Below, piece by piece: positions 1-64,000 of a DNA stretch of 64,000 bases. Both the position numbers and the translations under genes were made by a program. The notes under the pieces were generated by a model that was not told the DNA's origin, searched no databases, and saw nothing but the letters and a program-made list of their open reading frames with translations. Source of the stretch: Cumulibacter soli (lineage in GTDB: Bacteria; Actinomycetota; Actinomycetes; Mycobacteriales; Antricoccaceae); assembly GCF_004382795.1 (NCBI RefSeq), contig NZ_SMSG01000001.1, positions 1 to 64,000 of the forward strand, read 5' to 3'. The number at the start of each line of letters is the position of its first letter. Within the stretch, counting starts at the first letter, position 1.

Positions 1-106
1 TAACCCACGACTATTTGTGAGTGGGGCCCCGGCCTGCAACCCTCAGGAGCCCTGAGCGGTCACTCCATACCGTCTAGGGCATCGCTGATTCGCGATCGGT
101 CGTTGG

Positions 107-1108
107 TTACCAGCCGCGCAGGTCGACCGGCCATTCATCGATCACCTCATCGTCGCGGACGACGTACATCCGCTCGTGCAATGCGATAGTGGGATCAACG
201 TGCGACGGGGTGATCCGGATCCGGTCCCCTACCATCGGCGCGTGCCCGCCGGCCACGAGGGTGATGTGCTCGTCGGAGACGAACGACACGTCGGCACCAT
301 TAATCGCTGGATTGCCGTGGTCGAGGGACATCGCCTTCAAACCGGCGTCCGCCACCTGCCAGCTATCGTTACTGGATATCACTGTGCCGAGCACCCAGAA
401 CGCCTGCGCGAAGGGGGTATCGAGTTCTCCGTATTGAGAATCCATTAATACATAGCTTCCGGCTTGAATCTCGGTGACCCATCTGTTCGCGAGATAGGTT
501 CCGGTTCCGCCACCGGTGACCAGTTCGCCGCCGACATTTTGGTGAACGTCAAGCAGGGCGCGCATCGACTCCTCAACCGCTTTCCGCTTGCGGTCGTCCG
601 GCATCGTCATCATGAGGTGGCCCTCGTAGCCCATCACGCCACGTACCCGAAGGCCACGACCACGCGCATGCTCGGCGAGCGATGCGGCGTCGGCAGGGGC
701 GCAACCACAACGTCGCAGCCCCACGTTCACATCGATGACCACCTCACGAACACCCCCGCCGATGGCCGCATCGATGGTCTGTAGCGAATCGACGGCGACG
801 GTTACCCGAGCACCACTGGCGAGAACCGCGCCGATGCGCCGAGCATCAAGAATCTCGTTGGCCAACAGCAGGTCCTCACCCAGACCGGCCGCGGCCATCC
901 CCTCGACCTCGCGGATCGTCGCACAGGTGAAACCGCGATGGCCCGCGTCCTGCTGCCGACGAGCGATCTGGGTGCACTTGTGCGCCTTGACGTGTGGTCG
1001 CAGTCGCGCACCAGGAAGAACCGCACTCATAGCGGCAATGTTGCACATCATCACGTCGTAGTCGACGACCAGGGCTGGCGTGGGAATCTCGGCGATGGAT
1101 CTGGGCAT
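107..1108 (-). CDS. D-threonine aldolase / D-serine dehydratase-like PLP enzyme
   Basis: A PLP-dependent alanine-racemase-fold enzyme of about 333 residues, probably cytoplasmic, that would cleave or dehydrate a D-beta-hydroxy amino acid. The PLP-lysine motif RPHVKAHK lies near residue 40. The C-terminal metal motif reads SHVDPT, i.e. His-x-Asp; known D-threonine aldolases use His and Asp here while D-serine dehydratase uses His and Cys, so an aldolase is favoured. The frame stays open upstream, but ATG 1108 has AAGGA five bases ahead and leaves 32 bp after the response regulator gene, whereas a longer start would run into it. It is co-directional with the two-component genes and may be co-transcribed. 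The substrate is not known. Confidence 0.8.
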   Translation of the reverse strand: MPRSIAEIPTPALVVDYDVMMCNIAAMSAVLPGARLRPHVKAHKCTQIARRQQDAGHRGFTCATIREVEGMAAAGLGEDLLLANEILDARRIGAVLASGARVTVAVDSLQTIDAAIGGGVREVVIDVNVGLRRCGCAPADAASLAEHARGRGLRVRGVMGYEGHLMMTMPDDRKRKAVEESMRALLDVHQNVGGELVTGGGTGTYLANRWVTEIQAGSYVLMDSQYGELDTPFAQAFWVLGTVISSNDSWQVADAGLKAMSLDHGNPAINGADVSFVSDEHITLVAGGHAPMVGDRIRITPSHVDPTIALHERMYVVRDDEVIDEWPVDLRGW

Positions 1109-1140
1109 ACCCATCCTTATCACGCGTCGGGCGCGGGTCC

Positions 1141-1785
1141 CTATAGTCCGCTTTGGATCGCGAACACTACGAGCTGCGCCCGATCGCGCGCACCGAGTTT
1201 GATCATCGCCCTCGATACGTGGGTACGCACCGTGTCCGGGCTCAAGGACAGTTCGGCGCCAATCTCCGAATTCGATCGCCCGGTCGCGACCCATTGCAGG
1301 ATCTCGCGCTCACGGCTGGTGAGTTGATCGATGTGTGGATGCGCACCTCCGGTGGTGGCGCGGCCGAAATGCTCGATGACACGACGCGTGACCGACGGGG
1401 CCAACAGCGAACCGCCCTCATGTACTACCCGAATCGCGCGCAGTATCTCGGCTGGTTCGGCATCCTTCAGCAGGAACCCGGAGGCGCCGAGGCGCAGCGC
1501 CTCGAACACATACTCATCGAGTTCGAACGTGGTGAGCATGACGACTCGGACGCCGCCGAGCGCCGGATCTGCGCCGACGTCATGCAGCATCCCGAGCCCA
1601 TCCAGGATCGGCATCCTGATATCACACAGGACGACGTCCGGTCGTTCGCGCTCGACCATCTGTAGTCCCGCGCGCCCTTCCTCTGCCTCACCCACCACAG
1701 TGATGTCAGGTTCTGAGTCGATCAGCGTGCGTAACCCCATTCGCACCAACGACTGATCGTCGATCAACGCCACCCGGATCGTCAC
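1141..1785 (-). CDS. NarL/LuxR-family response regulator
   Basis: Response regulator of 214 residues. The receiver domain covers residues 1-120, with the acidic pair at D9-D10 and the phospho-acceptor D55 in VLCDIRMP. A LuxR-type helix-turn-helix (LTSREREILQWVATGRSN) occupies the last 65 residues. Its start overlaps the end of the histidine kinase gene by four bases (ATGA), so the two are translationally coupled. It very likely receives phosphate from that kinase and controls the divergent ABC exporter genes. Two dyads between 2949 and 3003 are candidate binding sites. Confidence 0.93.
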   Translation of the reverse strand: MTIRVALIDDQSLVRMGLRTLIDSEPDITVVGEAEEGRAGLQMVERERPDVVLCDIRMPILDGLGMLHDVGADPALGGVRVVMLTTFELDEYVFEALRLGASGFLLKDAEPAEILRAIRVVHEGGSLLAPSVTRRVIEHFGRATTGGAHPHIDQLTSREREILQWVATGRSNSEIGAELSLSPDTVRTHVSRAMIKLGARDRAQLVVFAIQSGL

Positions 1786-2930
1786 GACTGCTCCTGTCCT
1801 GCCGCCGTGAGCGTGGACACCGGGATCCGTGCGCTCACCAGGAAACCGCGGTCAGTGAATCCGGCAATGCATTCCCCACCGAGTTCGGACGCGCGCTGCC
1901 GCATACCAGCGAGACCGAGACCTGCGGGCTTCGCGCCGCCCTTCCGAGGAGTGCCGTCGTCGCGCACCTCGATGATGAGCGCTTCCTCAGCCACGTCGAT
2001 CACCACCTCAACCGCACTCGCATCCGAATGCCGCAGCACATTCGTCAGCGACTCCTGGACGATCGAGTACGCCGCTGACTCCGCCCGGCGTCCACAGCGA
2101 TCGGAACCGATCCTCGGCAGGTCGACGGCGATATCCAGCCCAGCCGCTCGGACCCGGTCAACCAAAGCCGGAACGTCGGCGAGGGTCCGAGACGTGCTCC
2201 GCTGTGGCTGGCCGGCCAGTTTGGAGAGCTCACCACGCAGCGCCTCCAGCGATTCACGTGACGTATCGCGAATAGCTTGCAGCGATCGCCGCACGGCCGC
2301 CGGGTCTTGATCCAGCACGTGCAGTGCGACACCGGCCTGCATCGCGATCACCGCTAGACCATGCCCGACGCCATCGTGTAGGTCGCGCGCCATGGCGAGC
2401 TGTTCCTCGGTCGCTACCCTCGCCACCCGTTCGCGGGCGCGTTCGACACGACCACGAATGACGCTGCCCAACAGGGCGGCCGCCAGGCATAGCGCGAGTG
2501 CGCCGACCGACTGCCACCACGACTGCATCACCGGCGCATCCCACACGAGGGTGCGCATGGCAAAACCCACTAGCACCACGCAGGCGGCGACGACGACTGA
2601 CCACGCCCAGGTTCGCACGCCTGCGTAGCGCCCCGCGAAGAACGCCGCGGCAATTAACGGGAGCCAGATCGGGCCGTCCGGTAACCCGACGGCAAAGTGC
2701 ACCGTCATCAGCGCTGCAGTTCCCACGAGCACGAGAGCAGGAACGCGACGCGAGATCAGCAGCAACGCACAGGACGTAATCGCGAGCAGGACCGCCGTTA
2801 CCACCCCCGGCGCGCCAACATTCCCTACCGAGGAAAACCCGGCACCGACGCCAGTAAGCAACGTCAGTGGCAGTGCCCACGTGAGGTCAGTAATCACCGG
2901 CATACGCGGGGTCGAGGCGAATTGGGCCAT
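1782..2930 (-). CDS. Sensor histidine kinase, DesK/NarX type (HisKA_3)
   Basis: Membrane histidine kinase of 382 residues. Several hydrophobic segments fill residues 15-160, with no large extracellular domain. The dimerisation/phospho-acceptor box MARDLHDGVGH places the reactive His at 185. The ATPase domain shows the N box around N297 (QESLTNVLRH) and a G box at GLGLAGMRQRASELGG. This is the layout of kinases that sense the membrane or membrane-active compounds. It forms an operon with the downstream response regulator (ATGA overlap) and faces the ABC exporter across 129 bp. Confidence 0.92.
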   Translation of the reverse strand: MAQFASTPRMPVITDLTWALPLTLLTGVGAGFSSVGNVGAPGVVTAVLLAITSCALLLISRRVPALVLVGTAALMTVHFAVGLPDGPIWLPLIAAAFFAGRYAGVRTWAWSVVVAACVVLVGFAMRTLVWDAPVMQSWWQSVGALALCLAAALLGSVIRGRVERARERVARVATEEQLAMARDLHDGVGHGLAVIAMQAGVALHVLDQDPAAVRRSLQAIRDTSRESLEALRGELSKLAGQPQRSTSRTLADVPALVDRVRAAGLDIAVDLPRIGSDRCGRRAESAAYSIVQESLTNVLRHSDASAVEVVIDVAEEALIIEVRDDGTPRKGGAKPAGLGLAGMRQRASELGGECIAGFTDRGFLVSARIPVSTLTAAGQEQS

Positions 2931-2948
2931 GCGATCAGACTAGGCGCT

Positions 2949-2975
2949 GGTTCGACGCAGCCCGTACGTCGAACC
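2949..2975. promoter_or_regulatory. 9-bp inverted repeat between TCS and ABC operons
   Basis: GGTTCGACG and CGTCGAACC are perfect 9-bp arms separated by 9 bases, so centres lie two helical turns apart. It sits in the 129-bp divergent region just upstream of the kinase gene. A regulator site is likely; a weak hairpin in the leader is the alternative. Confidence 0.5.
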
Positions 2976-2987
2976 GCGCGAGAGCCA

Positions 2988-3003
2988 TACGCAAGATTGC
3001 GTA
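2988..3003. promoter_or_regulatory. TACGCAA-GA-TTGCGTA palindrome, candidate response-regulator box
   Basis: Perfect 7-2-7 inverted repeat between the kinase and ABC genes. NarL-type regulators bind short dyads of this kind, and adjacent two-component systems usually control the exporter they sit beside. No binding data; the assignment rests on position and symmetry. Confidence 0.5.
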
Positions 3004-3059
3004 CCCGATCGCGCACTGGCGCGGATTCGCCGGCTACGCCCACCGGCAACGCTAAGACC

Positions 3060-3986
3060 ATGAACGTCATCGAAACCACACACCTGACCAAGAAGTACGG
3101 CGATCGCGCCGCCGTACTCGACGTCCACTTGACAGTCGCGCGCGGCGAAATCTATGGCTTCCTGGGCCCGAACGGAGCCGGCAAAACGACGACCCTGCGG
3201 ATGATTCTCGGGCTAGTCCGCCCCAGCAGCGGGGCAATCGACGTCCTCGATGGACATCCTGGGGACGCCGACGTCGCCTACCGGATCGGTGCTCTTATCG
3301 AAGGTCCGGGATTCTTTCCCTACCTCAGTGGACGCAACAATCTACGCTACATCGCACGCATGCGCGGTTTGGCAGAGTCCGCGGCTGAGGAGGCCCTCAC
3401 GCGCGTCGCTCTGACCGACCGCGCCGACGAGCGATACAAGAACTACAGCCTCGGCATGAAGCAGCGCCTGGGCGTAGCGTGCGCGTTGCTCGGCTCACCC
3501 GAACTAATCGTGCTCGACGAACCCACCAACGGCCTCGATCCGTCCGGAATGGCCGACATGCGCACTCTGATCGTCTCGCTCGCGTCCGAAGGACACACCG
3601 TCCTCCTCTCGAGTCACCTTCTAGCCGAGGTACAGGACATCTGTGATCGCGTGGGCGTCATCGACGGCGGGCGCCTGCTTCAGGAATCGACCGTGGAAGG
3701 TTTGCGCGGGGACGCCCAAGTGGTCATACGCGCGACTCCCCTCGACCAAACGCAGCGCATAGCCAACAACTTCTCTGGTTCCGGGTCGGTCATCCGCGAA
3801 GACGACCACCTAGTGCTGCCCGGGTCCGTAACTGTCTCCGACCTGGTCGCCGAACTCGTCGGCGCCGGTATCCAAATACACGAAGTAATCAGGCGCGAGC
3901 GAAGCCTTGAAGACGTGTTCTTCGAGCTCACTACACCGCGACAAACCGAGGAGAACCACGATGACCATCACGCACTCACAGCCTGA
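3060..3986 (+). CDS. ABC exporter ATP-binding protein (BcrA/NatA type)
   Basis: ATPase of 308 residues. Walker A GPNGAGKT at 36-43, signature YSLGMKQR at 129-136, Walker B LIVLDEP at 149-155, and the typical C-terminal extension of the bacitracin/lantibiotic-type exporters. The open frame extends further upstream over the kinase promoter, but homology begins at MNVIETTHLTKKYG, so ATG 3060 is used. The end overlaps the permease start by 26 bases. Together with the permease it forms a two-gene exporter, probably for a membrane-active compound sensed by the divergent kinase. Confidence 0.92.
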   Translation: MNVIETTHLTKKYGDRAAVLDVHLTVARGEIYGFLGPNGAGKTTTLRMILGLVRPSSGAIDVLDGHPGDADVAYRIGALIEGPGFFPYLSGRNNLRYIARMRGLAESAAEEALTRVALTDRADERYKNYSLGMKQRLGVACALLGSPELIVLDEPTNGLDPSGMADMRTLIVSLASEGHTVLLSSHLLAEVQDICDRVGVIDGGRLLQESTVEGLRGDAQVVIRATPLDQTQRIANNFSGSGSVIREDDHLVLPGSVTVSDLVAELVGAGIQIHEVIRRERSLEDVFFELTTPRQTEENHDDHHALTA

Positions 3987-4872
3987 ACTCCATTCCAGGC
4001 ACCATCGACCGACGGGTAGTTCGGGCATCCTGCGCGTTGCGCGCGCCGAGCTGCTACGACTTCGTCGATGGCCGGCCGTCTGGGTCACCGTCGCCACGTG
4101 GTTGCTACTGACTTCGTTGTTCGGCTACGTGTTCAACTACGTCAGCTATCTCACCGGCGACGAGTCCTTCGCGAACGAGGGCGTGCCGTCAAGCGCGCTG
4201 CTGCACGATGTCCTGCCCATCAATATCGGCGAGGCCATGATGCAAGGCACGCCGATGTTCGGCGGAGCGCTGCTTATGGTGCTTGGCGCGTTGGTGGCAG
4301 GATCTGGATTCTCCTGGGGAACCTGGAAGACGTCCTTCATCCATGGACCGAGTAGGGCCCTCACCGTGCTGGGCAACGCGCTGGCGCTCGCCGTTGTTGT
4401 GGTCACGACGGTGTTGGTCACCCTCGTGATGTGTATCGCGTTCTCGACCGGAATCGGCCTCATCGAAGGACAACCACTGACGTGGCCCGGGCTCTCCGAC
4501 CTGCTGCTGGACGTCGGCGCCTCAGCGCTGATCCTGCTCATGTGGGCGTCGGTCGGCTTCTTCCTCGGCATATTGGCGAAAGGTCCGGCGCTGTCCGTCG
4601 GCTTGGGGCTCGTATGGGCGCTCGCCATCGAGAATTTACTGCGTGGAGTCGGGTCCGTTCTGGGACCCATCGAAGCGTTCACCACCGTCCTGCCTGGGAC
4701 GTCGGCGGGCTCACTGGTCGGAGCTCTGGTTGGCGCGGACGCCAGTGGCGAGGGCGCTCCCGGCGTGCTCACCACCGTCGGCGCCGGGCAAGCAACGTGG
4801 ACGATCGTCGCGTGGATCATCGCAGCGATCGCGATGTCCGTGGTTGTGGTCCGTCGCCGCGATGTTACGTGA
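3961..4872 (+). CDS. ABC-2 type transporter permease
   Basis: About 303 residues with a soluble N-terminal stretch (1-35) and roughly six hydrophobic helices, starting at VTVATWLLLTSLFGYVFNYV and ending at a Val/Ile-rich helix before an RRRD tail. ATG 3961 is preceded by GAGGAG and lies inside the ATPase reading frame, so the two genes are coupled. Low sequence complexity of the helices prevents a substrate call. A hairpin terminator follows at 4957. Confidence 0.88.
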   Translation: MTITHSQPELHSRHHRPTGSSGILRVARAELLRLRRWPAVWVTVATWLLLTSLFGYVFNYVSYLTGDESFANEGVPSSALLHDVLPINIGEAMMQGTPMFGGALLMVLGALVAGSGFSWGTWKTSFIHGPSRALTVLGNALALAVVVVTTVLVTLVMCIAFSTGIGLIEGQPLTWPGLSDLLLDVGASALILLMWASVGFFLGILAKGPALSVGLGLVWALAIENLLRGVGSVLGPIEAFTTVLPGTSAGSLVGALVGADASGEGAPGVLTTVGAGQATWTIVAWIIAAIAMSVVVVRRRDVT

Positions 4873-4956
4873 ACCTGCCAAAACCGACTGGCTGATCGCC
4901 GTTCGCCGCGCAGATAAGGATGCGGTCTGCTCAACCAAAATGATCGATAGTGCCTC

Positions 4957-4986
4957 GAGGCGCTCGTCCACCCGGACGAGCGCCTC
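4957..4986 (+). terminator. Rho-independent terminator after ABC exporter
   Basis: GAGGCGCTCGTC and GACGAGCGCCTC form a perfect 12-bp stem with a six-base loop, followed by ACTTTTG. It lies 85 bp after the permease stop. The rest of the roughly 330-base gap up to 5204 holds the two palindromes listed separately and no gene that can be supported. Confidence 0.8.
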
Positions 4987-5063
4987 ACTTTTGTGCATCG
5001 GCGTGCTCAGCACTGGTCCTGTCGCGGCGCCGGTCCCAGTCGGCGCGGCACACTCGACTAAAC

Positions 5064-5072
5064 GGTCTGACC
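5064..5072. promoter_or_regulatory. GGTC-T-GACC palindrome, candidate GntR/FCD operator 1
   Basis: GGTCTGACC with a following CAAA lies 132 bp before the start of the binding-protein gene. FadR/FCD-type GntR proteins bind TGGT-N3-ACCA type sites. Together with 5108-5118 it makes an inverted pair with matching flanks (GGTCTGACCAAA and TTTGGTCAGACC). Confidence 0.55.
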
Positions 5073-5107
5073 AAAAGACTTCCATTGCGGCAATCGCCTT
5101 GCTAATT

Positions 5108-5118
5108 TGGTCAGACCA
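5108..5118. promoter_or_regulatory. TGGTC-A-GACCA palindrome, candidate GntR/FCD operator 2
   Basis: Perfect 11-bp palindrome, centred 45 bp from operator 1. The longer string TTTGGTCAGACC recurs with a T at the centre ahead of the acyl-CoA operon at 20050. The FCD-type GntR gene at 10392 is the natural candidate to bind it. Confidence 0.6.
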
Positions 5119-5203
5119 TAACGGATGACGCCGTCACACCACCTCTTGCGTCCCCACAGCGACCAGCTTCTATGCAAACCGCACGCCCTGAGAGGACTAA
5201 TAA

Positions 5204-6781
5204 TTGAACCGTCTATCGAGACTCGTAGGCACCATGCTGGGCACAAGTTTGCTGATTACCGGCTGCGGCGACGCGCCCGAGCAAAGTTCAGGAGCCGAGA
5301 ATAACGAGTATGGCAACTCGATCGAGGCTGCCGATGATTTTTATCCAGATGCCCATTTCGACTGGGCCTACCCAGAAGCACTGTCCAGTTGGGATCCGAT
5401 CGAGAGTCCCAGCGGTAACAACATTATTTTCTACAAGCCGGTGTATGACCGGTTGCTGCACGAGGGCATCGACGGCGATGTCACTCCGATGCTGGCTACC
5501 GAGTACACGGCGTCCGAGGACGGCAAGACGCTCACGCTCCAACTGCGCGAAGGTCTCGCCTTCTCCGATGGAGAGCCGTTCAACGCCGACGCGGTCAAAT
5601 TCAACCTCGACCGGGCGCGAGGAGAGGGAAGCACGCTCAGCGGTGAGCTGACCCAGGTCACATCCGTCGACGTGGTCGACGAGTACACCGTGGAACTGAA
5701 ACTCTCGGGACAGATCGGACCAATACCGGTTACGCTCTCCAGCCGCGCGGGAATCATGGTCTCCCCCGCCGCCGCAAAGAGCGGCACGTTGGCGACTCAG
5801 CCGGTCGGCATCGGGCCCTACTCCGTCACCCAATACGTCCCCGGCGACAAAGCCGAATACGAAAAGACCCCCGACTATTGGGACCCCGACGCCCAACGGG
5901 TCGCCAGCATGACCTACTACGCGATGCCCGACGACCAGACCAGACTCAACGCCCTCAAATCAGGCGAGATCGACGCCGCACGGGTCAACGCGGACCAAAT
6001 GGACGGCCTCGCCACCGACAACTTCACCCCTCTCGTGCAGCCCAGCGCCAGGTACCTCTACTTCATGGTCAACGCGTCGCAAGAACCGTTCGATAACCCC
6101 GAAGTACGTAAGGCGCTGAACATGGCCATCGACCGCGAGGCGATCTCTCAGGGCCTTTACGACGGATACTGCACCCCACAGATCCACCCGTTCCCCGAAA
6201 CAGGTCCCGGCTACAGCAAGACAATCGGCGACGGGCTAGAGGAATTCCCGTACGACCCCGAGGCCGCCAAGAAGGCACTGGAAGACGCGGGCGTCGCAGA
6301 TCTTCAAATCAGCACCACCACCTCGAACATCACCAGCAATACGAAGCTCGCCGAGGCGATCCAGGAACAACTGTCCGGGGTCGGCATCGACATGACTATT
6401 AAGCCGGTCCCCACCGCCGAAATGGTGCAAGCGTTCGTCGTAGATCAGAGCGTCGAAGCCATCACGTCGATCGCCACCGGAATCAATGACCCGGATGTCT
6501 CAAACGCCCGGTACGTCAAGCCCGACGCATACCTGAACGCCGGAGGGACCGAGTATCCGGACTTGAACACGTACGGCGACGAAGGTGCGGCCTCGTTGAA
6601 CCCCAGGGACCGGGCGCCGTTCTACGAGAAGTACCTCGAATCCTGGATCGAGACCCCACCGCACCTGATCCCGATCTGCATGAGCCACGAAGCATCCGCA
6701 TACGCGCCGAACGTCTCCGGCGTGAGCCAGCGGACCAACGGCTACTCAGATCTTCGCGGTGTATCCATCGCCCAGGAGTAG
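5204..6781 (+). CDS. ABC peptide/dipeptide-type substrate-binding lipoprotein (SBP_bac_5)
   Basis: Secreted lipoprotein of 525 residues. A signal peptide ends in the lipobox LITGC with the lipidated Cys at 21. The body has the features of cluster C binding proteins (family 5): LAFSDGEPFNADAVKFNLDR, PVGIGPYSVTQY and VRKALNMAIDREAI. The start is TTG 5204, seven bases after AGAGGA; the nearby ATG at 5172 runs into a stop. No permease or ATPase genes follow, so this is an orphan binding protein that must borrow a transporter or act in sensing. Two GGTC-N-GACC palindromes upstream suggest control by the nearby GntR protein and a link with acyl-CoA catabolism. Confidence 0.88.
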   Translation: MNRLSRLVGTMLGTSLLITGCGDAPEQSSGAENNEYGNSIEAADDFYPDAHFDWAYPEALSSWDPIESPSGNNIIFYKPVYDRLLHEGIDGDVTPMLATEYTASEDGKTLTLQLREGLAFSDGEPFNADAVKFNLDRARGEGSTLSGELTQVTSVDVVDEYTVELKLSGQIGPIPVTLSSRAGIMVSPAAAKSGTLATQPVGIGPYSVTQYVPGDKAEYEKTPDYWDPDAQRVASMTYYAMPDDQTRLNALKSGEIDAARVNADQMDGLATDNFTPLVQPSARYLYFMVNASQEPFDNPEVRKALNMAIDREAISQGLYDGYCTPQIHPFPETGPGYSKTIGDGLEEFPYDPEAAKKALEDAGVADLQISTTTSNITSNTKLAEAIQEQLSGVGIDMTIKPVPTAEMVQAFVVDQSVEAITSIATGINDPDVSNARYVKPDAYLNAGGTEYPDLNTYGDEGAASLNPRDRAPFYEKYLESWIETPPHLIPICMSHEASAYAPNVSGVSQRTNGYSDLRGVSIAQE

Positions 6782-6807
6782 CACGGCGTTCGGCGTGACA
6801 ACCGAAG

Positions 6808-6834
6808 GAACCCCGCTCGATCTGAGCGGGGTTC
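6808..6834. terminator. Hairpin between convergent genes
   Basis: GAACCCCGCTC and GAGCGGGGTTC form an 11-bp stem with a five-base loop between the binding-protein gene and the convergent lyase gene. There is no T-run on the plus side. It could serve both directions. Confidence 0.65.
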
Positions 6835-6853
6835 GTTCGGTGGTACGACGCGG

Positions 6854-7783
6854 CTACCTCGCCTCGCCCACCCAGTCCACGGGGCCGGCGATGATTGAGT
6901 GGCTCGTCAGCGTTCGGCCCAGCACATTCTGAACCTGACGCGCGGCATCAATCAGCGTCGGGAGGTTGATGCCGGTTTCGATCCCCATCTCGTGGAACAT
7001 CCCGACGAGATCCTCGGTAGCGATGTTGCCGGTCGACCCAGCGGGCACAGGGCAGCCGCCGAGTTCGCCGAAGCTGGACTCGAAACTCGTACACCCTGCA
7101 GTGAGCGCGGCATACGCGTTGGCCAGACCCTGGCCGCGAGTGTTGTGAAAGTGCGCGGTGATCTCGACCCCCGGGAGGCGATCAATCGCGGCCGCGAAGA
7201 ACTCCCCCGCGTACTTCGGATTGCACATTCCAGTGGTGTCGCCGAAGCCGATCTCGACGGCGCCGGCCGCGGCAAACTGCTCAGCTATATCGAGAACGGT
7301 GCCGATCGGCACCTTGCCTTCGAACGGACACCCGAAGGACGTGGCAATCACTGCGGCACACCGGAGGTCCTGCTCTCGGATACGCCGGGCGACAATCTCA
7401 TTTCCTGTCATGGAGTCCCGAACAGATCGGCCGACGTTTCGAAGATTGTGTGTCTCGGAGGCCGACACGAAAATCGCAGCCTCGTCGAAGTACTCTCTGG
7501 CACCGAGCGCGTTATCCAGTCCCCGCTCATTCGGAATGAGCACCATACGGCTGACCTCGTTCGGCAGATCAATCCCGTGCAGCACCTCCAGGCCGTCGGC
7601 CAACTGCGGGATGACATCGGGGCGTACGAAACTGGCGACCTCTATGCGGTCCAGGCCAGTTCGCCCGAGCTGATTGATCAATTCAATCTTCTGGGCGGTC
7701 GGGATTCGCTCTGGCTCATTCTGGAATCCATCCCTCGGGCCGACTTCACGGATGTGTACACGTGCTGGCATGGCGGTAATCAT
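6854..7783 (-). CDS. Hydroxymethylglutaryl-CoA lyase family protein
   Basis: TIM-barrel lyase of about 309 residues that would cleave a 3-hydroxy-3-methylacyl-CoA by retro-Claisen chemistry. Seen: GPRDGFQNE near residue 16-24 (catalytic Arg and Asp), the metal His pair in AHFHNTRGQGLAN, and ELGGCPVPAGSTGN, which carries the active-loop Cys. The frame is open further upstream into the CoA-transferase gene; ATG 7783 has AAGGA six bases ahead and leaves 13 bp after that gene. Operon partners are a CoA-transferase and an acyl-CoA dehydrogenase, as in leucine-like or branched-acid breakdown. HMG-CoA itself is only the family substrate. Confidence 0.87.
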   Translation of the reverse strand: MITAMPARVHIREVGPRDGFQNEPERIPTAQKIELINQLGRTGLDRIEVASFVRPDVIPQLADGLEVLHGIDLPNEVSRMVLIPNERGLDNALGAREYFDEAAIFVSASETHNLRNVGRSVRDSMTGNEIVARRIREQDLRCAAVIATSFGCPFEGKVPIGTVLDIAEQFAAAGAVEIGFGDTTGMCNPKYAGEFFAAAIDRLPGVEITAHFHNTRGQGLANAYAALTAGCTSFESSFGELGGCPVPAGSTGNIATEDLVGMFHEMGIETGINLPTLIDAARQVQNVLGRTLTSHSIIAGPVDWVGEAR

Positions 7784-7796
7784 GACCTGTCCTTCC

Positions 7797-9047
7797 TCAT
7801 CCTTCTCGAGTGCGCTGGTGTATTGCTCGGCTGAGGCGTTCGCGGTGTTCTGGGGCAGCAATTTCGATCATCCGCCGGGCACGTTCGGCTAGTGAGCATC
7901 CAGTCAGATGGGCGGCACCATGCTCGGTGACAACCACATCGACGTCCGCGCGGGACGTGGTCACTGGACCATGAATCAGTTGCGGGGAAATCGTGGACTG
8001 TCCACGATTTGTCGAGCGGAGCGCGATGATCGACCTCGAACCGGTGCTGGACGCTGCGCGCGCAAAATCGGACTGACCACCGATCGCGCCGACCTGGACG
8101 CCGTTTACCGTCTCAGCTCCGACATTGCCGGACAGATCGACTTCGATCGCAAAATTGACCGCGATCAGCGAACTGAGCTTCGCGAGCATCGATGGATCGT
8201 GGGTATAGCTGACCGGGCGGAACTCGACGGGGAGGTCACGAACTGCTCGATATAGTCGGTCGGTGCCCAGCCCGGCGCCTGCGACCAGTAGCCCACCGTC
8301 AAGCTCCTTGCGTCGACCGGTCATTACCCCGCGTTCGACAAGGTCGACGACGCCGTCAGCAATCATTCCCGAGTGCAGGCCAAGGTCTCGATGGGACCGC
8401 AATCCCTGCAGGATCGCGTTTCCGAGCGTTCCGACGCCCACCTGAAGGGTGGCGCCGTCGTCGATCAGCGCGCACACGTTCTGCGCAATCTGTGCGTCAA
8501 CGGCACTCGGTTCACGATTGGGCGGGCTGGGAAGCGGACGATCGGTATGGATGACGGCGGCGAATCGCTCCAACGGGATCTGCGGTCCGCCGACCGTCTG
8601 GGGCATCTGTTGGTTGACCTCCGCGACGAGCAGGTTCGTCGCAGCGAGCGCGTCAGCGGCGTAGTCAACTCCGATCCCGAGCGTGACTAGCCCAACCTCG
8701 TTGGGCGGTGACACTTGCACCAAGCCGACGTCGGCAGCAATTCGTCCCGACCGAAACAGCCGTGGCAGCGCAGAGAAGTGGCACGGGACAACGTCCAACT
8801 GATTGGCTGCACTCAATCGACGCAGCGTTCCCAGACCGCCGTACGACCGTATGTGGATCTCCTCTGGCAGCGGTTCACTGAATCGTTCGTGCCAGCTAAG
8901 CCCGCAGAACGCAGTTATACCGCCGATCCCGTGCACCTGGTCGATCAGCGTGTCGACGAGTGGATAGGGCTCCGCCGCTCCCTGGCTCCACCAGATGCCT
9001 GCGCCGGGCCGAACCGTCTCACGGAACTCAATCATGCGTACTCGCAC
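7797..9047 (-). CDS. Acetyl-CoA hydrolase/transferase family protein (4-hydroxybutyrate CoA-transferase-like)
   Basis: Family I-like CoA-transferase of 416 residues in the AcH/4-hydroxybutyrate transferase group. It has the Gly-rich GVGTLGNAILQGL motif, LGLHSGMIADGVVDL and EVDLSGNVGAE, which resembles the region around the catalytic Glu in relatives. It would move CoA from acetyl-CoA or another donor to a carboxylic acid, supplying the thioester for the dehydrogenase and lyase encoded beside it. ATG 9047 and ATG 9035 are both possible starts. The gap to the upstream dehydrogenase is 25 bp, consistent with one operon. Confidence 0.87.
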   Translation of the reverse strand: MRVRMIEFRETVRPGAGIWWSQGAAEPYPLVDTLIDQVHGIGGITAFCGLSWHERFSEPLPEEIHIRSYGGLGTLRRLSAANQLDVVPCHFSALPRLFRSGRIAADVGLVQVSPPNEVGLVTLGIGVDYAADALAATNLLVAEVNQQMPQTVGGPQIPLERFAAVIHTDRPLPSPPNREPSAVDAQIAQNVCALIDDGATLQVGVGTLGNAILQGLRSHRDLGLHSGMIADGVVDLVERGVMTGRRKELDGGLLVAGAGLGTDRLYRAVRDLPVEFRPVSYTHDPSMLAKLSSLIAVNFAIEVDLSGNVGAETVNGVQVGAIGGQSDFARAASSTGSRSIIALRSTNRGQSTISPQLIHGPVTTSRADVDVVVTEHGAAHLTGCSLAERARRMIEIAAPEHRERLSRAIHQRTREG

Positions 9048-9072
9048 TCACGAGCGTCGTGCCGGACATCAC

Positions 9073-10239
9073 TCAGTAGCTTCTCGGTAGCTCGAGAACG
9101 TGCTCGCCGAGGAAGTTCAGCACCATTTCCTGGCTCAGCGGCGCAATCCGTGTCAGCCTGGCCTCGCGGAAGTATCGTGCGACGTTGTACTCCTCGGAGT
9201 ACCCCATTCCGCCGTGTGTCTGCAATGCGCGATCGGCCGCGTCAAATCCAGCGTCGGCGCACAGGTACTTCGCCATATTCGCTTCACGAGCGCTGGGCCG
9301 GTCATTGTCATACAGCCAGGTAGCCTTTCGCAGCACGAGTTCGGCGGCGTCCAGCCGCGCCAACGAGTCGGCCAACGGGAACTGAATCCCCTGATTCTTG
9401 CCGATCGGACGCCCGAACACCTCGCGCTCGTTTGCGTAGCGAACCGCCGCGTTCAGCGACGCCCGCCCAATGCCTAGTGCCTCCGCTGCCACGAGCATCC
9501 GCTCGGGGTTCAGTCCATCGAGCAGGTAGTAGAACCCTTTGCCTTCCTCACCGACGCGGTCCTCGATCGACACCGGCAGGTCATCGATGAACAGTTCATT
9601 GGAGGTCACCGCGTTTCGGCCCATCTTCCGGATGGGCCGTATATCGATGTGTTCGCGATCGAGGTCGGTGAGGAACAGGGTCAGCCCATCAGTCTTGCGG
9701 GTAACTTCGCCGGCGGGCGTTGTACGAGTCAGTAGCAGCACTTTTTCAGACTCGACGGCCTTCGAGATCCACACCTTTCGGCCGTTGACGACGTATTGGT
9801 CCCCGCGACGCTCTGCACGGGTGGTGATCTTCGTCGTGTCCAGCCCCGCGCCCGGCTCGGTGACCCCGAAACACACATGCAGGTCCCCGGTCACGATTCG
9901 CGGCAGTGTGCGTTCCTTCAGTTGCTCTGATCCGTGCTTAATGACCGGATGCATGCCGAAAATCGACATGTGGACCGAGCTCGCTCCATTCATCCCGGCA
10001 CCCGAAGCGGCGATCTCCTCCAGAATGATCGACGCTTCTGTAATACCCAGGCCATGACCGCCGAACTCCTCCGGCGTCGTGACACCGAGCCAGCCACCGT
10101 CGGCCAGTGCGTCGTAGAAGGCGCGAGGAAACTCGTGGTTGAGGTCGCAGTCCATCCAATACTGGTCGTCAAAACGCGCGGCCAACTCACGCACCGCAGC
10201 GCGAACCGTCTGCTGGTCCTCGGTCATCTCGAAGTTCAT
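9073..10239 (-). CDS. Acyl-CoA dehydrogenase
   Basis: Flavoprotein of 388 residues introducing an alpha-beta double bond into an acyl-CoA. The three-domain order is complete: GGHGLGITEASIILEEIAASG, FGVTEPGAGLDTTKITT (flavin/substrate loop), and a C-terminal helical domain with HGGMGYSEEYNVARYFREARL. The last active-site segment reads APLSQEMVLNFL, where the Glu of QEM is in the place of the catalytic base. It is the first gene of a three-gene minus-strand operon and lies head-to-head with the GntR regulator gene, which probably controls it. Confidence 0.92.
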   Translation of the reverse strand: MNFEMTEDQQTVRAAVRELAARFDDQYWMDCDLNHEFPRAFYDALADGGWLGVTTPEEFGGHGLGITEASIILEEIAASGAGMNGASSVHMSIFGMHPVIKHGSEQLKERTLPRIVTGDLHVCFGVTEPGAGLDTTKITTRAERRGDQYVVNGRKVWISKAVESEKVLLLTRTTPAGEVTRKTDGLTLFLTDLDREHIDIRPIRKMGRNAVTSNELFIDDLPVSIEDRVGEEGKGFYYLLDGLNPERMLVAAEALGIGRASLNAAVRYANEREVFGRPIGKNQGIQFPLADSLARLDAAELVLRKATWLYDNDRPSAREANMAKYLCADAGFDAADRALQTHGGMGYSEEYNVARYFREARLTRIAPLSQEMVLNFLGEHVLELPRSY

Positions 10240-10391
10240 ACAATCTCCTCATAGGTCCGCGACATGCCCGGCGCCGAGGCGGCCGTGCAGGAATGCTCAC
10301 ATCTGACATCGTTGGATCGGCCCGTCGGCGTGCGAGAATGCTTCGACGCTGGCCACCACGCCAGATTCGAACGGGAACGGAAGTACTGCAG

Positions 10392-11153
10392 GTGACTAGC
10401 TCGGGAAAACGAGTAACGCGAGAACCGATTCGGCTTGATCCGGTGTCTGCACCCAAGGGCTCGAACGTGCTTGCCGCAGAGCTGCGTCGACGGATACTTA
10501 ACGGTGAGTTCCCCGAGGGGACTGCACTTCCCACCGAGCGCGATCTGGTTGAGCAGACCACACTTAGCCGCGCGAGCGTCCGCGAGGCGATTCGGGCGCT
10601 CGAAGTCCAAGACTTGGTGACGATTCGAACGGGACGCTCCGGAGGGGCGTTCGTACACCGGCCGAACAGCGAGTCGATGGCGGCGAGTGTTCGCTTGTTG
10701 ATCCAAGGCAGCCGGCTGGGTTTCAGCACCCTCCTTGAGGCTCGCGAAGGTATCGAGCCATTCTGCGCACTGTTGGCAGCGCGACATCGCACCGACGACG
10801 ACCTGGATGAGTTGATTGCCATCAACGATCGGCTGTCGCAGGCCGCGGATCTCGAGAATTTCTTGGCCGCGAACGTCGATTGGCACGTCGCCGTCGCAAA
10901 AGCCAGTCACAACGAAATCATCGAAGGCCTCATGCTCGCCCTGGCTCCCGCGATCCACACGGCGACAGACAACGAAGCATTCGTGGACGACGAGGTCATG
11001 CACAACGTCGCGAAAGCACACACCGCTGTTACCCGGGCAATCGAGAAACAAAACGAGTCCTCTGCGGAACGCAGCATGGCCAATCACATCCACGCCTACG
11101 CTGTGCAGATCACGCCAGTCGAGGTACGCACCCGAATCGAACTCGACCGGTAA
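10392..11153 (+). CDS. FCD-domain GntR-family transcriptional regulator
   Basis: About 253 residues: a winged helix-turn-helix (SNVLAAELRRRILNGEFPEGTALPTERDL, then LSRASVREAIRALE) and an all-helical FCD ligand domain with the metal-type histidines seen in NVDWHVAVAKASHN and MANHIHAYA. The family binds TGGT-N3-ACCA-like dyads and responds to acyl-CoA or organic acids. GTG 10392 has GGAAG upstream and leaves little extra before the conserved start; the frame is open to ATG 10293. The gene diverges from the dehydrogenase operon. Matching palindromes occur at 5064, 5108 and 20050, though none was found in its own promoter region. Confidence 0.88.
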   Translation: MTSSGKRVTREPIRLDPVSAPKGSNVLAAELRRRILNGEFPEGTALPTERDLVEQTTLSRASVREAIRALEVQDLVTIRTGRSGGAFVHRPNSESMAASVRLLIQGSRLGFSTLLEAREGIEPFCALLAARHRTDDDLDELIAINDRLSQAADLENFLAANVDWHVAVAKASHNEIIEGLMLALAPAIHTATDNEAFVDDEVMHNVAKAHTAVTRAIEKQNESSAERSMANHIHAYAVQITPVEVRTRIELDR

Positions 11154-11161
11154 TACACCGC

Positions 11162-11953
11162 TCATCGGCCAACCCACCGCGGCTCCCGCTTCTCGGTGAA
11201 CGCGGCCACCCCCTCGCGTAGGTCATCGGTCGAAAAGACCAAGGCCAGTTGGTCACGCATGACATCGAGGGCGCGGTCCAACGGAATGTCGCGCGTCTTG
11301 TCGATGGCTTTCTTGCCGAATTGCATAAGTAGCGGCGATTTGTCGGCGAGGCGCCCGGCCAACTCATCGACCTGTGCGTCGAATTCATCAGCCGCGGCGA
11401 CCTTGTTCACGATCCCCAACTCACGGGCCTGATGCGCGTCGATCAAATCACCGACCATCATCAATTCATTCGCTAGCATCCGTGGCAGGTTGCGGTAGAT
11501 CAGAGCTGAGATCATGAAGGGAAACACGCCGACGTTGATTTCCGGACAACCAAAACGAGCGCCGTCCTTGGCGACAATCAGATCGCATGCCAACGCGAGC
11601 CCGAACGCGCCGGCGAGTGTGTCACCGTTCGCGGCGCACACCACCGGCTTCCCGATCGCTCCAATCAGGCGATACAGCCGCGGAAACCGATCAAGCCCAC
11701 GATGCTTGTTCATCAATGACTGCGAACTTGCAAATCCCTTCAGATCCCCACCAGCACTGAAGACGCGCTCATGCGATGAGCGCAGCACGATCACCCGCAC
11801 CGAATCATCATCGCCAACTGTCTGCAGCGCGTCGATGAGATCATCGAGTAAATCGTCACTCAACGCATTACGTGTCGCTGGACTATCGAGAATCACATTC
11901 GCGATGGCGTTCACACGCTGGATCTCGACCAATCCATTGCCCATCCGCGGCAT
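11162..11953 (-). CDS. Enoyl-CoA hydratase/isomerase family protein
   Basis: Crotonase-fold protein of 263 residues, the usual length. The oxyanion-hole segments are SAGGDLKGFA and NGDTLAGAFGLALACDL, and the glutamate of GCPEINVGVFP matches the second catalytic Glu of hydratases. It ends 9 bp from the convergent GntR gene. The gene lies 105 bp downstream of the CoA-transferase gene in the same direction, so it may be the last gene of the long acyl-CoA operon or stand alone. Confidence 0.88.
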   Translation of the reverse strand: MPRMGNGLVEIQRVNAIANVILDSPATRNALSDDLLDDLIDALQTVGDDDSVRVIVLRSSHERVFSAGGDLKGFASSQSLMNKHRGLDRFPRLYRLIGAIGKPVVCAANGDTLAGAFGLALACDLIVAKDGARFGCPEINVGVFPFMISALIYRNLPRMLANELMMVGDLIDAHQARELGIVNKVAAADEFDAQVDELAGRLADKSPLLMQFGKKAIDKTRDIPLDRALDVMRDQLALVFSTDDLREGVAAFTEKREPRWVGR

Positions 11954-12058
11954 GGTTACTCCCTTCGATTGGCTGCCTCCGGGCAGCGCAGCGCTGCCGA
12001 CGCGCCCCCTCGTCCCGTTCGGGATACCTCAGCGGTGACACGCAGCAACTCCGTACCG

Positions 12059-14323
12059 CTACCGGTAGACCGGTCCGAGCTGTTGCAACATCGGTTGGCC
12101 TTGGGCTAGCGATCCCGACTCCAGTAGCGCATCAATGTGGTCCTGCGCCAGACCGCTGTCCCGCAGCACAGCCACACTGTGCTCCCCGGCGCCGGGGGTG
12201 CGCAGCGGGCCGTTACGCTGCGTCCTGCTGAAGGTGGCGCACCTCCCGGGGGCGCTAAAGACCGTGCCGTTATCGGCTGCGACTAGCTGCAGGACGCCTG
12301 CCGAGAGCAGTCGGTCGTCCCGAATGACTTCCGTCGCCGCACGGGCACGAGCCGCTGCCAACCCCCGCGCCTCGAGCATCGCGATCGCTTCTTTCCCGCT
12401 GCGATCGACAATGAGCTCCCCCACGTCACCATCGACGGTGGGACTGCGGTCTGGTCGCCTAGCCACCCGAATCCACCCATCGGCCACCGGGTACAGGCGC
12501 TCGAGTTCGCCGCCGCCCTTGTAGTCCGTCCCGCCCTCACGTCGCTGAGGGCGACCCTCATATTCCACGAGGTCTGGGTACTGGCAGAAGGTAGCGGTGC
12601 TCGCCAGACACACGTCAGCTCGCTGCCCGCGGCCTCGGGTCCGCGCGTCGTACACCCCTAGCAGCATTCCGAGCACCGAAAGCGCGGCGCTGGTGAAGTC
12701 GGTAATTGCGAGCGTATTGACCATGGGGGTTTTGCCGCCTTGCGCGAGCATCATGCCGCTCATCGCTTGCAGCACCATGTCGACGCCCGGTTTGTCTGCC
12801 CATGGGCCGCGGTTTCCGTATCCCGACAGGCGCACGATGGCCAAGTCCGGACGGAAGGACCGTAACTGTTCCTCATCGATACCGAGCTTCTCCGGTACTC
12901 CCGGTCGCAGTGAGCTCATCAGGCCGTCACTGGAGCTGACCAGTTCACCGAACGCTGCACGACCATCGTCGCTTGCCAGATCGATCGCTAGGCTTCGCAT
13001 CCCACGCGAGTACATGAATCCAGCGCTGCGGAACGGATCTCCAGTCGGCTGCTCGATCTTGATGACATCGGCGCCGAGCTCTGCCAGCAGCGACCCGGAC
13101 ATCGGACCGGCCACGAAGGTCCCCATGTTCAGGAATCGGAGGCCGTGCAGTGGTCCCGGCCGAAGCGGCGCACGGGCGCCCGCGGTTCGTTCCACCGGTG
13201 CCGTACGCCGTGACGGGAGTTCGGTGCTGCTACCGAGCACGCGAGCGGGCTCGGCCGTCTTGGGTGCATTGGACAGTTCCACCGGACGCGCCGGCATCGC
13301 CGTCCGGCCCACGCGCGGGTCCTCGAGTTCATCCCGAAGGTCGAGCGCTTCGACCAGTTCCCCATCAAACCAATCCGGCCGGCGTTGCACGGGGCCACAC
13401 GGAATTCCGGCACGATCCAGCCGGTCGAGCCACTCGTCGCGAGGGTGCAGTTTGTACGCCTCGGACACCTCTCCGCGAAGCCAGGTCAACGTTTCGGTGG
13501 ACAGCCCACCCCCTGTGGAATCCGCCAAGCGCGGATCGTCAAGCAAGTGGCCTTTGCCCAACTCATGCAGTAGTCGCGCTTCGAACTTTCCGCCGAGCGC
13601 TCCGGCCGCTAGCCAGCGGCCGTCGCCGGCCTCGAAGACGCTGTACAGCGGGTGCCGACCGTACGGCCCAACGGCAGTGTCCGGATCCGGTAGGTCGACA
13701 TCGATCGACAGGGTCCCGATGCACGCGAGCAAAGCGCCTTGCACACCGTCCACGCTGACTTCTTGCCCCGTGCCACTCGACGTGCGTTCCACGATCGCCG
13801 CCATGGTGCATGCGGCCGCCCAGATTCCATGCATGGTCAGGATGTGATCGTGCACGGGTTCGACCGGTGTTCCGCTGAACGAGACTTGACGGGCGGATAA
13901 CCCATACATAGCGGAGATGAGCCCGTTTGACTCGTGTCCGCCTGCCCATGGTGCGCCGCCGTCGACTGTCGGCGCCTTGAGCACGATGAGGTGCGGGGAC
14001 TCGTCGCGAAGCGTCGACGAGCGAAGGTCGAGTCCGCGGAGTTGTTCATCATCGTCGACTGCGAGTACGTCGGCTGCCCGAACGAGACGAAGTAGCTCGT
14101 CCCGACCGGCTTCAGTCCCCGGCTCCATAGGTGCAAGTAGCTTCCCTCGCCGGCGCATAGCGGCTCCCGCATCGGCCGCTTCCAGCCGCTCGTACTCGAT
14201 GCGTACAACCTGCGCGCCGTAGTCCGCAAGCAACATCGTCGCCAACGATCCCGCAACCGACGTGGTCAGATCGACGACCTGTATCCCCGCAAGGACAGGA
14301 TCTGCTTCGCCTTGCCCGTTCAC
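12059..14323 (-). CDS. Fused double-domain CaiB/BaiF (family III) CoA-transferase
   Basis: Protein of 754 residues made of two family III CoA-transferase domains, about 1-365 and 390-754, joined by a Pro/Arg-rich linker. Family III members are normally about 400 residues. The C-terminal domain keeps the KPGVD-MVLQAMSG segment with Asp515 in the position of the catalytic aspartate. In the N-terminal domain the aligned segment is GHESNGLISAMYGL, with Asn133 in that place, so the first half looks inactive and may be structural or substrate-binding. It probably activates the carboxylic acid for the surrounding beta-oxidation genes. Gap to the SDR gene is 30 bp. Confidence 0.88.
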   Translation of the reverse strand: MNGQGEADPVLAGIQVVDLTTSVAGSLATMLLADYGAQVVRIEYERLEAADAGAAMRRRGKLLAPMEPGTEAGRDELLRLVRAADVLAVDDDEQLRGLDLRSSTLRDESPHLIVLKAPTVDGGAPWAGGHESNGLISAMYGLSARQVSFSGTPVEPVHDHILTMHGIWAAACTMAAIVERTSSGTGQEVSVDGVQGALLACIGTLSIDVDLPDPDTAVGPYGRHPLYSVFEAGDGRWLAAGALGGKFEARLLHELGKGHLLDDPRLADSTGGGLSTETLTWLRGEVSEAYKLHPRDEWLDRLDRAGIPCGPVQRRPDWFDGELVEALDLRDELEDPRVGRTAMPARPVELSNAPKTAEPARVLGSSTELPSRRTAPVERTAGARAPLRPGPLHGLRFLNMGTFVAGPMSGSLLAELGADVIKIEQPTGDPFRSAGFMYSRGMRSLAIDLASDDGRAAFGELVSSSDGLMSSLRPGVPEKLGIDEEQLRSFRPDLAIVRLSGYGNRGPWADKPGVDMVLQAMSGMMLAQGGKTPMVNTLAITDFTSAALSVLGMLLGVYDARTRGRGQRADVCLASTATFCQYPDLVEYEGRPQRREGGTDYKGGGELERLYPVADGWIRVARRPDRSPTVDGDVGELIVDRSGKEAIAMLEARGLAAARARAATEVIRDDRLLSAGVLQLVAADNGTVFSAPGRCATFSRTQRNGPLRTPGAGEHSVAVLRDSGLAQDHIDALLESGSLAQGQPMLQQLGPVYR

Positions 14324-14353
14324 AGCATCACTCCTCGCTTTGGCGTACGCGCG

Positions 14354-15283
14354 CTAAGACTGCGCTTTGACCTGGCTGGAGAACAGCGTCTCTGGCGGGC
14401 CGTCAGCTAGTGGGCGGAACGTGCGCTCGAGTTGGTCCGCGAGGTTGTCAAACTCCCACGGGCCCTCGTTCTCGACGGTGGCAATGGGTTCCGGGTTCGG
14501 GAATAACCCGACGGAGAAAGCGCGCGACTCGACGACGCGACCGGTGAGCCAACCCGCTTTCTCGCTGGCCATGTAGAGCGCTAGATCAGCGACGTTCTGC
14601 GGCGAACGGCTCGGATCATCATCAGCGGGGCGGCCCTGGATGGCCTTCTTCTCTTCCGGAACTGTATTGACCAGTCGCGTCGCGGCGGCCGGCGCGATCG
14701 CATTCGCAGTGACGCCGTAGCGGGAGAGTCCCTGGGCGAGCGAGTAGGTCAAGCCCACGATGCCCATCTTGGCCGATCCGTAGTTCGCCTGGCCCGGCGA
14801 TCCGTAGAGGCCGGAGTGCGAGGTGAAGTTGATGATGCGGTGGTGGCCCGACTCGCTGCGATTGTTGCGGAAGTACGCCGCCGCAGCACGACTGTTCACG
14901 AAATGCCCGCGCAGGTGCACGCGAATGACCGAGTCCCAGTCCTCGTCTGTCATGTTGAAGACCATGCGGTCGCGAAGGATCCCTGCAGAGTTGACCAGGA
15001 TGTCCAGCTTCCCGAACTCGTCGACGGCGAGTTGGATGAGCTTGTCACCGGTCGCGGTCTCGGCTACATCGCTGCTGTCGGCCACCGCCCGACCGCCGGA
15101 TTCGCGGATCTCGGCGGCAATAGCCTCCGCGGCCGACACGTCCGCGCCGGTGCCGTCGGTTGCGCCACCGAGATCGTTGACGACGACGGCGGCCCCCTCA
15201 CGGGCAAAGGTTGTCGCGATCGCGGCGCCTATGCCGCGTGCGCCGCCGGTCACGATCGCGACGCGTCCATCAAGTACTCCCAT
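14354..15283 (-). CDS. Short-chain dehydrogenase, (3R)-hydroxyacyl-CoA dehydrogenase-like
   Basis: SDR of about 309 residues. It has TGGARGIG (NAD-binding), VVNDLGG after beta-strand 2, NSAGI, and the YxxxK pair in QANYGSAKMG. The opening GVLDGRVAIVTGGARGIG...VVVNDLGG resembles the dehydrogenase part of peroxisomal multifunctional enzyme 2. ATG 15283 is used because AAGGAG lies five bases upstream; the open frame continues into the MaoC gene. Next to a hydratase-2-type MaoC protein it would oxidise the 3R-hydroxyacyl-CoA. Confidence 0.87.
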   Translation of the reverse strand: MGVLDGRVAIVTGGARGIGAAIATTFAREGAAVVVNDLGGATDGTGADVSAAEAIAAEIRESGGRAVADSSDVAETATGDKLIQLAVDEFGKLDILVNSAGILRDRMVFNMTDEDWDSVIRVHLRGHFVNSRAAAAYFRNNRSESGHHRIINFTSHSGLYGSPGQANYGSAKMGIVGLTYSLAQGLSRYGVTANAIAPAAATRLVNTVPEEKKAIQGRPADDDPSRSPQNVADLALYMASEKAGWLTGRVVESRAFSVGLFPNPEPIATVENEGPWEFDNLADQLERTFRPLADGPPETLFSSQVKAQS

Positions 15284-15332
15284 GGTGCTCCTTCTTTCTT
15301 CGAGTGCGATTGCTGCCGAAATGGCGTGGCTA

Positions 15333-16172
15333 CTACTGCGAGATACGGGCTGTTCCCCGGTCCAAGATGACAGCGCCGTCTTGCAGGGTCTGAAAACGCG
15401 CCTCGTCACCGTCAACCCAGATCCGCACGGTAAGCGGGATCCCGGTTAGCGCGGGTTTGGTGAATCTGCCCGACATGCCGGTCAGCCGAGCTGGGTCCCC
15501 ACCGCAGATCTCCCGAACGAGCAACCTCCCGGTGATTCCGTAGGTGCACATCCCGTGCAAGATCGGCTGGGCAAAGCCCGATCGCTGCGCGAACGCAGGA
15601 TCGCTGTGCAGTGGATTGCGGTCCCCGGTAAGGCGGTACAGCAACGCCTGCTCGGGCCGAACGTTCCCGACTGTCTCCGAGTCGGGTGCCCGATCGGGTA
15701 CCACCCACGGCTCGCGACGCGGCGCCGAAGACGAACCAAATCCACCTGCACCGCGGACGAACAGTCGCTGGGTCGTACGAGCGAGCACTTCCGCGGACTG
15801 CGCGTCCTCGAGCACGCCGTCAATGGAGATAAGCGCGCCGCTACCCTTGTCCTCCACATTGGTGACCTCGGTCCGCAGAGATCCGCGGCCACTCGTGGAA
15901 AGCGGATTCGGCAGCGAAAAGTCCTGCTCCGCGTGCACCATCTTGCTCATATCGAGCTCGAACTCGGGGCGGCCGCGAGTGACGATGTTTGCGTAGGTCG
16001 GCAGGGCCTGGGTAACCACGCCATCGCTGTTCTCGGTCGTGAGGTTGAGCTCACGAGTCGGGTCATCCTGTCCAGCTCCGACAGCGACCGCGTACAGCAG
16101 CACATCGTCGACGTCCCACGACACGTCGCGGGCAGGACTGCAAAGACCAATCAGGTCGGGTGTAATTGCCAT
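15333..16172 (-). CDS. MaoC/hydratase-2-type enoyl-CoA hydratase (double hot dog)
   Basis: Protein of 279 residues, the length of two-hot-dog hydratase-2 enzymes. The C-terminal half carries YRLTGDRNPLHSDPAFA and GFAQPILHGMCTYG, the hydratase-2 motif with catalytic Asp and His. The N-terminal half (AITPDLIGLCSPARDVSWDVDDVLLYAVAVGAG) is the non-catalytic fold. It would add water to trans-2-enoyl-CoA to give the 3R-hydroxy product, used by the adjacent SDR or cleaved by the adjacent thiolase-fold protein. Gaps to neighbours are 49 and 24 bp. Confidence 0.88.
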   Translation of the reverse strand: MAITPDLIGLCSPARDVSWDVDDVLLYAVAVGAGQDDPTRELNLTTENSDGVVTQALPTYANIVTRGRPEFELDMSKMVHAEQDFSLPNPLSTSGRGSLRTEVTNVEDKGSGALISIDGVLEDAQSAEVLARTTQRLFVRGAGGFGSSSAPRREPWVVPDRAPDSETVGNVRPEQALLYRLTGDRNPLHSDPAFAQRSGFAQPILHGMCTYGITGRLLVREICGGDPARLTGMSGRFTKPALTGIPLTVRIWVDGDEARFQTLQDGAVILDRGTARISQ

Positions 16173-16196
16173 TGTTGTGGCCTTTCGGTGGGATCG

Positions 16197-17345
16197 TCAG
16201 GGCTGTCGGTTACTGAGGACGAGGGTTCCCGAGGTCCAGAAGAAGCCGCCCACGCCCTGCACAAGGCTGAGCTCGATATCCGGCAGCTGGTTGAAAGCAG
16301 TGCCGCGCAGTTGACGCACGGACTCCTGGATCGCGAACATGCCGTACATCCCTGTGTGGGTGTACGACAGGCCGCCACCATTGGTATTCATCGGAAGTGC
16401 GCCGTCGCGCCCGGTCTGCCCGTCGGCAACGAATGCCGCGGACTCTCCACGTCCGACGAAACCGATGTCTTCGAGCATGTACAGCGGAAGGTGCGCGAAT
16501 GCGTCGTACCCCATGAAGTGATCGATGTCGCCGGTACCGATCCCGGCCTGTGCCAATGCCTCTGCGCTCGAGCGGCGGAACCCTTCGAACGACCCAAGGT
16601 CGGGCATCTGGGAGACAAGCGGCGAGCCGTTGGCTTCGCCGGCGCCGAGCAGATACACCGGCGGACTCTTCGGCGATAGGTCAGCCGCGCGCTCTGCGCT
16701 GGTCATGATGAGCGCGCCGCCACCGTCTGTGACGACACAGCACATGTCTTTGGTGAATGGATAGGCGATCGGCGCTGCCGCGAGGACGTCCTCGATCGAG
16801 ACCGGTTTCGTCCGCGCGGCGCGCGGGTTACCGATTGCCCACTTGCGCTGCTCGACGACCACGCTGGCGAGCGCGTCGACACCGAGTCCACGCTCATGCA
16901 GGAACCGCATAGCCGGAATGGTGAACGTCGAGTACGGCGTCACCGCTCCATACGGCTTATCGAACTGCCCCACAGGCGTCGCGCTGTCATCCGGTGCCCC
17001 AAGCGCCCCGACTCGCGATCGGCCGGACTCGCCATGCGAGATCAACACGACATTCGCTGCCCCGGCGGCGATCGCTGCCGCCGCATGTCGAACGTGGAGT
17101 AGGAAGCTAGTACCACCGACCGCCGTACCGTCGATCCAACGTGCGTTGATGCCCAGGTAATGCGCGACGTCGAGCGGAAGTGGTCGTGCGGTCGCGATGC
17201 CGTCTATCTCCGACATCGAGATCCCGGCATCCGCTGCTGCGGCGCGCGCCGCCTCGGCGTGCAACTCCAACACCGACATCTGCGGCAATGCACCGAGGCT
17301 CGCCGTTTCGCTGGCTCCGACGATCGCTGCGTGCGCCCCTACCAT
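16197..17345 (-). CDS. Thiolase-fold protein of the SCP2/Ltp2 type (probable aldolase)
   Basis: Thiolase-superfamily protein of 382 residues. Where ordinary thiolases carry the nucleophilic Cys, this one reads TAVGGTSFLLHVRHAAAAIAAG (residues 74-94), with no Cys. The C-terminal active-site segment is NTNGGGLSYTHTGMYGMF instead of the usual GHP motif. Both traits match Ltp2-type proteins, which perform retro-aldol cleavage of steroid side-chain CoA thioesters together with a DUF35 partner. A DUF35 gene lies immediately upstream and overlaps it by seven bases. The natural substrate is not shown by the sequence. Confidence 0.82.
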   Translation of the reverse strand: MVGAHAAIVGASETASLGALPQMSVLELHAEAARAAAADAGISMSEIDGIATARPLPLDVAHYLGINARWIDGTAVGGTSFLLHVRHAAAAIAAGAANVVLISHGESGRSRVGALGAPDDSATPVGQFDKPYGAVTPYSTFTIPAMRFLHERGLGVDALASVVVEQRKWAIGNPRAARTKPVSIEDVLAAAPIAYPFTKDMCCVVTDGGGALIMTSAERAADLSPKSPPVYLLGAGEANGSPLVSQMPDLGSFEGFRRSSAEALAQAGIGTGDIDHFMGYDAFAHLPLYMLEDIGFVGRGESAAFVADGQTGRDGALPMNTNGGGLSYTHTGMYGMFAIQESVRQLRGTAFNQLPDIELSLVQGVGGFFWTSGTLVLSNRQP

Positions 17346-17737
17346 GAGCCCACCGGTCCAAAGACGGCTAGCGACTGCCCATCGCGGTCGACAAACGCGA
17401 CCTCCAAGGCCATATCCAATGTCAGGTCTTCCGGCACCGGTTCAACGTTGACGATGTTCGTCATCATCCTCGGCCCCTCCTCGAGTTTCACGATCGCGAT
17501 GATGAGCGGGTCACCTGCGGGTATGGGGCGGTGATTGATGATGTAGCTCTGCAATGTCGCTCGGCCGCTCGCCGCTCGCCATTCGATCTCAGCGCTGCCA
17601 CAATCCGGGCAGGTCCGTCGTGGGTAAAAGAAAGGGGCCCCGCATGGGACGCACCACGGCAGTCGTAGTTCGCCCATAGCGGTGCCCTCCCAGAACGGGA
17701 GTGTTTCGGGCGTCGGTACTGGAACCGCTGGATTCAC
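17339..17737 (-). CDS. DUF35 zinc-ribbon/OB-fold protein, partner of thiolase-fold aldolase
   Basis: Small protein of 132 residues: a zinc ribbon with C-x2-C pairs (WCVPCGAPFFYPRRTCPDCGS) followed by an OB fold (TLQSYIINHRPIP...PLIIAIVKLEEGPRMMTNIV). DUF35 proteins bind acyl-CoA and complete the active site of Ltp2-type aldolases or acetoacetyl-CoA thiolases. Start is GTG 17737, in a GTGA overlap with the end of the dehydrogenase gene; the open frame further upstream only overlies that gene. It overlaps the thiolase-fold gene, supporting a complex. Confidence 0.87.
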   Translation of the reverse strand: MNPAVPVPTPETLPFWEGTAMGELRLPWCVPCGAPFFYPRRTCPDCGSAEIEWRAASGRATLQSYIINHRPIPAGDPLIIAIVKLEEGPRMMTNIVNVEPVPEDLTLDMALEVAFVDRDGQSLAVFGPVGSW

Positions 17738-18861
17738 TGGGTAGCTCCGTTCGTGGAATCGGCGAAACGCGCCACGGCAAGCTGACGCCGCGCCTCCCCT
17801 GGCGTAGTAAGAAGGAACTCGTCGGATTTCGCCTTGCGGTAGTACAGGTGCGCGTCGTATTCCCAGGTGTAGCCCAGCCCGCCGTGCAGGTGCAGGGCAT
17901 CGCGCGCAACCTGGAAGAAGGACGGGCCGACAAAGGCGCCGACCAATGCGGCGGATTCTGCTACGCGCAATCGATCCCCACCGTCGAGGGCGTCGCACGC
18001 GTGGCGCACCAGCGATACGGCCTGCTCAACCAACAGCGCCGCATCGGCGCACTGATGCTTCACCGCCTGGAACGATCCGATGGGCCGCTCGAACTGGCGA
18101 CGGTCTCGGACATAATCCAGCGTCATCTCCAGCACGCTCGTCATCGCGCCAACCTGTTCGGAGGCGAGCAGCACCGCACCGACCTGGTAAGCGCGAGCGG
18201 CGGCGTCGGTCGCGGAGGCGACATCCAGCCGGTGCGCTGGCGCGTCATCAAATCTCAGCCGCGCTATGCGCCTGGTCAGGTCGATCGTGTGCAGTGGGGT
18301 GCGAACTACCTGCGGGGTGTTCAGCGGCACGGCGAAGACCGCCGGACCGGCGTCCTCTGCGGCGATAACCAGCGCAATGTCTGCCTCGGCTCCGTGCAGG
18401 GCGTTCGGCACGTCGCCGGTGATGCGGAAGCCGTCGTCGGAGGTGCGCGCCTTCAACTGGGCGCTCGCCGCTGGGGTGAGCATCGCCGCACCCGCCGGGA
18501 CACTGGCGATTACACGCCCGCTCACCAGTTGTCGCAGTAGTTCGGCGGAGTAGTCATCAGCACCGGCCGCTGCGAGTTCAACGCCGATCACGCTGGTCGA
18601 CAGGTACGGTGTCGGCACCAACCGCCGCCCAAGTTCTTCAGCGATAACGGCCTTTTCGCGGTGAGATCCACCGCTGCCCCCGCGATCTTCGCTCACTCCC
18701 AGGCCCAGCACGCCGAGTTCATCACCCAGCGCTCGCCAGACGTCGGGATCGAACCCGGTCGGGCCGTCGAGGAACTCGCGGGAGCCCTGCTCGGTACGAT
18801 CGGTCAGGAAGTCACGCAGCGCGCTCCGCAGAGCTCGCTGGTCATCGGTCTCGGTCAGCAT
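17734..18861 (-). CDS. Acyl-CoA dehydrogenase family protein (second subunit)
   Basis: Protein of 375 residues, divergent member of the acyl-CoA dehydrogenase family. The helical C-terminal domain (FERPIGSFQAVKHQCADAALLVEQA, LHLHGGLGYTWEYDAHLYYRKAK) is recognisable, but the flavin loop is weak and the end after AKSDEFLL lacks the usual Glu-containing motif. Such partners occur in heteromeric dehydrogenases of the ChsE1-ChsE2 type encoded by adjacent fadE genes. Its start overlaps the first dehydrogenase stop (TGATG), pointing to equimolar production. Confidence 0.86.
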   Translation of the reverse strand: MLTETDDQRALRSALRDFLTDRTEQGSREFLDGPTGFDPDVWRALGDELGVLGLGVSEDRGGSGGSHREKAVIAEELGRRLVPTPYLSTSVIGVELAAAGADDYSAELLRQLVSGRVIASVPAGAAMLTPAASAQLKARTSDDGFRITGDVPNALHGAEADIALVIAAEDAGPAVFAVPLNTPQVVRTPLHTIDLTRRIARLRFDDAPAHRLDVASATDAAARAYQVGAVLLASEQVGAMTSVLEMTLDYVRDRRQFERPIGSFQAVKHQCADAALLVEQAVSLVRHACDALDGGDRLRVAESAALVGAFVGPSFFQVARDALHLHGGLGYTWEYDAHLYYRKAKSDEFLLTTPGEARRQLAVARFADSTNGATQ

Positions 18862-20012
18862 CAGGCCTCCTTCACGATCGGCTCGCGGGGTAACCCGAGG
18901 ATTCGCTCGGCGATGATGTTGCGCTGGATCTCGTTGGTACCGCCCGCGATTCCGCTCGCCGGCATGCTCAAGATGCCGTGCGAGAGCCGCTCGGCCTGGT
19001 GATCATCGGGAGCCCAAGCGACGAGGTCACCAGCGGTGATGACTCCCGCGACGTCGACGGCCTTTCGCAGCAACATCGAGGCCCCCAGTTTTGCGAAGGA
19101 TCCGCGTGCGCCGATCGGGGTGCCGGCTAAGGCCTCCTGCCGGTAGCGAGCACGAAGGAGCTCGAGTGCGCGTTCTTGCGCATAGATGTCGCCGACCGCG
19201 GCAAGCACGCCATCATCCTCAAGAGTGCCCAAAGTGCGTGCGCGCTCGGCCAAAGCGGCTGCGGTCAGCCCTTCGCTGCGTTTCTGGCGCATCTCGCTGA
19301 TCGATACGCGTTCGTGACCGAGCATGGTGACGGCCGCGGTCCATCCGCCGCCAACCTCGCCTAGCACTGCGGCGTCGGAGAACCGGACGTCGTCGAAGAA
19401 GACCTCATTGAACGGGGACAGACCGGACATGTCCTTCAGTGGCCGAACGGTGACGCCCGCCTGACGCATGTCGAGGATGAACATCGTCAAACCCTTGTGC
19501 TTCGGAGCCGTTGGATCGGTCCGCACCAGTGCCGCGCCGAAGTCGGCCACATGCGCGTAGGAGGTCCAGATCTTCTGGCCATTCACCAGCCACTCGTCGC
19601 CATCACGTACCGCTCGGGTGGTCAAGCCGGCCACGTCCGAGCCGGCACCCGGCTCGCTGAATAATTGGCACCAGATCTCCTCACCCCGTAGCAGCGGCCT
19701 GAGGTGGCGTTCCTTCTGCTCGGGTGAACCTAGATCGACGATCGTCGGCCCACACATGCCGAGTCCGATGGAGAACGGTCGCGTTGGCAGCGCGAAGGAC
19801 GCCGCCTCCTCGTTGAATGCCTGAAGGTGCGCCTGGCTCATCCCCTGGCCACCGAACTCCGCCGGCCAAGTAATTCCCGCCAGACCGGCATCGTAAAGCG
19901 CCGCCTGAAACTGTCGCGCCTGATCGAGATCTTCAGACCCCTCACCGCCACGCACCTCGTCGGGCACGTTTTCACGCAGCCACTGATTGACACGCGAACG
20001 AAACTCGTCCAC
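18861..20012 (-). CDS. Acyl-CoA dehydrogenase (first gene of igr-like operon)
   Basis: About 383 residues. Clear family motifs: FGGQGMSQAHLQAFNEEAA, QLFSEPGAGSDVAGLTT, WLVNGQKIWTSYAH and a C-terminal GGTNEIQRNIIAERILGLPREP in which the Glu of TNEIQR is the expected base. GTG 20012 is chosen because GGGAG lies five bases ahead and VDEFRSRVNQWLRENVP is where relatives begin; ATG 20045 would put the GGTC-N-GACC palindrome over the ribosome site. It heads the acyl-CoA operon that runs leftwards to the CoA-transferase. Confidence 0.88.
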   Translation of the reverse strand: MDEFRSRVNQWLRENVPDEVRGGEGSEDLDQARQFQAALYDAGLAGITWPAEFGGQGMSQAHLQAFNEEAASFALPTRPFSIGLGMCGPTIVDLGSPEQKERHLRPLLRGEEIWCQLFSEPGAGSDVAGLTTRAVRDGDEWLVNGQKIWTSYAHVADFGAALVRTDPTAPKHKGLTMFILDMRQAGVTVRPLKDMSGLSPFNEVFFDDVRFSDAAVLGEVGGGWTAAVTMLGHERVSISEMRQKRSEGLTAAALAERARTLGTLEDDGVLAAVGDIYAQERALELLRARYRQEALAGTPIGARGSFAKLGASMLLRKAVDVAGVITAGDLVAWAPDDHQAERLSHGILSMPASGIAGGTNEIQRNIIAERILGLPREPIVKEA

Positions 20013-20049
20013 CCGATCTCCCACCTTTGCAATCGCTCGACGCATATTT

Positions 20050-20058
20050 GGTCTGACC
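20050..20058. promoter_or_regulatory. GGTC-T-GACC palindrome, candidate GntR/FCD operator 3
   Basis: TTTGGTCTGACC lies about 38-46 bases upstream of the GTG start of the acyl-CoA operon. It matches the 5106-5117 string except at the central base. A repressor bound here would block the promoter of the operon. Confidence 0.6.
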
Positions 20059-20204
20059 TTTTACGCGAATCGAGTCTTACATTCGGGGCTCCGCGTGTCA
20101 ACACTGCCCCGCAGTCAGCTCCACCCCGCCACAGAAGTCGACTCCTTCGTAGAGCGTGCGCGGGCGCGAGAATGCCCCGCGTCGTCGTCCTACCGAAGAC
20201 TTGC

Positions 20205-20226
20205 GGTATACCTATAGGGGGTATAT
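20205..20226. promoter_or_regulatory. CsoR-like copper operator, first dyad
   Basis: TATACC-TATA-GGGGGTATA is an imperfect dyad of the C/G-tract, A/T-flanked kind bound by copper sensors of the CsoR family. It precedes the CopZ gene by about 53 bases. No csoR gene is in the window. Confidence 0.55.
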
Positions 20227-20243
20227 GTTTACCCCTGCACGCA

Positions 20244-20258
20244 TACCCCACCGGGGTA
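20244..20258. promoter_or_regulatory. TACCCC-ACC-GGGGTA dyad, second candidate copper operator
   Basis: Perfect 6-3-6 inverted repeat 20 bases before the CopZ start and just ahead of the GGAGAGGGAG ribosome site. It fits the CsoR-type TACCCC/GGGGTA pattern. Together with the dyad at 20205 it points to copper-induced transcription of the cluster. Confidence 0.6.
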
Positions 20259-20278
20259 CATCACGGAGAGGGAGTCCA

Positions 20279-20488
20279 ATGACGTCCAGCGAATTTCAGG
20301 TCACCGGCATGACGTGCGGACATTGTGAAATGTCCGTGCGCGAAGAAGTCAGCGAAATCGCCGGCATCGATGACATCGAGGTCAGTGCGCAGACCGGGAA
20401 GCTAGTGGTCAGCGGCGCGAACGACATCGACGACGCGAAAGTCATCGCGGCGGTCGAGGAAGCCGGCTACTCGGCAGTCCGCATCTAA
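20279..20488 (+). CDS. copZ: CopZ-like heavy-metal-associated (HMA) copper chaperone
   Basis: A 69-residue cytosolic HMA-domain protein. The metal loop GMTCGHC carries the two cysteines that bind Cu(I), in the beta-alpha-beta-beta-alpha-beta pattern ending AVEEAGYSAVRI. It would hand Cu(I) to the CopA ATPase encoded downstream. ATG 20279 follows GGAGAGGGAG; the stop overlaps the next start by one base (TAATG). The frame is open upstream but only over the operator region. Confidence 0.92.
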   Translation: MTSSEFQVTGMTCGHCEMSVREEVSEIAGIDDIEVSAQTGKLVVSGANDIDDAKVIAAVEEAGYSAVRI

Positions 20489-21402
20489 TGAACACTGCGG
20501 GGCGGCTCACGCTATTCGGTGCTGGACTGGCGGTGGCGTTCGGCGCGGCCTTCGGGATCGCTAGCGTCGCCGTCCCCGACAGCGTCGTAACCGCGTGGGC
20601 AGAGGACGGCGAGGCCGATGCACACGGCGGGGGTCACGGCGATGGCGCACACGACGCGTCTGCACCGAACGCCACAGGCCACGCGATCAACGGGGTGTCG
20701 ACAAGCGCCGAAGGCTACCTTCTGTCGGCCATCCAGGCACCTGACAGCACAGGCTCCGAAGGACAACTGAGCTTTCAGATCCGCGGCGAGGACGGGCAGC
20801 CAGTGACGCAATTCGCGACCGCACACGAGAAAGAACTGCATCTGATCGTGGTGCGCAATGACGGCGCGCTGTTCCAGCACGTACACCCGGTGATGGATTC
20901 GTCCACGGGTACCTGGTCGATCCCGTGGACATGGCAGGAGCCCGGTACGTACCGCGTGTACGCCGACTTCACTCCGGCAGCGCCGGACGCCGAAACACTC
21001 ACGCTTACCCGCACCGTCGAAGTGGCTGGCAACGTCGCACCCGTCGAAAAAGGGCCGCAACGCGTCGACGAGGTCGATGGCTACACGGTCACTGTGGCCG
21101 GGGACCTGACTGCCGATGGCAGCAGCGAACTGACGTTCACCATCGAGCAAGACGGGCAGCCAGTGACGACACTGCAGCCGTACCTGGGCGCGTTCGGGCA
21201 TTTGGTTGCGCTGCGGGAGGGCGACCTGGCGTACCTCCATGTGCACGCGCTCGGCAACGAACCGCAATCCGGCGAGAACGCCGCAGCAGAGATCGGGTTC
21301 GCCGCTCAGGCACCGTCTGCCGGACGATACTTCCTATACCTGGACTTCCAGATCGACGGCGAGGTCCACACCGCCGAATTCGTACTCGACGCCGAACTCT
21401 GA
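20488..21402 (+). CDS. Secreted copper-cluster protein with His motifs
   Basis: Protein of 304 residues with an N-terminal hydrophobic signal/anchor (LTLFGAGLAVAFGAAFGIASVAVP), then a His-rich stretch (AHGGGHGDGAHDA, about residues 48-60) and two related beta-rich modules, each with a buried HLxxLR-like strand (LHLIVVRNDGALFQHVHPV and FGHLVALREGDLAYLHVHA). The paired HVH motifs could bind copper outside the membrane. Similar proteins of unknown activity occur beside copper ATPases in actinobacteria. The one-base overlap with copZ and the 69-bp gap to copA place it in the operon. Confidence 0.8.
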   Translation: MNTAGRLTLFGAGLAVAFGAAFGIASVAVPDSVVTAWAEDGEADAHGGGHGDGAHDASAPNATGHAINGVSTSAEGYLLSAIQAPDSTGSEGQLSFQIRGEDGQPVTQFATAHEKELHLIVVRNDGALFQHVHPVMDSSTGTWSIPWTWQEPGTYRVYADFTPAAPDAETLTLTRTVEVAGNVAPVEKGPQRVDEVDGYTVTVAGDLTADGSSELTFTIEQDGQPVTTLQPYLGAFGHLVALREGDLAYLHVHALGNEPQSGENAAAEIGFAAQAPSAGRYFLYLDFQIDGEVHTAEFVLDAEL

Positions 21403-21471
21403 GCAACCGCCAAACCGGCTCATTAGTTGCCGACCCGGCCGCCACTTGAGTGCAGAGAGAAGGAACGGAAA

Positions 21472-23739
21472 ATGACCACACCAGCGCCGCTCACCGCGGA
21501 TGCCGGTATCGAACTGGAGATCGGCGGGATGACGTGTGCGTCCTGCGCGAACCGGATCGAGCGAAAGCTGAACAAACTTGACGGCGTCTCGGCAACGGTG
21601 AATTACGCAACCGAGAAGGCCAAGGTCACCGTGCCTGAAGGGTACGACCCGGCGTTGCTGGTCGCTGAGGTCGAGAAGTCCGGCTACACCGCGGCACTGC
21701 CCAGGCCGCAGACGACAACTGCGGGTGAGGCTTCGGATCCAGCCGATAAGGCCGATCCGGAACTGACCTCGTTGCGACAGCGCCTGATCGGTTCGATCGT
21801 GCTCACCGTGCCGGTGATCGCCATGGCGATGATCCCGGCACTGCAATTCACGTACTGGCAGTGGGCATCCCTCACGCTCGCGGCGCCGGTGATCGTGTGG
21901 GCGGCATGGCCGTTCCATAAGGCGGCATGGATCAACCTGCGGCATGGCGCCGCGACCATGGACACGCTCATCTCGATGGGCACCAGCGCCGCTCTGTTGT
22001 GGTCGCTGTACGCGCTGTTCTTCGGCACAGCCGGCACCCCCGGCATGACCCACCCGTTCGAATTCACGATCGCACGCTCCGATGGCGCGGGGAATATCTA
22101 TCTCGAGGCCGCCGCGGGCGTCACGATGTTCATCCTTGCCGGTCGCTACTTCGAGAAGCGGTCGAAACGCGAGGCCGGCGCGGCGCTACGCGCGCTGCTC
22201 GAACTCGGCGCGAAGGAGGTCGCGGTTCTTCGCGACGGCGTCGAGGTCAAGATACCGACGTCCGAGTTGGTGGTCGGCGACGAGTTCATCGTCCGCCCGG
22301 GAGAGAAAATCGCCACCGACGGCGTCGTGGTAAGCGGCACCTCGGCGATCGATGCCTCGATGCTCACTGGCGAGTCTGTACCGGTCGAGGTCGTTTCGGG
22401 CGACTCTGTCGCCGGTGCGACCGTGAATGCCGGCGGCCGGCTCGTCGTACGCGCGACCCGCGTCGGCTCGGACACCCAACTGGCCCAGATGGCCAAACTC
22501 GTTGAGGACGCACAGACCGGAAAGGCAGACGTCCAGCGTCTTGCCGACCGCATCTCGGGCGTGTTCGTCCCGATCGTGATCGTGATCGCCGTCGCCGCCC
22601 TCGGTGCATGGCTCGGTGCCGGTTTCGGAGCGTCCGCAGCCTTCACCGCGGCCGTCGCGGTCCTCGTCATCGCCTGCCCTTGCGCACTCGGTCTGGCCAC
22701 GCCCACTGCCCTGTTGGTCGGCACTGGCCGCGGCGCGCAGATGGGCATCTTGATCAAGGGACCCGAGGTTCTCGAGTCCACCCGCGAGGTCGACACTGTG
22801 GTCTTGGACAAGACCGGCACCGTGACCAGCGGCAAGATGACACTGGTCAGCGTCATCACTGAGGCGGGCGTCGACCGCGCCGACCTGCTGCGTTTCGCCG
22901 GAGCGCTGGAGAACGCTTCCGAGCACCCCATCGCCGCGGCCATTGCCAAGGGCGCCGCCGCCGAGGTCGGTCAACTGCCGACGGTCGAAGAGTTCTCCAA
23001 TATTGAAGGTAAAGGCGTGCAGGGCATCGTTGATGGTGTCGCCGTGCTCGTCGGCCGCGAGTCTTTGCTGGCCGGCTGGTCTCAGCGCCTCTCCAACGAT
23101 GTCGCCGCCGCCAAGGCGGACGCCGAGGCCGAGGGAAAGACCGTCGTTGCCGTCGGCTGGGACGGGCAGGCCCGCGGCGTGCTCGTCGTCGCTGACACCG
23201 TCAAAGAGACCAGCGCCGAGGCCATCGCCGGCCTGAAAGAATTGGGCCTGACCCCGGTGCTGTTGACCGGCGACAATGCGGCCGTCGCGAACCGAATCGC
23301 CGCGGAAGTGGGCATCGACGAGGTCATCGCTGAAGTCCTACCCCAGGACAAGGTCGATGTCGTCAGCCGCCTGCAAAGTGAGGGCAAGGTCGTCGCCATG
23401 GTCGGCGACGGCGTCAACGACGCCCCCGCGCTCGCCCAGGCGGACCTCGGATTGGCGATGGGTACCGGCACCGACGTCGCGATCGAGGCCAGCGACATCA
23501 CCCTGGTGCGCGGCGACCTGCGCGCGGCGGTCGACGCGATACGGCTGTCCCGCAAGACCTTGGGCACGATCAAGACCAACCTGTTCTGGGCCTTCGCCTA
23601 CAACGTCGCAGCAATCCCGATCGCGGCCTTGGGCATGCTCAACCCCATGCTTGCAGGCGCGGCGATGGCGTTCTCCAGCGTCTTCGTTGTCGGCAACAGC
23701 CTGCGCTTACGCGGCTTCCGCAGCGTGGCGGTGCGGTAA
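21472..23739 (+). CDS. copA: Cu(I)-exporting P1B-1-type ATPase
   Basis: P-type ATPase of 755 residues. It has an N-terminal HMA domain with GMTCASC, the actuator loop LTGESVPVE, the membrane metal motif CPC ([15 protein letters not shown]), the phosphorylation site DKTGT, the P1B marker SEHP, and the hinge [20 protein letters not shown]. The CPC motif with one HMA domain is the mark of Cu(I)/Ag(I) efflux. ATG 21472 is preceded by GAGAGAAGGA. It exports copper delivered by CopZ. Confidence 0.95.
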
Positions 23740-23844
23740 CGGCCATCGACTATCCGGTAATACCTCGGATTCCGCTACCGTTGCGCCCTCGCTGGGGTGA
23801 ATGCGCAGCTTCGAGCAAAACCGCGCGCTGAGAGGAGAGAAGCG

Positions 23845-25992
23845 ATGCCAGACTCGCACCAGGATCACGGGCACGGATCGAGCCCACTCACCCACGGTGA
23901 GCATCACCACGAGTCAGCGCCCGCGCAGCATTCGGTGGACACACACGAAGGCCACCGCACCGGACACGCGCCGCACTCCCACCAGGCCGGCCACGACAAC
24001 CACAGCGAACATGGCGGGCACGCCGACCAGTTTCGGAAGTTGTTCTGGATCAACCTCATCATTGGGATCCCGGTCGTGGTGTTCTCCCCGATGTTCGCGA
24101 TGCTGCTGGATTACACGGTGCCGAGCTGGGCGACCTGGATCGCGCCGGTGCTCGGTACCGTGATGTACGCGTGGGGCGGCCGACCATTCCTCACCGGTGC
24201 CTGGAGCGAGGTCAAGGCCCGCAAGCCGGGGATGATGCTGTTAATCGCGCTCGCGATCACCGTCGCGTTCTTCGCGTCGTGGGCCGCCACCGTCGGCCTG
24301 GTCCACCATGAACTGGAGTTCTGGTGGGAACTGGCGCTGCTGATCGTCATCATGCTGCTGGGGCACTGGGTCGAAATGCGGTCGCTGGCGCAGACCACCT
24401 CCGCCCTCGATTCATTAGCCGCCTTGTTGCCCGATGTGGCCGAACGCGTCGACGGAGATGAAGTCGTCACTGTCGATCCCGCGGAACTCCGGGTAGGCGA
24501 CATCGTGATCGTGCGCCCCGGCGGCAGCGTTCCTGCCGACGGCACGGTGATCGACGGCCGGGCCGACATGGACGAGTCCATGATCACCGGTGAGTCCCGA
24601 ACGCTATCGCGCGGTGAAGGCGATGCCGTCACCGCCGGTACGGTCGCCACTGACTCGGGCCTACGAATAGCGATCACCGCAACTGGCGACGACACCGCGC
24701 TGGCAGGCATCAACCGGCTCGTCGCCGAGGCCCAGAACTCTTCCTCACGCGCGCAGCGCATCGCCGACCGGGCGGCGGCCTTGCTGTTCTGGTTCGCGCT
24801 GGTGGCCGCCGTGATTACCGCGATCATATGGACCGTCACCGGCGATCCGGACGCGGCCGTGGTGCGCACGATCACCGTGCTCGTCATCGCGTGTCCGCAC
24901 GCGTTGGGTCTGGCGATTCCGTTGGTGGTCTCCATCGCGACCGAACGCGCCGCCCGCGGCGGTGTGCTCATCAAGGACCGCTTGGCTCTGGAGTCGATGC
25001 GTCGGATCGACGTCGTTCTGTTCGACAAGACCGGCACCCTGACCATGGGCGAACCCGCCGTCACCGACGCCGAAGCCGTGACCGGGTACGACGTCGACAC
25101 CGTCCTGTCGCTCGCGGCCTCTGCCGAGGCTGACAGCGAGCATCCCCTCGCCAGAGCTATTTTGGCAGCGGCGGCCGAACGCGGCCTGCCACTGGAGAGG
25201 GGCACCAACTTCTCCTCCTCACCGGCCGTCGGCGTCACCGCCAGCGTTTCCGGTCACGAGATTCGGGTGGGCGGACCACGTCTGCTGGAGGAAGTCGGTC
25301 AGCTCGAAATCGCTGCCGCCGAGGCGTGGCGCCTCGAGGGCGCGATCATCCTGCACGTCGTGCGTGACGGCGTGGTGATCGGCGGGCTCAAGCTAGCGGA
25401 CGAGGTACGCCCGGAGTCGCGTGAGGCGGTGCACGCGCTGCACCGTCTCGGCATCGAGGTCGTCATGATCACAGGGGACGCCGAGGCGGTCGCGAATGAG
25501 GTCGCTAAGAAGCTTGGCATCGATCGGGTCTTCGCCGGCGTGCGGCCCGAGGACAAGTCCGCAAAGGTTACTGCGTTGCAGGCCGAGGGTAAACGGGTCG
25601 CAATGGTCGGCGACGGCGTCAACGACGCCCCCGCGTTGGCCCAAGCCGACGTCGGCGTCGCGATCGGCGCCGGCACAGATGTCGCGATTGCTTCATCCGG
25701 CGTCATCCTCGCCAGTTCCGACCCGCGCAGCGTGCTGTCCATTGTCGAACTTTCCCGGGCCACCTACCGCAAGATGAAGCAGAACCTATGGTGGGCCGCC
25801 GGGTACAACCTCATCTCAGTGCCGCTTGCGGCCGGCGTACTCGCACCGATTGGGTTCGTCCTGCCGATGTCCGTCGGCGCCATCCTGATGTCGCTATCGA
25901 CCGTTGTGGTCGCACTCAATGCCCAACTGCTGCGACGGATCGACCTCACTCCCGAATCCAGCACCCGTTCCGTCTCGGAACGGGTGGGCTAG
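23845..25992 (+). CDS. copB: CopB-like P1B-3-type ATPase (CPH motif)
   Basis: P-type ATPase of 715 residues. The first 60 residues are a His-rich metal-binding tail (many HxH pairs) instead of an HMA domain. The membrane metal motif is CPH (IACPHALGLAIPLV), typical of CopB-type transporters, with MITGESRTL, DKTGTLTMG, SEHPLARAI and [23 protein letters not shown] 23845 is used because GAGAGGAGAGAAG precedes it. It follows copA by 105 bp, so the cell has two copper exporters of different type in tandem. Confidence 0.93.
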   Translation: MPDSHQDHGHGSSPLTHGEHHHESAPAQHSVDTHEGHRTGHAPHSHQAGHDNHSEHGGHADQFRKLFWINLIIGIPVVVFSPMFAMLLDYTVPSWATWIAPVLGTVMYAWGGRPFLTGAWSEVKARKPGMMLLIALAITVAFFASWAATVGLVHHELEFWWELALLIVIMLLGHWVEMRSLAQTTSALDSLAALLPDVAERVDGDEVVTVDPAELRVGDIVIVRPGGSVPADGTVIDGRADMDESMITGESRTLSRGEGDAVTAGTVATDSGLRIAITATGDDTALAGINRLVAEAQNSSSRAQRIADRAAALLFWFALVAAVITAIIWTVTGDPDAAVVRTITVLVIACPHALGLAIPLVVSIATERAARGGVLIKDRLALESMRRIDVVLFDKTGTLTMGEPAVTDAEAVTGYDVDTVLSLAASAEADSEHPLARAILAAAAERGLPLERGTNFSSSPAVGVTASVSGHEIRVGGPRLLEEVGQLEIAAAEAWRLEGAIILHVVRDGVVIGGLKLADEVRPESREAVHALHRLGIEVVMITGDAEAVANEVAKKLGIDRVFAGVRPEDKSAKVTALQAEGKRVAMVGDGVNDAPALAQADVGVAIGAGTDVAIASSGVILASSDPRSVLSIVELSRATYRKMKQNLWWAAGYNLISVPLAAGVLAPIGFVLPMSVGAILMSLSTVVVALNAQLLRRIDLTPESSTRSVSERVG
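25962..25986 (+). terminator. Hairpin at the end of copB
   Basis: CACCCGTTCC and GGAACGGGTG form a 10-bp stem with a five-base loop inside the last codons of copB, just before its stop. The next gene is convergent. It may stop transcription, though there is no T-run. Confidence 0.45.
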
Positions 25993-26075
25993 CGCGCCGC
26001 GAGCACGTCCGCAGACAACACTCAAATGGCTACGTCAGGACGCTCGCCGCAAAGGCAACTCGCAACGGACCTCCG

Positions 26076-27218
26076 CTAGCGCGAGGACCGCCATGACCGC
26101 ACCAAGTCGATGACGCCGGCGCCCGCGTACCCGGTCTCGTCGAAGCCCCGCTGAGACAGCACGACGACGGTGGCATCGATGTCCGGGAAACTGATCCAGC
26201 GGGTACCGAGCCCGCCGTCCCAGCCGTACGAGCCGTCGGCGTACGCCGCGACGCCGAAGCCCCACCCGGCGCCGTCGAGGATGTCGAATCCGGGCCACAC
26301 CCGAGTCCGCTGCTCGTCGGTGAGGTGATTGCGCGTCATGTCCGCGACGGTCCGCGTGCTGAGGATCGGAGCACCACCGTGCAGCAGCGCCGACCCGAAC
26401 GTCAGCATGTCATCAATCGAGGACACCAGTCCGGCGCCACCGTCCTGGAACTGTGGCGGCACGCTCCACTGGCCATCGGCCGCGTCGTACACCTGCAGTT
26501 CGCCGTCGTGGCGCAGGTATGACGTCGCTAGCCGGTTTGTGTCAGTGGTGTGGAAGGCGGTGTCGCTCATACCCAGCGGATCGAGTACCCGTTCTCGGAG
26601 GACGTCGAGCAACGTGGCGCCAACGGCTCGTGCGGCCAGCACACCGAGCACTTGGAATCCGCTGTGATACAGCCATCGCTCCCCCGGCTGGGTCATCAAA
26701 GGCAATTCGCCAAGGCGCGCGATCCAGGTATCGGCATCGGGCATCGCAGCTGGGTTGGGTGGGCCGAAAGTCTCCAAGTTACGTTCTGCCGCAGCATTGA
26801 CGATCGGCCAAGGCGCGCCTCCGAAGAGCGCACCTTGTTGGCCGAAACCCCAGGTGAAGGTCAGCAGATCTCGTGTGGTGATCGCGCGTGTAGCGGGGAC
26901 CGTGTCCGTGATCGACCCGCTCGGCTCGCGCAACACCTGCCTGTCGGCGAGTTCAGGCAAGAGCCGGTCGATCGGCTCGTCGAGGGCGAGGGTGTTCTCC
27001 TCGACTAACGCGAGTACGGCCGCGGCGGTAATCGGTTTGGTCATCGACGAGATCCGAAACAACGAATCTCGGCCGACTGGGCGCCCATCGGTACCCAGCG
27101 ATCCGGCAGCGGCCACATAGCGCTCGCCGCGCATGAGCACACCGGCGGCGATTCCTGGCGCCTCGTCGCGCGCGACAGACTCGTCCACCAGCGCTTCGAT
27201 GCGAGCTTGGATTGACAT
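26076..27218 (-). CDS. Serine hydrolase of the beta-lactamase/class C (EstB-like) family
   Basis: About 380 residues. The active-site SxxK reads SMTK (S58 and K61), the YxN-like segment is LYHSGFQ, and a late Gly-rich strand (WDGGLGTRWISFPD) stands for the KTG region. No signal peptide is visible, so an intracellular esterase or amidase role is likelier than beta-lactam resistance. Start: ATG 27218 with AGAGGG upstream; a second ATG lies three bases earlier and the frame is open to 27494 without a better site. A small hairpin (27232-27250) lies ahead of the ribosome site. Confidence 0.85.
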   Translation of the reverse strand: MSIQARIEALVDESVARDEAPGIAAGVLMRGERYVAAAGSLGTDGRPVGRDSLFRISSMTKPITAAAVLALVEENTLALDEPIDRLLPELADRQVLREPSGSITDTVPATRAITTRDLLTFTWGFGQQGALFGGAPWPIVNAAAERNLETFGPPNPAAMPDADTWIARLGELPLMTQPGERWLYHSGFQVLGVLAARAVGATLLDVLRERVLDPLGMSDTAFHTTDTNRLATSYLRHDGELQVYDAADGQWSVPPQFQDGGAGLVSSIDDMLTFGSALLHGGAPILSTRTVADMTRNHLTDEQRTRVWPGFDILDGAGWGFGVAAYADGSYGWDGGLGTRWISFPDIDATVVVLSQRGFDETGYAGAGVIDLVRSWRSSR

Positions 27219-27231
27219 CATCACCCTCTCG

Positions 27232-27250
27232 ACCCTCCTCCTCGGAGGGT
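27232..27250 (-). promoter_or_regulatory. Hairpin in the leader of the hydrolase gene
   Basis: ACCCTCC and GGAGGGT pair over a five-base loop, ending 10-15 bases before the start codon. The stem contains an anti-Shine-Dalgarno-like GGAGG. It may affect translation, but function is unproven. Confidence 0.35.
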
Positions 27251-27368
27251 ATTGGCGCTCCGCTTCGGAGCATATTGCAGAGCGCCGACTATGACGCGCG
27301 TCGCATTTCCTGCCATAGTCGGTGCCAGCAGCCCCGACTGCGGGGCCTCGATCCGAAGGGAAGTTCAC

Positions 27369-28913
27369 GTGTATCCAGGAGCGTACGTCGCAACAACTCC
27401 CGACAAACCGGCCCTGATCATGGCCGACACCGGTCGCACTTTGAGTTTCGCTGAGCTCGACGAACTGTCGATCCGACTCGCGAACGTGCTGCACGAGCAG
27501 GGATTACGGCGCGGCGATTCGTTGGCGTTGCTCTCCCCCAACGACCCGGTGTATTTCGTCGCGTACTGGGCGGCAATGCGCAGCGGTTTGATCATCACCG
27601 CCATCAACTACAACCTCAGCGCCGACGAAGCCGCCTATATCGTCAACGACTGCGGAGCTCGCGCGTTCATCGTGCACAGCGCCATGCCTGAACTCGCCGC
27701 ACAACTGGTTGAGCTCACCGACAAGGTCGAGTTGCGACTATCGGCGGACGGCCCGCTGCCGCAGCACACCGAACTCGACGTCGCCTTGGCGGGGGCGTCG
27801 GCAGAGCCGCTGCCCGAGCAGCCGATCGGCGGACGCATGCTCTACTCGTCTGGTACGACGGGCCGCCCGAAGGGCATCAAGGCACCGCTCGGCGAGTATC
27901 AGATCGGTGAGGTACAGGAGCCGCTGACGACGTTCTTCGCCGCCGCTTATGGAATGGACTCGAACACCGTCTACCTCAGCCCCGCGCCGATGTATCACTC
28001 GGCGCCGTACGGCTTCACTACGATGACCCAATCGCTTGGCGGCACCGCGATCGTCATGTCGAAGTTCGATCCGCAGAACGCGCTGCAATTCATCGAGCGG
28101 TTCTCGGTGACGCACAGCCAGTGGGTCCCGACGATGTTCATCCGAATGCTGAAATTGCCAGACGACGTTCGCGCCAAGTACGACCTATCCAGCCACAGGG
28201 TGGCGATTCACGCCGCTGCCCCATGTCCGGTCGAGGTCAAGCAGCGGATGATCGAGTGGTGGGGTCCGATCCTGCACGAGTACTACGCGGCGACTGAAGC
28301 CGTCGGGGTAACGCTGATCGACTCACAGACGTGGCTGAGCAAGCCCGGCACGGTCGGCCAGTCGAAGCTCGGGCTGGTCCACATTTGCGATGACGAGGGT
28401 GACGAACTGCCGACCGGCGAGCGCGGCGTCATCTACTTCGAACGAGACGAGTTGCCCTTCAGCTATCACAATGCGCCGGAGAAGACGGCTGAGGCGACGA
28501 ACCCGAAACACTCGAATTGGGGCACTACCGGCGATATCGGGTACCTCGATGAAGACGGCTTCTTGTTCTTGACCGATCGCAAGGCATTCATGATTATCTC
28601 CGGCGGCGTGAACATCTATCCGCAGGAGATCGAGAACGCGCTTGCCTTGCATCCGAAGGTGCTCGACATCGCCGTGATCGGGATTCCCGATGATGAGATG
28701 GGTGAGCAGGTGAAGGGCGTCGTCCAACCTGCTGAAGGCGTCCAGCCCGGACCCGAGTTAGAACGTGAACTGATCGACTTCCTGCGGGAGCGAATCGCGC
28801 ATTTCAAGGTGCCGCGCAGCATCGATTTCGTGACCGAATTGCCACGCACCCCCACCGGAAAGCTGGTCAAGGGCAAGGTGCGCGAAAGGTACCTCGCCGA
28901 TCAGGGCAAGTAA
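27369..28913 (+). CDS. AMP-forming acyl-CoA synthetase (FadD-like)
   Basis: Adenylate-forming ligase of about 514 residues that would activate a carboxylic acid to its CoA thioester with ATP. Motifs in order: YSSGTTGRPKGIK (ATP loop), HEYYAATEAVG, GDIGYLDEDGFLFLTDR, SGGVNIYPQEIE and the C-terminal PRTPTGKLVKGK with the catalytic Lys. GTG 27369 follows AAGGGAAG; upstream codons in the open frame have no support. It diverges from the hydrolase gene. The acid is not predictable from sequence. Confidence 0.92.
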   Translation: MYPGAYVATTPDKPALIMADTGRTLSFAELDELSIRLANVLHEQGLRRGDSLALLSPNDPVYFVAYWAAMRSGLIITAINYNLSADEAAYIVNDCGARAFIVHSAMPELAAQLVELTDKVELRLSADGPLPQHTELDVALAGASAEPLPEQPIGGRMLYSSGTTGRPKGIKAPLGEYQIGEVQEPLTTFFAAAYGMDSNTVYLSPAPMYHSAPYGFTTMTQSLGGTAIVMSKFDPQNALQFIERFSVTHSQWVPTMFIRMLKLPDDVRAKYDLSSHRVAIHAAAPCPVEVKQRMIEWWGPILHEYYAATEAVGVTLIDSQTWLSKPGTVGQSKLGLVHICDDEGDELPTGERGVIYFERDELPFSYHNAPEKTAEATNPKHSNWGTTGDIGYLDEDGFLFLTDRKAFMIISGGVNIYPQEIENALALHPKVLDIAVIGIPDDEMGEQVKGVVQPAEGVQPGPELERELIDFLRERIAHFKVPRSIDFVTELPRTPTGKLVKGKVRERYLADQGK

Positions 28914-29159
28914 GCGGAGCAGAGCGAGTAAGTCCGTCGACCACCATCAACGGCCAAGCGTGCCGAGCGGCGCGAACTCCGACCAGTTCGCGTTGCTCGG
29001 TGCCGACGGTCGCCATTCGAGCGCAGCGAGATCCCGGCGGCACGCAGTAGGTATACCTCAGCAATATTGGCGATTAGACCTGTCCACCGGAAACCAAGCC
29101 GCTAGCCTCGGCGTCGTAGCCGCACTATCATCGCAATTCATACCGAAGGGCAGCATGCC
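28914..29159. other. Intergenic stretch without recognised gene
   Basis: About 245 bases between the synthetase and the lipoprotein gene. No hairpin, repeat or conserved short frame was seen; it should hold the lipoprotein promoter. Confidence 0.5.
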
Positions 29160-29675
29160 ATGATGGCGCGTCGCATTCTTTCCGTCATTCCGTTACTCCC
29201 GGCCGTCGTCGCGCTCATCGGCGTCACTGGCTGCTCGAATAACGACACCGGTGGCGCGGGCGGCGGCTCCGGAGATCAGCAACAACCGGTCGCTGATGAG
29301 GTTGACGCGTGCAGCTCGTTGAGTGCCGACACCATCGATCAGCTCGGGCTGAGCCAGGACGACGCGATCGAGCTCACCGATCCGGACGAGCCGGGTTGCG
29401 AGTGGAAAGGCATCAACGCTGCCGACGGTGCGGATGCCGACATTCTGTTCTGGGTGCTGGAGCCTGGAAGCCACACAGACTCAGTCGGCAGTGTCACGAT
29501 CGCCGGGATCGAGGTGACGATCTGGCATATCGGCGATACGAGCGGGCGATACGTGGTCCCCTGCGGCGCCGATGAGCTCGTGCTGAATTACATCCAGAAC
29601 CACGGACCGCTCACGCCGACCGAAGCGCTGGATCTCGCCGCCGCAGATCTGATTGATGCCTACGGCTGCGCCTAG
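29160..29675 (+). CDS. DUF3558-family lipoprotein
   Basis: A 171-residue exported lipoprotein. The signal peptide ends in IGVTGC, with the lipid-bearing Cys at 25. A Gly/Gln linker leads to a DUF3558-like domain starting DACSSLSADTIDQLGL and containing GCEWKG, which is typical of small actinobacterial cell-surface lipoproteins of unknown function. The final Cys (AYGCA) probably pairs with an earlier one. It ends four bases into the convergent XRE gene. Confidence 0.8.
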   Translation: MMARRILSVIPLLPAVVALIGVTGCSNNDTGGAGGGSGDQQQPVADEVDACSSLSADTIDQLGLSQDDAIELTDPDEPGCEWKGINAADGADADILFWVLEPGSHTDSVGSVTIAGIEVTIWHIGDTSGRYVVPCGADELVLNYIQNHGPLTPTEALDLAAADLIDAYGCA

Positions 29676-30457
29676 TTCCCGCCAGTACTGAAGAACGCGC
29701 GCGTTGCGTCATCCGCCGGCAGGAACGTCTCCAGGTGAAGTCCCTCCAGCGCCACATCCCAGGCAGTACTCAACTGCGCCGCAACGCTGTACATGCGGAG
29801 GGTTTGACCGCCGACCTCGAGGTGCATGGCTAACACCGGTTCGCCGGTCGGTTCGGTCCGCGGGACCTCACCGCGCAGATCGGTGATCTCTCGCGCCAGT
29901 TCGCGGTGGCGCGGATCGCGTGATCGGGTGGCTCTGTTGAGCACCTGGTTATGCAGATGTGTCGCCCATTGGTCCAGATTCTGGATACGGCCAGCCAGAC
30001 CCGCCGGGTGCACACTGAGCCGTACGACGTTCACCGGCGGTTCCAGCAACTCTGGCGCACATCCAATCAGAAGCGCGTCGACGGCGGCATTGGCGTCCAC
30101 GAGCTCCCAATAGTCGTCTAGCAGCAGCGCGGGATAGGGCAGGTGGGCATCCAGCAGGTCGCGTAGTCCGGCCATGACCGCTGACAGCGAGGGATCATTG
30201 AGCGCGGTATCGGCGAACTTCGGCGCGTATCCAGCGGCGAGCAGCAATTGGTTGCGCTGCCGCAGCGGAACCTCGAGGTTCTCGGCGAGATGCAGAATCA
30301 TCTTCGGCGTCGGATGCGCCTTACCGGTCTCGACCCGGCTCAGATGGCGGGTCGAGACCGTCGTCAGGTTCGACAGATCCTGCTGACTCAGACGGCGACG
30401 CTCGCGCCATTCGCGAAGCATCATTCCAATATCCGGTGCTACGGCAGTTGCGCTCAT
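29672..30457 (-). CDS. XRE-family regulator with MmyB-like ligand domain
   Basis: A 261-residue regulator. Residues 10-65 form a Cro/CI helix-turn-helix (MLREWRERRRLSQQDLSNLTTVSTRHLSRVETGKAHP). The rest is an MmyB-like PAS-type domain, with LLLDDYWELVDANAAVDALL as its core strand, thought to bind a small ligand. It diverges from a SnoaL-like gene, and a perfect dyad lies at 30491-30509 between them, so it likely controls both. Family members often regulate a nearby dehydrogenase or monooxygenase-type gene. Confidence 0.9.
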   Translation of the reverse strand: MSATAVAPDIGMMLREWRERRRLSQQDLSNLTTVSTRHLSRVETGKAHPTPKMILHLAENLEVPLRQRNQLLLAAGYAPKFADTALNDPSLSAVMAGLRDLLDAHLPYPALLLDDYWELVDANAAVDALLIGCAPELLEPPVNVVRLSVHPAGLAGRIQNLDQWATHLHNQVLNRATRSRDPRHRELAREITDLRGEVPRTEPTGEPVLAMHLEVGGQTLRMYSVAAQLSTAWDVALEGLHLETFLPADDATRAFFSTGGN

Positions 30458-30490
30458 ACCCCAACCCTAGGCACCCGGTGGCGCCGTCAA

Positions 30491-30509
30491 CATGACCTGG
30501 TAGGTCATG
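30491..30509. promoter_or_regulatory. CATGACCT-GGT-AGGTCATG perfect dyad, candidate XRE operator
   Basis: Perfect 8-3-8 inverted repeat, 34 bases from the XRE start codon and 69 bases before the SnoaL-like gene. Position and symmetry make it the best candidate for the XRE regulator site. Confidence 0.7.
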
Positions 30510-30577
30510 GATTCGACGCGCCTTCGCCCACACAGTGGATGTCGTCAGCGATGAACAACCTTCGAACGGAGCACACC

Positions 30578-30928
30578 ATGACCACCACTGTCGATGCATA
30601 CCTCGCGAGCTGGAACGCGACCGGAGACGCACGTACCCAGCTGATTGCGCAACATTTCGCGCCCGGCGTTACCTACACCGACCCGATGGCCGAAGTCGCC
30701 GGGCACGACGGTCTCGACGCACTCATTGGCGCAGTTCAGGAGCAGTTCCCGGGATTCGTGTTCAGCCCGGTAGGCGAGGCCGACGCGCACCATCGGCAGC
30801 TGCGATTCAACTGGGGACTGGGCCCCGCCGGGGAGGAGCCCGTAGTCGTCGGCTTTGACGTCGTGGTGGTCGATGAGGACGGTCGGATTCGCGACGTCCG
30901 CGGCTTCCTGGACAAAGTCCCTGCCTGA
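30578..30928 (+). CDS. SnoaL-like (NTF2-fold) protein
   Basis: A 116-residue single-domain protein of the NTF2/SnoaL fold: MTTTVDAYLASWNATGDARTQ, the central FAPGVTYTDPMAEVAGHDGL, and the closing GFDVVVVDEDGRIRDVRGF are family features. Relatives are isomerases, hydrolases or binding proteins for small ligands. ATG 30578 follows ACGGAG. It is probably controlled by the divergent XRE regulator. A perfect 30-bp palindrome follows it as terminator. Confidence 0.82.
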   Translation: MTTTVDAYLASWNATGDARTQLIAQHFAPGVTYTDPMAEVAGHDGLDALIGAVQEQFPGFVFSPVGEADAHHRQLRFNWGLGPAGEEPVVVGFDVVVVDEDGRIRDVRGFLDKVPA

Positions 30929-30940
30929 AGCTTTGAGACC

Positions 30941-30970
30941 AGCGGCGACATCACCGGTGATGTCGCCGCT
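30941..30970 (+). terminator. Perfect 15-bp-arm palindromic terminator
   Basis: AGCGGCGACATCACC is followed directly by its reverse complement, making a 30-base palindrome 12 bases after the SnoaL-like stop. Only a short TTC follows, so it is a strong hairpin with weak T-run. Confidence 0.7.
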
Positions 30971-31037
30971 GTTCGCGTCTGGTAATTCGGCGATCGCGCA
31001 CCATAATCGTTTCAACGGGCTGACCTAGGAGGCCGCG

Positions 31038-32180
31038 GTGCGCGACGAAACGGCAAATCCCCTGCTGGCTGCGGCCTTCGACGCGATTGATGCGCAGATC
31101 GAAGTCGACGCCGACCTGCAGCTGATTCTGGATCAGACCGCCGGCATCCTCGGCTGCCGACTCGGCGTATGCGGGCCGGACGACGAACGCACTGCCGGCG
31201 GACCGAGCCGGGGTTCCCCGGCCGCCGCCGGGCGTACGACGCACGCGGTCCCCGGCGTCGGCGAGGTCTGGCTTGAGAATGCCGCAGGCCTGTCCGAGCG
31301 GGATGCTCGCCGAGTCGCACAGCGCCTCGGGATCGCCGCTAAGTTCGATCGACTCCGCCGCCGCAGTGCTGGGGAGTTACCGCTGATGAGCGTCGTCGAC
31401 GAATCGCTATCGACGGAGATCCGCGGCTCCGTTCTGCGCCGTCTCGGCATGGAGCCCTCCAGCCTGGTCACGGTGTTCGCGCTGGTTGCGTGCCACGAGG
31501 ACGCAGCGGTGTTCGTCGCGCAGCTACGCACTCGCGCCACCAAAGTGCTGCACGCCGAGGATCGACAGTTCCATCTCGTCATGGCTACCGACCTCACCGA
31601 CTACGGCGCGATTGGCGTACCGGTGGGATCTCGGGCTGCCCACTCCGGCCCGGCGCACGCGATCAATGCACCCGCCGCGTGGCGGCAGGCGAAAATCGGG
31701 TTACGGTTCTGCCGACCGAGTCGCCATCCTTGCGGGCCCTATGCGCTGGAGGAAGCAACGTTGGTGGACGCCGATCAACTCGGCGGGTACGCCTTGTTCG
31801 CCGAAGTCGCGACACCTCAGCAGATACGGGAAGTCGAGGACGTACGGCGATTGAACCGCTTCGTCGACGAAACCGACGACGACGTACTGATTTGCCTGGA
31901 AGCCGTAGCGGCTACCGATTCCATTCGTAAGGCCGCACGCCACCTGCATCTGCACCACAACTCGGTGACCGACCGCATCCGCCGCGCCGAGCGCTACCTT
32001 GGCTATCGCTTCACCGCGCCGTACGGCCGGACGCGGCTTTTTCTCACGCTGGTGATGCGCAGGCTGCTGGAATCGGCAGACCTCGTCGAGGCCAGTAGCC
32101 AGTTGGCTACCAACCCCAGCCATTTGAACAGTGACCCTCATCACGGCCTGAGCGAGTCTGGAGGAAGTCACGGCGCGTGA
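31038..32180 (+). CDS. PucR-family transcriptional regulator
   Basis: A 380-residue regulator. The C-terminal 60 residues carry the PucR helix-turn-helix (SIRKAARHLHLHHNSVTDRIRRAERYLGYRF). The N-terminal region (ANPLLAAAFDAIDAQIEVDADLQ) and middle domain resemble sensor regions of this family. Start is GTG 31038 with AGGAGG six bases ahead. It is followed after 34 bp by a Baeyer-Villiger monooxygenase gene in the same direction, so it probably regulates or co-transcribes with it in response to a ketone or related compound. Confidence 0.85.
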   Translation: MRDETANPLLAAAFDAIDAQIEVDADLQLILDQTAGILGCRLGVCGPDDERTAGGPSRGSPAAAGRTTHAVPGVGEVWLENAAGLSERDARRVAQRLGIAAKFDRLRRRSAGELPLMSVVDESLSTEIRGSVLRRLGMEPSSLVTVFALVACHEDAAVFVAQLRTRATKVLHAEDRQFHLVMATDLTDYGAIGVPVGSRAAHSGPAHAINAPAAWRQAKIGLRFCRPSRHPCGPYALEEATLVDADQLGGYALFAEVATPQQIREVEDVRRLNRFVDETDDDVLICLEAVAATDSIRKAARHLHLHHNSVTDRIRRAERYLGYRFTAPYGRTRLFLTLVMRRLLESADLVEASSQLATNPSHLNSDPHHGLSESGGSHGA

Positions 32181-32214
32181 CTGGCACCACAGCCGACAGA
32201 GGGATGGGCGAACC

Positions 32215-33831
32215 ATGGCCACGGGAGACACTACAGACCACGACGTCATCGTGATTGGGGCCGGTTTCGCCGGCATGTACCTACTGCACCGTCTGCGCGA
32301 CGAGCAAGGACTCCGCGTCCAGGTCTACGAGCGCGGCAGCGGCGTCGGCGGCACCTGGTACTGGAACCGCTACCCCGGGGCACGCTGCGACGTCGAGTCG
32401 AAGTACTACTCCTACTCATTCGACTCCGAGTTGGAGCAAGAATGGGAATGGACCGAGCGCTTCCCCGCACAACCCGAACTACTCACCTACGCAAACCACG
32501 TCGCCGATCGATTCGACCTACGCAAGAACATCCAGTTCGATACTTCGGTCGAATCCGCCGTATTCGACGACGCAACGAACACGTGGTCGGTGACCCTGGC
32601 GGACGGAACCACCGCCACCGCGACCTACCTGGTCACTGCCGTCGGCTGCCTGTCGGCCTCGCAGATCCCACCGTTCGACGGAATCGACTCCTTCTCCGGT
32701 CCGACCTACCACACCGGTCGCTGGCCGCATGAGGGCGTGGATTTCAGTGGCAAGCGGGTGGGCATCATCGGCACCGGATCCTCCGGCATCCAGGCTATTC
32801 CGGTCATCGCCGAACAGGCTGCCCACCTCACCGTCTTCCAGCGCACCGCTAACTTCTCGCTCCCCTCGCGCAACCGACCGCTGAAGCCCGGCGAGCAGGA
32901 TGAATTCAAGGCCGACTACCCGAGCATTCGCGCGGCGCAGCGCATGGCCAGGGGCGGACAACCGGTGGCCGATCCGATCGGTAACGCACGCGAGATTGAC
33001 CCAGCGACCCGCGCCAAGACGATGGATGATGCATGGGCAGCGGGCGCCGTCGCATTCATGGGCGTATTCGCCGACACGATGCTCGATGAGGACGCCAATA
33101 AGGTCTCGGCAGAGTACGTGCACGACCGGATCCACGACATCGTCGAGGACCCAGACACCGCGGACCTGCTGTGTGCGAAGACCCACCCGATCGGCACCAA
33201 ACGGATTTGCCTGGATACCAACTATTTCCAGACCTACAACCGGGACAACGTCAAGTTGGTAGGCATCGCCGATACGCCGATCGAACGGATCACCGAGAAG
33301 GGGGTTCAGGTCAACGGAACCGAGTACGAGTTTGACGCGATCGTGTTTGCCACCGGCTTCGACGCGATGACCGGCCCGCTCAACCAGATCGACATCCAGG
33401 GCGTCGACGGGATCAAGTTGAAGGACGAGTGGGCCGCCGGGCCGCGCACCTATCTGGGTATCGCGTCTGCCGGCTTCCCGAACATGTTCATGGTGACGGC
33501 ACCGGGTAGCCCGTCCGTGCTGACGAACATGATTCCGACGATCGAGCAGCACGTCGACTGGATTACCGACTCAATTCAGTACAACCGCGAGCACGGAATT
33601 GCCCGTATCGAGGCGAAGCGTGACGAGCAGGATCAGTGGGTCCAGCACGTCAACGAGGTAGCGCACACGACGCTGTATCCAAAGGCGGCGTCCTGGTACA
33701 TGGGTGCGAACATTCCCGGAAAGCCGCGAGTGTTCATGCCGTACATCGGCGGGCTCAACGTGTACCGGGACATCTGTGACGACGTCGCAGCAGATGGATA
33801 CCGCGGATTCACCCTGAGCCCGGCCGCCTGA
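32215..33831 (+). CDS. Type I Baeyer-Villiger monooxygenase
   Basis: FAD/NADPH-dependent monooxygenase of 538 residues that inserts oxygen next to a ketone to give an ester or lactone. FAD-binding GAGFAG at 15-20, Baeyer-Villiger fingerprint FSGPTYHTGRWP at 160-171, NADPH-binding GTGSSG around 187, and an ATGFDAM segment near 380. The overall pattern (GVGGTWYWNRYPGARCDVES) is that of the cyclohexanone/phenylacetone group. A PucR regulator precedes it and an esterase gene follows a strong terminator, a common catabolic grouping. Confidence 0.94.
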   Translation: MATGDTTDHDVIVIGAGFAGMYLLHRLRDEQGLRVQVYERGSGVGGTWYWNRYPGARCDVESKYYSYSFDSELEQEWEWTERFPAQPELLTYANHVADRFDLRKNIQFDTSVESAVFDDATNTWSVTLADGTTATATYLVTAVGCLSASQIPPFDGIDSFSGPTYHTGRWPHEGVDFSGKRVGIIGTGSSGIQAIPVIAEQAAHLTVFQRTANFSLPSRNRPLKPGEQDEFKADYPSIRAAQRMARGGQPVADPIGNAREIDPATRAKTMDDAWAAGAVAFMGVFADTMLDEDANKVSAEYVHDRIHDIVEDPDTADLLCAKTHPIGTKRICLDTNYFQTYNRDNVKLVGIADTPIERITEKGVQVNGTEYEFDAIVFATGFDAMTGPLNQIDIQGVDGIKLKDEWAAGPRTYLGIASAGFPNMFMVTAPGSPSVLTNMIPTIEQHVDWITDSIQYNREHGIARIEAKRDEQDQWVQHVNEVAHTTLYPKAASWYMGANIPGKPRVFMPYIGGLNVYRDICDDVAADGYRGFTLSPAA

Positions 33832-33843
33832 GTGCGCGCTGGT

Positions 33844-33876
33844 ACACACGCGGAGGCGCTCGGCCTCCGCGTGTGT
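33844..33876 (+). terminator. Terminator between monooxygenase and esterase genes
   Basis: ACACACGCGGAGGC and its complement form a 14-bp stem with a five-base loop, 12 bases after the monooxygenase stop. It separates the two genes into distinct transcripts or attenuates the second. Confidence 0.75.
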
Positions 33877-33912
33877 CAGCACGCTCCCATGAATTCCTAG
33901 CCTTGAAGGAAA

Positions 33913-34902
33913 GTGAGCAACGTGAGCACTACTGACCAGCCGACGTCCACACGTCACCTCGTCGATCCCGAGACCCTGCCTGTCCTTGATGCATTCCCAC
34001 CGTTGAGCCTCTCGGCTGAGTCTCTGGCGTCGGTTCGCGAGATGATGGGCGCTCCGGTTCCAGACGCACCTGACCCGGCGGCGCTCTTCCCGGACGTCAC
34101 TGTCAGCGAGAAGCACATCCCCGGCGTAGACGGCGATCCGGACGTGCGCATCTTGCATTATGACCCCAAGTCGCGCACGACGCCGACGGCCGCCCTGGTA
34201 TGGATTCACGGTGGCGGTTATGTCATCGGAACCGCAGATTCCGACGAGATGCTATGTCGGCGGATCGCGACCGAGACGGGGGCTGTCGTCGTCTCGGTGG
34301 ATTACCGTCTCGCCCCGGAAACAGTCGCACCGGGGTTGGTCCACGACTGCTATGCCGCCCTGGCATGGGTCCATCGGAACGCCGATGAATTGGGCGTCGA
34401 TCCCGCCCAGGTCGCAGTGGGCGGCGCGAGCGCCGGTGGCGGCCTGGCTGCCACGTTGTCGATCTTGGCTCGCGATAAGGGCGAGTATCCGGTCGCGTTC
34501 CAGTTCCTGATTTACCCCATGCTCGACGATCGCACCTCAAGCAGCGTGCCCGCGCACGCGTACGCGGGTGAGTACATCTGGACACCGAGCGACAACCGAT
34601 TCGGCTGGGCGTCGATTCTGGGACACGAGCCCGGCGGGGACGGCGTATCTGCGCACACCGCCGCGGCCCGGGTGGAGTCAGTCGAGGGCCTGCCTCCCGC
34701 GTTCATCGCGGTCGGCGCCCTCGATCTGTTCCTAGAAGAGGATCTCGCGTATGCGACACGGCTGATCCGGGCGGGCATCCCCACGGAATTGCATGTGTAT
34801 CCAGGTGGATGGCACGCGTTCGACATGGTCGCCGATTCGCGGATCGGGCAGGCGTACGCTCGCGACTTCATGGCTGCGTTGAACCGACAGTTCAACGGTT
34901 AG
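33913..34902 (+). CDS. Alpha/beta hydrolase, hormone-sensitive-lipase family (IV) esterase
   Basis: A 329-residue cytosolic esterase. The oxyanion motif HGGG is at 99-102 (WIHGGGYVIG), the nucleophile elbow GASAG at 171-175 places the Ser at 173, and the Asp and His lie in the ALDLFLEED and GGWHAF segments. It probably hydrolyses the ester made by the neighbouring Baeyer-Villiger enzyme. GTG 33913 and GTG 33922 are both possible; AAGGA is only two bases before the first and eleven before the second. Confidence 0.88.
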   Translation: MSNVSTTDQPTSTRHLVDPETLPVLDAFPPLSLSAESLASVREMMGAPVPDAPDPAALFPDVTVSEKHIPGVDGDPDVRILHYDPKSRTTPTAALVWIHGGGYVIGTADSDEMLCRRIATETGAVVVSVDYRLAPETVAPGLVHDCYAALAWVHRNADELGVDPAQVAVGGASAGGGLAATLSILARDKGEYPVAFQFLIYPMLDDRTSSSVPAHAYAGEYIWTPSDNRFGWASILGHEPGGDGVSAHTAAARVESVEGLPPAFIAVGALDLFLEEDLAYATRLIRAGIPTELHVYPGGWHAFDMVADSRIGQAYARDFMAALNRQFNG

Positions 34903-35525
34903 GCCTCGGTCGCCCGGTCGATACCCAACGTCGCGATGAGGTCTTCGTGCAATTCGAACCAGACGCGATGACACGAGTCGATATTTGTTCCGTCAACCCA
35001 ACGCAGCCCGCCGGCCATCGCTTTGGCCAGCGCGGCATCGAAACGGAGGTCGTAGCCGGAAAATCTCGGTAGTGCGTCGACGAGCCGCCCGATGAGCACC
35101 CGAAGTTCTGCGCTGAGTTCTCCTAGCTCATAAAGAATTCCCGTGTCACGCGCGATGTCCACGTGCACATTCGGCGCCAGCGGATCGTCGTGCGTCGGGG
35201 CGAGTTGCCAGTCCGACACCGCACGCACCAGACGGCCGTTCAATGGCAGGAAATCTCGATACGCGGACGCGACCGCTGCGGTTGCTCCAGCCTGATTCCG
35301 TTCCGCGGCAAGCCTGCGTTCATTCTCGGCCCGTCCCGCAGTGGTCAACGACCATCCATCGAGATCGGCGAACGCGGAGCGTTGAACCCACCCGACGTTC
35401 TCGGCAGCGTCAAGCGCAGCAATCGCCACGTCAACATCGACCGCTGCTCGTTCGGCAGTGGCAGCGGCATCCGCGAACCCGAGCAGCCGCACTGCATGTA
35501 GGACCTCCACGCCGGCAGTCGTCAC
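34899..35525 (-). CDS. Winged-helix-like regulator of unknown role
   Basis: About 208 residues. Residues 5-70 look like a winged helix (VEVLHAVRLLGFADAAATAERAAVDVDVAIAAL...WSLTTAGRAENERRL), as in MarR/PadR-like N-termini. The remainder is helical and unrecognised. GTG 35525 lies in a GTGA overlap with the preceding gene and has AGGAGG four bases before; the open frame extends further only over that gene. It forms a two-gene operon with the HTH protein upstream, under the 29-bp dyad. Confidence 0.65.
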   Translation of the reverse strand: MTTAGVEVLHAVRLLGFADAAATAERAAVDVDVAIAALDAAENVGWVQRSAFADLDGWSLTTAGRAENERRLAAERNQAGATAAVASAYRDFLPLNGRLVRAVSDWQLAPTHDDPLAPNVHVDIARDTGILYELGELSAELRVLIGRLVDALPRFSGYDLRFDAALAKAMAGGLRWVDGTNIDSCHRVWFELHEDLIATLGIDRATEA

Positions 35526-35923
35526 CTCTCCTCCTGGCGTGCGGTGAGGCGTGCGACGTATTGCTGGCACGCCTGCGGCGAGCGAAACCCCATCGCGTCG
35601 GCGATCTGGCTCCAGGTCAGACCCGCACTGCGCGCGATGAACAGCAGTCCTGCCTCCGCTCCATCGACCTCGGCGCGTGCAGCCGGCAACAGTGTCAGCG
35701 TTGCCAACACATCATCCGGCGATAGGTCCCCCGCGCGCCACAGCGCAAATTGGGTCAGGTCGACGGCAGTGAGCGGTGCTGGCGCAGGTCGCCACGGACG
35801 CGCCTCAAGCTCATCGGCGCCGAGTGATTCCAGACGATTCCGCGCCGCGAACTCTCGCTCGGCCCGTTCTCTGTCCGCATTGCCGTCCGTATCCCATTTT
35901 GGCTCGCGACTCATACGGGCCAT
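35522..35923 (-). CDS. Small HTH DNA-binding protein of unknown role
   Basis: A 133-residue protein. The C-terminal 40 residues form a helix-turn-helix (AGLLFIARSAGLTWSQIADAMGFRSPQACQQYVARL), similar to sequence-specific binding domains of small actinobacterial proteins. The N-terminal 60 residues are charged (ERAEREFAARNRLESLGADELEARPW). Starts ATG 35923 or 35914. A conserved 29-bp dyad begins 11 bases upstream, and this protein is an obvious candidate to bind it and autoregulate. Confidence 0.7.
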   Translation of the reverse strand: MARMSREPKWDTDGNADRERAEREFAARNRLESLGADELEARPWRPAPAPLTAVDLTQFALWRAGDLSPDDVLATLTLLPAARAEVDGAEAGLLFIARSAGLTWSQIADAMGFRSPQACQQYVARLTARQEER

Positions 35924-35933
35924 CCTGGTCCCC

Positions 35934-35962
35934 TCAACATTCTATTGTCAATACTTTGTTGA
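35934..35962. promoter_or_regulatory. 29-bp dyad, copy A
   Basis: TCAACA-N3-TATTG-N-CAATA-N3-TGTTGA; both arms match at 11 of 14 positions. It lies just upstream of the HTH gene. The same pattern recurs at 47205-47233, 11 kb away, with only a few differences, so it is a conserved operator or promoter element and not chance symmetry. Confidence 0.75.
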
Positions 35963-36098
35963 CCACATCCCGATTCTTCCGCTGACCGAAGCCACCGCAC
36001 AGATTCGCACCGGCGACCCGCGCACATCGACCCCGCACACACCGACGGCGTGCACGTCAACGGCGGCGCCGGAACGGACCCGGCGCCACGAGCAGTTC

Positions 36099-36725
36099 CT
36101 AGTTTCGGGCCGCAGAACTATCCGGCGCGATACCGCGGAAAACGACCTCGACAATCTCTCGCCGCAGGTCGGTCAAATCCGCACTCAAGTCGCGTTGCAA
36201 GGTCGTTGTCGCGATATCGAGTACCGCCTCAACGAGGGCAACCGCGATGCCGATCGGCATCGTACGGAACTGACCTCGCTGGATCCCCGCGCGCAAGATA
36301 CCCCCCAGGAGAGCTGCCTCCTGCCCCGTATCGGCCAAATACATCGGAACGCCGTCCGCCCCGCGATGGGTAACGACGATCTCGATCCCGGCGACTATGT
36401 CCGCACGGTGGGCATCAGCAAAGTCGAGATAGGCCTCGAGATACGCCAGCAACTGCTCGCTCGGCGTCGCGAACCGCTCGACCGCCTGGACCAGTTGCCG
36501 CTCGAGTGCTGTGAACACGCGCTCGACGACTGCCAGCAGGAGTGCATCCTTCGACTCGAAGTAATAGACCGTAGCGCTCTTGGCAACCCCAGCAGTGCGC
36601 GCGATCGCCGCGAGCGACGCCTTGGGGTACCCCACCTCGTTGACCGTATCGATCGCCGCCCGCAGCAGTTGTTCGCGGCGGACCTGTTCGGTGAAGGTGG
36701 GAGTCGAGGACGACATGTCATGCAT
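36099..36725 (-). CDS. TetR-family regulator
   Basis: A 208-residue regulator. Residues 14-60 carry the TetR helix-turn-helix (LLRAAIDTVNEVGYPKASLAAIARTAGVAKSATVYYFESKDALL), followed by a helical ligand domain. ATG 36725 overlaps the stop of the large PH-domain gene (TAATG); ATG 36716 is an alternative. It is the third gene of the operon starting at 38778, ahead of which lies a long dyad that it may bind. Confidence 0.9.
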   Translation of the reverse strand: MHDMSSSTPTFTEQVRREQLLRAAIDTVNEVGYPKASLAAIARTAGVAKSATVYYFESKDALLLAVVERVFTALERQLVQAVERFATPSEQLLAYLEAYLDFADAHRADIVAGIEIVVTHRGADGVPMYLADTGQEAALLGGILRAGIQRGQFRTMPIGIAVALVEAVLDIATTTLQRDLSADLTDLRREIVEVVFRGIAPDSSAARN

Positions 36726-38278
36726 TATCGCTCGTCGGCCTCGGCCAAGAAGTCATCGAGTACGCCGCCGGTAGTGAGACGCGCGAATTCGATGCCGTTG
36801 CTCGTGCTGACATCCGGCGCCTCGTAGACGCCCCATCCGGCAGCCGTCCTGGCCGAGACCGTGCAGAGATTCAACCGCCGCTGCAGTACCGATTGGCGCA
36901 CGACGATCGTGCTGACGGCATCGCGTCGTAACGCGGTCGTCGCGCGCGCAGCCAGACCCGAGCGAACGACGAGGTACTCGCCGGAGATGGCGTGCCCTAG
37001 CGCACGATAGGCAATCCACGCGCCGCCGAGCGCAATCAGCCACGCCCCGACCGCGACCCACACGAGCCACATCGGGAGCAGTCCGGTCGTCCATGGCCAA
37101 GCGATCAGGCCAATTGGGATGAGCACGCCCAGCGTGGCCCACCACAACCTGCGGCGCAGAGCCGCGCGGGGATGAGGTTCCAGTACCGCGTCGAGCGGAC
37201 ACGGTTCACCCAGAACGCGGTCCGCGACTCGCCGTGCGACACGAACGGGGCCGCGCGGCAAGATCGCCGTCGGTTCTTCGGGATCCCACACGCTCAACCC
37301 GGTCGTCACGATGTTCGTGTCGGCCATACCCATCCACCGCCACAGCAACGGTTCGCTGATCGTTAGACCACGACGACGGGCCTCGTCTCGGTTTACTTCG
37401 CGGGTGCTGAGCAGGCCACGTCGCGTGCGCAGGAACTCCTTGTCACCTCGTCGAACTCGGTCAAGTTCGAAGCCCCAGTTCGCAGTCAGATAGCGAACTG
37501 CCATCCCCACCGCGCCGAGCAGGCCGCACGCGACCAGGCCAAGGACGATGGTCCACCACCACCCTCGCGAGCCCGGATCCCATGCCCAACTGAGCGCTCC
37601 GAGGACGTCCACCCCTACCGAGGCCAGGATCCAGTACGCACCCCAGAGCATTCCGGCGGCCATGACGTACGCCCACACGCTGAACATGTTGTAGACCGCC
37701 CACCACGGGCGAGCCTTACCCAGCGGCTCAGCACGCTCCGCAGTGGATCCGGTTGGTTCGGCGACCTCCGTAGACTCTGCCGATCCGCCAGAGAGCAATT
37801 CTTCGCGCAGCGCGGCCGCGTCACTCTTGGTCAGCGCATCCAGGCGGAGCGCCGCTTCGCCGGCACCCACTTGCTGACCCGCGCCGATCGTCACTACTCG
37901 CAGGCCCGCGATGCGATGGCGCAACTTGGCGTGCGTATCGGCGCTACGTATGCGGTCCCGGCGTAGCGTGCGGGTACGTCGTACGAACACTCCAGTGTGA
38001 CGCTCGACCTCGTCCTCAGTGACTCGATACCGCGTGAATGCCCAGCGGACGACATCGCCCATGGCGCCGCCGACACCAACGACGGCCACCAGGATCACCG
38101 GCCACATCGACGACCACGCGAGATCCACGTTGGTGAACGCAATCACGACGATGCTGGGCGTCAGCGCGAGCATGCTCTTCAGGAGGTCGACCCACACCAC
38201 TCGCGAGCTCAGACGTCGAAATGGCACACGCTCCGGTGACGGGCGGCCCGTAGTCGACACCGCTACCTGCGATGTCAC
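36725..38278 (-). CDS. Membrane protein with bacterial PH (bPH2) domains, YdbT-like
   Basis: A 517-residue membrane protein with several bPH2 (DUF304) domains alternating with pairs of helices: RYRVTEDEVERHTGVFVRRTRTLRRDRIRS near 80, a middle copy with FLRTRRGLLSTREVNRDEARRRGLTI near 280, and GEYLVVRSGLAARATTALRRDAVSTIVV near 440. With the small partner gene this matches the YdbS-YdbT pair known from Bacillus, where the pair affects susceptibility to bacteriocins. ATGA overlap with the partner. Function here is unknown but envelope-related. Confidence 0.85.
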   Translation of the reverse strand: MTSQVAVSTTGRPSPERVPFRRLSSRVVWVDLLKSMLALTPSIVVIAFTNVDLAWSSMWPVILVAVVGVGGAMGDVVRWAFTRYRVTEDEVERHTGVFVRRTRTLRRDRIRSADTHAKLRHRIAGLRVVTIGAGQQVGAGEAALRLDALTKSDAAALREELLSGGSAESTEVAEPTGSTAERAEPLGKARPWWAVYNMFSVWAYVMAAGMLWGAYWILASVGVDVLGALSWAWDPGSRGWWWTIVLGLVACGLLGAVGMAVRYLTANWGFELDRVRRGDKEFLRTRRGLLSTREVNRDEARRRGLTISEPLLWRWMGMADTNIVTTGLSVWDPEEPTAILPRGPVRVARRVADRVLGEPCPLDAVLEPHPRAALRRRLWWATLGVLIPIGLIAWPWTTGLLPMWLVWVAVGAWLIALGGAWIAYRALGHAISGEYLVVRSGLAARATTALRRDAVSTIVVRQSVLQRRLNLCTVSARTAAGWGVYEAPDVSTSNGIEFARLTTGGVLDDFLAEADER

Positions 38279-38778
38279 GTCGCATCGCCCTCGCTCAGTT
38301 CAGCAACGGCGGCCAACTGCGAGGCCGCGCGCTCGGCAGTTCGGCGATCGAGTCCGACGATATTGATCGCGCCGGCAGAGGACGCCGTGGTCACACGAAG
38401 CGTGGACAGGCCAAGGAATTGTTCGAGCGGTCCGCGAACGGCATCGACGGTCTGGATTCGCGAGGTCGGCGCCACCCGCCACTCTTGCACTACCCACCCC
38501 GTCGTTGCGTACGTCGCGCGGTCGGTGATTTCCCAGCGATGAACCCGAAAACGCCACCATGGGGCAACGAACAGCAGCACCAGCACGAGCACGCTCGCGC
38601 CGATGATCGGCGCGAGCAGCCATGGCCACGCCGAACTCCACAGCAGCCCGATGACGACTAGCACCACCAGGATTAAGCCCCACGACAATAGCGACCTCAG
38701 CATCCACCAGGCGATCGCGCGTCGCTCGATTCCGTTCGCCGCGGGCCTCATCATGCTCGCCACTCGGGTGTCGTCCAT
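38275..38778 (-). CDS. Membrane protein with bPH2 domain, YdbS-like
   Basis: A 167-residue membrane protein: two hydrophobic segments (residues 25-75) followed by one bPH2 domain (RFRVHRWEITDRATYATTGWVVQEWRVAPTSRIQTVDAVRGPLEQFLGLSTLRVTTAS). Such short partners are usually found with a YdbT-like protein. It opens the three-gene operon and lies downstream of the 38795-38832 dyad. Confidence 0.85.
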   Translation of the reverse strand: MDDTRVASMMRPAANGIERRAIAWWMLRSLLSWGLILVVLVVIGLLWSSAWPWLLAPIIGASVLVLVLLFVAPWWRFRVHRWEITDRATYATTGWVVQEWRVAPTSRIQTVDAVRGPLEQFLGLSTLRVTTASSAGAINIVGLDRRTAERAASQLAAVAELSEGDAT

Positions 38779-38794
38779 CGATCCCCCTGATCGA

Positions 38795-38832
38795 TTAGTC
38801 CGCTCGGTCTAACTATAGACCGATCGGACTAA
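38795..38832. promoter_or_regulatory. Long dyad, candidate TetR operator for PH-domain operon
   Basis: TTAGTCCG-CT-CGGTCTA and TAGACCG-AT-CGGACTAA are 17-base arms matching at 16 positions, separated by ACTA. It lies 17 bases upstream of the first PH gene. Long CGGTCTA/TAGACCG dyads suit TetR-type repressors that bind as two dimers, and a TetR gene ends this operon. Confidence 0.7.
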
Positions 38833-38882
38833 CCGTGCCACGCGCTAGATTTGCGGCCCGCGACGTTAATCGACTCGCGCTG

Positions 38883-39608
38883 TTACCCGACGACCGCGCC
38901 GAACAGCGATCCAACGAGGAACGTCGCACCCAACGCCGCGGCGCCACCGATGATCGTGCGCAAGATTGCGCGCCAGCGGTTCGCGCCACCCACCCACGCC
39001 GCGACATACCCGGTAATAGCTAAGGCGGTGAGCACGGCGAGGAATGTTCCAAGGATCCGGACACTCTCAGGCAGTAACAAGATTGTGAGCAGTGGTAGCA
39101 AGGCGCCGATCGTGAAAGCCACCGCGGAAGCCGCCGCCGCGCGCCACGGGCTGACGACGTCGTCCTGGTCGATGTTCAGCTCGACCGAGAGATGCGCGGA
39201 GAGCGCGTCCTGCGCCGAGAGTTCGGTCGCCACGCGCGTCGCCGTCTCTCGGGTAAGCCCCTTCTGCTCGTACATCTCGACCAATTCGGCGAACTCAGCC
39301 TCCGGATCGTCGGCGAGTTCTTCCCGTTCCTTATCGATCAGCGCACGCTCGGTGTCACGTTGGCTCGAGACGGACACATACTCGCCCAGCGCCATCGAGA
39401 CCGCCCCACCGACCAACGCAGCCGAACCGGACAGCAGCACGGGCGTCAACTCATCTGTGCCGCCGGCGACGCCCACGATGACAGCCGCGGTCGACACAAT
39501 GCCGTCATTGGCGCCGAGAACGCCCGCACGTAGCCAATTCAACCGTTGCGCGAGTCCGGGGCTATGCGGCTCGTTCGCATGGTGCTCGTCGCGAATCTCC
39601 GTGGTCAT
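38883..39608 (-). CDS. VIT1/CCC1-family iron/manganese-type membrane transporter
   Basis: About 241 residues. The family start LNWLRAGVLGANDGIVSTAAVIVGVAGG is clear and is followed by SMALGEYVSVSSQRDTERAL and a cytoplasmic helical arm with many acidic residues (EREELADDPEAEFAELVEMYEQKGL), then three further membrane segments. Members move Fe(II) or Mn(II). ATG 39608 is chosen; a TTG at 39638 in the same frame is less likely. It is transcribed toward the PH operon but separated by its operator. Confidence 0.88.
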   Translation of the reverse strand: MTTEIRDEHHANEPHSPGLAQRLNWLRAGVLGANDGIVSTAAVIVGVAGGTDELTPVLLSGSAALVGGAVSMALGEYVSVSSQRDTERALIDKEREELADDPEAEFAELVEMYEQKGLTRETATRVATELSAQDALSAHLSVELNIDQDDVVSPWRAAAASAVAFTIGALLPLLTILLLPESVRILGTFLAVLTALAITGYVAAWVGGANRWRAILRTIIGGAAALGATFLVGSLFGAVVG

Positions 39609-39677
39609 ACTGGTCACCGTAGAACTCCGCGATGCCAATCTCTAGCAAGGACAGGCGTCCCTCATCGCACCCGATGC

Positions 39678-40142
39678 TCAGTCGAACTCCCGCAAGTACA
39701 TCAGCATCCGGTAGTCCGTGCCCGGTTCGACGTTGACGAAACCGTGCCGTTCGTAGAAGCGGCGGGCGTCCACATCGATCTCATCGACGTTGATGTGCAT
39801 TTCGCCGCCGCCGCGTCGAACTACCTCATCGATCGAGCGCTGCAGGAGGGCGGTACCGATCCCGTTGTTGCGCTGCGCCGGTACCACATAGAGTTCGTCG
39901 AGGACAGCGAGCGGTCCATCGCAGTAGACCGTGGGACGCAAGGTGACGACGGCGTACCCGTCCGGCTCTGCGCTACTTCCGGCCAATAACGCCAAACCGG
40001 CAGGATGCTCGACCAGCCGGCGGAATCGCGGCAGCAATACCTCGTACGGCGGCGTTGGGTCATCGAACTCCACCGAGAACGCGACCTGCATTCGCGCCAA
40101 CACCTCCGCGTCGTCAACGCCGGCAATGAACATCTCAGTCAC
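39678..40142 (-). CDS. GNAT-family N-acetyltransferase
   Basis: About 154 residues. The acetyl-CoA loop is VPAQRNNGIGTALLQRSIDEV, with the strand VLDELYVV before it and the typical GFVNVEPGTDYRMLMYL ending. GTG 40142 forms a GTGA overlap with the TetR stop; ATG 40136 is close by. It belongs to the MFS-TetR-GNAT operon, where acetylation of the transported compound or a related amine is a reasonable idea. Confidence 0.85.
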   Translation of the reverse strand: MTEMFIAGVDDAEVLARMQVAFSVEFDDPTPPYEVLLPRFRRLVEHPAGLALLAGSSAEPDGYAVVTLRPTVYCDGPLAVLDELYVVPAQRNNGIGTALLQRSIDEVVRRGGGEMHINVDEIDVDARRFYERHGFVNVEPGTDYRMLMYLREFD

Positions 40143-40708
40143 CGCTGAGCACTCCTCAAAGTCATTTCGATGAGTTCCGCTTCTAGCAATTGATTGTCGG
40201 CGTCGGACAACACCGCGCCCCACAACGGACCACTGCTGACGCCGTCCGCTGCTGACACCACGATGCGCACCACCGCCGGGTCGAGACCGTCTCCATGTAA
40301 CGCCGCGCGCCACCAGTCCGCATCCTGCTGCGCGATCGCGCTCATGCCCGGCTCGAACATCAGGTGCACCGCGAGCGCCACGTAATCACGCAACCCAGAG
40401 GTGTCGCGCCCCATCGCGAAACTGGTGCGGATGTACGCACGCGCAAGTCGACCCGGCGCGTCCTCCGGCTCTTGCGCGGCACGCTCCTGGACCGCCGCTC
40501 GGAACTCGTCATTCAGGCTGACTGCCATCTCGCTCAGCAGCGACTCTTTACTCGGGAAGTGATAGAGCAAGCCTCCCTTGGACACCCCGGCGGCCGTCGC
40601 GATGTCGCTGATCGGTACCGCAGTGCCATGGCGTCCGATCAGTTTCGCGGCCGCGTCAAGAATGAGTCGCTTGGTGTCACCGGCACTACGCCCGGGCGTA
40701 CGCGCCAT
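40139..40708 (-). CDS. TetR-family regulator of MFS operon
   Basis: A 189-residue repressor. The helix-turn-helix region (DAAAKLIGRHGTAVPISDIATAAGVSKGGLLYHFPSKESLL) is complete. It sits between the MFS exporter gene (34 bp upstream) and the GNAT gene (overlap). It probably represses the operon from the dyad at 42258-42283 and responds to a compound carried by the exporter. Confidence 0.9.
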   Translation of the reverse strand: MARTPGRSAGDTKRLILDAAAKLIGRHGTAVPISDIATAAGVSKGGLLYHFPSKESLLSEMAVSLNDEFRAAVQERAAQEPEDAPGRLARAYIRTSFAMGRDTSGLRDYVALAVHLMFEPGMSAIAQQDADWWRAALHGDGLDPAVVRIVVSAADGVSSGPLWGAVLSDADNQLLEAELIEMTLRSAQR

Positions 40709-40742
40709 GTCTCCCCTTCCCTTCGAGCATCATTGTGCTTGA

Positions 40743-42239
40743 TTAATGCACTGCCTCGCTCGTGGCCGCCGCCCGATCGTTCGGAATAAGCCGGAACGCC
40801 ACGAGCGCGCCCAGGACCATCACGCTGCTGGCGATCAGCGTCGTTACTTGCATCGCGTGGACGAAAGCATTCTGAACGAGACCAAGCAATTCGCTGGAGG
40901 GCTCGAGAACAGTGACCGCTGAGGCAAGCGAGTCCTCCATCAGGTTGGCTACGTCCGCGGGCACACCGTCAGGTACGGCGACATTTCCGCGATAGAAGGC
41001 AGTCATGAGTGAGCCGAGTACGGCGATACCGATCGCCGTACCAAGCTCGTAGGCGGTCTCGGACACCGACGCCGCGGCCCCAGCCTTGGCCGGTTTGACC
41101 GCGGATACGACCGCATCGACGCTCAAGGTTTCGGCGATACCCAGACCGAGCCCGAGCGGCACCAATGCCAGCAATACCCAGACCAACTGTTCACTGCCTT
41201 CCAATGCGGCAATCAGCGCTAGGCCGAGCGCTCCGCCGAGCAGACCCACACCGATCGCCCGCCCGCGTCCGAGCCGCGCAACGAGGTAGCCCACCACCGC
41301 AACCGCCGCCATGGCTGCAGCGGCCGCGGGCAGTTCAGCCAGACCTGCCTCCAGCGGTCGCAACCCACGCGCGAGTTGCAGGTACTGCGAGAAGAAGAAC
41401 AGCGCGCCGCTCAGCGCAAACACTGAGAGGAAGTTGACCAACACCGCACCGCTAAACGCCGGATTCCGGAACAGTTCGACGTCGATCATCGGTGCATCAA
41501 CTCGGCGCTGCCGCCGTGCGAATGCCACCCCGGCAAAAACGGCGACCACGATGGCCGCGACCGTGGCGTTATCGAACGCACCGGTCGCGATCTGCTTGAT
41601 GGCATACACGATCGGCACGATTGCCAGCATCGATAGCGCACTGGAGATCAGGTCGAACCGGCCGGGCTGTGGGTTCCGCGACTCCGGCAACCACCATGAC
41701 CCAAGGGTGAGCACGAGCAGCACCACCGGCACGTTGATGAGGAATACCGAGCCCCACCAGAAGTGCTCCAACAGCGCACCACCCACGACCGGGCCCACGG
41801 CGATGCCGCCGGCGGCAGCAGCTGACCAGACCGCGATAGCGCGGGTCCGCTCGACAGGATCGGTGAAAATATTCCGGATCAACGAGAGGGTCGACGGCAT
41901 GATTGTCGCGCCCGCCATGCCTAGCAGCAGTCGCGCCGCGATCAGCACTTCAGGTGTCGGCGCAAACGCGGCGAGTAGCGAGACGAGCCCGAACGCCGCG
42001 GATCCGAACAGTAGGAGCCTTTTGCGGCCGATCCGGTCAGCCAGGTTGCCCATCGTCACCAGCAGACCGGCTAGTGCGAGCGAGTAGATATCGCCAACCC
42101 ACAGCACCTGCACCGCGCTCGGCGCCAGATCGGCAGTGAGGGCCGGGACCGCCAGATACAGCACCGTCGCATCGACTGCCAGCAGCAGCACCGTCCCCGC
42201 TAGCACCGCTAACGCAGACCACCTCCGCCTCGGCGTCAT
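40743..42239 (-). CDS. MFS drug exporter, DHA2 (14-helix) type
   Basis: A 498-residue major facilitator with about 14 hydrophobic segments. Motif A reads MGNLADRIGRKRLLLFG after helix 2, and GMAGATIMPSTLSLIRNIF and GPVVGGALLEHFWWGSVFLINVP match the DHA2 drug-resistance group. A TetR gene follows it in the operon. Substrates of the group are diverse cationic drugs; no prediction is possible here. Confidence 0.9.
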   Translation of the reverse strand: MTPRRRWSALAVLAGTVLLLAVDATVLYLAVPALTADLAPSAVQVLWVGDIYSLALAGLLVTMGNLADRIGRKRLLLFGSAAFGLVSLLAAFAPTPEVLIAARLLLGMAGATIMPSTLSLIRNIFTDPVERTRAIAVWSAAAAGGIAVGPVVGGALLEHFWWGSVFLINVPVVLLVLTLGSWWLPESRNPQPGRFDLISSALSMLAIVPIVYAIKQIATGAFDNATVAAIVVAVFAGVAFARRQRRVDAPMIDVELFRNPAFSGAVLVNFLSVFALSGALFFFSQYLQLARGLRPLEAGLAELPAAAAAMAAVAVVGYLVARLGRGRAIGVGLLGGALGLALIAALEGSEQLVWVLLALVPLGLGLGIAETLSVDAVVSAVKPAKAGAAASVSETAYELGTAIGIAVLGSLMTAFYRGNVAVPDGVPADVANLMEDSLASAVTVLEPSSELLGLVQNAFVHAMQVTTLIASSVMVLGALVAFRLIPNDRAAATSEAVH

Positions 42240-42257
42240 CGGTCACCTCTCCTCAGT

Positions 42258-42283
42258 TACTTAACCGTCCAGCCGGTATAGTA
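42258..42283. promoter_or_regulatory. Imperfect dyad, candidate TetR operator of MFS operon
   Basis: TACT-N2-ACCG-N-C-N2-G-N-CGGT-N2-AGTA; 9 of 13 arm positions match. It ends 18 bases before the MFS start codon. TetR-type sites often have ACCG/CGGT cores. Confidence 0.5.
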
Positions 42284-42385
42284 TCTGAACAGGCTCTCGC
42301 CCGGCATCTACAGAAACGATCTGTGACGCGATTCGCGTCCGCGACCAGACCCACGACCTTCTGAAACGGGTCCGCGGTACGTGCC

Positions 42386-44053
42386 CTAGGTCGTCGATTG
42401 ACACTTGTGAGCGCCTCGCGACGTCACTGATTCGGTATCTAGGCGCAGGTGCGGCCAGTCATCGACGTCGCGCAGGAGTTGCCGGTCATGGGTGGCCAGC
42501 ACCACGGCCGCTGGAGTCATCCGCAACGCGTCAGTGAGTTCGTCAACGAGCGCGATCGACAGATGATTCGTCGGTTCGTCCAGTAACAACACGTGTGGAC
42601 GGGTAGCGAGCACGAGGGCCAGATCAAGGCGTCGCTGTTGCCCCATGGACAACTCGCCGACGCGCTTACCTTTCTCGCGCGCGGAGAGCAGACCGAACTG
42701 CGCCAGTCCGAGCGCTCCGGCGTCGGACAGGACCCCGGTAGCGACCAGCGATTCGACGTGATCGGCGTAGACGTCGGCGGTCCGCGCGTCCGGCGGCAAG
42801 GCGGATTCCTGACGCAGGACCCCGATCCGGGTTCCGTGGGGCACTCGAACCGAACCTTCGTCCGGCACCTGTTCACCGCTGGCGATGCGCAGCAGCGTGG
42901 ACTTCCCCGCCCCGTTCGGACCGGTCACCACGAGCCGACCGCGGTGCGACAACGTGAACGATACGGCCCCCGGGAGCCTGCCCTCAAGCGCTACCTCCTC
43001 GACGCTCAGCAATACCGCTCCGGTGCGCGTCGCCAGATCAGGGAAGCGGAAGACTAGCGGTGGCTCCGGGACCGTTAGCGCATGCGCCTGCAACGCGTCC
43101 TGACGCCGACGCACGCTCTGCACAAGTCCGCCCGCACGCGTCGCGCGGCCGTGTTTGTTGGTCCCCTTATCTGGTCGCCATCCAGAGACGAGTCGATTCT
43201 GAGCAGCGCTCAATTCGTCAGTCAGCCGAGCATGCTCGGCCTGCTGGCGCTGGTACTCGCGTTCCCAGTTCTCACGCTCAACTAGGCGCCCCGCACGGTA
43301 GCCGGCGTATCCATTGCCATAGGTTCGCGGCCGCTGGTCGTACGTCGGGTCGAGGTCGAGGATCGTCTGCGCGAGGTCGCTCAGCAACGCACGATCGTGA
43401 CTGACGATCAGCACTCCTCCAGAGCGCGACCGCAAACTAGCGGTCAGGAAGTTCAGCCCGTCACGATCTAGGTGGTTGGTCGGTTCATCCAGCAGCAGGA
43501 AATCATCGTTGGCGCCGAGCAGGCACGCTAGACGCACACGATACCGCTGGCCAACCGACAATTCAGCCAGCAGCCTGCTCATATCGGTCTCGGCGCCGAG
43601 CGATTCAAGGGCGACCTGCACTCGACGTTCGGCGTCCCATGCGTCCAGTGCCTCAACACGTTCAAGGGCTGCGGAGTATCGGTCCTCCGCTGCGTCGCCG
43701 TCGGCCAGGTGCAGGCCGGCGATCTCGAGTTCGGTGAGGGCGGCGAGTGGTTCAGCAACCGCGCTCGCTACCGCATCGCCGACCGTCCTGCCTTCGGCTG
43801 CGTGCATCTCCTGTTCGGCGACGGCGACCGTCCCGATCCGCCGTACGGATCCGCTGTCTGGAGCGAGCGTGCCAGCGAGCACGTGTAGGAGAGTCGATTT
43901 CCCCCTGCCGTTCTCGCCGACGACGGCGACGCGGGAGGTCGGGCCGAGCGTGAGGTCGACGTGCTGAAGCACTGGCGTTGCGCCTCTGGCTACGGAGATA
44001 TCTGAGGCGATGAGCTGCGCGCGATGGCGCGCGGGAATTCGGTGGGTAGGCAT
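42386..44053 (-). CDS. ABC-F family ATPase (ribosome-protection type)
   Basis: A 555-residue protein with two ATPase domains and no membrane part. Domain 1 has GENGRGKSTLL, LSVGQRYRVRLACLL and LLLDEPTNHLD; domain 2 has GPNGAGKSTLL, LSMGQQRRLDLALVL and LLLDEPTNHLS. A charged linker (around NWEREYQRQQAEHARLTDELSAAQNRLVS) lies between. ABC-F proteins of this kind protect ribosomes from macrolides, lincosamides or similar drugs, or act in translation. ATG 44053 has AAGGA five bases before. The long leader may carry a short peptide and a tandem repeat. Confidence 0.88.
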   Translation of the reverse strand: MPTHRIPARHRAQLIASDISVARGATPVLQHVDLTLGPTSRVAVVGENGRGKSTLLHVLAGTLAPDSGSVRRIGTVAVAEQEMHAAEGRTVGDAVASAVAEPLAALTELEIAGLHLADGDAAEDRYSAALERVEALDAWDAERRVQVALESLGAETDMSRLLAELSVGQRYRVRLACLLGANDDFLLLDEPTNHLDRDGLNFLTASLRSRSGGVLIVSHDRALLSDLAQTILDLDPTYDQRPRTYGNGYAGYRAGRLVERENWEREYQRQQAEHARLTDELSAAQNRLVSGWRPDKGTNKHGRATRAGGLVQSVRRRQDALQAHALTVPEPPLVFRFPDLATRTGAVLLSVEEVALEGRLPGAVSFTLSHRGRLVVTGPNGAGKSTLLRIASGEQVPDEGSVRVPHGTRIGVLRQESALPPDARTADVYADHVESLVATGVLSDAGALGLAQFGLLSAREKGKRVGELSMGQQRRLDLALVLATRPHVLLLDEPTNHLSIALVDELTDALRMTPAAVVLATHDRQLLRDVDDWPHLRLDTESVTSRGAHKCQSTT

Positions 44054-44189
44054 ACGTGTCCTTCGACATGCGCACCAGGCGTCGTCAGCCATATAGGGTG
44101 CGCGAAACGGGCGACCCGTGTCGGGTCATGGCCATGGGCCACCGCGAATCTCGGATGAACTCGACGAGCGCGGAAGGCCTACCCAGGCT

Positions 44190-44213
44190 TTAAAGGAAGA
44201 ACAGCAAATGCAT
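44190..44213 (-). CDS. Candidate leader peptide MHLLFFL upstream of ABC-F gene
   Basis: A 7-codon frame (Met-His-Leu-Leu-Phe-Phe-Leu, stop) lies about 137 bases upstream of the ABC-F start. Inducible antibiotic-resistance genes often carry a short hydrophobic leader whose stalled translation opens the downstream gene. Its ribosome site is weak, so this is a suggestion only. Confidence 0.3.
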   Translation of the reverse strand: MHLLFFL

Positions 44214-44243
44214 GCCCGCCACGCTACCCGGTGCCATCGCGCG

Positions 44244-44277
44244 GCGCATCCCATTTTCGGGCGCATCCCATTTTCGA
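44244..44277. repeat. Two tandem 17-bp copies upstream of ABC-F gene
   Basis: Copies 44244-44260 and 44261-44277 (GCGCATCCCATTTTCG plus one differing base) follow without a gap. Read toward the ABC-F gene they give CGAAAATGGGATGCGC twice. A regulator binding direct repeats, or a chance duplication, could explain it. The remaining leader from 44054 to 44444 holds no other supported feature. Confidence 0.6.
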
Positions 44278-44444
44278 CAGCTAACCCGGACCGTCCTGCG
44301 CCCGTGCGAAGATTCCGCCCGTGCGTGGCGGTGCACGTGCGGCACGACACTTGGTCGCGCGCGCTCACTCGGCGCATTAGGCTGCGTCCATCGCCGCGTT
44401 ATCTGGATTGGCGTTACCACCCGACTGCTTTCGGAGGTACCTGA

Positions 44445-44801
44445 ATGTCCTCGATCCACCACGCGATCAGCTACATCGAGCTCGGCGCGAACGACCTCGA
44501 AGCCACCCGCACCTTTTATGAAACGGCCTTTGGCTGGGAGTTCAACGACTACGGACCCACGTACTGCGGAATCAAGTCGCCGGACGGAAATGGTGAGGTG
44601 GGCGGTCTCAACGCCACTGCCACCTCCAGCGATGCGGGCGTGTTGGTCTTGCTGTTCTCGAACGACCTCGATGCAACGGTGCGAGCCGTGCGTGATGCGG
44701 GTGGCAGGATCGCGGCCGAGCCGTACGACTTCCCCGGCGGACGACGATTCGAGTTCCTGGATCCCAGCGGTAACCGACTCGGCGTGTTCGCCGACGCGTA
44801 A
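44445..44801 (+). CDS. VOC-family protein (glyoxalase/bleomycin-resistance-like)
   Basis: A 118-residue vicinal-oxygen-chelate protein with two beta-alpha-beta-beta-beta modules: HHAISYIELGANDLEATRTFYETAFGWEFNDYGP and then LVLLFSNDLDATVRAVRDAGGRIAAEPYDFPGGRRFEFLDPSGNRLGVFA. It retains His6 and a late Glu of the metal-binding set. Role unknown; it lies alone, divergent from the ABC-F leader. Confidence 0.85.
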   Translation: MSSIHHAISYIELGANDLEATRTFYETAFGWEFNDYGPTYCGIKSPDGNGEVGGLNATATSSDAGVLVLLFSNDLDATVRAVRDAGGRIAAEPYDFPGGRRFEFLDPSGNRLGVFADA

Positions 44802-44975
44802 CCTCGCCGCTGTTCTACCCGGTCGGAGGCGGTGATCGACAGCCCGCCACGGACGATTCGCCCACCGCACCGGCCAACGAGCGCATACTCGGCGAAGGCC
44901 GGCTGACGGGTTCGATATCGTCGTGGCGATGCAACGACTCGAGGAACCCAGCAACCGGCACGACCGGGTGAGTTG

Positions 44976-45716
44976 GTGAGCCTCGTAGCGATCGTCCTAC
45001 TCGGGGTTATCGCCGGTGGGTTAATCGGTTCCATCGGGATCGGCGGCGTGATCGTTCCGCCGGCGTTGGTGTTCGCGATGGGGTTCGACCCCCATCTTGC
45101 CGCGGGAACCAGCAGCTGGAGTTTTCTGTTCACCGGAATCGTCGGCAGCATTGTCTACTCACGCAGGGCCGTCATGCCGTGGCGCATGGTCGGCTACCTC
45201 ACGCTGGGGATCGTGCCCGCCGCATTGGCAGGGGCATTCGTGAACGCAGCGATTCCCGATGCGGTCGCGATGCTTCCGCTGGCTGCACTCACGCTTGGAG
45301 CTGGCCTGTTCCAACTCTGCGCCCGCAGCGGGACACAGAGCGGCGGTCTTCGACAATTTCCGGCGTGGTCACTGATCTGCATCGGGGTTGCCGTTGGGTT
45401 CTGCTCCTCACTGACCGGCACGGGCGGGCCCGTCGTGCTCATGCCGATCCTGCTGACACTCGGTGTACCGGTGGCCCTGGCCGTCGCCGCCGCGCAGGTG
45501 ATCCAGATACCGCTCGTTCTGTTCGCCACCGCTGGTTATGCAGCACACGGGCAGGTTGCGTTCGGTCTGGGCACGCTGCTGGGGATCGCGGCGGCTGCGG
45601 GCGTTCTCGTTGGGGTGTGGTTCGCGATGCGTCAACCCGAACGGCGCCTTCGCCTGTTCGCGGGCGCGGCCATGCTCGTTATCGGTGCCGCGCTGTTGAT
45701 CTCAAGCTTCGCGTAG
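44976..45716 (+). CDS. TSUP-family (TauE/SafE) permease
   Basis: About 246 residues with roughly eight hydrophobic segments. The family repeats appear as GVIAGGLIGSIGIGGVIVPPALV and CIGVAVGFCSSLTGTGGPVVLMPILL. TSUP proteins carry sulfite, sulfonates or related anions. GTG 44976 has GGGTGAG upstream; TTG 44973 is the other option. Confidence 0.87.
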   Translation: MSLVAIVLLGVIAGGLIGSIGIGGVIVPPALVFAMGFDPHLAAGTSSWSFLFTGIVGSIVYSRRAVMPWRMVGYLTLGIVPAALAGAFVNAAIPDAVAMLPLAALTLGAGLFQLCARSGTQSGGLRQFPAWSLICIGVAVGFCSSLTGTGGPVVLMPILLTLGVPVALAVAAAQVIQIPLVLFATAGYAAHGQVAFGLGTLLGIAAAAGVLVGVWFAMRQPERRLRLFAGAAMLVIGAALLISSFA

Positions 45717-45843
45717 CGGCGTACCGGACCACGCGGGCGCCAGCTGCAGGCGTTGTTCGCTCCGGCGATGCGGGTGGCACGTCGTCAAGCAGCGGCACGC
45801 GGCACGTTCTCGGTCACCTTGACGGAGATTCGCCGTGCTACCT

Positions 45844-46416
45844 CTAGGCCCGCGTGAACTCGTGGAGCTGGACCTGATCCCACGGGACGCTCGCGCTCGT
45901 CGCAGGAGCGGTGTCGCCGTCGAGGCGAAGAATCGACGCCAGGGCGGCATTGGCTAGCTCCAGCCAGTGCTCAGGGGCGAGCGGGATATCTGCTTCGAAC
46001 GGCTCCGGCGTCCCGCTGTCGCGGTGAACCCCGGCAGTGTGGTTTACCGAGAATCGGCGCTGCAGGGCACCGTCGAGCCAGCGACCGTACGCGACCATGC
46101 TCGTCGTGGAGTCCGAGGTCAGCAGTCGCAGGTCGGGCCACTCAGTGAGTTTCAGGTACCTGGCGTGCAGGATCGCGGGATCGTAGAGCTGCGCGTCTCG
46201 AGTCGCGATGAGCACGCCGTCCAGGAACGCCCCCACCGCCAAGGTCCCACGCGCGGGGAACGCCGTCCCTAGTAGCGGGCGAGTTTCGGCTAGGCGGTAG
46301 GCAGTGCGCGGGAACAAACGTCGTACGACCGCGTCAGCATCCGCCTTGCTACCGGGACGAGTGAGATCAACGGTGCCCGCACGAGAAAATGCCAGGAAGG
46401 AGAAACTGAGTCCCAT
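45844..46416 (-). CDS. Conserved actinobacterial protein of unknown function (DUF6928-like)
   Basis: A 190-residue protein that begins MGLSFSFLAFSRAG and contains AYRLAETRPLLGTAFPARGTLAVGAFLDGVLIATRD. The pattern reminds of small actinobacterial proteins annotated DUF6928, but this is from memory and weakly supported. No signal peptide, membrane segment or catalytic motif was seen. Its neighbours are a TSUP permease (convergent) and an unknown gene on the same strand, 113 bp away, which give no clue. Confidence 0.6.
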   Translation of the reverse strand: MGLSFSFLAFSRAGTVDLTRPGSKADADAVVRRLFPRTAYRLAETRPLLGTAFPARGTLAVGAFLDGVLIATRDAQLYDPAILHARYLKLTEWPDLRLLTSDSTTSMVAYGRWLDGALQRRFSVNHTAGVHRDSGTPEPFEADIPLAPEHWLELANAALASILRLDGDTAPATSASVPWDQVQLHEFTRA

Positions 46417-46529
46417 GGCTCAAGACTACTCGACGATACGACCGCCGGTCGGCTGCGAGCACTCGTCTTCCGCTATATATGCAATCCCACCCGCAGCGAA
46501 CACGATGCTGCGAACAGTCGGAGTACCGC

Positions 46530-47192
46530 TCAGCGAGCGGCCTCCTCCAACCGCGCGAGCGCGTCGGCCGCGAGTTGCGGGTCATGCAGGTTCTCTGTTG
46601 TGCTCCAGATGATTCGCTGGCCGTCACGCCAGACAGCGTAGAGCCGTTCGAGAACGGGTTCATTCCCGTCGTCCAGCCAATCCAGCGCATCGATGCCATG
46701 AGCAGCAAGATCGTGATCGAGACTCTCCAGCCTGTCCAGCCGGAACGGGACGCCCTGAGACCTTGCCCATGCCAACACCGCCAGCCCGATCGGCCAATAG
46801 TTCTCCGCAGCAGTCCGTCGCGCGGTGGCGCGCCGGAGAGCTACCGCTTCAACTCGGCCCCGTTCGCCATGGAACACGACATACCAGTTCTTGTATTGGA
46901 TCCGGAGGTGGTGCACCGCCATTTGTACGGGCCCAAATGCCTCGATGACCAATCCGCCTCGGTTAAGAAGCGAGCGAGCAAACTGCGCGGCGTCCGGCTT
47001 GTTTTCCGCGAGGTACTCGAGGACACGGCCCACGGCGCACTCATCGGGCTCATCGAACGAAGACTCCGGCACGAGCAGAGGATATATCTGCGCCCTGCGC
47101 AGAAGCAGACGGATCGCTGTGCCGCCGCGTCTGTCGGGCTGGCGGTCGGCTAGATGACAGTTCCCCACCGAGCGCGCACCCAACGATCGCAA
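46530..47192 (-). CDS. Protein of unknown function, downstream of 29-bp dyad
   Basis: Up to 220 residues, not recognised. Notable stretches are VHHLRIQYKNWYVVFHGERGRVEAV, LAVLAWARSQGVPFRLDRLESLDHDLAAHGIDALDWLDDG and WRDGQRIIWSTTENLHD. Start uncertain: TTG 47192 with GAGGA ahead, or GTG 47168. It diverges from the PEP-synthase-like gene, and the shared promoter region contains the 29-bp dyad (47205-47233), so both genes are probably controlled by the same regulator as the 35923 operon. Confidence 0.55.
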   Translation of the reverse strand: MRSLGARSVGNCHLADRQPDRRGGTAIRLLLRRAQIYPLLVPESSFDEPDECAVGRVLEYLAENKPDAAQFARSLLNRGGLVIEAFGPVQMAVHHLRIQYKNWYVVFHGERGRVEAVALRRATARRTAAENYWPIGLAVLAWARSQGVPFRLDRLESLDHDLAAHGIDALDWLDDGNEPVLERLYAVWRDGQRIIWSTTENLHDPQLAADALARLEEAAR

Positions 47193-47204
47193 CCCTTGCT
47201 ATCC

Positions 47205-47233
47205 TCAACATAGTATTGTCAATATTTTGTTGA
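47205..47233. promoter_or_regulatory. 29-bp dyad, copy B (bidirectional)
   Basis: TCAACA-N3-TATTG-N-CAATA-N3-TGTTGA, arms matching at 12 of 14 positions, between the divergent genes 47192 (minus) and 47245 (plus). Copy A at 35934 has the same core and the two copies agree in the spacer as well. The site begins 12 bases before the plus-strand start, so a bound protein would block it. Confidence 0.8.
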
Positions 47234-47244
47234 TTGGTGGAGAG

Positions 47245-48435
47245 ATGCTCACGACGCTCTCTAAGGCGACCCGGGCGGACGCAGGCGGGAAAGCGGCGAC
47301 GCTCGGAGTGCTGCTACGTGCCGGCCTGCCGGTCCCCGACGGGTTCGTCGTACCGAGCGGCATCGATGACGGGGAGTCGTTACACGAGGCCGTTGCCCGC
47401 GCACTGGCGCGATTGGGCGACCCGGTCGTGGCCGTGAGGTCGTCGGCGATGAACGAGGACGGCGCAGTGGCGTCGGCCGCCGGTCAATACGAAAGCATCA
47501 TCGGCGTACGCGGCGCAGACGCTGTGTGCCAAGCGATCACAAAGTGCCGAGCATCGGTGCGCGCCGCCCGCGTGGTCGATTACTGGGCACACTCCGGCGG
47601 CGAGTCGACGCGAGTTGCGGAGATTCCAGTACTCGTGCAGCCGGTCATCGAGGCCGATGCCTCAGGAGTCATGTTCACCCCTCAACATGCCGGAGGGCCG
47701 ACGCGGATCGAAGCCTCCTGGGGGCTCGGGCTAGCCGTCGTGGGAGGAACGGTCACCCCCGACGCCTACCACGTCTCCCCCGATACGACTATCGACTTCT
47801 CATTGGGAAGTAAGGCGACTCGCGTCGACCTGGATGACGAGCGCGACGGGCTCATAACGAGCACCGTCGCCCCTGACAGACGATCCACCCGCACCTTGGA
47901 CGACGCCACGATCACAGCCTTGGCCGAGCTGGGAAATCGGATCGCGATCCTGCTCGGCGGCCCGCAGGACATTGAATGGGCACTCGCAGGCAGCACCGTG
48001 TCGGTTCTCCAAGCCCGCCCGATCACCGCGGCACTTCCACCCCGCGAGGTACGTGATTCGGCCGATGCAATCGGGACGCTGAACGGTACTCCTGGCTCCC
48101 ACGGAACCGTCACCTCGGCGGCTCGGATCGTGCGCGACCCCTCGGACTTCCCTACGGTTCGCCCCCGCGACATCGTGGTCTGCCCATACACCGACCCCGC
48201 CTGGATGCCGCTGTTCACCATCGCGGCCGGTGTGGTCACCGAGACCGGCGGCGCGCTCTCGCACGCCGCCATCGTCGCCCGCGAATACGGCATCCCCGCA
48301 GTGCTCGGGATCGACGGCGCCACTACCCAGATCGAGAACAGCGCCCGCATCACGCTCAACGGCACCTCCGGAACCGTCACCATTCTCCGCCCCGACCCCG
48401 CACCCAGGCGAAAGGAGGGCGGGACGTCCTCGTGA
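47245..48435 (+). CDS. Short PEP-synthase/pyruvate phosphate dikinase-like protein
   Basis: A 396-residue protein made of an ATP-grasp PPDK N-terminal domain (DAGGKAATLGVLLRAGLPVPDGFVVP; VRSSAMNEDGAVASAAGQYES; VIEADASGVMFTP) and a PEP-utilising swivelling domain with its His (TETGGALSHAAIVAREYGIPAVLGI). The large middle or C-terminal substrate barrel of PEP synthases and rifampin phosphotransferases is absent, so the acceptor is unknown. ATG 47245 follows GGTGGAG. The histidine-phosphatase-like frame starts 16 bases after its stop. Confidence 0.8.
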   Translation: MLTTLSKATRADAGGKAATLGVLLRAGLPVPDGFVVPSGIDDGESLHEAVARALARLGDPVVAVRSSAMNEDGAVASAAGQYESIIGVRGADAVCQAITKCRASVRAARVVDYWAHSGGESTRVAEIPVLVQPVIEADASGVMFTPQHAGGPTRIEASWGLGLAVVGGTVTPDAYHVSPDTTIDFSLGSKATRVDLDDERDGLITSTVAPDRRSTRTLDDATITALAELGNRIAILLGGPQDIEWALAGSTVSVLQARPITAALPPREVRDSADAIGTLNGTPGSHGTVTSAARIVRDPSDFPTVRPRDIVVCPYTDPAWMPLFTIAAGVVTETGGALSHAAIVAREYGIPAVLGIDGATTQIENSARITLNGTSGTVTILRPDPAPRRKEGGTSS

Positions 48436-48451
48436 TGCGCCCGATCCGCTC

Positions 48452-49052
48452 ATGGCCACCAGATATCTCTACATCGCACGGCACGGCGACGCCGACGCGT
48501 TTGGCACCCTCACTGACACCGGACGCGAACAGGCCCGCCTGCTCGGTCAGCGACTGGCGCATCTTCCCATCGACGCCGTGTGGCACACCTTTGCCGCGAG
48601 CTGCCGATAGTGCCCAGCAGCTCAACATCTTCCTCGGTGGTGCTGCGCCCGTCAGCGAAGCGCCCGAGTTGATCGACCACGTGCCCTATGTGCCCACGCC
48701 GCAGGAGACCCCGCCGTCGTGGGTGCCGTTCTTCGACGGCTACGACGCGGACGAGGCCGAGGCCGGGCACAAGATCGCGCAAAGCCTCATCACTAGGTTC
48801 GCCACCCCGCCGGAGGGTGACGACGATACGCATGAAGTGCTCATCACCCATGCCTACCCGATCGCGTGGCTCATTCGTCATGCCCTGGACGCACCGGCGG
48901 TGCGATGGCTCGGCCTCAGCAGCGCCAACGCCGCGCTGACCGTGATCGAGAACCGACCCGCATTGCCGCCGAGCATCACCATGTTCAACGTCATGAGTCA
49001 TCTTCGCCCCAATCTGCGATGGACAGGTTTCCCCAAAGCGCCGCGCCCCTGA
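48452..49052 (+). pseudogene. Histidine phosphatase (phosphoglycerate-mutase-like), frameshifted
   Basis: Two frames together encode one phosphatase. Frame one starts MATRYLYIARHGDADAFGTLTDTGREQARLL (catalytic RHG at residues 9-11) and hits TAG at 48608. The continuation, PLPRAADSAQQLNIFLGG... to HEVLITHAYPIAWLIRHAL, is in another frame to 49052. The switch falls near 48585-48600, where a CACACC tract suggests loss of two bases. It is either a broken gene or a sequencing error; it is not a recognised programmed frameshift. Confidence 0.75.
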
Positions 49053-49231
49053 ATGCGGCGAGGTGGATGAAATCGAACTCCTGGTGCGCGTCGGTTTGCT
49101 ACCTCCATCAGCACCACGGAGGCGTGATCCTCGACCTGCTCCAGCCTGAGATCGTCCGCAATTAGCCGGACTTTCGGTCGCACCCGGTCGAGCACATACT
49201 TCGCCTAGCGCACGAGCGCGACCCGCCTATT
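49053..49231. other. Intergenic stretch without recognised gene
   Basis: Roughly 180 bases between the phosphatase remnant and the ABC-F operator. No frame of note, no hairpin seen. Confidence 0.4.
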
Positions 49232-49247
49232 TATCACATGCGTGATA
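49232..49247. promoter_or_regulatory. TATCAC-ATGC-GTGATA dyad, candidate TetR operator
   Basis: A 6-4-6 inverted repeat ending 10 bases before the ABC-F start codon. The TetR gene directly after the ABC-F gene is the expected ligand-sensing repressor. Confidence 0.6.
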
Positions 49248-49257
49248 GTTTTCGACC

Positions 49258-50931
49258 ATGGTTCATCTCGGTGCCGCCTCGGTGACTTACACGCTGTCTG
49301 ATGGTCGGCCGCTGCTGCGTGATGTCTCGCTGGCAGTGGGCCCGGGTGAGCGGGTCGCCCTGATCGGGGCGAATGGCGCTGGGAAGAGCACGTTGCTGCG
49401 GATCATCACTGGCGAACTCTCACCTGAACCCGGAACGGTGACCCGTGACGGCGGCCTTGGCGTGATGCGTCAGTTCGTCACGGGCACGACCGTCGGCGAG
49501 CTACTGCTGTCAGTCGCGCAGCCGTTGATCCGCAATGCCGCCGCACGACTCTCCCGCTCCGAGGCCATGATGAACGAGCAGGGCAGCACCCAATCGCAGA
49601 TGGCGTACGCGTCGGCGATCGCTGCATGGGGTGAGGTCGGCGGTTACGACGCCGAGGTGCTGTGGGATGTCTGCACGGTCGCCGCTCTCGGGGTGCCGTT
49701 CGAACGGTGTCGCGACAGGGCGCTGTCTACGCTGTCGGGTGGCGAGCAGAAGCGCCTCGCGCTGGAGGCGCTGCTGCGCGGCCCGGATGAGCTACTGCTG
49801 CTCGATGAACCGGACAACTCCCTGGACGTGCCGGGTAAGCGCTGGCTGGAAGAGCAGTTGCGCGCGACGAGTAAAGGCGTGCTGTACGTGAGCCACGACC
49901 GTGAGTTGCTGGCCCGCACGGCGACCTCGATCGTGACGCTGGAACTCGGCGCGGCGAGCAATACCGCATGGACACATCCGGGTGGATTCGAAAATTACCA
50001 CCGCGCGCGGGAGCAGCGGTTCGAGAAATTGGACGAGCTTCGCCGACGCTGGGACGAAGAGCACGCGAAGCTGCGCTCGCTCATGCTCATGTACAAGCAG
50101 AAGGCCGCTTACAACTCCGACATGGCCTCCCGGTATCGGGCAGCGCAGACCCGGCTGACGCGGTTTGAGGAGGCCGGGCCACCGCAGGAGCAACCTCACG
50201 AACAGCGCCTTCAGATGCGGCTGCGCGGTGGGCGGACCGGGAAGCGGGTGTTGACCTGCGAGGCGTTGGAGCTGATGGGGCTTATGCACGGGTTTAACTT
50301 CGAGGCGTATTTCGGTGATCGGGTCGCGGTGCTCGGTTCGAACGGGTCGGGCAAGTCGCACTTCCTGCGCCTGCTCGCTTCCGGAGGCACCGATCCCGCG
50401 CCGGGCCAAGAACCCGTCGCAGACACGGAGATTGAACCCGTACCGCACGGGGGCTCAGCACGGCTCGGCGCAAGGGTTCGGCCAGGATGGTTTGCCCAGA
50501 ATCGAAGCCGCCCTGACCTCTTCGGCCGCACCCTGCTGGACATTCTGCATCGCGGTGATGAGCACCGCACCGGGATGCCACGCGAGGACGCCTCGCGGGT
50601 GTTGGCCCGCTACGAACTGGCGAAGTCCGCAGAGCAGTACTTCGATTCGCTCTCGGGCGGGCAACAGGCGAGGTTCCAGGTGCTGCTGTTGGAACTCGGT
50701 GGGGCGACGATGCTGCTGTTGGACGAGCCCACCGACAACCTCGATTTGGTCTCCGCCGAGGCCCTCCAGAGCGCGCTGGCCGCGTTTGGGGGGACCGTGC
50801 TCGCAGTGACCCATGATCGATGGTTCGCACGCGACTTCGACCGCTTCCTCATCTTCGGAGCAGACGGCGACATCTACGAAAGCAGCGAGCCTGTGTGGGA
50901 CGAGGCCCGCGTCGCTAGAGAGAGGACGTAG
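49258..50931 (+). CDS. ABC-F family ATPase, TetR-controlled
   Basis: A 557-residue double ATPase without membrane segments. Domain 1: GANGAGKSTLLRII, LSGGEQKRLALEALL and LLLDEPDNSLDVPGKRW; the usual Thr of DEPTN is Asp here. Domain 2: GSNGSGKSHFLRLLASG, LSGGQQARFQVLLLELGG and MLLLDEPTDNLDL. The linker is rich in charged residues (RREQRFEKLDELRRRWDEEHAKLRSL-like). It is followed after 5 bp by a TetR gene and preceded by a dyad, so it is likely induced by a compound such as an antibiotic acting on the ribosome. Confidence 0.88.
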   Translation: MVHLGAASVTYTLSDGRPLLRDVSLAVGPGERVALIGANGAGKSTLLRIITGELSPEPGTVTRDGGLGVMRQFVTGTTVGELLLSVAQPLIRNAAARLSRSEAMMNEQGSTQSQMAYASAIAAWGEVGGYDAEVLWDVCTVAALGVPFERCRDRALSTLSGGEQKRLALEALLRGPDELLLLDEPDNSLDVPGKRWLEEQLRATSKGVLYVSHDRELLARTATSIVTLELGAASNTAWTHPGGFENYHRAREQRFEKLDELRRRWDEEHAKLRSLMLMYKQKAAYNSDMASRYRAAQTRLTRFEEAGPPQEQPHEQRLQMRLRGGRTGKRVLTCEALELMGLMHGFNFEAYFGDRVAVLGSNGSGKSHFLRLLASGGTDPAPGQEPVADTEIEPVPHGGSARLGARVRPGWFAQNRSRPDLFGRTLLDILHRGDEHRTGMPREDASRVLARYELAKSAEQYFDSLSGGQQARFQVLLLELGGATMLLLDEPTDNLDLVSAEALQSALAAFGGTVLAVTHDRWFARDFDRFLIFGADGDIYESSEPVWDEARVARERT

Positions 50932-50936
50932 GAGCC

Positions 50937-51542
50937 ATGCCCGCAAGGATCGACCCGGAGCTGCGTCGTCAGCAAGTCATAGAGGCGGCATTCCGCCTCG
51001 TGGTAGCCGAAGGGATCGAGGGGGCGTCGCTGCGGAAGGTCGCCGACGAATCCGGTCTGAACATCGGCTCTGTCCGGCACTACTTCGATGGCCACCACGA
51101 CCTGCTCAATGCCGCTGCAGAGGAGGCGGGCGCCCGTATGGGCGATCGCGTCGCCGCACACTCGGCCGAAGGACTGCGCGGGCTCGAGGGGGAGGCTGCG
51201 CTCGACGCCCTGCAAGCTTTGGTCGAAGCAGTCATGCCGGTCGATGAGCCGCGTCGCAATGAAGCGATCGTGGTGGTCGAATTGATCATGGCTTCCCGAA
51301 CGATGCCGGTATTCCGCGCCATGTCTGAGCGTATGGCGAACGACCTCGCCGTCGTCCTTCGCAACGCACTCGACGCTCTCGGCCTCCCGGACGCGGACCT
51401 CGCCGCAGCACAGCTCAACGCCGTAATCGGCGGCCTGACCCTGGACACGGTGACCCCGCACGGCGGTCTCAGTGTCGAACGCTTGCGAGCCATCCTGCGG
51501 GCACACCTGCGAATGCTGCTCGCCAACGCACGTCACGGGTGA
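50937..51542 (+). CDS. TetR-family regulator of ABC-F gene
   Basis: A 201-residue repressor. HTH: RRQQVIEAAFRLVVAEGIEGASLRKVADESGLNIGSVRHYFDGHHDLL. The C-terminal helical domain resembles the TetR_C_6-like group. ATG 50937 lies 5 bases after the ABC-F stop, so the genes are in one transcript. It probably acts at 49232-49247. Confidence 0.9.
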   Translation: MPARIDPELRRQQVIEAAFRLVVAEGIEGASLRKVADESGLNIGSVRHYFDGHHDLLNAAAEEAGARMGDRVAAHSAEGLRGLEGEAALDALQALVEAVMPVDEPRRNEAIVVVELIMASRTMPVFRAMSERMANDLAVVLRNALDALGLPDADLAAAQLNAVIGGLTLDTVTPHGGLSVERLRAILRAHLRMLLANARHG

Positions 51543-51715
51543 TGCATATGTCCGCTTGTTTGTTCACTCTGCTAACAGCGCCCGGACGTGAATACTCGCC
51601 CGACGTCATACTTGACCTTGACCTCATCGCCGATGACGCTTGAGCACGATTCAATGTGCACCGGGTGACCGTTTGGGAGAAGACCCGGGCGACGTGAGCC
51701 CAACCTGCGCTCCGG
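51543..51715. other. Short frame/gene-end remnant between TetR and toxin genes
   Basis: This interval contains a frame of about 33 codons (51542-51643) ending YSPDVILDLDLIADDA, which looks like the tail of some other protein. No start signal or homologue is recognised. It may be debris from an insertion or loss beside the toxin-antitoxin pair. Confidence 0.3.
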
Positions 51716-51955
51716 CTACGGGAGAAGGTCGAGCATCTGCGGTCGCGCCTTCATCGCATAGACCCCGAGTTCGTTGCCGCTATCGAAGACCAGCACGACA
51801 GTCTCCAGCATGCGGCCGTGGGTATCGAAGCCGAGACGCAGTTGCCTTGCGGGGCTGTCGTCATCGAGGTCTGCGATCCAGGTCGCCCACGTCGCAGCCT
51901 GGATCGCATCCTCGGGCTCGATGCCGTGCTCGCGAGCGGACGGATGAACTCTCAC
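51716..51955 (-). CDS. Small BrnT/RelE-like toxin of a type II TA pair
   Basis: A 79-residue protein starting VHPSAREHGIEPEDAIQAA and ending LGVYAMKARPQMLDLL, with the compact beta-sheet pattern LRLGFDTHGRMLETVVLVFD. It resembles small BrnT/RelE-type toxins paired with ribbon-helix-helix antitoxins. Its ATG overlaps the antitoxin stop (ATGA), the usual arrangement. The key catalytic residues cannot be assigned. Confidence 0.6.
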   Translation of the reverse strand: MRVHPSAREHGIEPEDAIQAATWATWIADLDDDSPARQLRLGFDTHGRMLETVVLVFDSGNELGVYAMKARPQMLDLLP

Positions 51956-52209
51956 CCCGAGGCCAAGGCCTCACGGATCACCTCGGAGCGAGACTTGCCT
52001 TCGCGTTCGGAGCGGGCGTCGAGGGCGGCGAGCTCGTCCGCGGTGAGACGCAGCGCGACGACCTGCGTCGGTTCAGCGCCACGGCCTGGTCGTCCACGGC
52101 CGCGCTTCTTCAGCACCTCGACGTCGTAGCCGGCCTCAGCCTCATCTGCCCACGCTGCAATCTGTTCTTCGGTGACGGGCGTCCCGTTGATCGTCTCGCG
52201 CTCAGCCAC
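51952..52209 (-). CDS. Ribbon-helix-helix (CopG-like) antitoxin
   Basis: An 85-residue protein. The C-terminal half has the ribbon-helix-helix pattern PTQVVALRLTADELAALDARSEREGKSRSEVIREAL. The N-terminal half (ETINGTPVTEEQIAAWADEAEAGYDVE) is common in actinobacterial antitoxins. GTG 52209 is the best start, with TATAAC about 10 bases upstream as a possible -10 element. It would bind the toxin and its own promoter. Confidence 0.75.
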   Translation of the reverse strand: MAERETINGTPVTEEQIAAWADEAEAGYDVEVLKKRGRGRPGRGAEPTQVVALRLTADELAALDARSEREGKSRSEVIREALASG

Positions 52210-52316
52210 ACCATTAATGTTATACGAAATTGCGGCCTCGGCACACCCCAACGGGTGGATCGGTGCGCCGACCCGTGCCACCAGGAGCATCCGCACGGGG
52301 CTCGCTGACATCGACC

Positions 52317-52570
52317 ACAGGCTTGCCGGCGAACAACGACCAGCGCAAGGGATCACGCAAACACCTCGGCACCGCGCTACGGCCCCTCCTGGACGGCAAG
52401 CAGATGTACACGCGCACGAACGACCAAGGCAAACGCCTCGCGAGCCAATCACTCACCAACGGCATCGAGATCAGCGAAGACGAAAGGGCGACGATCCGAC
52501 TGACTGAGCCGTTCGCCGCCCTCACACCAGAACCCGCATCAACCAATGCCAGGAGTTCCAATACGCCTTC
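52317..52570 (+). pseudogene. Possible remnant of a site-specific recombinase C-terminus
   Basis: In one frame this reads RKGSRKHLGTALRPLLDGK, NDQGKRLASQSLTNGIEIS and EDERATIRLTEPFAAL, a pattern reminiscent of the C-terminal tail of large serine recombinases. There is no start and the frame continues into the tRNA. Its place next to tRNA-Ala and a TA pair would suit a decayed mobile element, but this is a weak call. The 366 bases from 52210 to 52575 hold nothing else. Confidence 0.25.
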
Positions 52571-52575
52571 AGCTG

Positions 52576-52648
52576 TGGAGCTAAGGGGACTCGAACCCCT
52601 GACCCCCTGCATGCCATGCAGGTGCGCTACCAGCTGCGCCATAGCCCC
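52576..52648 (-). tRNA. tRNA-Ala (anticodon GGC)
   Basis: A 73-base cloverleaf. The acceptor stem pairs GGGGCTA with TAGCTCC, the D arm is GCGCAGCTGGTAGCGC, the anticodon stem CCTGC/GCAGG encloses the loop ATGGCAT (anticodon GGC), and the T arm contains GGTTCGAGTCC. CCA is not encoded. Confidence 0.95.
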
Positions 52649-52741
52649 GTGTTGCGAGATTCAACATTACACCCCGCGACTTCGATACGCAGCACGGGGT
52701 GACCTAGTTCGCATCGCCCAGCGGCCACCGCGCGCAAGCCA

Positions 52742-53995
52742 TCAGATGGGGTCGTCGTCCTGCTCCCGAGGACGCCTGCGCTGACCGAGAATGCGCTGTT
52801 CATCCTGCATCTGCCGCATTTCCTCGTCACTCGCGATATCGAGCCCGCGGCCCCCACCCGAAGGGCGTAATCGCGGTTCACTTCCGGGCGGATCGACGGT
52901 GATCGCAGCGTCCGCATTACCGGTGGCACGGTCACTCATCACCCGCCGAAGCATCGCGATAACCATCCCGACACCAACGCCGATTACTGCGGCGATGATC
53001 AACCGCGCCAGCCAATCCGGCCCGCCGTGCTCAAGTTGCGAACGGGTCAGCACCGTGACATCCGAAGACCCTTGAACTGCCGCGAGCGCCCCCGCTCCGC
53101 CCAATAAGTACGGCGCGGACTCGTCGCCACTGCGGCGCAACGCTCGAACGCCCAATAGACACAAACCGAGCACCGCCAGCGCCGGTACGGCGGCCGACAC
53201 CAGAATGAAGGAGAACTCGCCCTGATACTCGTCCTGCGGCAACGGCGAAATCACAGCTTGTGCCACGGCCAGCACCGCCAGCACGCCACCGGCAAAAGCT
53301 ATGACCATCCGCCAGTTGCGCAGCACGCCACCGACGATCACCGCTATCGCCAGCACGACGACCACGATCCACCACGGCGCGGCCTGCTGAGGCATCCAGC
53401 GCAATTCGCCGGTGATCGTCGATTCAGGCTGATCGCCGTACTTCGCACTGATCGCCCACTCGGCAATGACCAGATGCTCGCTGCTGGGATCCGCGGTGAC
53501 GGCCGGCGGCGGATCGGGTGACATCCAGTGGATTCGATGATCGTGCCACCGGTACACGCCCTCGTCGGAGACCTTCTCCCATACCGGCTCACCGTCACCG
53601 AGATCATCCACAAGGTGGTCGGGAACCTTCTCCGGGGCCCCGTACAGCGTCTCGTTCAGGTAGCCGGCCTGCGATTCGGTATTGACCCACACACCGTCCG
53701 CGCTGACCTTCAAGTAAGGGTCGCGATCGCCGGGTTCCTTGTGCTGGTAGCCATAGATGATCAGCGGCGTCGACGAGGTATTGCGCACCTCGATCCGATC
53801 AGCGCTATCAGTCAGCGTGAACGACACGCCAGGCATCTGCGGCGTTACGCTCAAAATTTCGCCGCGCCAGTTCGAAGGCTCGCGTCCACCACCAAAATGT
53901 GCGGAAGCCGCGTCGGCGCCGCCGACGGTCACACATACGGCAGCGATCACGACGACGAGCGTGTTCGCGAGTCGCCGAATCGCAGCGCCTAGCAC
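52742..53995 (-). CDS. Copper-operon membrane protein of unknown function
   Basis: About 417 residues. An N-terminal signal segment (LANTLVVVIAAVCVTVGGADAASA) is followed by a secreted beta-rich region (about 30-230, with HDHRIHWMSPD-like His motifs) and four hydrophobic segments. The tail is charged (EEMRQMQDEQRILGQRRRPREQDDD). No known family recognised. It lies 20 bp after the SCO1 gene and is probably the last gene of the copper-delivery operon. Start: GTG 53995; the open frame extends to 54076 over SCO1. Confidence 0.7.
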   Translation of the reverse strand: MLGAAIRRLANTLVVVIAAVCVTVGGADAASAHFGGGREPSNWRGEILSVTPQMPGVSFTLTDSADRIEVRNTSSTPLIIYGYQHKEPGDRDPYLKVSADGVWVNTESQAGYLNETLYGAPEKVPDHLVDDLGDGEPVWEKVSDEGVYRWHDHRIHWMSPDPPPAVTADPSSEHLVIAEWAISAKYGDQPESTITGELRWMPQQAAPWWIVVVVLAIAVIVGGVLRNWRMVIAFAGGVLAVLAVAQAVISPLPQDEYQGEFSFILVSAAVPALAVLGLCLLGVRALRRSGDESAPYLLGGAGALAAVQGSSDVTVLTRSQLEHGGPDWLARLIIAAVIGVGVGMVIAMLRRVMSDRATGNADAAITVDPPGSEPRLRPSGGGRGLDIASDEEMRQMQDEQRILGQRRRPREQDDDPI

Positions 53996-54015
53996 GGCGA
54001 ATGCACCCGCATCGC

Positions 54016-54648
54016 CTATTTCACGCCGATCGGCAGGTCGTGCAGAATGTCCTCCGCGCTCGTGTTGGCCAACCACGCGACATGCGACTTGTTCGCGGAG
54101 CCGTAGTAGATCGCCATCGTCGAGTGCGTCTTGCCGCCGTCCTCGGCAACCGGCACACCAGCGGCCTCCTGCGCGGCCTCAACCTCATCGAGCGAACCGG
54201 TCAAGCCGATGTACTTCACCGGCAAATCGGCGTCGAACTTTGCGAGGTAATCGCCCAACACCGCAGGCTTGTCGGTCGCCGGGTCCGTCGTCACGAACAC
54301 CACCTGCAACTCGGACTTGATCTCGTCCGGAGCCTGCGACAGCGCCGAAGACACCTGCCCCATAATCAGCGGGCATACGTCCGGGCAATGCGTGTAGCCG
54401 AAGTACAGGATCGTCGGAGTGTCCGCAGTCTGCGCCCCGAAGTCATATGTATCGCCGTTCTGGTCAGTCAGCGTGAACTCCGGCCGTGGCGGCTCGGGCT
54501 GCATTTCGATACCCCGATACGCGGAGTTGTCGTTGACCGCAGTCACGTCGGCAACGCCACCTCCGGAATCCTCTGCCGCACTACACCCCGTGAGGGCGAC
54601 CAGTGCGGCCGCGAGCAGGGCGGCGACGGTACGAATTCGGCGATACAT
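54016..54648 (-). CDS. SCO1/SenC-family copper chaperone lipoprotein
   Basis: A 210-residue thioredoxin-fold protein with a lipobox ALTGC (Cys22). The copper motif is YFGYTHCPDVCP, with the two cysteines of CxxxC, and VFVTTDPATDKP and a late His complete the usual set. It delivers copper to the Cu(A) centre of cytochrome c oxidase on the outside of the membrane. Neighbours are a PCu(A)C protein and CopC-CopD. Confidence 0.93.
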   Translation of the reverse strand: MYRRIRTVAALLAAALVALTGCSAAEDSGGGVADVTAVNDNSAYRGIEMQPEPPRPEFTLTDQNGDTYDFGAQTADTPTILYFGYTHCPDVCPLIMGQVSSALSQAPDEIKSELQVVFVTTDPATDKPAVLGDYLAKFDADLPVKYIGLTGSLDEVEAAQEAAGVPVAEDGGKTHSTMAIYYGSANKSHVAWLANTSAEDILHDLPIGVK

Positions 54649-54667
54649 GAGCTACATTCTCCCGTTC

Positions 54668-55219
54668 CTAGGACGTGGGCGCCGGGTCCGTAAGCGCGAT
54701 CACATGCGCCTTCACGGTGATCGTCCCAGCGTTTTCGAAGACCAGATGCAAGTTCACCGTCGAACCCGGCTCGAGCGTTCCGCTGACACCCTCGAGCATC
54801 ATGTGTCCCGCGGTCGGCGCCAAGGTCACGGTCTCCCCCGGTTTCAGTTCGACCTCGGGGGTCGGCGTCATCGAGCCGGAGTCCATTCCGCCGGTACCGT
54901 TCAGTTCGTCTTTGCCGACATCGTGCAGCATCGCGGACGTCGATACCGGAGAGGACACCGCAACCAACGTATCGCTCGAATCGCCGACGTTCGTCATCGC
55001 GAAGTACGCCGCCGCGGTGTCGGTCGCCGGCTCACGCACGTACGCGCCGTACACCGCGATCCCGCCCTGCCGAACGGCATCCGAGGGCAACGTCGGCTCT
55101 GCGGTGTCAGTGCGGGTCAGCCCGACAATCAAAGCGGTCGCGCCCACAATCACCGCGAGCATCGCGATCACCAGGCGCACCGGCAACTTCCCGGGCTCAG
55201 GCTGCTGCTCAGCTGACAT
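54668..55219 (-). CDS. PCu(A)C-domain copper chaperone
   Basis: A 183-residue membrane-anchored protein: a hydrophobic segment at 14-35 followed by a DUF461/PCu(A)C domain. Copper ligands appear as MLHDV and TAGHMMLEG, the H-x-M pair of the family. It would receive Cu(I) and help load Cu(A) with SCO1. It overlaps the end of the CopC-CopD gene by 11 bases. Confidence 0.9.
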   Translation of the reverse strand: MSAEQQPEPGKLPVRLVIAMLAVIVGATALIVGLTRTDTAEPTLPSDAVRQGGIAVYGAYVREPATDTAAAYFAMTNVGDSSDTLVAVSSPVSTSAMLHDVGKDELNGTGGMDSGSMTPTPEVELKPGETVTLAPTAGHMMLEGVSGTLEPGSTVNLHLVFENAGTITVKAHVIALTDPAPTS

Positions 55220-56930
55220 CGATCTCCCCCTCGTCCGTCACGGCCCCGAAACCCGGCTCGGTGAACGTAATCGACACGGTCCAGGTGCCATTGATCGGCA
55301 GGTCTACGGCGTCCGCTATGAAATGCCCCTGCCCGACGTTGCGCGCGTTGAGGTCGATGGGGCCCACCTGCGCGCCCGTGTTCTCGATGGTCACCGCGAC
55401 CTCGTCCACCCCATCGGCCAGCACATTGTCGCGATCGAAGAGATAGAGGTGCAGCGTGTTCACACCGGCACGGCCGGGATCCAGGCTGAGTTGGGCGGTG
55501 TAACTGTTGTCGAACGTCACGATCGTGTCCTTCGCGACCGAGTACGTATCTTGTGCCGGCGGGGTCGCCACCAGCACCGCGGCCACGGCGATCGCCGCAG
55601 CGCCCGCGACCGCCTCGGTGAGCACCGTTCGCCGCAACCGCCGAGTCGCCGCAGACACACCAGAGGCTGCGCCCGCACCCTCACCGCTCGCCTGAGTCGC
55701 ATCAGCTGAGTCGTCGGGTGTGGACGCCGCAAGTTGCTCCGAAGCTGTGGCACGCCGCAGCACCCAGCGGCGCGACAACGCTGCCGCGGCCAACGCCACG
55801 ACTAACAGCGCGGCCTTGCCGATCAGTAACCAGCCGTACGTAGTACCGAACAGCGCCCCGAACGACCCGACCCGTACGAAAGCCTCGATCACGCCAGTGA
55901 GCACCAACGCGGCCACCAGCCAGACAGCGACACCAGAGAACCGAGTGACTACCGCTCGCTGCTCACGCGACTCCAGCGCGGATCCTCGCCGTAACACCAC
56001 CCGCAACAAGAGCACCAAACCGCCGGTCCAAACCGCTGCCGCCACCAGGTGCACCGCGGTCAACGGGACACTAGTCCACGACATGCCGTCGGCGATCGCG
56101 TGCCCGCTCGCCGCATGAGTCACCGCAATAGCCGCCACCCCACTCAGCGCCGTCCACGCGAGTGGACGCCGATCGCGCTCGGCGTTGAACCATTCCCAGA
56201 TCAGTACCCCGAGCACGCCCAGCAGCATCAGTCGCAGCGCGAGCATCTGCCCCAGCACCGTTTCCAGGGTCGCCGACATCAGCGTCGGATCGAACATCGC
56301 GCCCAATCCGCGCCCCGCCGCGTACGGCCCCTGCAGTAACCCGCCGAGGACCGCGCCCGCGAGCGCGAGATCGAAGCCCACCCAGGCCCATCGCCGGGTT
56401 CGCGGCTGCGCACGCAAGGCCGGATCCAGCAGTCCCATCAGCAGTACGCCGGCCAACAACGCGATTCCGGCGTATCCCAGCCAACGCACGAGCGGGTACG
56501 CCACCGACAGGGCCAGATCGTCGGACGACCCGCCGATCTGTGTGCCGCCCGCCGAGATCTCCGGCGGCGCGGCGTCCCCGACCGCGAACGCCACGCCACC
56601 CGATACGGGGTGCGAATCCGCGGACACGATCCGGTAACTAATGATGTATCCGCCGTCCGGCAGACCCGCCTCTAACTGGACGGTGGCTTCCTCGCCCGAA
56701 ACCGTGACGTTGCCGGTATCGACACGCTCGCCGTCGTCATCAATCACGCGCAGGTAGCCGGGGCCGAGCGAGACCTCCTCTGTGAAGGTCAGCGTGACCT
56801 GCGTCGGCGCCTCCTCGAGGACGTCCCCGTTACCTGGCGATGACGTCACCAGCGTCGCGTGCGCGAAGGCCGCCTGAGCTCCGCCGAGCAACACGATGAT
56901 GGCGAGCAGTGCGGTGATAACGCCGCGCAT
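55209..56930 (-). CDS. CopC-CopD fusion copper-import protein
   Basis: About 573 residues. The signal peptide ends AQAAFA and the mature protein begins HATLVTSSPGNG, so the N-terminal His is the copper ligand typical of CopC. The CopC domain ends near residue 125 (YRIVSADSHPVSGGVAF). Then a CopD membrane domain of about eight helices with SGHAIADG and SVPLTAVHLVAAAVWTGG histidine motifs, and a C-terminal beta-rich domain. Start taken as ATG 56930; GTG 56942 is near. The upstream frame overlies the anti-sigma gene. Confidence 0.9.
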   Translation of the reverse strand: MRGVITALLAIIVLLGGAQAAFAHATLVTSSPGNGDVLEEAPTQVTLTFTEEVSLGPGYLRVIDDDGERVDTGNVTVSGEEATVQLEAGLPDGGYIISYRIVSADSHPVSGGVAFAVGDAAPPEISAGGTQIGGSSDDLALSVAYPLVRWLGYAGIALLAGVLLMGLLDPALRAQPRTRRWAWVGFDLALAGAVLGGLLQGPYAAGRGLGAMFDPTLMSATLETVLGQMLALRLMLLGVLGVLIWEWFNAERDRRPLAWTALSGVAAIAVTHAASGHAIADGMSWTSVPLTAVHLVAAAVWTGGLVLLLRVVLRRGSALESREQRAVVTRFSGVAVWLVAALVLTGVIEAFVRVGSFGALFGTTYGWLLIGKAALLVVALAAAALSRRWVLRRATASEQLAASTPDDSADATQASGEGAGAASGVSAATRRLRRTVLTEAVAGAAAIAVAAVLVATPPAQDTYSVAKDTIVTFDNSYTAQLSLDPGRAGVNTLHLYLFDRDNVLADGVDEVAVTIENTGAQVGPIDLNARNVGQGHFIADAVDLPINGTWTVSITFTEPGFGAVTDEGEIDVS

Positions 56931-56971
56931 CCAGCGGCGCACCGAGATGTGCCGCGTAGTCAGATAACAAG

Positions 56972-57643
56972 TCACCGCGGCAGCAGCCCCCGAACGGCCA
57001 CTGGCTGCAGCGCAGAGCGCGGCGACGGCATGACTCGGCGACGGCGCATCATCCACGCCAGCGAGGCGAGCAAGACGAGACCGGCCGCGATTAATGCGTG
57101 CTCCAGCACCCGCGCGACAGACACTTCGGATGCCAGCAGGTCACGCACACTGGCGTACCCGAGTATCGCCACCAGCCCACTGACCATCGGCAGTACGGCG
57201 TACGCGATGTTCGGTCGCAGTGCCGCAGTGGCGAACCCGATACCGATCGCGACGCTCCATGCACCTAGCTCGGCAGCCGTGTGACCGGCGGAATCGTCGT
57301 GCGCGAACAAATGCAGTACGCCGACGAACACCTGCACAAGGGCTGCGGCCATGAGTGCGGCGCGCGCCAGGCTCATCCCCAGCGACGGCCGGGGTACGTC
57401 TCCCAAGATCGCCGTCAAGATCCGTTCGGCGAGGTCCGGTACGGCGTCCGCCGACTGCATCCGCAGCGGCCGTTGGATATCCGGGACGATCCGTGCCCAC
57501 TCGGCGCACGATGGGCAGGCCGCCAGATGCACTGCGGTCTCGACGGGCGCTTTTTCGCCATCGAACTGTGCGGACAACGCCTCGCGGTATACCGCGCAGG
57601 TCACATCAAGCTGCGCATTACCCTGGTCATCGTTACGTCGCAT
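56972..57643 (-). CDS. Membrane anti-sigma factor with zinc-finger domain
   Basis: A 223-residue protein. The N-terminal zinc-type anti-sigma motif is HLAACPSCAEW (H-x3-C-x2-C) near residues 39-46, and four hydrophobic segments occupy 90-205. It should hold the divergent SigC-like sigma factor inactive until a signal at the membrane is sensed. ATG 57643 has AAGGAGGG just before. It opens the operon CopC-CopD, PCu(A)C, SCO1, membrane protein. Confidence 0.82.
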   Translation of the reverse strand: MRRNDDQGNAQLDVTCAVYREALSAQFDGEKAPVETAVHLAACPSCAEWARIVPDIQRPLRMQSADAVPDLAERILTAILGDVPRPSLGMSLARAALMAAALVQVFVGVLHLFAHDDSAGHTAAELGAWSVAIGIGFATAALRPNIAYAVLPMVSGLVAILGYASVRDLLASEVSVARVLEHALIAAGLVLLASLAWMMRRRRVMPSPRSALQPVAVRGLLPR

Positions 57644-57666
57644 GAGCCCTCCTTGCCACACGGTGA

Positions 57667-57695
57667 TAGTCGGGCTTGCCGGCGGCAAAGTTCCC
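57667..57695 (-). promoter_or_regulatory. Candidate ECF promoter for the anti-sigma/copper operon
   Basis: Reading toward the anti-sigma gene: GGGAAC, 17 bases, CGACTA. This fits the GGAAC/CGTC-type ECF -35 and -10 elements and is 24 bases before the start codon. If the adjacent sigma factor uses it, the operon is under its own sigma control. Confidence 0.5.
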
Positions 57696-57715
57696 ACGCG
57701 ATTGGTCAACGTCCG

Positions 57716-58267
57716 ATGAACACGCAGCCCAGCCACGCTGAGGTGACGCGATGGGCGTTACAGGCGGGCGCGGGCGATATGACGGCGATGGCGCTGTTCA
57801 TCCGTGCCACCCAGGCTGAGGTGTGGCGGGTCTGCGCGCATCTCGGCAACCGGTGGGCCGCCGACGACCTCGCGCAGGAGGTTTACCTGCGAGCGCACCG
57901 CTCATTGCCGCGCTTCCGCGGAGACTCCTCGGCCCGGACGTGGCTGCTCACCATCGCGCGGCGCGTGTGCGCGGACCATGTGCGCGAGCAGCAGCGCCGA
58001 CCCGCGCCAGCCCCTATTGACGAGATCACCGATCCCGCCGATCCCGCAGCCGATCACGCAGGGCACGGCGCGCTTCGCGATTTGCTCGAGCGGCTCGACG
58101 AGGACCGCAAAGAGGCCTTCGTGCTGACGCAGGTGCTGGGCTTGAGCTATCAGGAAGCCGCCGAGGTCAGCGGTTGCCCGATTGGGACGATCCGCTCGCG
58201 CGTCGCCCGCGCCCGCGAGGATCTCGTGGCCGCGGTCCGTGCCGCGGACGACGCCGCGCAGTCGTAG
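57716..58267 (+). CDS. ECF RNA polymerase sigma factor, SigC-like
   Basis: A 183-residue ECF sigma factor. Sigma region 2 is FIRATQAEVWRVCAHLGNRWAADDLAQEVYLRAHRSLPRF...SSARTWLLTIARRVCADHVRE and region 4 is LDEDRKEAFVLTQVLGLSYQEAAEVSGCPIGTIRSRVARAREDLVA. It resembles mycobacterial SigC throughout, including SSARTWLL and the CPxGTIRSRVARAR tail; SigC has been connected with copper limitation. ATG 57716 begins MNTQPSHAEVTRWALQAG. It diverges from the anti-sigma gene and lies just before three Asp-repeat genes with similar promoters. Confidence 0.9.
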   Translation: MNTQPSHAEVTRWALQAGAGDMTAMALFIRATQAEVWRVCAHLGNRWAADDLAQEVYLRAHRSLPRFRGDSSARTWLLTIARRVCADHVREQQRRPAPAPIDEITDPADPAADHAGHGALRDLLERLDEDRKEAFVLTQVLGLSYQEAAEVSGCPIGTIRSRVARAREDLVAAVRAADDAAQS

Positions 58268-58349
58268 CACGCTCGCCGCGCACTCATATCACGATCATTC
58301 GTGCCCGGGCGCTCCGGAAAAATTCCTAGAAAAAGTTTTGAACCCTTGA

Positions 58350-58378
58350 GGAACCGCTCGGCGAGGGTGACCATCAAT
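58350..58378 (+). promoter_or_regulatory. Weak ECF-like promoter of first Asp-repeat gene
   Basis: GGAAC at 58350 and ATCAAT 18 bases on, in the same place as the stronger motifs before genes two and three. The -10 part deviates from CGTC. The AAAAGTTTT string shortly upstream also occurs before gene three (60181). Confidence 0.35.
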
Positions 58379-58462
58379 ATTGATGCACAACCTAAACGGG
58401 TGCACACAAGAGGCCCCGAACCCCTCACACGCAATTGAGCGAACTAAACCTAGGAGATCATC

Positions 58463-59110
58463 ATGGAGTACTACGACACCGATGGCGATGGCGTTGCTGA
58501 CTCGGTTGGCTACGACACCAACGGCGACGGTCTGATCGACACCTACGAGATCGACACCAACGGCGACCAGTACGCCGACACTGTCGTGACCGACTTCGAC
58601 AACGACGGCTACGCAGACTCCGGCTCCGCCGACGTCTCGGCTCCGGGCGGCGACTACTACGCCGGTGGCGAGACCACCTCCGACGGCGGCACCACGTTCG
58701 ACTCGGATGGCGACGGCGTTGCTGACCAGGTTGGTTACGACACCGACGGCGACGGCGTACTCGACACTTACAACATCGACACCAACGGCGACCAGTGGAC
58801 CGACACCACGGTCACGGACTGGAACGGCGACGGTATCGCCGACAGCGGCTCGGCCACGGTCTTCCAGAACGAGTACGACACCGGCCAGAACTCCGGCAGC
58901 ACCTCCAGCGACGGCGGCAGCGCCAGCAGCAGCTCCGGCGGCCCGAACTACTACGACACCAACGGCGACGGCGTCGCCGACCAGATCGGCTACGACACCG
59001 ACGGAAACGGCGTTGACGACGTGTACGAGATCGACACCGATGGCGACGGGTACGTCGACACCACCGTCACCGACTACAACGAGGACGGCTGGTCGGACCA
59101 GCAGGTCTAA
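58463..59110 (+). CDS. Asp-rich DxDxDGxxD repeat protein 1
   Basis: A 215-residue, extremely acidic protein made of three blocks of about 53 residues, each with four DTDGDG/DTNGDG loops spaced 12-13 residues apart (for example YYDTDGDGVADSVGYD). The blocks are joined by Gly/Ser-rich linkers. The loops look like calcium-binding sites of the thrombospondin type 3 or EF-hand-like kind. There is no signal peptide, membrane segment or sorting motif, so location is unclear. Followed by a strong terminator. Function unknown; calcium or other metal binding is inferred. Confidence 0.8.
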   Translation: MEYYDTDGDGVADSVGYDTNGDGLIDTYEIDTNGDQYADTVVTDFDNDGYADSGSADVSAPGGDYYAGGETTSDGGTTFDSDGDGVADQVGYDTDGDGVLDTYNIDTNGDQWTDTTVTDWNGDGIADSGSATVFQNEYDTGQNSGSTSSDGGSASSSSGGPNYYDTNGDGVADQIGYDTDGNGVDDVYEIDTDGDGYVDTTVTDYNEDGWSDQQV

Positions 59111-59131
59111 CCTCCACACTCAGCACGATGT

Positions 59132-59160
59132 AAAGGGCCAGGCGATTCGCCTGGCCCTTT
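59132..59160 (+). terminator. Terminator after Asp-repeat gene 1
   Basis: AAAGGGCCAGGCG and CGCCTGGCCCTTT form a 13-bp stem with a three-base loop, ending in TTT. It lies 21 bases after the stop codon. Confidence 0.88.
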
Positions 59161-59228
59161 ATGTTTGTCCCAGCCGACGTCTGCCACTAGCAAAATCCCC
59201 ACCGGCGGTAAAGGATCAGTTATCTCGC

Positions 59229-59257
59229 GGAACCTTTTAGCGCCACCACACCGTCTG
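59229..59257 (+). promoter_or_regulatory. ECF promoter candidate of Asp-repeat gene 2
   Basis: GGAACC at 59229-59234, 17 bases, CGTCTG at 59252-59257. The downstream leader contains GCACCTCAACCGCC, matching GCAACACCTAAACCGC before gene 3, so the promoter and leader are duplicated with the gene. Confidence 0.65.
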
Positions 59258-59333
59258 CACCTAGGCAGCACCTCAACCGCCACCGCGGCGGATTCATTAC
59301 TACCGCACATCAATATCCTGCGAGGAGATTCCC

Positions 59334-60098
59334 ATGGCCAGCAACGCGAACGGGCCTGTTAACGCAACCGGTTACGACACCGACGGCGACGGTGTCGTCG
59401 ACACCGATGGCTTCGACACCAACGGGGACGGCGTTCTCGATTCCTCCGACGGCGCGTACACCGAGCCGTCGCCGACCGTCACCGGCTCGGCGACGTCGTA
59501 CGACACCGACGGCAACGGGGTGACCGACACGATCGAGTACGACACCGACGGCGACGGACTGGTCGACTACATCGAAGGCGACCTCAACGAGGATGGAATT
59601 GTCGACGCCGTCGCCTACGACACCAATGGCGATGGCGTCATCGACTACGCCGAGGCCGACACCGACTACAACGGCGTCACCGACACGTACGCCGAGGACG
59701 TCGACGGCAATGGCGTCATCGACGCCGACGAGGTCTTCCTCGATGCCGACGAGAACGGCGTGATCGACACTGAAGAAGGCACGATCGACGCCTCCTATAC
59801 CGAAACCACAACGACCAGTACGACGACTACCAGCGCGGACGGCGCCAGCAGCACCACCGTCAGCGAAACATCCACCGCCACCTACAGCGACTACTACGAC
59901 GCCGACGGAGACGGATACGCCGAAGCCCAGGACATCGACTCCAACGGCGACGGATACGTAGACATCATCACCTACGACACCGACGGCGACTACGTCCAAG
60001 ACACGGCCGTGGTCGACTCCGACTACGACGGCATCGCGGACACCGTCCAGTACGACTACGACCAGGACGGATACGTCGACACCGAAACCAGCTTGTAA
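59334..60098 (+). CDS. Asp-rich DxDxDGxxD repeat protein 2
   Basis: A 254-residue acidic protein. Residues 1-45 and 55-160 contain DTDGDG, DTNGDG and DENGVIDTEEG loops; a Thr/Ser-rich linker (TETTTTSTTTTSADGASST) divides this from a C-terminal block ending VQYDYDQDGYVDTETSL. No signal peptide. ATG 59334 follows GAGGAG. It is a close paralogue of protein 3, with a 112-base stretch that differs at only three positions. Its own ECF-type promoter precedes it. Confidence 0.8.
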   Translation: MASNANGPVNATGYDTDGDGVVDTDGFDTNGDGVLDSSDGAYTEPSPTVTGSATSYDTDGNGVTDTIEYDTDGDGLVDYIEGDLNEDGIVDAVAYDTNGDGVIDYAEADTDYNGVTDTYAEDVDGNGVIDADEVFLDADENGVIDTEEGTIDASYTETTTTSTTTTSADGASSTTVSETSTATYSDYYDADGDGYAEAQDIDSNGDGYVDIITYDTDGDYVQDTAVVDSDYDGIADTVQYDYDQDGYVDTETSL

Positions 60099-60108
60099 GA
60101 CCGCATTC

Positions 60109-60145
60109 ACAGGGGCGCGACCGGGTGACCGGTACGCGCCCCTGT
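60109..60145 (+). terminator. Terminator after Asp-repeat gene 2
   Basis: ACAGGGGCGCG and CGCGCCCCTGT pair, with a further ACCGG/CCGGT stem inside, making a long hairpin 11 bases after the stop. The outer arm is shared with the terminator after gene 3. Confidence 0.85.
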
Positions 60146-60217
60146 TGCATGTCGGCTGCGGGGTCTAGCACCTTCTGCACAAAAGTTTTATATTGCCTAA
60201 AACCTTCGTTATCCTGC

Positions 60218-60246
60218 GGAACCTTTAGTTGGCGTTCACACGTCAG
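60218..60246 (+). promoter_or_regulatory. ECF promoter candidate of Asp-repeat gene 3
   Basis: GGAACC at 60218-60223, 17 bases, CGTCAG at 60241-60246. The -35, spacing and start of the -10 repeat those before gene 2, and GTTATC lies just ahead of both. Confidence 0.65.
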
Positions 60247-60319
60247 CACTAGTGCAACACCTAAACCGCTACGGCGGACCTTTTATATAACGCGTATAAA
60301 ACTCTTCAGGAGAAGACTC

Positions 60320-61099
60320 ATGTCCAGCTACGAAGGCAACACGGCAAACACCTCCAGCAGCGAACCGACGGTCACCGGCTCCGCGACCGCCTACGACACC
60401 AACGGCGACGGCATCACCGACGAGGTGCGTTACGACACCAATGGCGACGGGTACGTCGACTACATCGAGGCGGACACCAACGGTGACGGCATCGTCGATT
60501 ACGTCGAAGTAGACACCAACGGCGACGGCATCACCGACCAACTGGCCTCGGACACGAACGGTGACGGCATCATCGACACCGTTGAATACGACACTGATTA
60601 CGACGGCGTCGCTGATTACGCCGAAAGCGACACCGACGGCAACGGCATCATCGACACCTACGTATACGACACCGACGGTGACGGGGTTGCCGACACCGTT
60701 CTGACCGACGCCAACGAGAACGGTGTGATCGACTCCGACGAGGGCAAGGTCAACGCCTCCTACACCGAAACCTCGACGGTCAGCACCACCACGACCAGCG
60801 CGGACGGAACCTCAACTACCGTCAGCGAAACGACCTCCGCCACCTACAGCGACTACTACGACGCCGACGGAGACGGATACGCCGAAGCCCAGGACATCGA
60901 CACCAACGGCGACGGATACGTAGACGTCGTCACCTACGACACCGACGGCGACGGAGTGCAGGATTCCGCGCTCGTCGATTCTGATTACGACGGCATCCCC
61001 GATACCGCGTACATCGACACTGATGGTGACGGGGTTGCCGACACCGTGCAGTACGACTACGACCAGGACGGTTACGTCGACACCGAAACGAGCCTGTAA
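60320..61099 (+). CDS. Asp-rich DxDxDGxxD repeat protein 3
   Basis: A 259-residue acidic protein with the same plan as protein 2: a first block of DTNGDG loops (for example YDTNGDGITDEVRYDTNGDG), DANENGVIDSDEG, a Thr/Ser linker (TETSTVSTTTTSADGTSTT), and a C-terminal block ending DYDQDGYVDTETSL. No signal peptide or anchor. ATG 60320 follows CAGGAG. Its promoter, leader and terminator are near copies of those of gene 2, so whole transcription units were duplicated. Confidence 0.8.
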   Translation: MSSYEGNTANTSSSEPTVTGSATAYDTNGDGITDEVRYDTNGDGYVDYIEADTNGDGIVDYVEVDTNGDGITDQLASDTNGDGIIDTVEYDTDYDGVADYAESDTDGNGIIDTYVYDTDGDGVADTVLTDANENGVIDSDEGKVNASYTETSTVSTTTTSADGTSTTVSETTSATYSDYYDADGDGYAEAQDIDTNGDGYVDVVTYDTDGDGVQDSALVDSDYDGIPDTAYIDTDGDGVADTVQYDYDQDGYVDTETSL

Positions 61100-61111
61100 A
61101 CCTCAATCCCC

Positions 61112-61150
61112 ACAGGGGCGCGTACCGGGAAACCCGGTACGCGCCCCTGT
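61112..61150 (+). terminator. Perfect 18-bp-stem terminator after Asp-repeat gene 3
   Basis: ACAGGGGCGCGTACCGGG, loop AAA, then its exact complement. Thirteen bases after the stop codon. It also faces the end of the convergent MmcQ-like gene. Confidence 0.88.
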
Positions 61151-61166
61151 CGCGTTAGGTCGCCGG

Positions 61167-61565
61167 CTACCGCATCGCGTCCAGCTGCCGCACGAGCGTC
61201 TTGATCGCCGTATTGCGATACGACATCTCGACCAACTCGGCGACCTCCTGCCAGTCCGGTTCGCTCACCCGGAAATTCAGCCCCAACCACCCACTCGGAC
61301 CGTAATAACCAGGCACGAAGAACCGCTCATCCTGCACGAGCGCGTCACGCTCGATCGCATCCGGCAGGAACACCACTGACTGCGCGCACTCGTCACTGGC
61401 GTGATCGCCCTTAACCACCGCACCGAAGATCGCGAAGATCTTCTTCGTGTAGAAGACCGGGTGCCCGTGCGAGATCTTCTCCTCCGCCGCCGGCAAATCC
61501 AACGCGACCGAGCGCAGTTCGCGCAAGTAGGGATCGTTCTCGTCAAAACGCGGTGGGTGAGCCAT
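61167..61565 (-). CDS. MmcQ/YjbR-family protein
   Basis: A 132-residue single-domain protein of the MmcQ/YjbR (double-winged DNA-binding-like) fold. It has LRSVALDLPAAEEKISHGHPVFYTKKIFAIFGAV and a C-terminal YRNTAIKTLVRQLDA helix. Members are thought to be DNA-associated or regulatory; no enzyme activity is established. ATG 61565 is the family start; the frame continues upstream without support. Confidence 0.85.
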   Translation of the reverse strand: MAHPPRFDENDPYLRELRSVALDLPAAEEKISHGHPVFYTKKIFAIFGAVVKGDHASDECAQSVVFLPDAIERDALVQDERFFVPGYYGPSGWLGLNFRVSEPDWQEVAELVEMSYRNTAIKTLVRQLDAMR

Positions 61566-61634
61566 ACATCGACGATAACCGCCGCCCGACGATTCACTGC
61601 TGTGATCGCGTCGTACTCGCCTAGAGTTATGCGC

Positions 61635-64000
61635 ATGAGTTCCAAGGCCGCCGCCACCTCCGTGTCCGCCACCCACCCCGCCGACAGCCACGAAACAATC
61701 AGCGTCGTCGGCGCCCGGGAGAACAACCTCAAGAACGTCAGCATCGACATCCCGAAGCGGCGCCTGACCGTGTTCACGGGGGTCTCCGGTTCGGGCAAGA
61801 GTTCGCTGGTGTTCGACACCATCGCCGCCGAGTCGCAGCGGATGATCAACGAAACCTACAGCGCCTTCGTACAAGGATTCATGCCGAACCTCGCTCGACC
61901 GGACGTCGATCACCTGGACGGACTCACCACCGCGATCATCGTCGATCAGGAACGGATGGGGGCTAATCCGCGCTCGACGGTCGGTACGGCGACGGACGCG
62001 AACGCGATGCTGCGGATCTTGTTCAGCAGGCTCGGCTCCCCCAGCCTCGGCGCGCCGAACGCGTACTCCTTCAACATCCCCACGGTGCAAGGTAGTGGAG
62101 CGATCACCGTACAGCGCGGCGACAAGACGAAGGCGGAGAAAGCGACGTTCACCCGCCTCGGCGGAATGTGCCCGCGGTGCGAAGGCATGGGTGCGGTCAA
62201 TGACTTCGACATGACGGCGCTGTACGACGATGAGAAGTCGTTACAGGACGGGGCGCTGACCGTCCCCGGTTACAGCATGGACGGCTGGTACGGCCGCTTG
62301 TTCCGCGGCGCCGGATTGCCGATGGACAAGCCCATCCGCTCGTTCACCAAGAAGCAGATGCACACGCTGCTGTATTCGGAGCCGCAGAAGATCAAGGTGG
62401 ACGGCGTCAACCTGACGTACGAAGGCGTCATCGGCAAGATCCAGAAGTCGATGCTGTCCAAAGACCTCGACTCGATGCAGCCACATATCCGTCGATTCGT
62501 CGAACGCGCCGTCACGTTCCAGACCTGCCCGGAATGCGGCGGGACCAGACTCGCGGCCGAAGCTCTCGGCTCAAAGATCAACGGTAAGAACATCGCCGAG
62601 TTGTGCGCGATGCAGATCAGTGACCTCGCCGAGTGGGTGCGCGCCGAACTCACGGACGCATCCGTCGCGCCGTTGGTGAAGGGGCTTCAGCACCTGCTGG
62701 ACTCATTCACCCAGATTGGTTTGGGGTACCTGTCGCTGGAGCGTCCGGCGGGCACGCTGTCTGGCGGTGAAGCGCAGCGCACCAAGATGATCCGCCACCT
62801 TGGGTCCTCGCTGACCGACGTCACCTACGTTTTCGACGAACCGTCCATCGGACTGCATCCGCACGACATCGATCAGATGAACGGCCTACTGCAACGCCTG
62901 CGCGACAAGGGCAACACCGTGCTGGTCGTCGAGCACAAACCCGAGATGATCGCGATCGCCGACCACATCGTCGACCTCGGACCGGGCGCGGGAACCGCCG
63001 GCGGCACGATCTGCTTCGAAGGCGACCTCAACGGTCTGCGCGCCAGCGATACGACCACCGGCCGCCACCTGGATGACCGCGCAGCAGTCAAGTCCGAGGT
63101 ACGAGAATCCGGCGATTCACTGCAGATCCGAGGAGCAGCGACTCACAACCTGCAAAAGGTTGATGTCGACGTACCGCTCGGGGTGCTGTGTGTGGTCACC
63201 GGCGTCGCCGGTTCGGGCAAGAGTTCGCTGATACATGGATCGGTCGCGACCCGCGAGGACGTCGTGGTCGTCGATCAGTCGGCGATCAAGGGATCACGGC
63301 GCAGCAATCCGGCGACGTACACCGGATTGCTCGAGCCGATTCGTAAGGCGTTCGCGAAGGCCAACGGCGTCAAACCCGCGCTGTTCAGTTCCAACTCCGA
63401 GGGCGCGTGTCCGACGTGCAATGGCGCGGGCGTGATCTACACCGACCTCGGTGTGATGGCCACGGTCGAGTCGACCTGTGAGGACTGCGGCGGCAAGCGT
63501 TTCCAGCAGGAGGTGCTGCAATACACCTTTGGCGGCAAGAACATCGCCGAGGTGCTCGCGATGTCGGTCGCCGAGGCCGAGGCCTTCTTCGCAGACGGGG
63601 ATGCCAAAACGCCTGCGGCGTACAAGATTCTCGACCGGCTGGAGGATGTCGGGCTCGGATACGTGACCCTCGGTCAGCCCCTAACCACGCTGTCCGGTGG
63701 TGAGCGCCAGCGGCTGAAGCTCGCCGCGCAGATGGCGGAGAAAGGCTCCATCTACGTACTCGACGAACCGACGACCGGTCTCCACCTCGCGGATGTCGAG
63801 CAGCTGCTGGGGCTGCTGGACCGCCTGGTTGATTCGGGCAAGTCCGTCATCGTGATCGAGCACCACCAAGCCGTGATGGCGCACGCTGATTGGATCATCG
63901 ACCTCGGCCCGGGCGCCGGTCACGAGGGCGGGAAGGTGGTATTCGAAGGCACCCCGGCGCAGCTGATCGCCGATGCCTCGACGCTCACCGGTAAGCACCT
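61635..64000 (+). CDS. UvrA-like ATPase, truncated by the window end
   Basis: At least 788 codons. Two ATPase modules: Walker A GVSGSGKSSL near residue 50 and GVAGSGKSSL in the second half, with signatures TLSGGEAQRTKM and TLSGGERQRLKL and Walker B motifs ending DEPSIGLHP and DEPTTGLHL. Four zinc-type CxxC pairs are CPRCEG, CPECGG, CPTCNG and CEDCGG. The length is that of short UvrA paralogues (about 760-800) lacking the UvrB-binding region, found beside drug-resistance genes or in damage tolerance. ATG 61635 or 61629 is the start; no ribosome site is seen, so it may be leaderless. Confidence 0.9.
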   Translation, partial: MSSKAAATSVSATHPADSHETISVVGARENNLKNVSIDIPKRRLTVFTGVSGSGKSSLVFDTIAAESQRMINETYSAFVQGFMPNLARPDVDHLDGLTTAIIVDQERMGANPRSTVGTATDANAMLRILFSRLGSPSLGAPNAYSFNIPTVQGSGAITVQRGDKTKAEKATFTRLGGMCPRCEGMGAVNDFDMTALYDDEKSLQDGALTVPGYSMDGWYGRLFRGAGLPMDKPIRSFTKKQMHTLLYSEPQKIKVDGVNLTYEGVIGKIQKSMLSKDLDSMQPHIRRFVERAVTFQTCPECGGTRLAAEALGSKINGKNIAELCAMQISDLAEWVRAELTDASVAPLVKGLQHLLDSFTQIGLGYLSLERPAGTLSGGEAQRTKMIRHLGSSLTDVTYVFDEPSIGLHPHDIDQMNGLLQRLRDKGNTVLVVEHKPEMIAIADHIVDLGPGAGTAGGTICFEGDLNGLRASDTTTGRHLDDRAAVKSEVRESGDSLQIRGAATHNLQKVDVDVPLGVLCVVTGVAGSGKSSLIHGSVATREDVVVVDQSAIKGSRRSNPATYTGLLEPIRKAFAKANGVKPALFSSNSEGACPTCNGAGVIYTDLGVMATVESTCEDCGGKRFQQEVLQYTFGGKNIAEVLAMSVAEAEAFFADGDAKTPAAYKILDRLEDVGLGYVTLGQPLTTLSGGERQRLKLAAQMAEKGSIYVLDEPTTGLHLADVEQLLGLLDRLVDSGKSVIVIEHHQAVMAHADWIIDLGPGAGHEGGKVVFEGTPAQLIADASTLTGKH

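What the first reader, a model, noticed from the sequence alone, without database searches (positions are those of the whole stretch)
56972..61150. SigC-like sigma factor flanked by copper-delivery operon and three Asp-repeat genes
A SigC-like ECF sigma gene and its divergent anti-sigma lie between a copper-delivery operon (CopC-CopD, PCu(A)C, SCO1) and three tandem genes for very acidic DxDxDGxxD proteins. Two of the three have GGAACC-N17-CGTC elements (59229, 60218), and GGGAAC-N17-CGACTA precedes the anti-sigma operon. Seen directly: order, motifs and spacing. Inferred: one sigma regulon that ties copper supply to unusual metal-binding acidic proteins. I know of no described system with this combination.
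Basis: partly seen in the sequence, partly recalled or inferred. Interest (0 to 1): 0.8.

Follow-up and report, generated by a model that had tools for sequence, protein, structure and literature searches.

The report
Copper sigma locus beside acidic genes
A bacterial copper-supply control gene sits next to three genes for extremely acidic, probably calcium-binding repeat proteins, but comparison with relatives suggests a different stress switch controls the acidic genes, so the proposed copper link is probably a coincidence of position.

Summary
In detail: order, motifs and spacings are as described. The joint reading, one sigma regulon tying copper supply to acidic proteins, is not supported.

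Two promoter types are present. GGGAAC-N17-CGACT(A), the SigC type, lies at 11 of 13 sigC-like loci: before an anti-sigma candidate in 10, before a copper-type ATPase gene in one. No acidic gene read has it.

The acidic genes carry GGAAC-N17/18-CGTC: 7 of 10 in the family (0.02 expected by shuffling) and 6 of 22 elsewhere (0.14 expected). One relative without SigC and CopC-CopD keeps three acidic genes with this promoter. Among sigma loci scanned, only SigM has it, in 5 of 5 genomes. The acidic genes are therefore most likely SigM targets lying beside sigC; only the first is fixed there (3 of 3 genomes of the genus), and its -10 is CATC.

The proteins have no signal peptide, 12-15 DxDxDGxxD loops, 0-2 Lys/Arg, no Cys or His: probably hard-cation (Ca2+) binders, not copper proteins.

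Neither motif is enriched genome-wide; the case rests on position and conservation. Sigma assignment is inferred from sequence only.

The parts
52742..54076 (-). protein of the copper operon without known family, same order in relatives
   Evidence: tblastn matches in L076, L077, L078, L085, L086, L090; no Pfam match
54016..54648 (-). SCO1/SenC copper chaperone
   Evidence: Pfam PF02630, 88 bits
54668..55219 (-). PCu(A)C copper chaperone
   Evidence: Pfam PF04314, 85 bits
55209..56930 (-). CopC-CopD fusion
   Evidence: Pfam CopC 84 bits and CopD 66 bits; start codon at 56930 chosen by eye
56972..57643 (-). candidate membrane anti-sigma with HxxxCxxC (ZAS-type) motif
   Evidence: tblastn relatives at 11 of 13 sigC-like loci, itself included; HxxxCxxC by regex here and in 8 other loci; no anti-sigma profile matched
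57667..57695 (-). SigC-type promoter GGGAAC-N17-CGACTA before the anti-sigma/copper operon
   Evidence: one exact match in the genome; conserved
57716..58267 (+). SigC-like ECF sigma factor
   Evidence: NCBIfam PRK09649 SigC 158.5 bits and PRK12535 183.1 bits, both under cut-off
58350..58375 (+). promoter-like GGAACC-N16-CATC of acidic gene 1 (departs from CGTC)
   Evidence: same form in the three genomes of the genus
58385..58395 (+). leader string GCACAACCTAA of acidic gene 1 (lead only)
58463..59110 (+). acidic gene 1: 215 aa, 12 DxDxDGxxD loops, no Lys/Arg/Cys/His, no hydrophobic N-terminus
59135..59157 (+). perfect inverted repeat behind acidic gene 1, possible terminator
   Evidence: by eye; not listed
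59229..59255 (+). SigM-type promoter GGAACC-N17-CGTC of acidic gene 2
59265..59275 (+). leader string GCAGCACCTCA of acidic gene 2 (lead only)
59334..60098 (+). acidic gene 2: 254 aa, 13 loops, no Lys/Arg/Cys/His
60110..60145 (+). inverted repeat behind acidic gene 2, possible terminator
   Evidence: by eye; not listed
60218..60244 (+). SigM-type promoter GGAACC-N17-CGTC of acidic gene 3
60254..60264 (+). leader string GCAACACCTAA of acidic gene 3 (lead only)
60320..61099 (+). acidic gene 3: 259 aa, 15 loops, 2 Lys/Arg, no Cys/His; 61-62% identical to gene 2
61113..61149 (+). inverted repeat behind acidic gene 3, possible terminator
   Evidence: by eye; not listed

Best explanation
Two independent modules lie side by side. 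Module 1: a SigC-like ECF sigma whose divergent membrane zinc-type anti-sigma candidate is co-transcribed with the copper-delivery genes from a SigC promoter (GGGAAC-N17-CGACTA). When usable copper is short (inferred from SigC of M. tuberculosis and C. glutamicum), the sigma is freed and raises CopC-CopD, PCu(A)C and SCO1 for cytochrome oxidase assembly, together with its own inhibitor. Module 2: three single-gene units for cytoplasmic, Asp-rich 13-residue-repeat proteins, each from its own GGAAC-N17/18-C[G/A]TC promoter. These are most likely transcribed by SigM, encoded elsewhere (G000:C5, with an anti-sigma and trxB behind it), as part of an envelope/redox or stationary-phase response. The products bind many Ca2+-type hard cations and act as a cation buffer or hydrated filler. 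Shown: gene order, promoter classes, their conservation, protein make-up. Inferred: which sigma reads which promoter, the signal, ion binding and function.
For: SigC type: site at 11 of 13 sigC-like loci, 10 before an anti-sigma candidate and one (L088) before a copper-type P-type ATPase gene in a genome whose SigC passes the curated cut-off. Of 12 sites in five family genomes, three are these anti-sigma sites and three precede a PepSY_TM, a CopC and a Dyp peroxidase gene. Acidic genes: GGAAC-N17/18-CGTC in 7 of 10 family genes (expected 0.02) and 6 of 22 others (expected 0.14); no SigC-type site before any acidic gene read. In G004 no SigC (best match 36%, the SigM orthologue) and no CopC-CopD was found, yet three acidic genes have that promoter. 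Of the sigma genes, all 64 of four genomes and 6 of 20 of G003 were scanned with flanks: GGAAC[CT]-N16-18-CGTC stands at a sigma gene only for SigM, in 5 of 5 genomes. SigM: 287 and 281 bits, cut-off 190. The same promoter type precedes a WXG100 gene in G002; esxE/esxF and most ESX-4 genes are reported SigM targets (PMC8092274, passages). No Cys/His in the three proteins.
Against: No expression data. GGAAC/CGTC is a generic ECF promoter. Neither motif is clearly enriched genome-wide: GGAACC-N16-17-CGTC 84 sites against 70 reversed controls in G001-G004, SigC type 12 against 13 in five genomes. Acidic gene 1 of this genus has CATC, so its sigma is the least certain, and it is the gene fixed beside sigC. 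SigC and SigM share the ppe1-nrp operon in M. tuberculosis, raised as an open question in PMC7924339 (passage), so cross-recognition is possible. The -35 at the SigM locus overlaps conserved last codons of sigM, so only its -10 is independent evidence. Spacing differs by one base (N17 at SigM, N18 at the family's acidic genes with CGTC). 16 of 22 acidic genes of other families lack the element.
Confidence: 0.66

Rival explanations
1. One reading: SigC drives both the copper operon and the acidic genes as one copper/metal regulon.
For: Acidic gene 1 lies directly behind sigC in 3 of 3 genomes of the genus; both promoters have a GGAAC -35; SigC and SigM targets overlap in M. tuberculosis (PMC7924339, passage).
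Against: No SigC-type site before any acidic gene read (window, L076, L077, L080, L081, L082, L092; 27 of 28 locus stretches, the 28th having no gene with 4 loops); G004 keeps acidic genes while no SigC or CopC-CopD was found there; in G003 sigC and the acidic gene lie on different contigs; no Cys or His in the three proteins.
Confidence: 0.12
2. The acidic genes are read by an ECF sigma other than SigC or SigM that shares the GGAAC/CGTC promoter.
For: The genome has 18 sigma region 2 matches; the element is generic for ECF sigmas; the family's acidic genes use N18 where the SigM locus uses N17; not every ECF need regulate itself.
Against: At the sigma genes scanned (64 of 64 in four genomes, 6 of 20 in G003) only SigM has the exact element.
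Confidence: 0.16
3. Acidic gene 1 alone has been drawn into the SigC circuit in this genus, by its changed -10 (CATCAA) or by read-through from sigC, while genes 2 and 3 remain SigM targets.
For: Its -10 is CATC in G000, G001 and G002, where it sits behind sigC, but CGTC in G003 and G004, where it does not; the intergenic stretch is 195 bases.
Against: CATC matches CGTC at 3 of 4 bases and CGACTA poorly; it keeps GGAACC.
Confidence: 0.15

Closest known systems
SigC (ECF36) of Mycobacterium tuberculosis and copper acquisition
   Same: SigC-like sigma tied to copper supply genes; the SigC-type site precedes a copper-type P-type ATPase gene in a genome with a SigC over the curated cut-off, as SigC raises ctpB in M. 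tuberculosis (PMC7924339, abstract and passages).
   Different: Here a membrane anti-sigma candidate and CopC-CopD/PCu(A)C/SCO1 genes are attached; M. tuberculosis sigC is called monocistronic with no anti-SigC factor identified (PMC7924339, passage) and is placed among sigmas without an anti-sigma (PMC8999054, passages).
SigC of Corynebacterium glutamicum
   Same: ECF SigC linked to the respiratory chain; its regulon is said to be activated by copper deprivation (PMC7337898, passages).
   Different: Known target there is the cytochrome bd operon; the gene neighbourhood and promoter consensus were not compared here.
SigM regulon (esxE/esxF, ESX-4 genes) of mycobacteria
   Same: Same sigma by NCBIfam, neighbours read by eye as murJ and trxB; same promoter type before the SigM anti-sigma, acidic genes and one WXG100 gene.
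   Different: The acidic genes of this window are not near esx genes; the mycobacterial SigM consensus (GGAAC/CGTC) is recalled, the paper was not held.
Rv3906c-type Asp/Gly-rich protein of M. tuberculosis
   Same: 169 aa, 23.7% Asp, connected with pcnA and Rv3902c-Rv3904c (PMC6114228, abstract and passages). In 4 of 4 genomes of genus g9 (probably mycobacteria, inferred) an Asp-rich gene of 162-169 aa follows a poly(A) polymerase-type gene (by Pfam in L026, by eye in the other three) and has GGAAC-N17-CGTC 35 nt before the start.
   Different: Has Lys/Arg and Cys/His; shorter; homology beyond the repeat motif not shown; Rv3906c itself was not compared.
EF-hand / thrombospondin type 3-like DxDxDG calcium repeats
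   Same: DxDxDGxxD loops; EF-hand Pfam matches over cut-off for acidic genes 2 and 3 as whole proteins.
   Different: Mostly 13-residue spacing, no hydrophobic N-terminus, almost no basic residues; a 4-repeat block is predicted as short strands every 13 residues, no helices.

Membership tests
SigC / ECF36 | NCBIfam equivalog score (PRK09649 cut-off 219 bits) | tested here: not met
   158.5 bits; the best match in G010 reaches 254.8. Hence 'SigC-like'.
SigC / ECF36 | Sole strong match in a genome that holds a true SigC, with the same promoter type beside both | tested here: met
   one match in G010 at E 1.4e-51; GGGAAC-N17-CGACT before a copper-type P-type ATPase gene
SigC / ECF36 | No cognate anti-sigma | tested here: inconclusive
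   relatives of the anti-sigma candidate at 11 of 13 loci, the window's own included, HxxxCxxC in 9; binding to the sigma not tested
SigM-dependent genes (acidic genes) | Promoter of the type found at sigM | tested here: met
   genes 2 and 3 exact apart from one base more of spacing; gene 1 with CATC
SigM-dependent genes (acidic genes) | Transcription depends on SigM | not testable with these tools
   needs RNA or in vitro transcription
SigC-dependent genes (acidic genes) | GGGAAC-N16-18-CGACT promoter | tested here: not met
   none upstream of the acidic genes read
EF-hand / TSP3-type calcium repeats | Pfam EF-hand over cut-off | tested here: inconclusive
   gene 2: EF-hand_5 and EF-hand_6 over cut-off; gene 3: EF-hand_5 over; gene 1: none; no single stretch passes on its own
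EF-hand / TSP3-type calcium repeats | Fold | tested here: inconclusive
   52-aa block pLDDT 84.7, strands every 13 residues; no significant PDB match
Copper-binding proteins (acidic genes) | Cys, His or internal Met ligands | tested here: not met
   0 Cys, 0 His, 1 Met each

The most novel reading that the evidence does not exclude
Signal-less, Asp-repeat proteins with few or no basic residues are a conserved output of SigM in several actinobacterial families, in probable mycobacteria as the gene behind pcnA (Rv3906c type), so that SigM would control a cytoplasmic calcium/hard-cation buffer, perhaps with a leader element as a second control. The adjacent SigC module would in turn hold the missing anti-SigC factor, a membrane zinc-type protein co-transcribed with copper import genes.
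Probability: 0.3. Interest if true: 0.65.

Novelty: new variant of a known kind. Interest (0 to 1): 0.45.

Why it matters
It separates two ECF circuits that sit side by side and gives each a testable promoter rule. It proposes an anti-sigma for SigC-like factors, for which none is reported in the papers seen, and adds a possible new class of targets, Asp-repeat proteins, to the SigM circuit. It also shows that motif plus adjacency is not enough to assign a regulon without relatives that lack one half.

Tried and rejected
One SigC regulon for copper and acidic genes: not supported by promoter class and by G004. Copper binding by the acidic proteins: unlikely, no Cys or His. Mobile or phage origin of acidic gene 1: no phage match; on plasmids 17 Rhodococcus/Prescottella records, none covering 80% of the query, all under 60% identity. 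Acidic gene 1 as a general actinobacterial gene: at E 1e-30 found in 5 of 298 genomes of the order, all five of the window's family (273 genomes without a match are not listed one by one). Homology of all DxDxDG proteins: not claimed, as repeats of this make-up match across phyla. Fold: gene 1 whole gives pLDDT 49; the 4-repeat block has no PDB match with E under 2.9 and no Z of 5 or more among 36 chains, so the fold is left open. Solved relatives by sequence: none at E 0.1. MoxR-type ATPase gene: SigM-type site in 4 of 5 genomes (not seen in G003, where 15 of 23 sites were read), but a GATAATG- or GATACTG-like -10 follows in three of the four, so it is not counted as firm. The gene behind the acidic gene in L026/L027 I first took for EsxF; Pfam says DUF2563, so I dropped that. 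Sigma-70 promoters: none found. Leader string: its pattern was drawn from the sequences it was scored on, and two of four anti-sigM leaders also reach 7 of 9, so it is a lead only. One acidic gene of another family (L017) has a hydrophobic N-terminus, so the set is not uniformly signal-less.
Full report
Observation. The window is the first 64 kb of contig 1 of a 3.94 Mb, 20-contig genome. The genes, motifs and spacings of the finding are present as written. The sigma gene scores as SigC-like but below the curated cut-offs (158.5 of 219 bits for SigC, 183.1 of 290 for PRK12535). The copper genes are CopC-CopD, PCu(A)C and SCO1 by Pfam. The anti-sigma candidate has no anti-sigma profile match but an HxxxCxxC motif.

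The acidic proteins. Gene 1 has 215 residues, 12 DxDxDGxxD loops and no Lys, Arg, Cys or His; gene 2 has 254 residues, 13 loops and none of these either; gene 3 has 259, 15 loops, two Lys/Arg and no Cys or His. The loops recur mostly every 13 residues. There is no hydrophobic stretch (highest 15-residue Kyte-Doolittle mean 0.56), hence no signal peptide. Genes 2 and 3 are 61-62% identical and look like a tandem duplication. All acidic matches of the own genome lie at this locus. A 4-repeat block is predicted with pLDDT 84.7 as short strands every 13 residues; the whole of gene 1 is predicted poorly. With carboxylates as the main ligands, Ca2+-type ions are the likely partners; that is inference.

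Distribution. A search with gene 3 in 61 genomes finds matches in 26. A profile of gene 1 and four orthologues matches 5 of 298 genomes of the order at E 1e-30, all five of the window's family. The orthologue of gene 1 lies directly behind sigC in 3 of 3 genomes of the genus (G000, G001, G002). In G003 the sigC-like genes and the acidic gene are on different contigs. In G004 the best sigma match is 36% identical and is the SigM orthologue, and no CopC-CopD match was found, yet gene 1 and a pair of tandem acidic genes are present. G004 is one contig, 99% complete.

Promoter class 1. GGGAAC-N16-18-CGACTA occurs once in the own genome. At 13 sigC-like loci from 12 of the 15 genomes searched, a site [GC]GGAAC-N16-18-CGACT precedes an anti-sigma candidate in 10 (eight divergent and adjacent with HxxxCxxC; L090, 1.1 kb away, with it; L083 on the same strand, candidate by tblastn) and a copper-type P-type ATPase gene in one (L088). 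L079 has none; L086 has one only behind sigC. The ATPase call rests on its first 400 residues: HMA and E1-E2 over the Pfam cut-off, copper-type NCBIfam models best but below cut-off. L088's sigma passes the SigC cut-off, and SigC raises ctpB in M. tuberculosis (PMC7924339, abstract and passages). Of 12 exact sites in the five family genomes (reversed control 13), three are the anti-sigma sites, three precede a PepSY_TM, a CopC and a Dyp peroxidase gene, six give no clear target. So this is most likely the SigC promoter.

Promoter class 2. Across 32 acidic genes read from 29 stretches (genes with at least 4 loops and a start; matches without a stretch were not read), GGAAC-N17/18-CGTC stands within 200 bases of the start in 7 of 10 family genes (expected 0.02 from dinucleotide shuffles) and 6 of 22 genes of other families (expected 0.14). 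The three family genes that miss it are the gene 1 copies of the window's genus, which have GGAACC-N16-CATCAA. All six outside the family use N17; in 4 of 4 genomes of genus g9 the -35 begins 35 nt before the start codon (for L030 with the upstream start), which suggests leaderless transcripts. The 16 other genes (f4, f10, f12, f15, f16 and one of f3) lack it. Genome-wide the motif is not clearly enriched: GGAACC-N16-18-CGTC 46 against 39 in the own genome, GGAACC-N16-17-CGTC 84 against 70 in G001-G004.

Which sigma reads class 2. The five family genomes have 84 sigma region 2 matches. All 64 of G000, G001, G002 and G004 and 6 of 20 of G003 were scanned with their flanks. GGAAC[CT]-N16-18-CGTC stands at a sigma gene only at one locus, in 5 of 5 genomes, at the junction of a sigma and its anti-sigma; one further hit in the second sigC stretch of G003 (L079) lies more than 2 kb from the sigma. 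The sigma is SigM by NCBIfam (287 and 281 bits for G000 and G004, cut-off 190), with genes that I read by eye as murJ and trxB around it. Its -35 overlaps the conserved last codons of sigM, so the -10 at constant spacing is the independent part. The same element precedes a MoxR-type ATPase gene in 4 of 5 genomes and a WXG100 gene in G002. A published discussion states that esxE, esxF and most ESX-4 genes are SigM targets in M. tuberculosis (PMC8092274, passages). The mycobacterial SigM consensus is recalled by me as GGAAC-N16-18-CGTC; the paper was not held. Rv3906c (169 aa, 23.7% Asp, connected with pcnA; PMC6114228, abstract and passages) resembles the g9 genes in length and place; its sequence was not compared.

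A second shared string. Behind the -10 of the family's acidic genes a GCANCACCTNA-like string (at least 7 of 9 fixed positions) stands at offset 8-9 in 7 of 10 and at 16 in an eighth; MoxR leaders score 5-6, but two of four anti-sigM leaders also reach 7. The pattern was derived from the same sequences, so this is a lead only.

Reading. The locus is best seen as a SigC copper module with its own anti-sigma candidate, beside separately transcribed acidic genes of the SigM promoter class. The link between copper and acidic proteins is not supported. What remains of interest is the anti-sigma candidate for a SigC-like factor and the recurrence of signal-less Asp-repeat proteins under a SigM-type promoter in four families (f1, f3, f7, f14).

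Literature. Ten searches of the held open-access library were made. None of the rows listed (15 per search at most) names acidic DxDxDG proteins under SigM or SigC, or an anti-sigma for SigC with CopC-CopD; subscription papers were not searched.

Noticed in passing
window 58385-58395, 59265-59275, 60254-60264: A GCANCACCTNA-like leader string 8-9 bases behind the -10 of 7 of 10 acidic genes of the family, with small palindromes just before it in the window (by eye); possible operator or RNA element.
   Followed up: partly
L193 2905-2930; L194, L195, L196, L145: SigM-type promoter at the sigM/anti-sigma junction in 5 of 5 genomes, its -35 overlapping the last codons of sigM.
   Followed up: yes
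L116, L214, L218, L276: GGAACC-N16-CGTC before a MoxR-type AAA ATPase gene in 4 of 5 family genomes, in three followed by a GATAATG/GATACTG-like -10.
   Followed up: partly
L287, L211: GGAACC-N16-CGTC shortly before an HSP90-like reading frame (by eye) in G003 and G004, 53% identical; could lie in coding sequence.
   Followed up: no
L026, L027, L029, L030: Asp-rich gene behind a poly(A) polymerase-type gene, in L026 and L027 before a DUF2563 gene, with a promoter placed for a leaderless transcript.
   Followed up: partly
L271 1501; L267 1501; L264 1501: SigC-type sites before PepSY_TM, CopC and Dyp peroxidase genes: possible further SigC copper targets.
   Followed up: partly
window 61638-64000: UvrA-like ABC ATPase gene (named by eye) running off the window end, unrelated to the finding.
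   Followed up: no
G003:C1:204640-205170: A second SigC-like sigma (61% identical) without a SigC-type site nearby and with a weak SCO1 match in the fetched stretch (L079).
   Followed up: no
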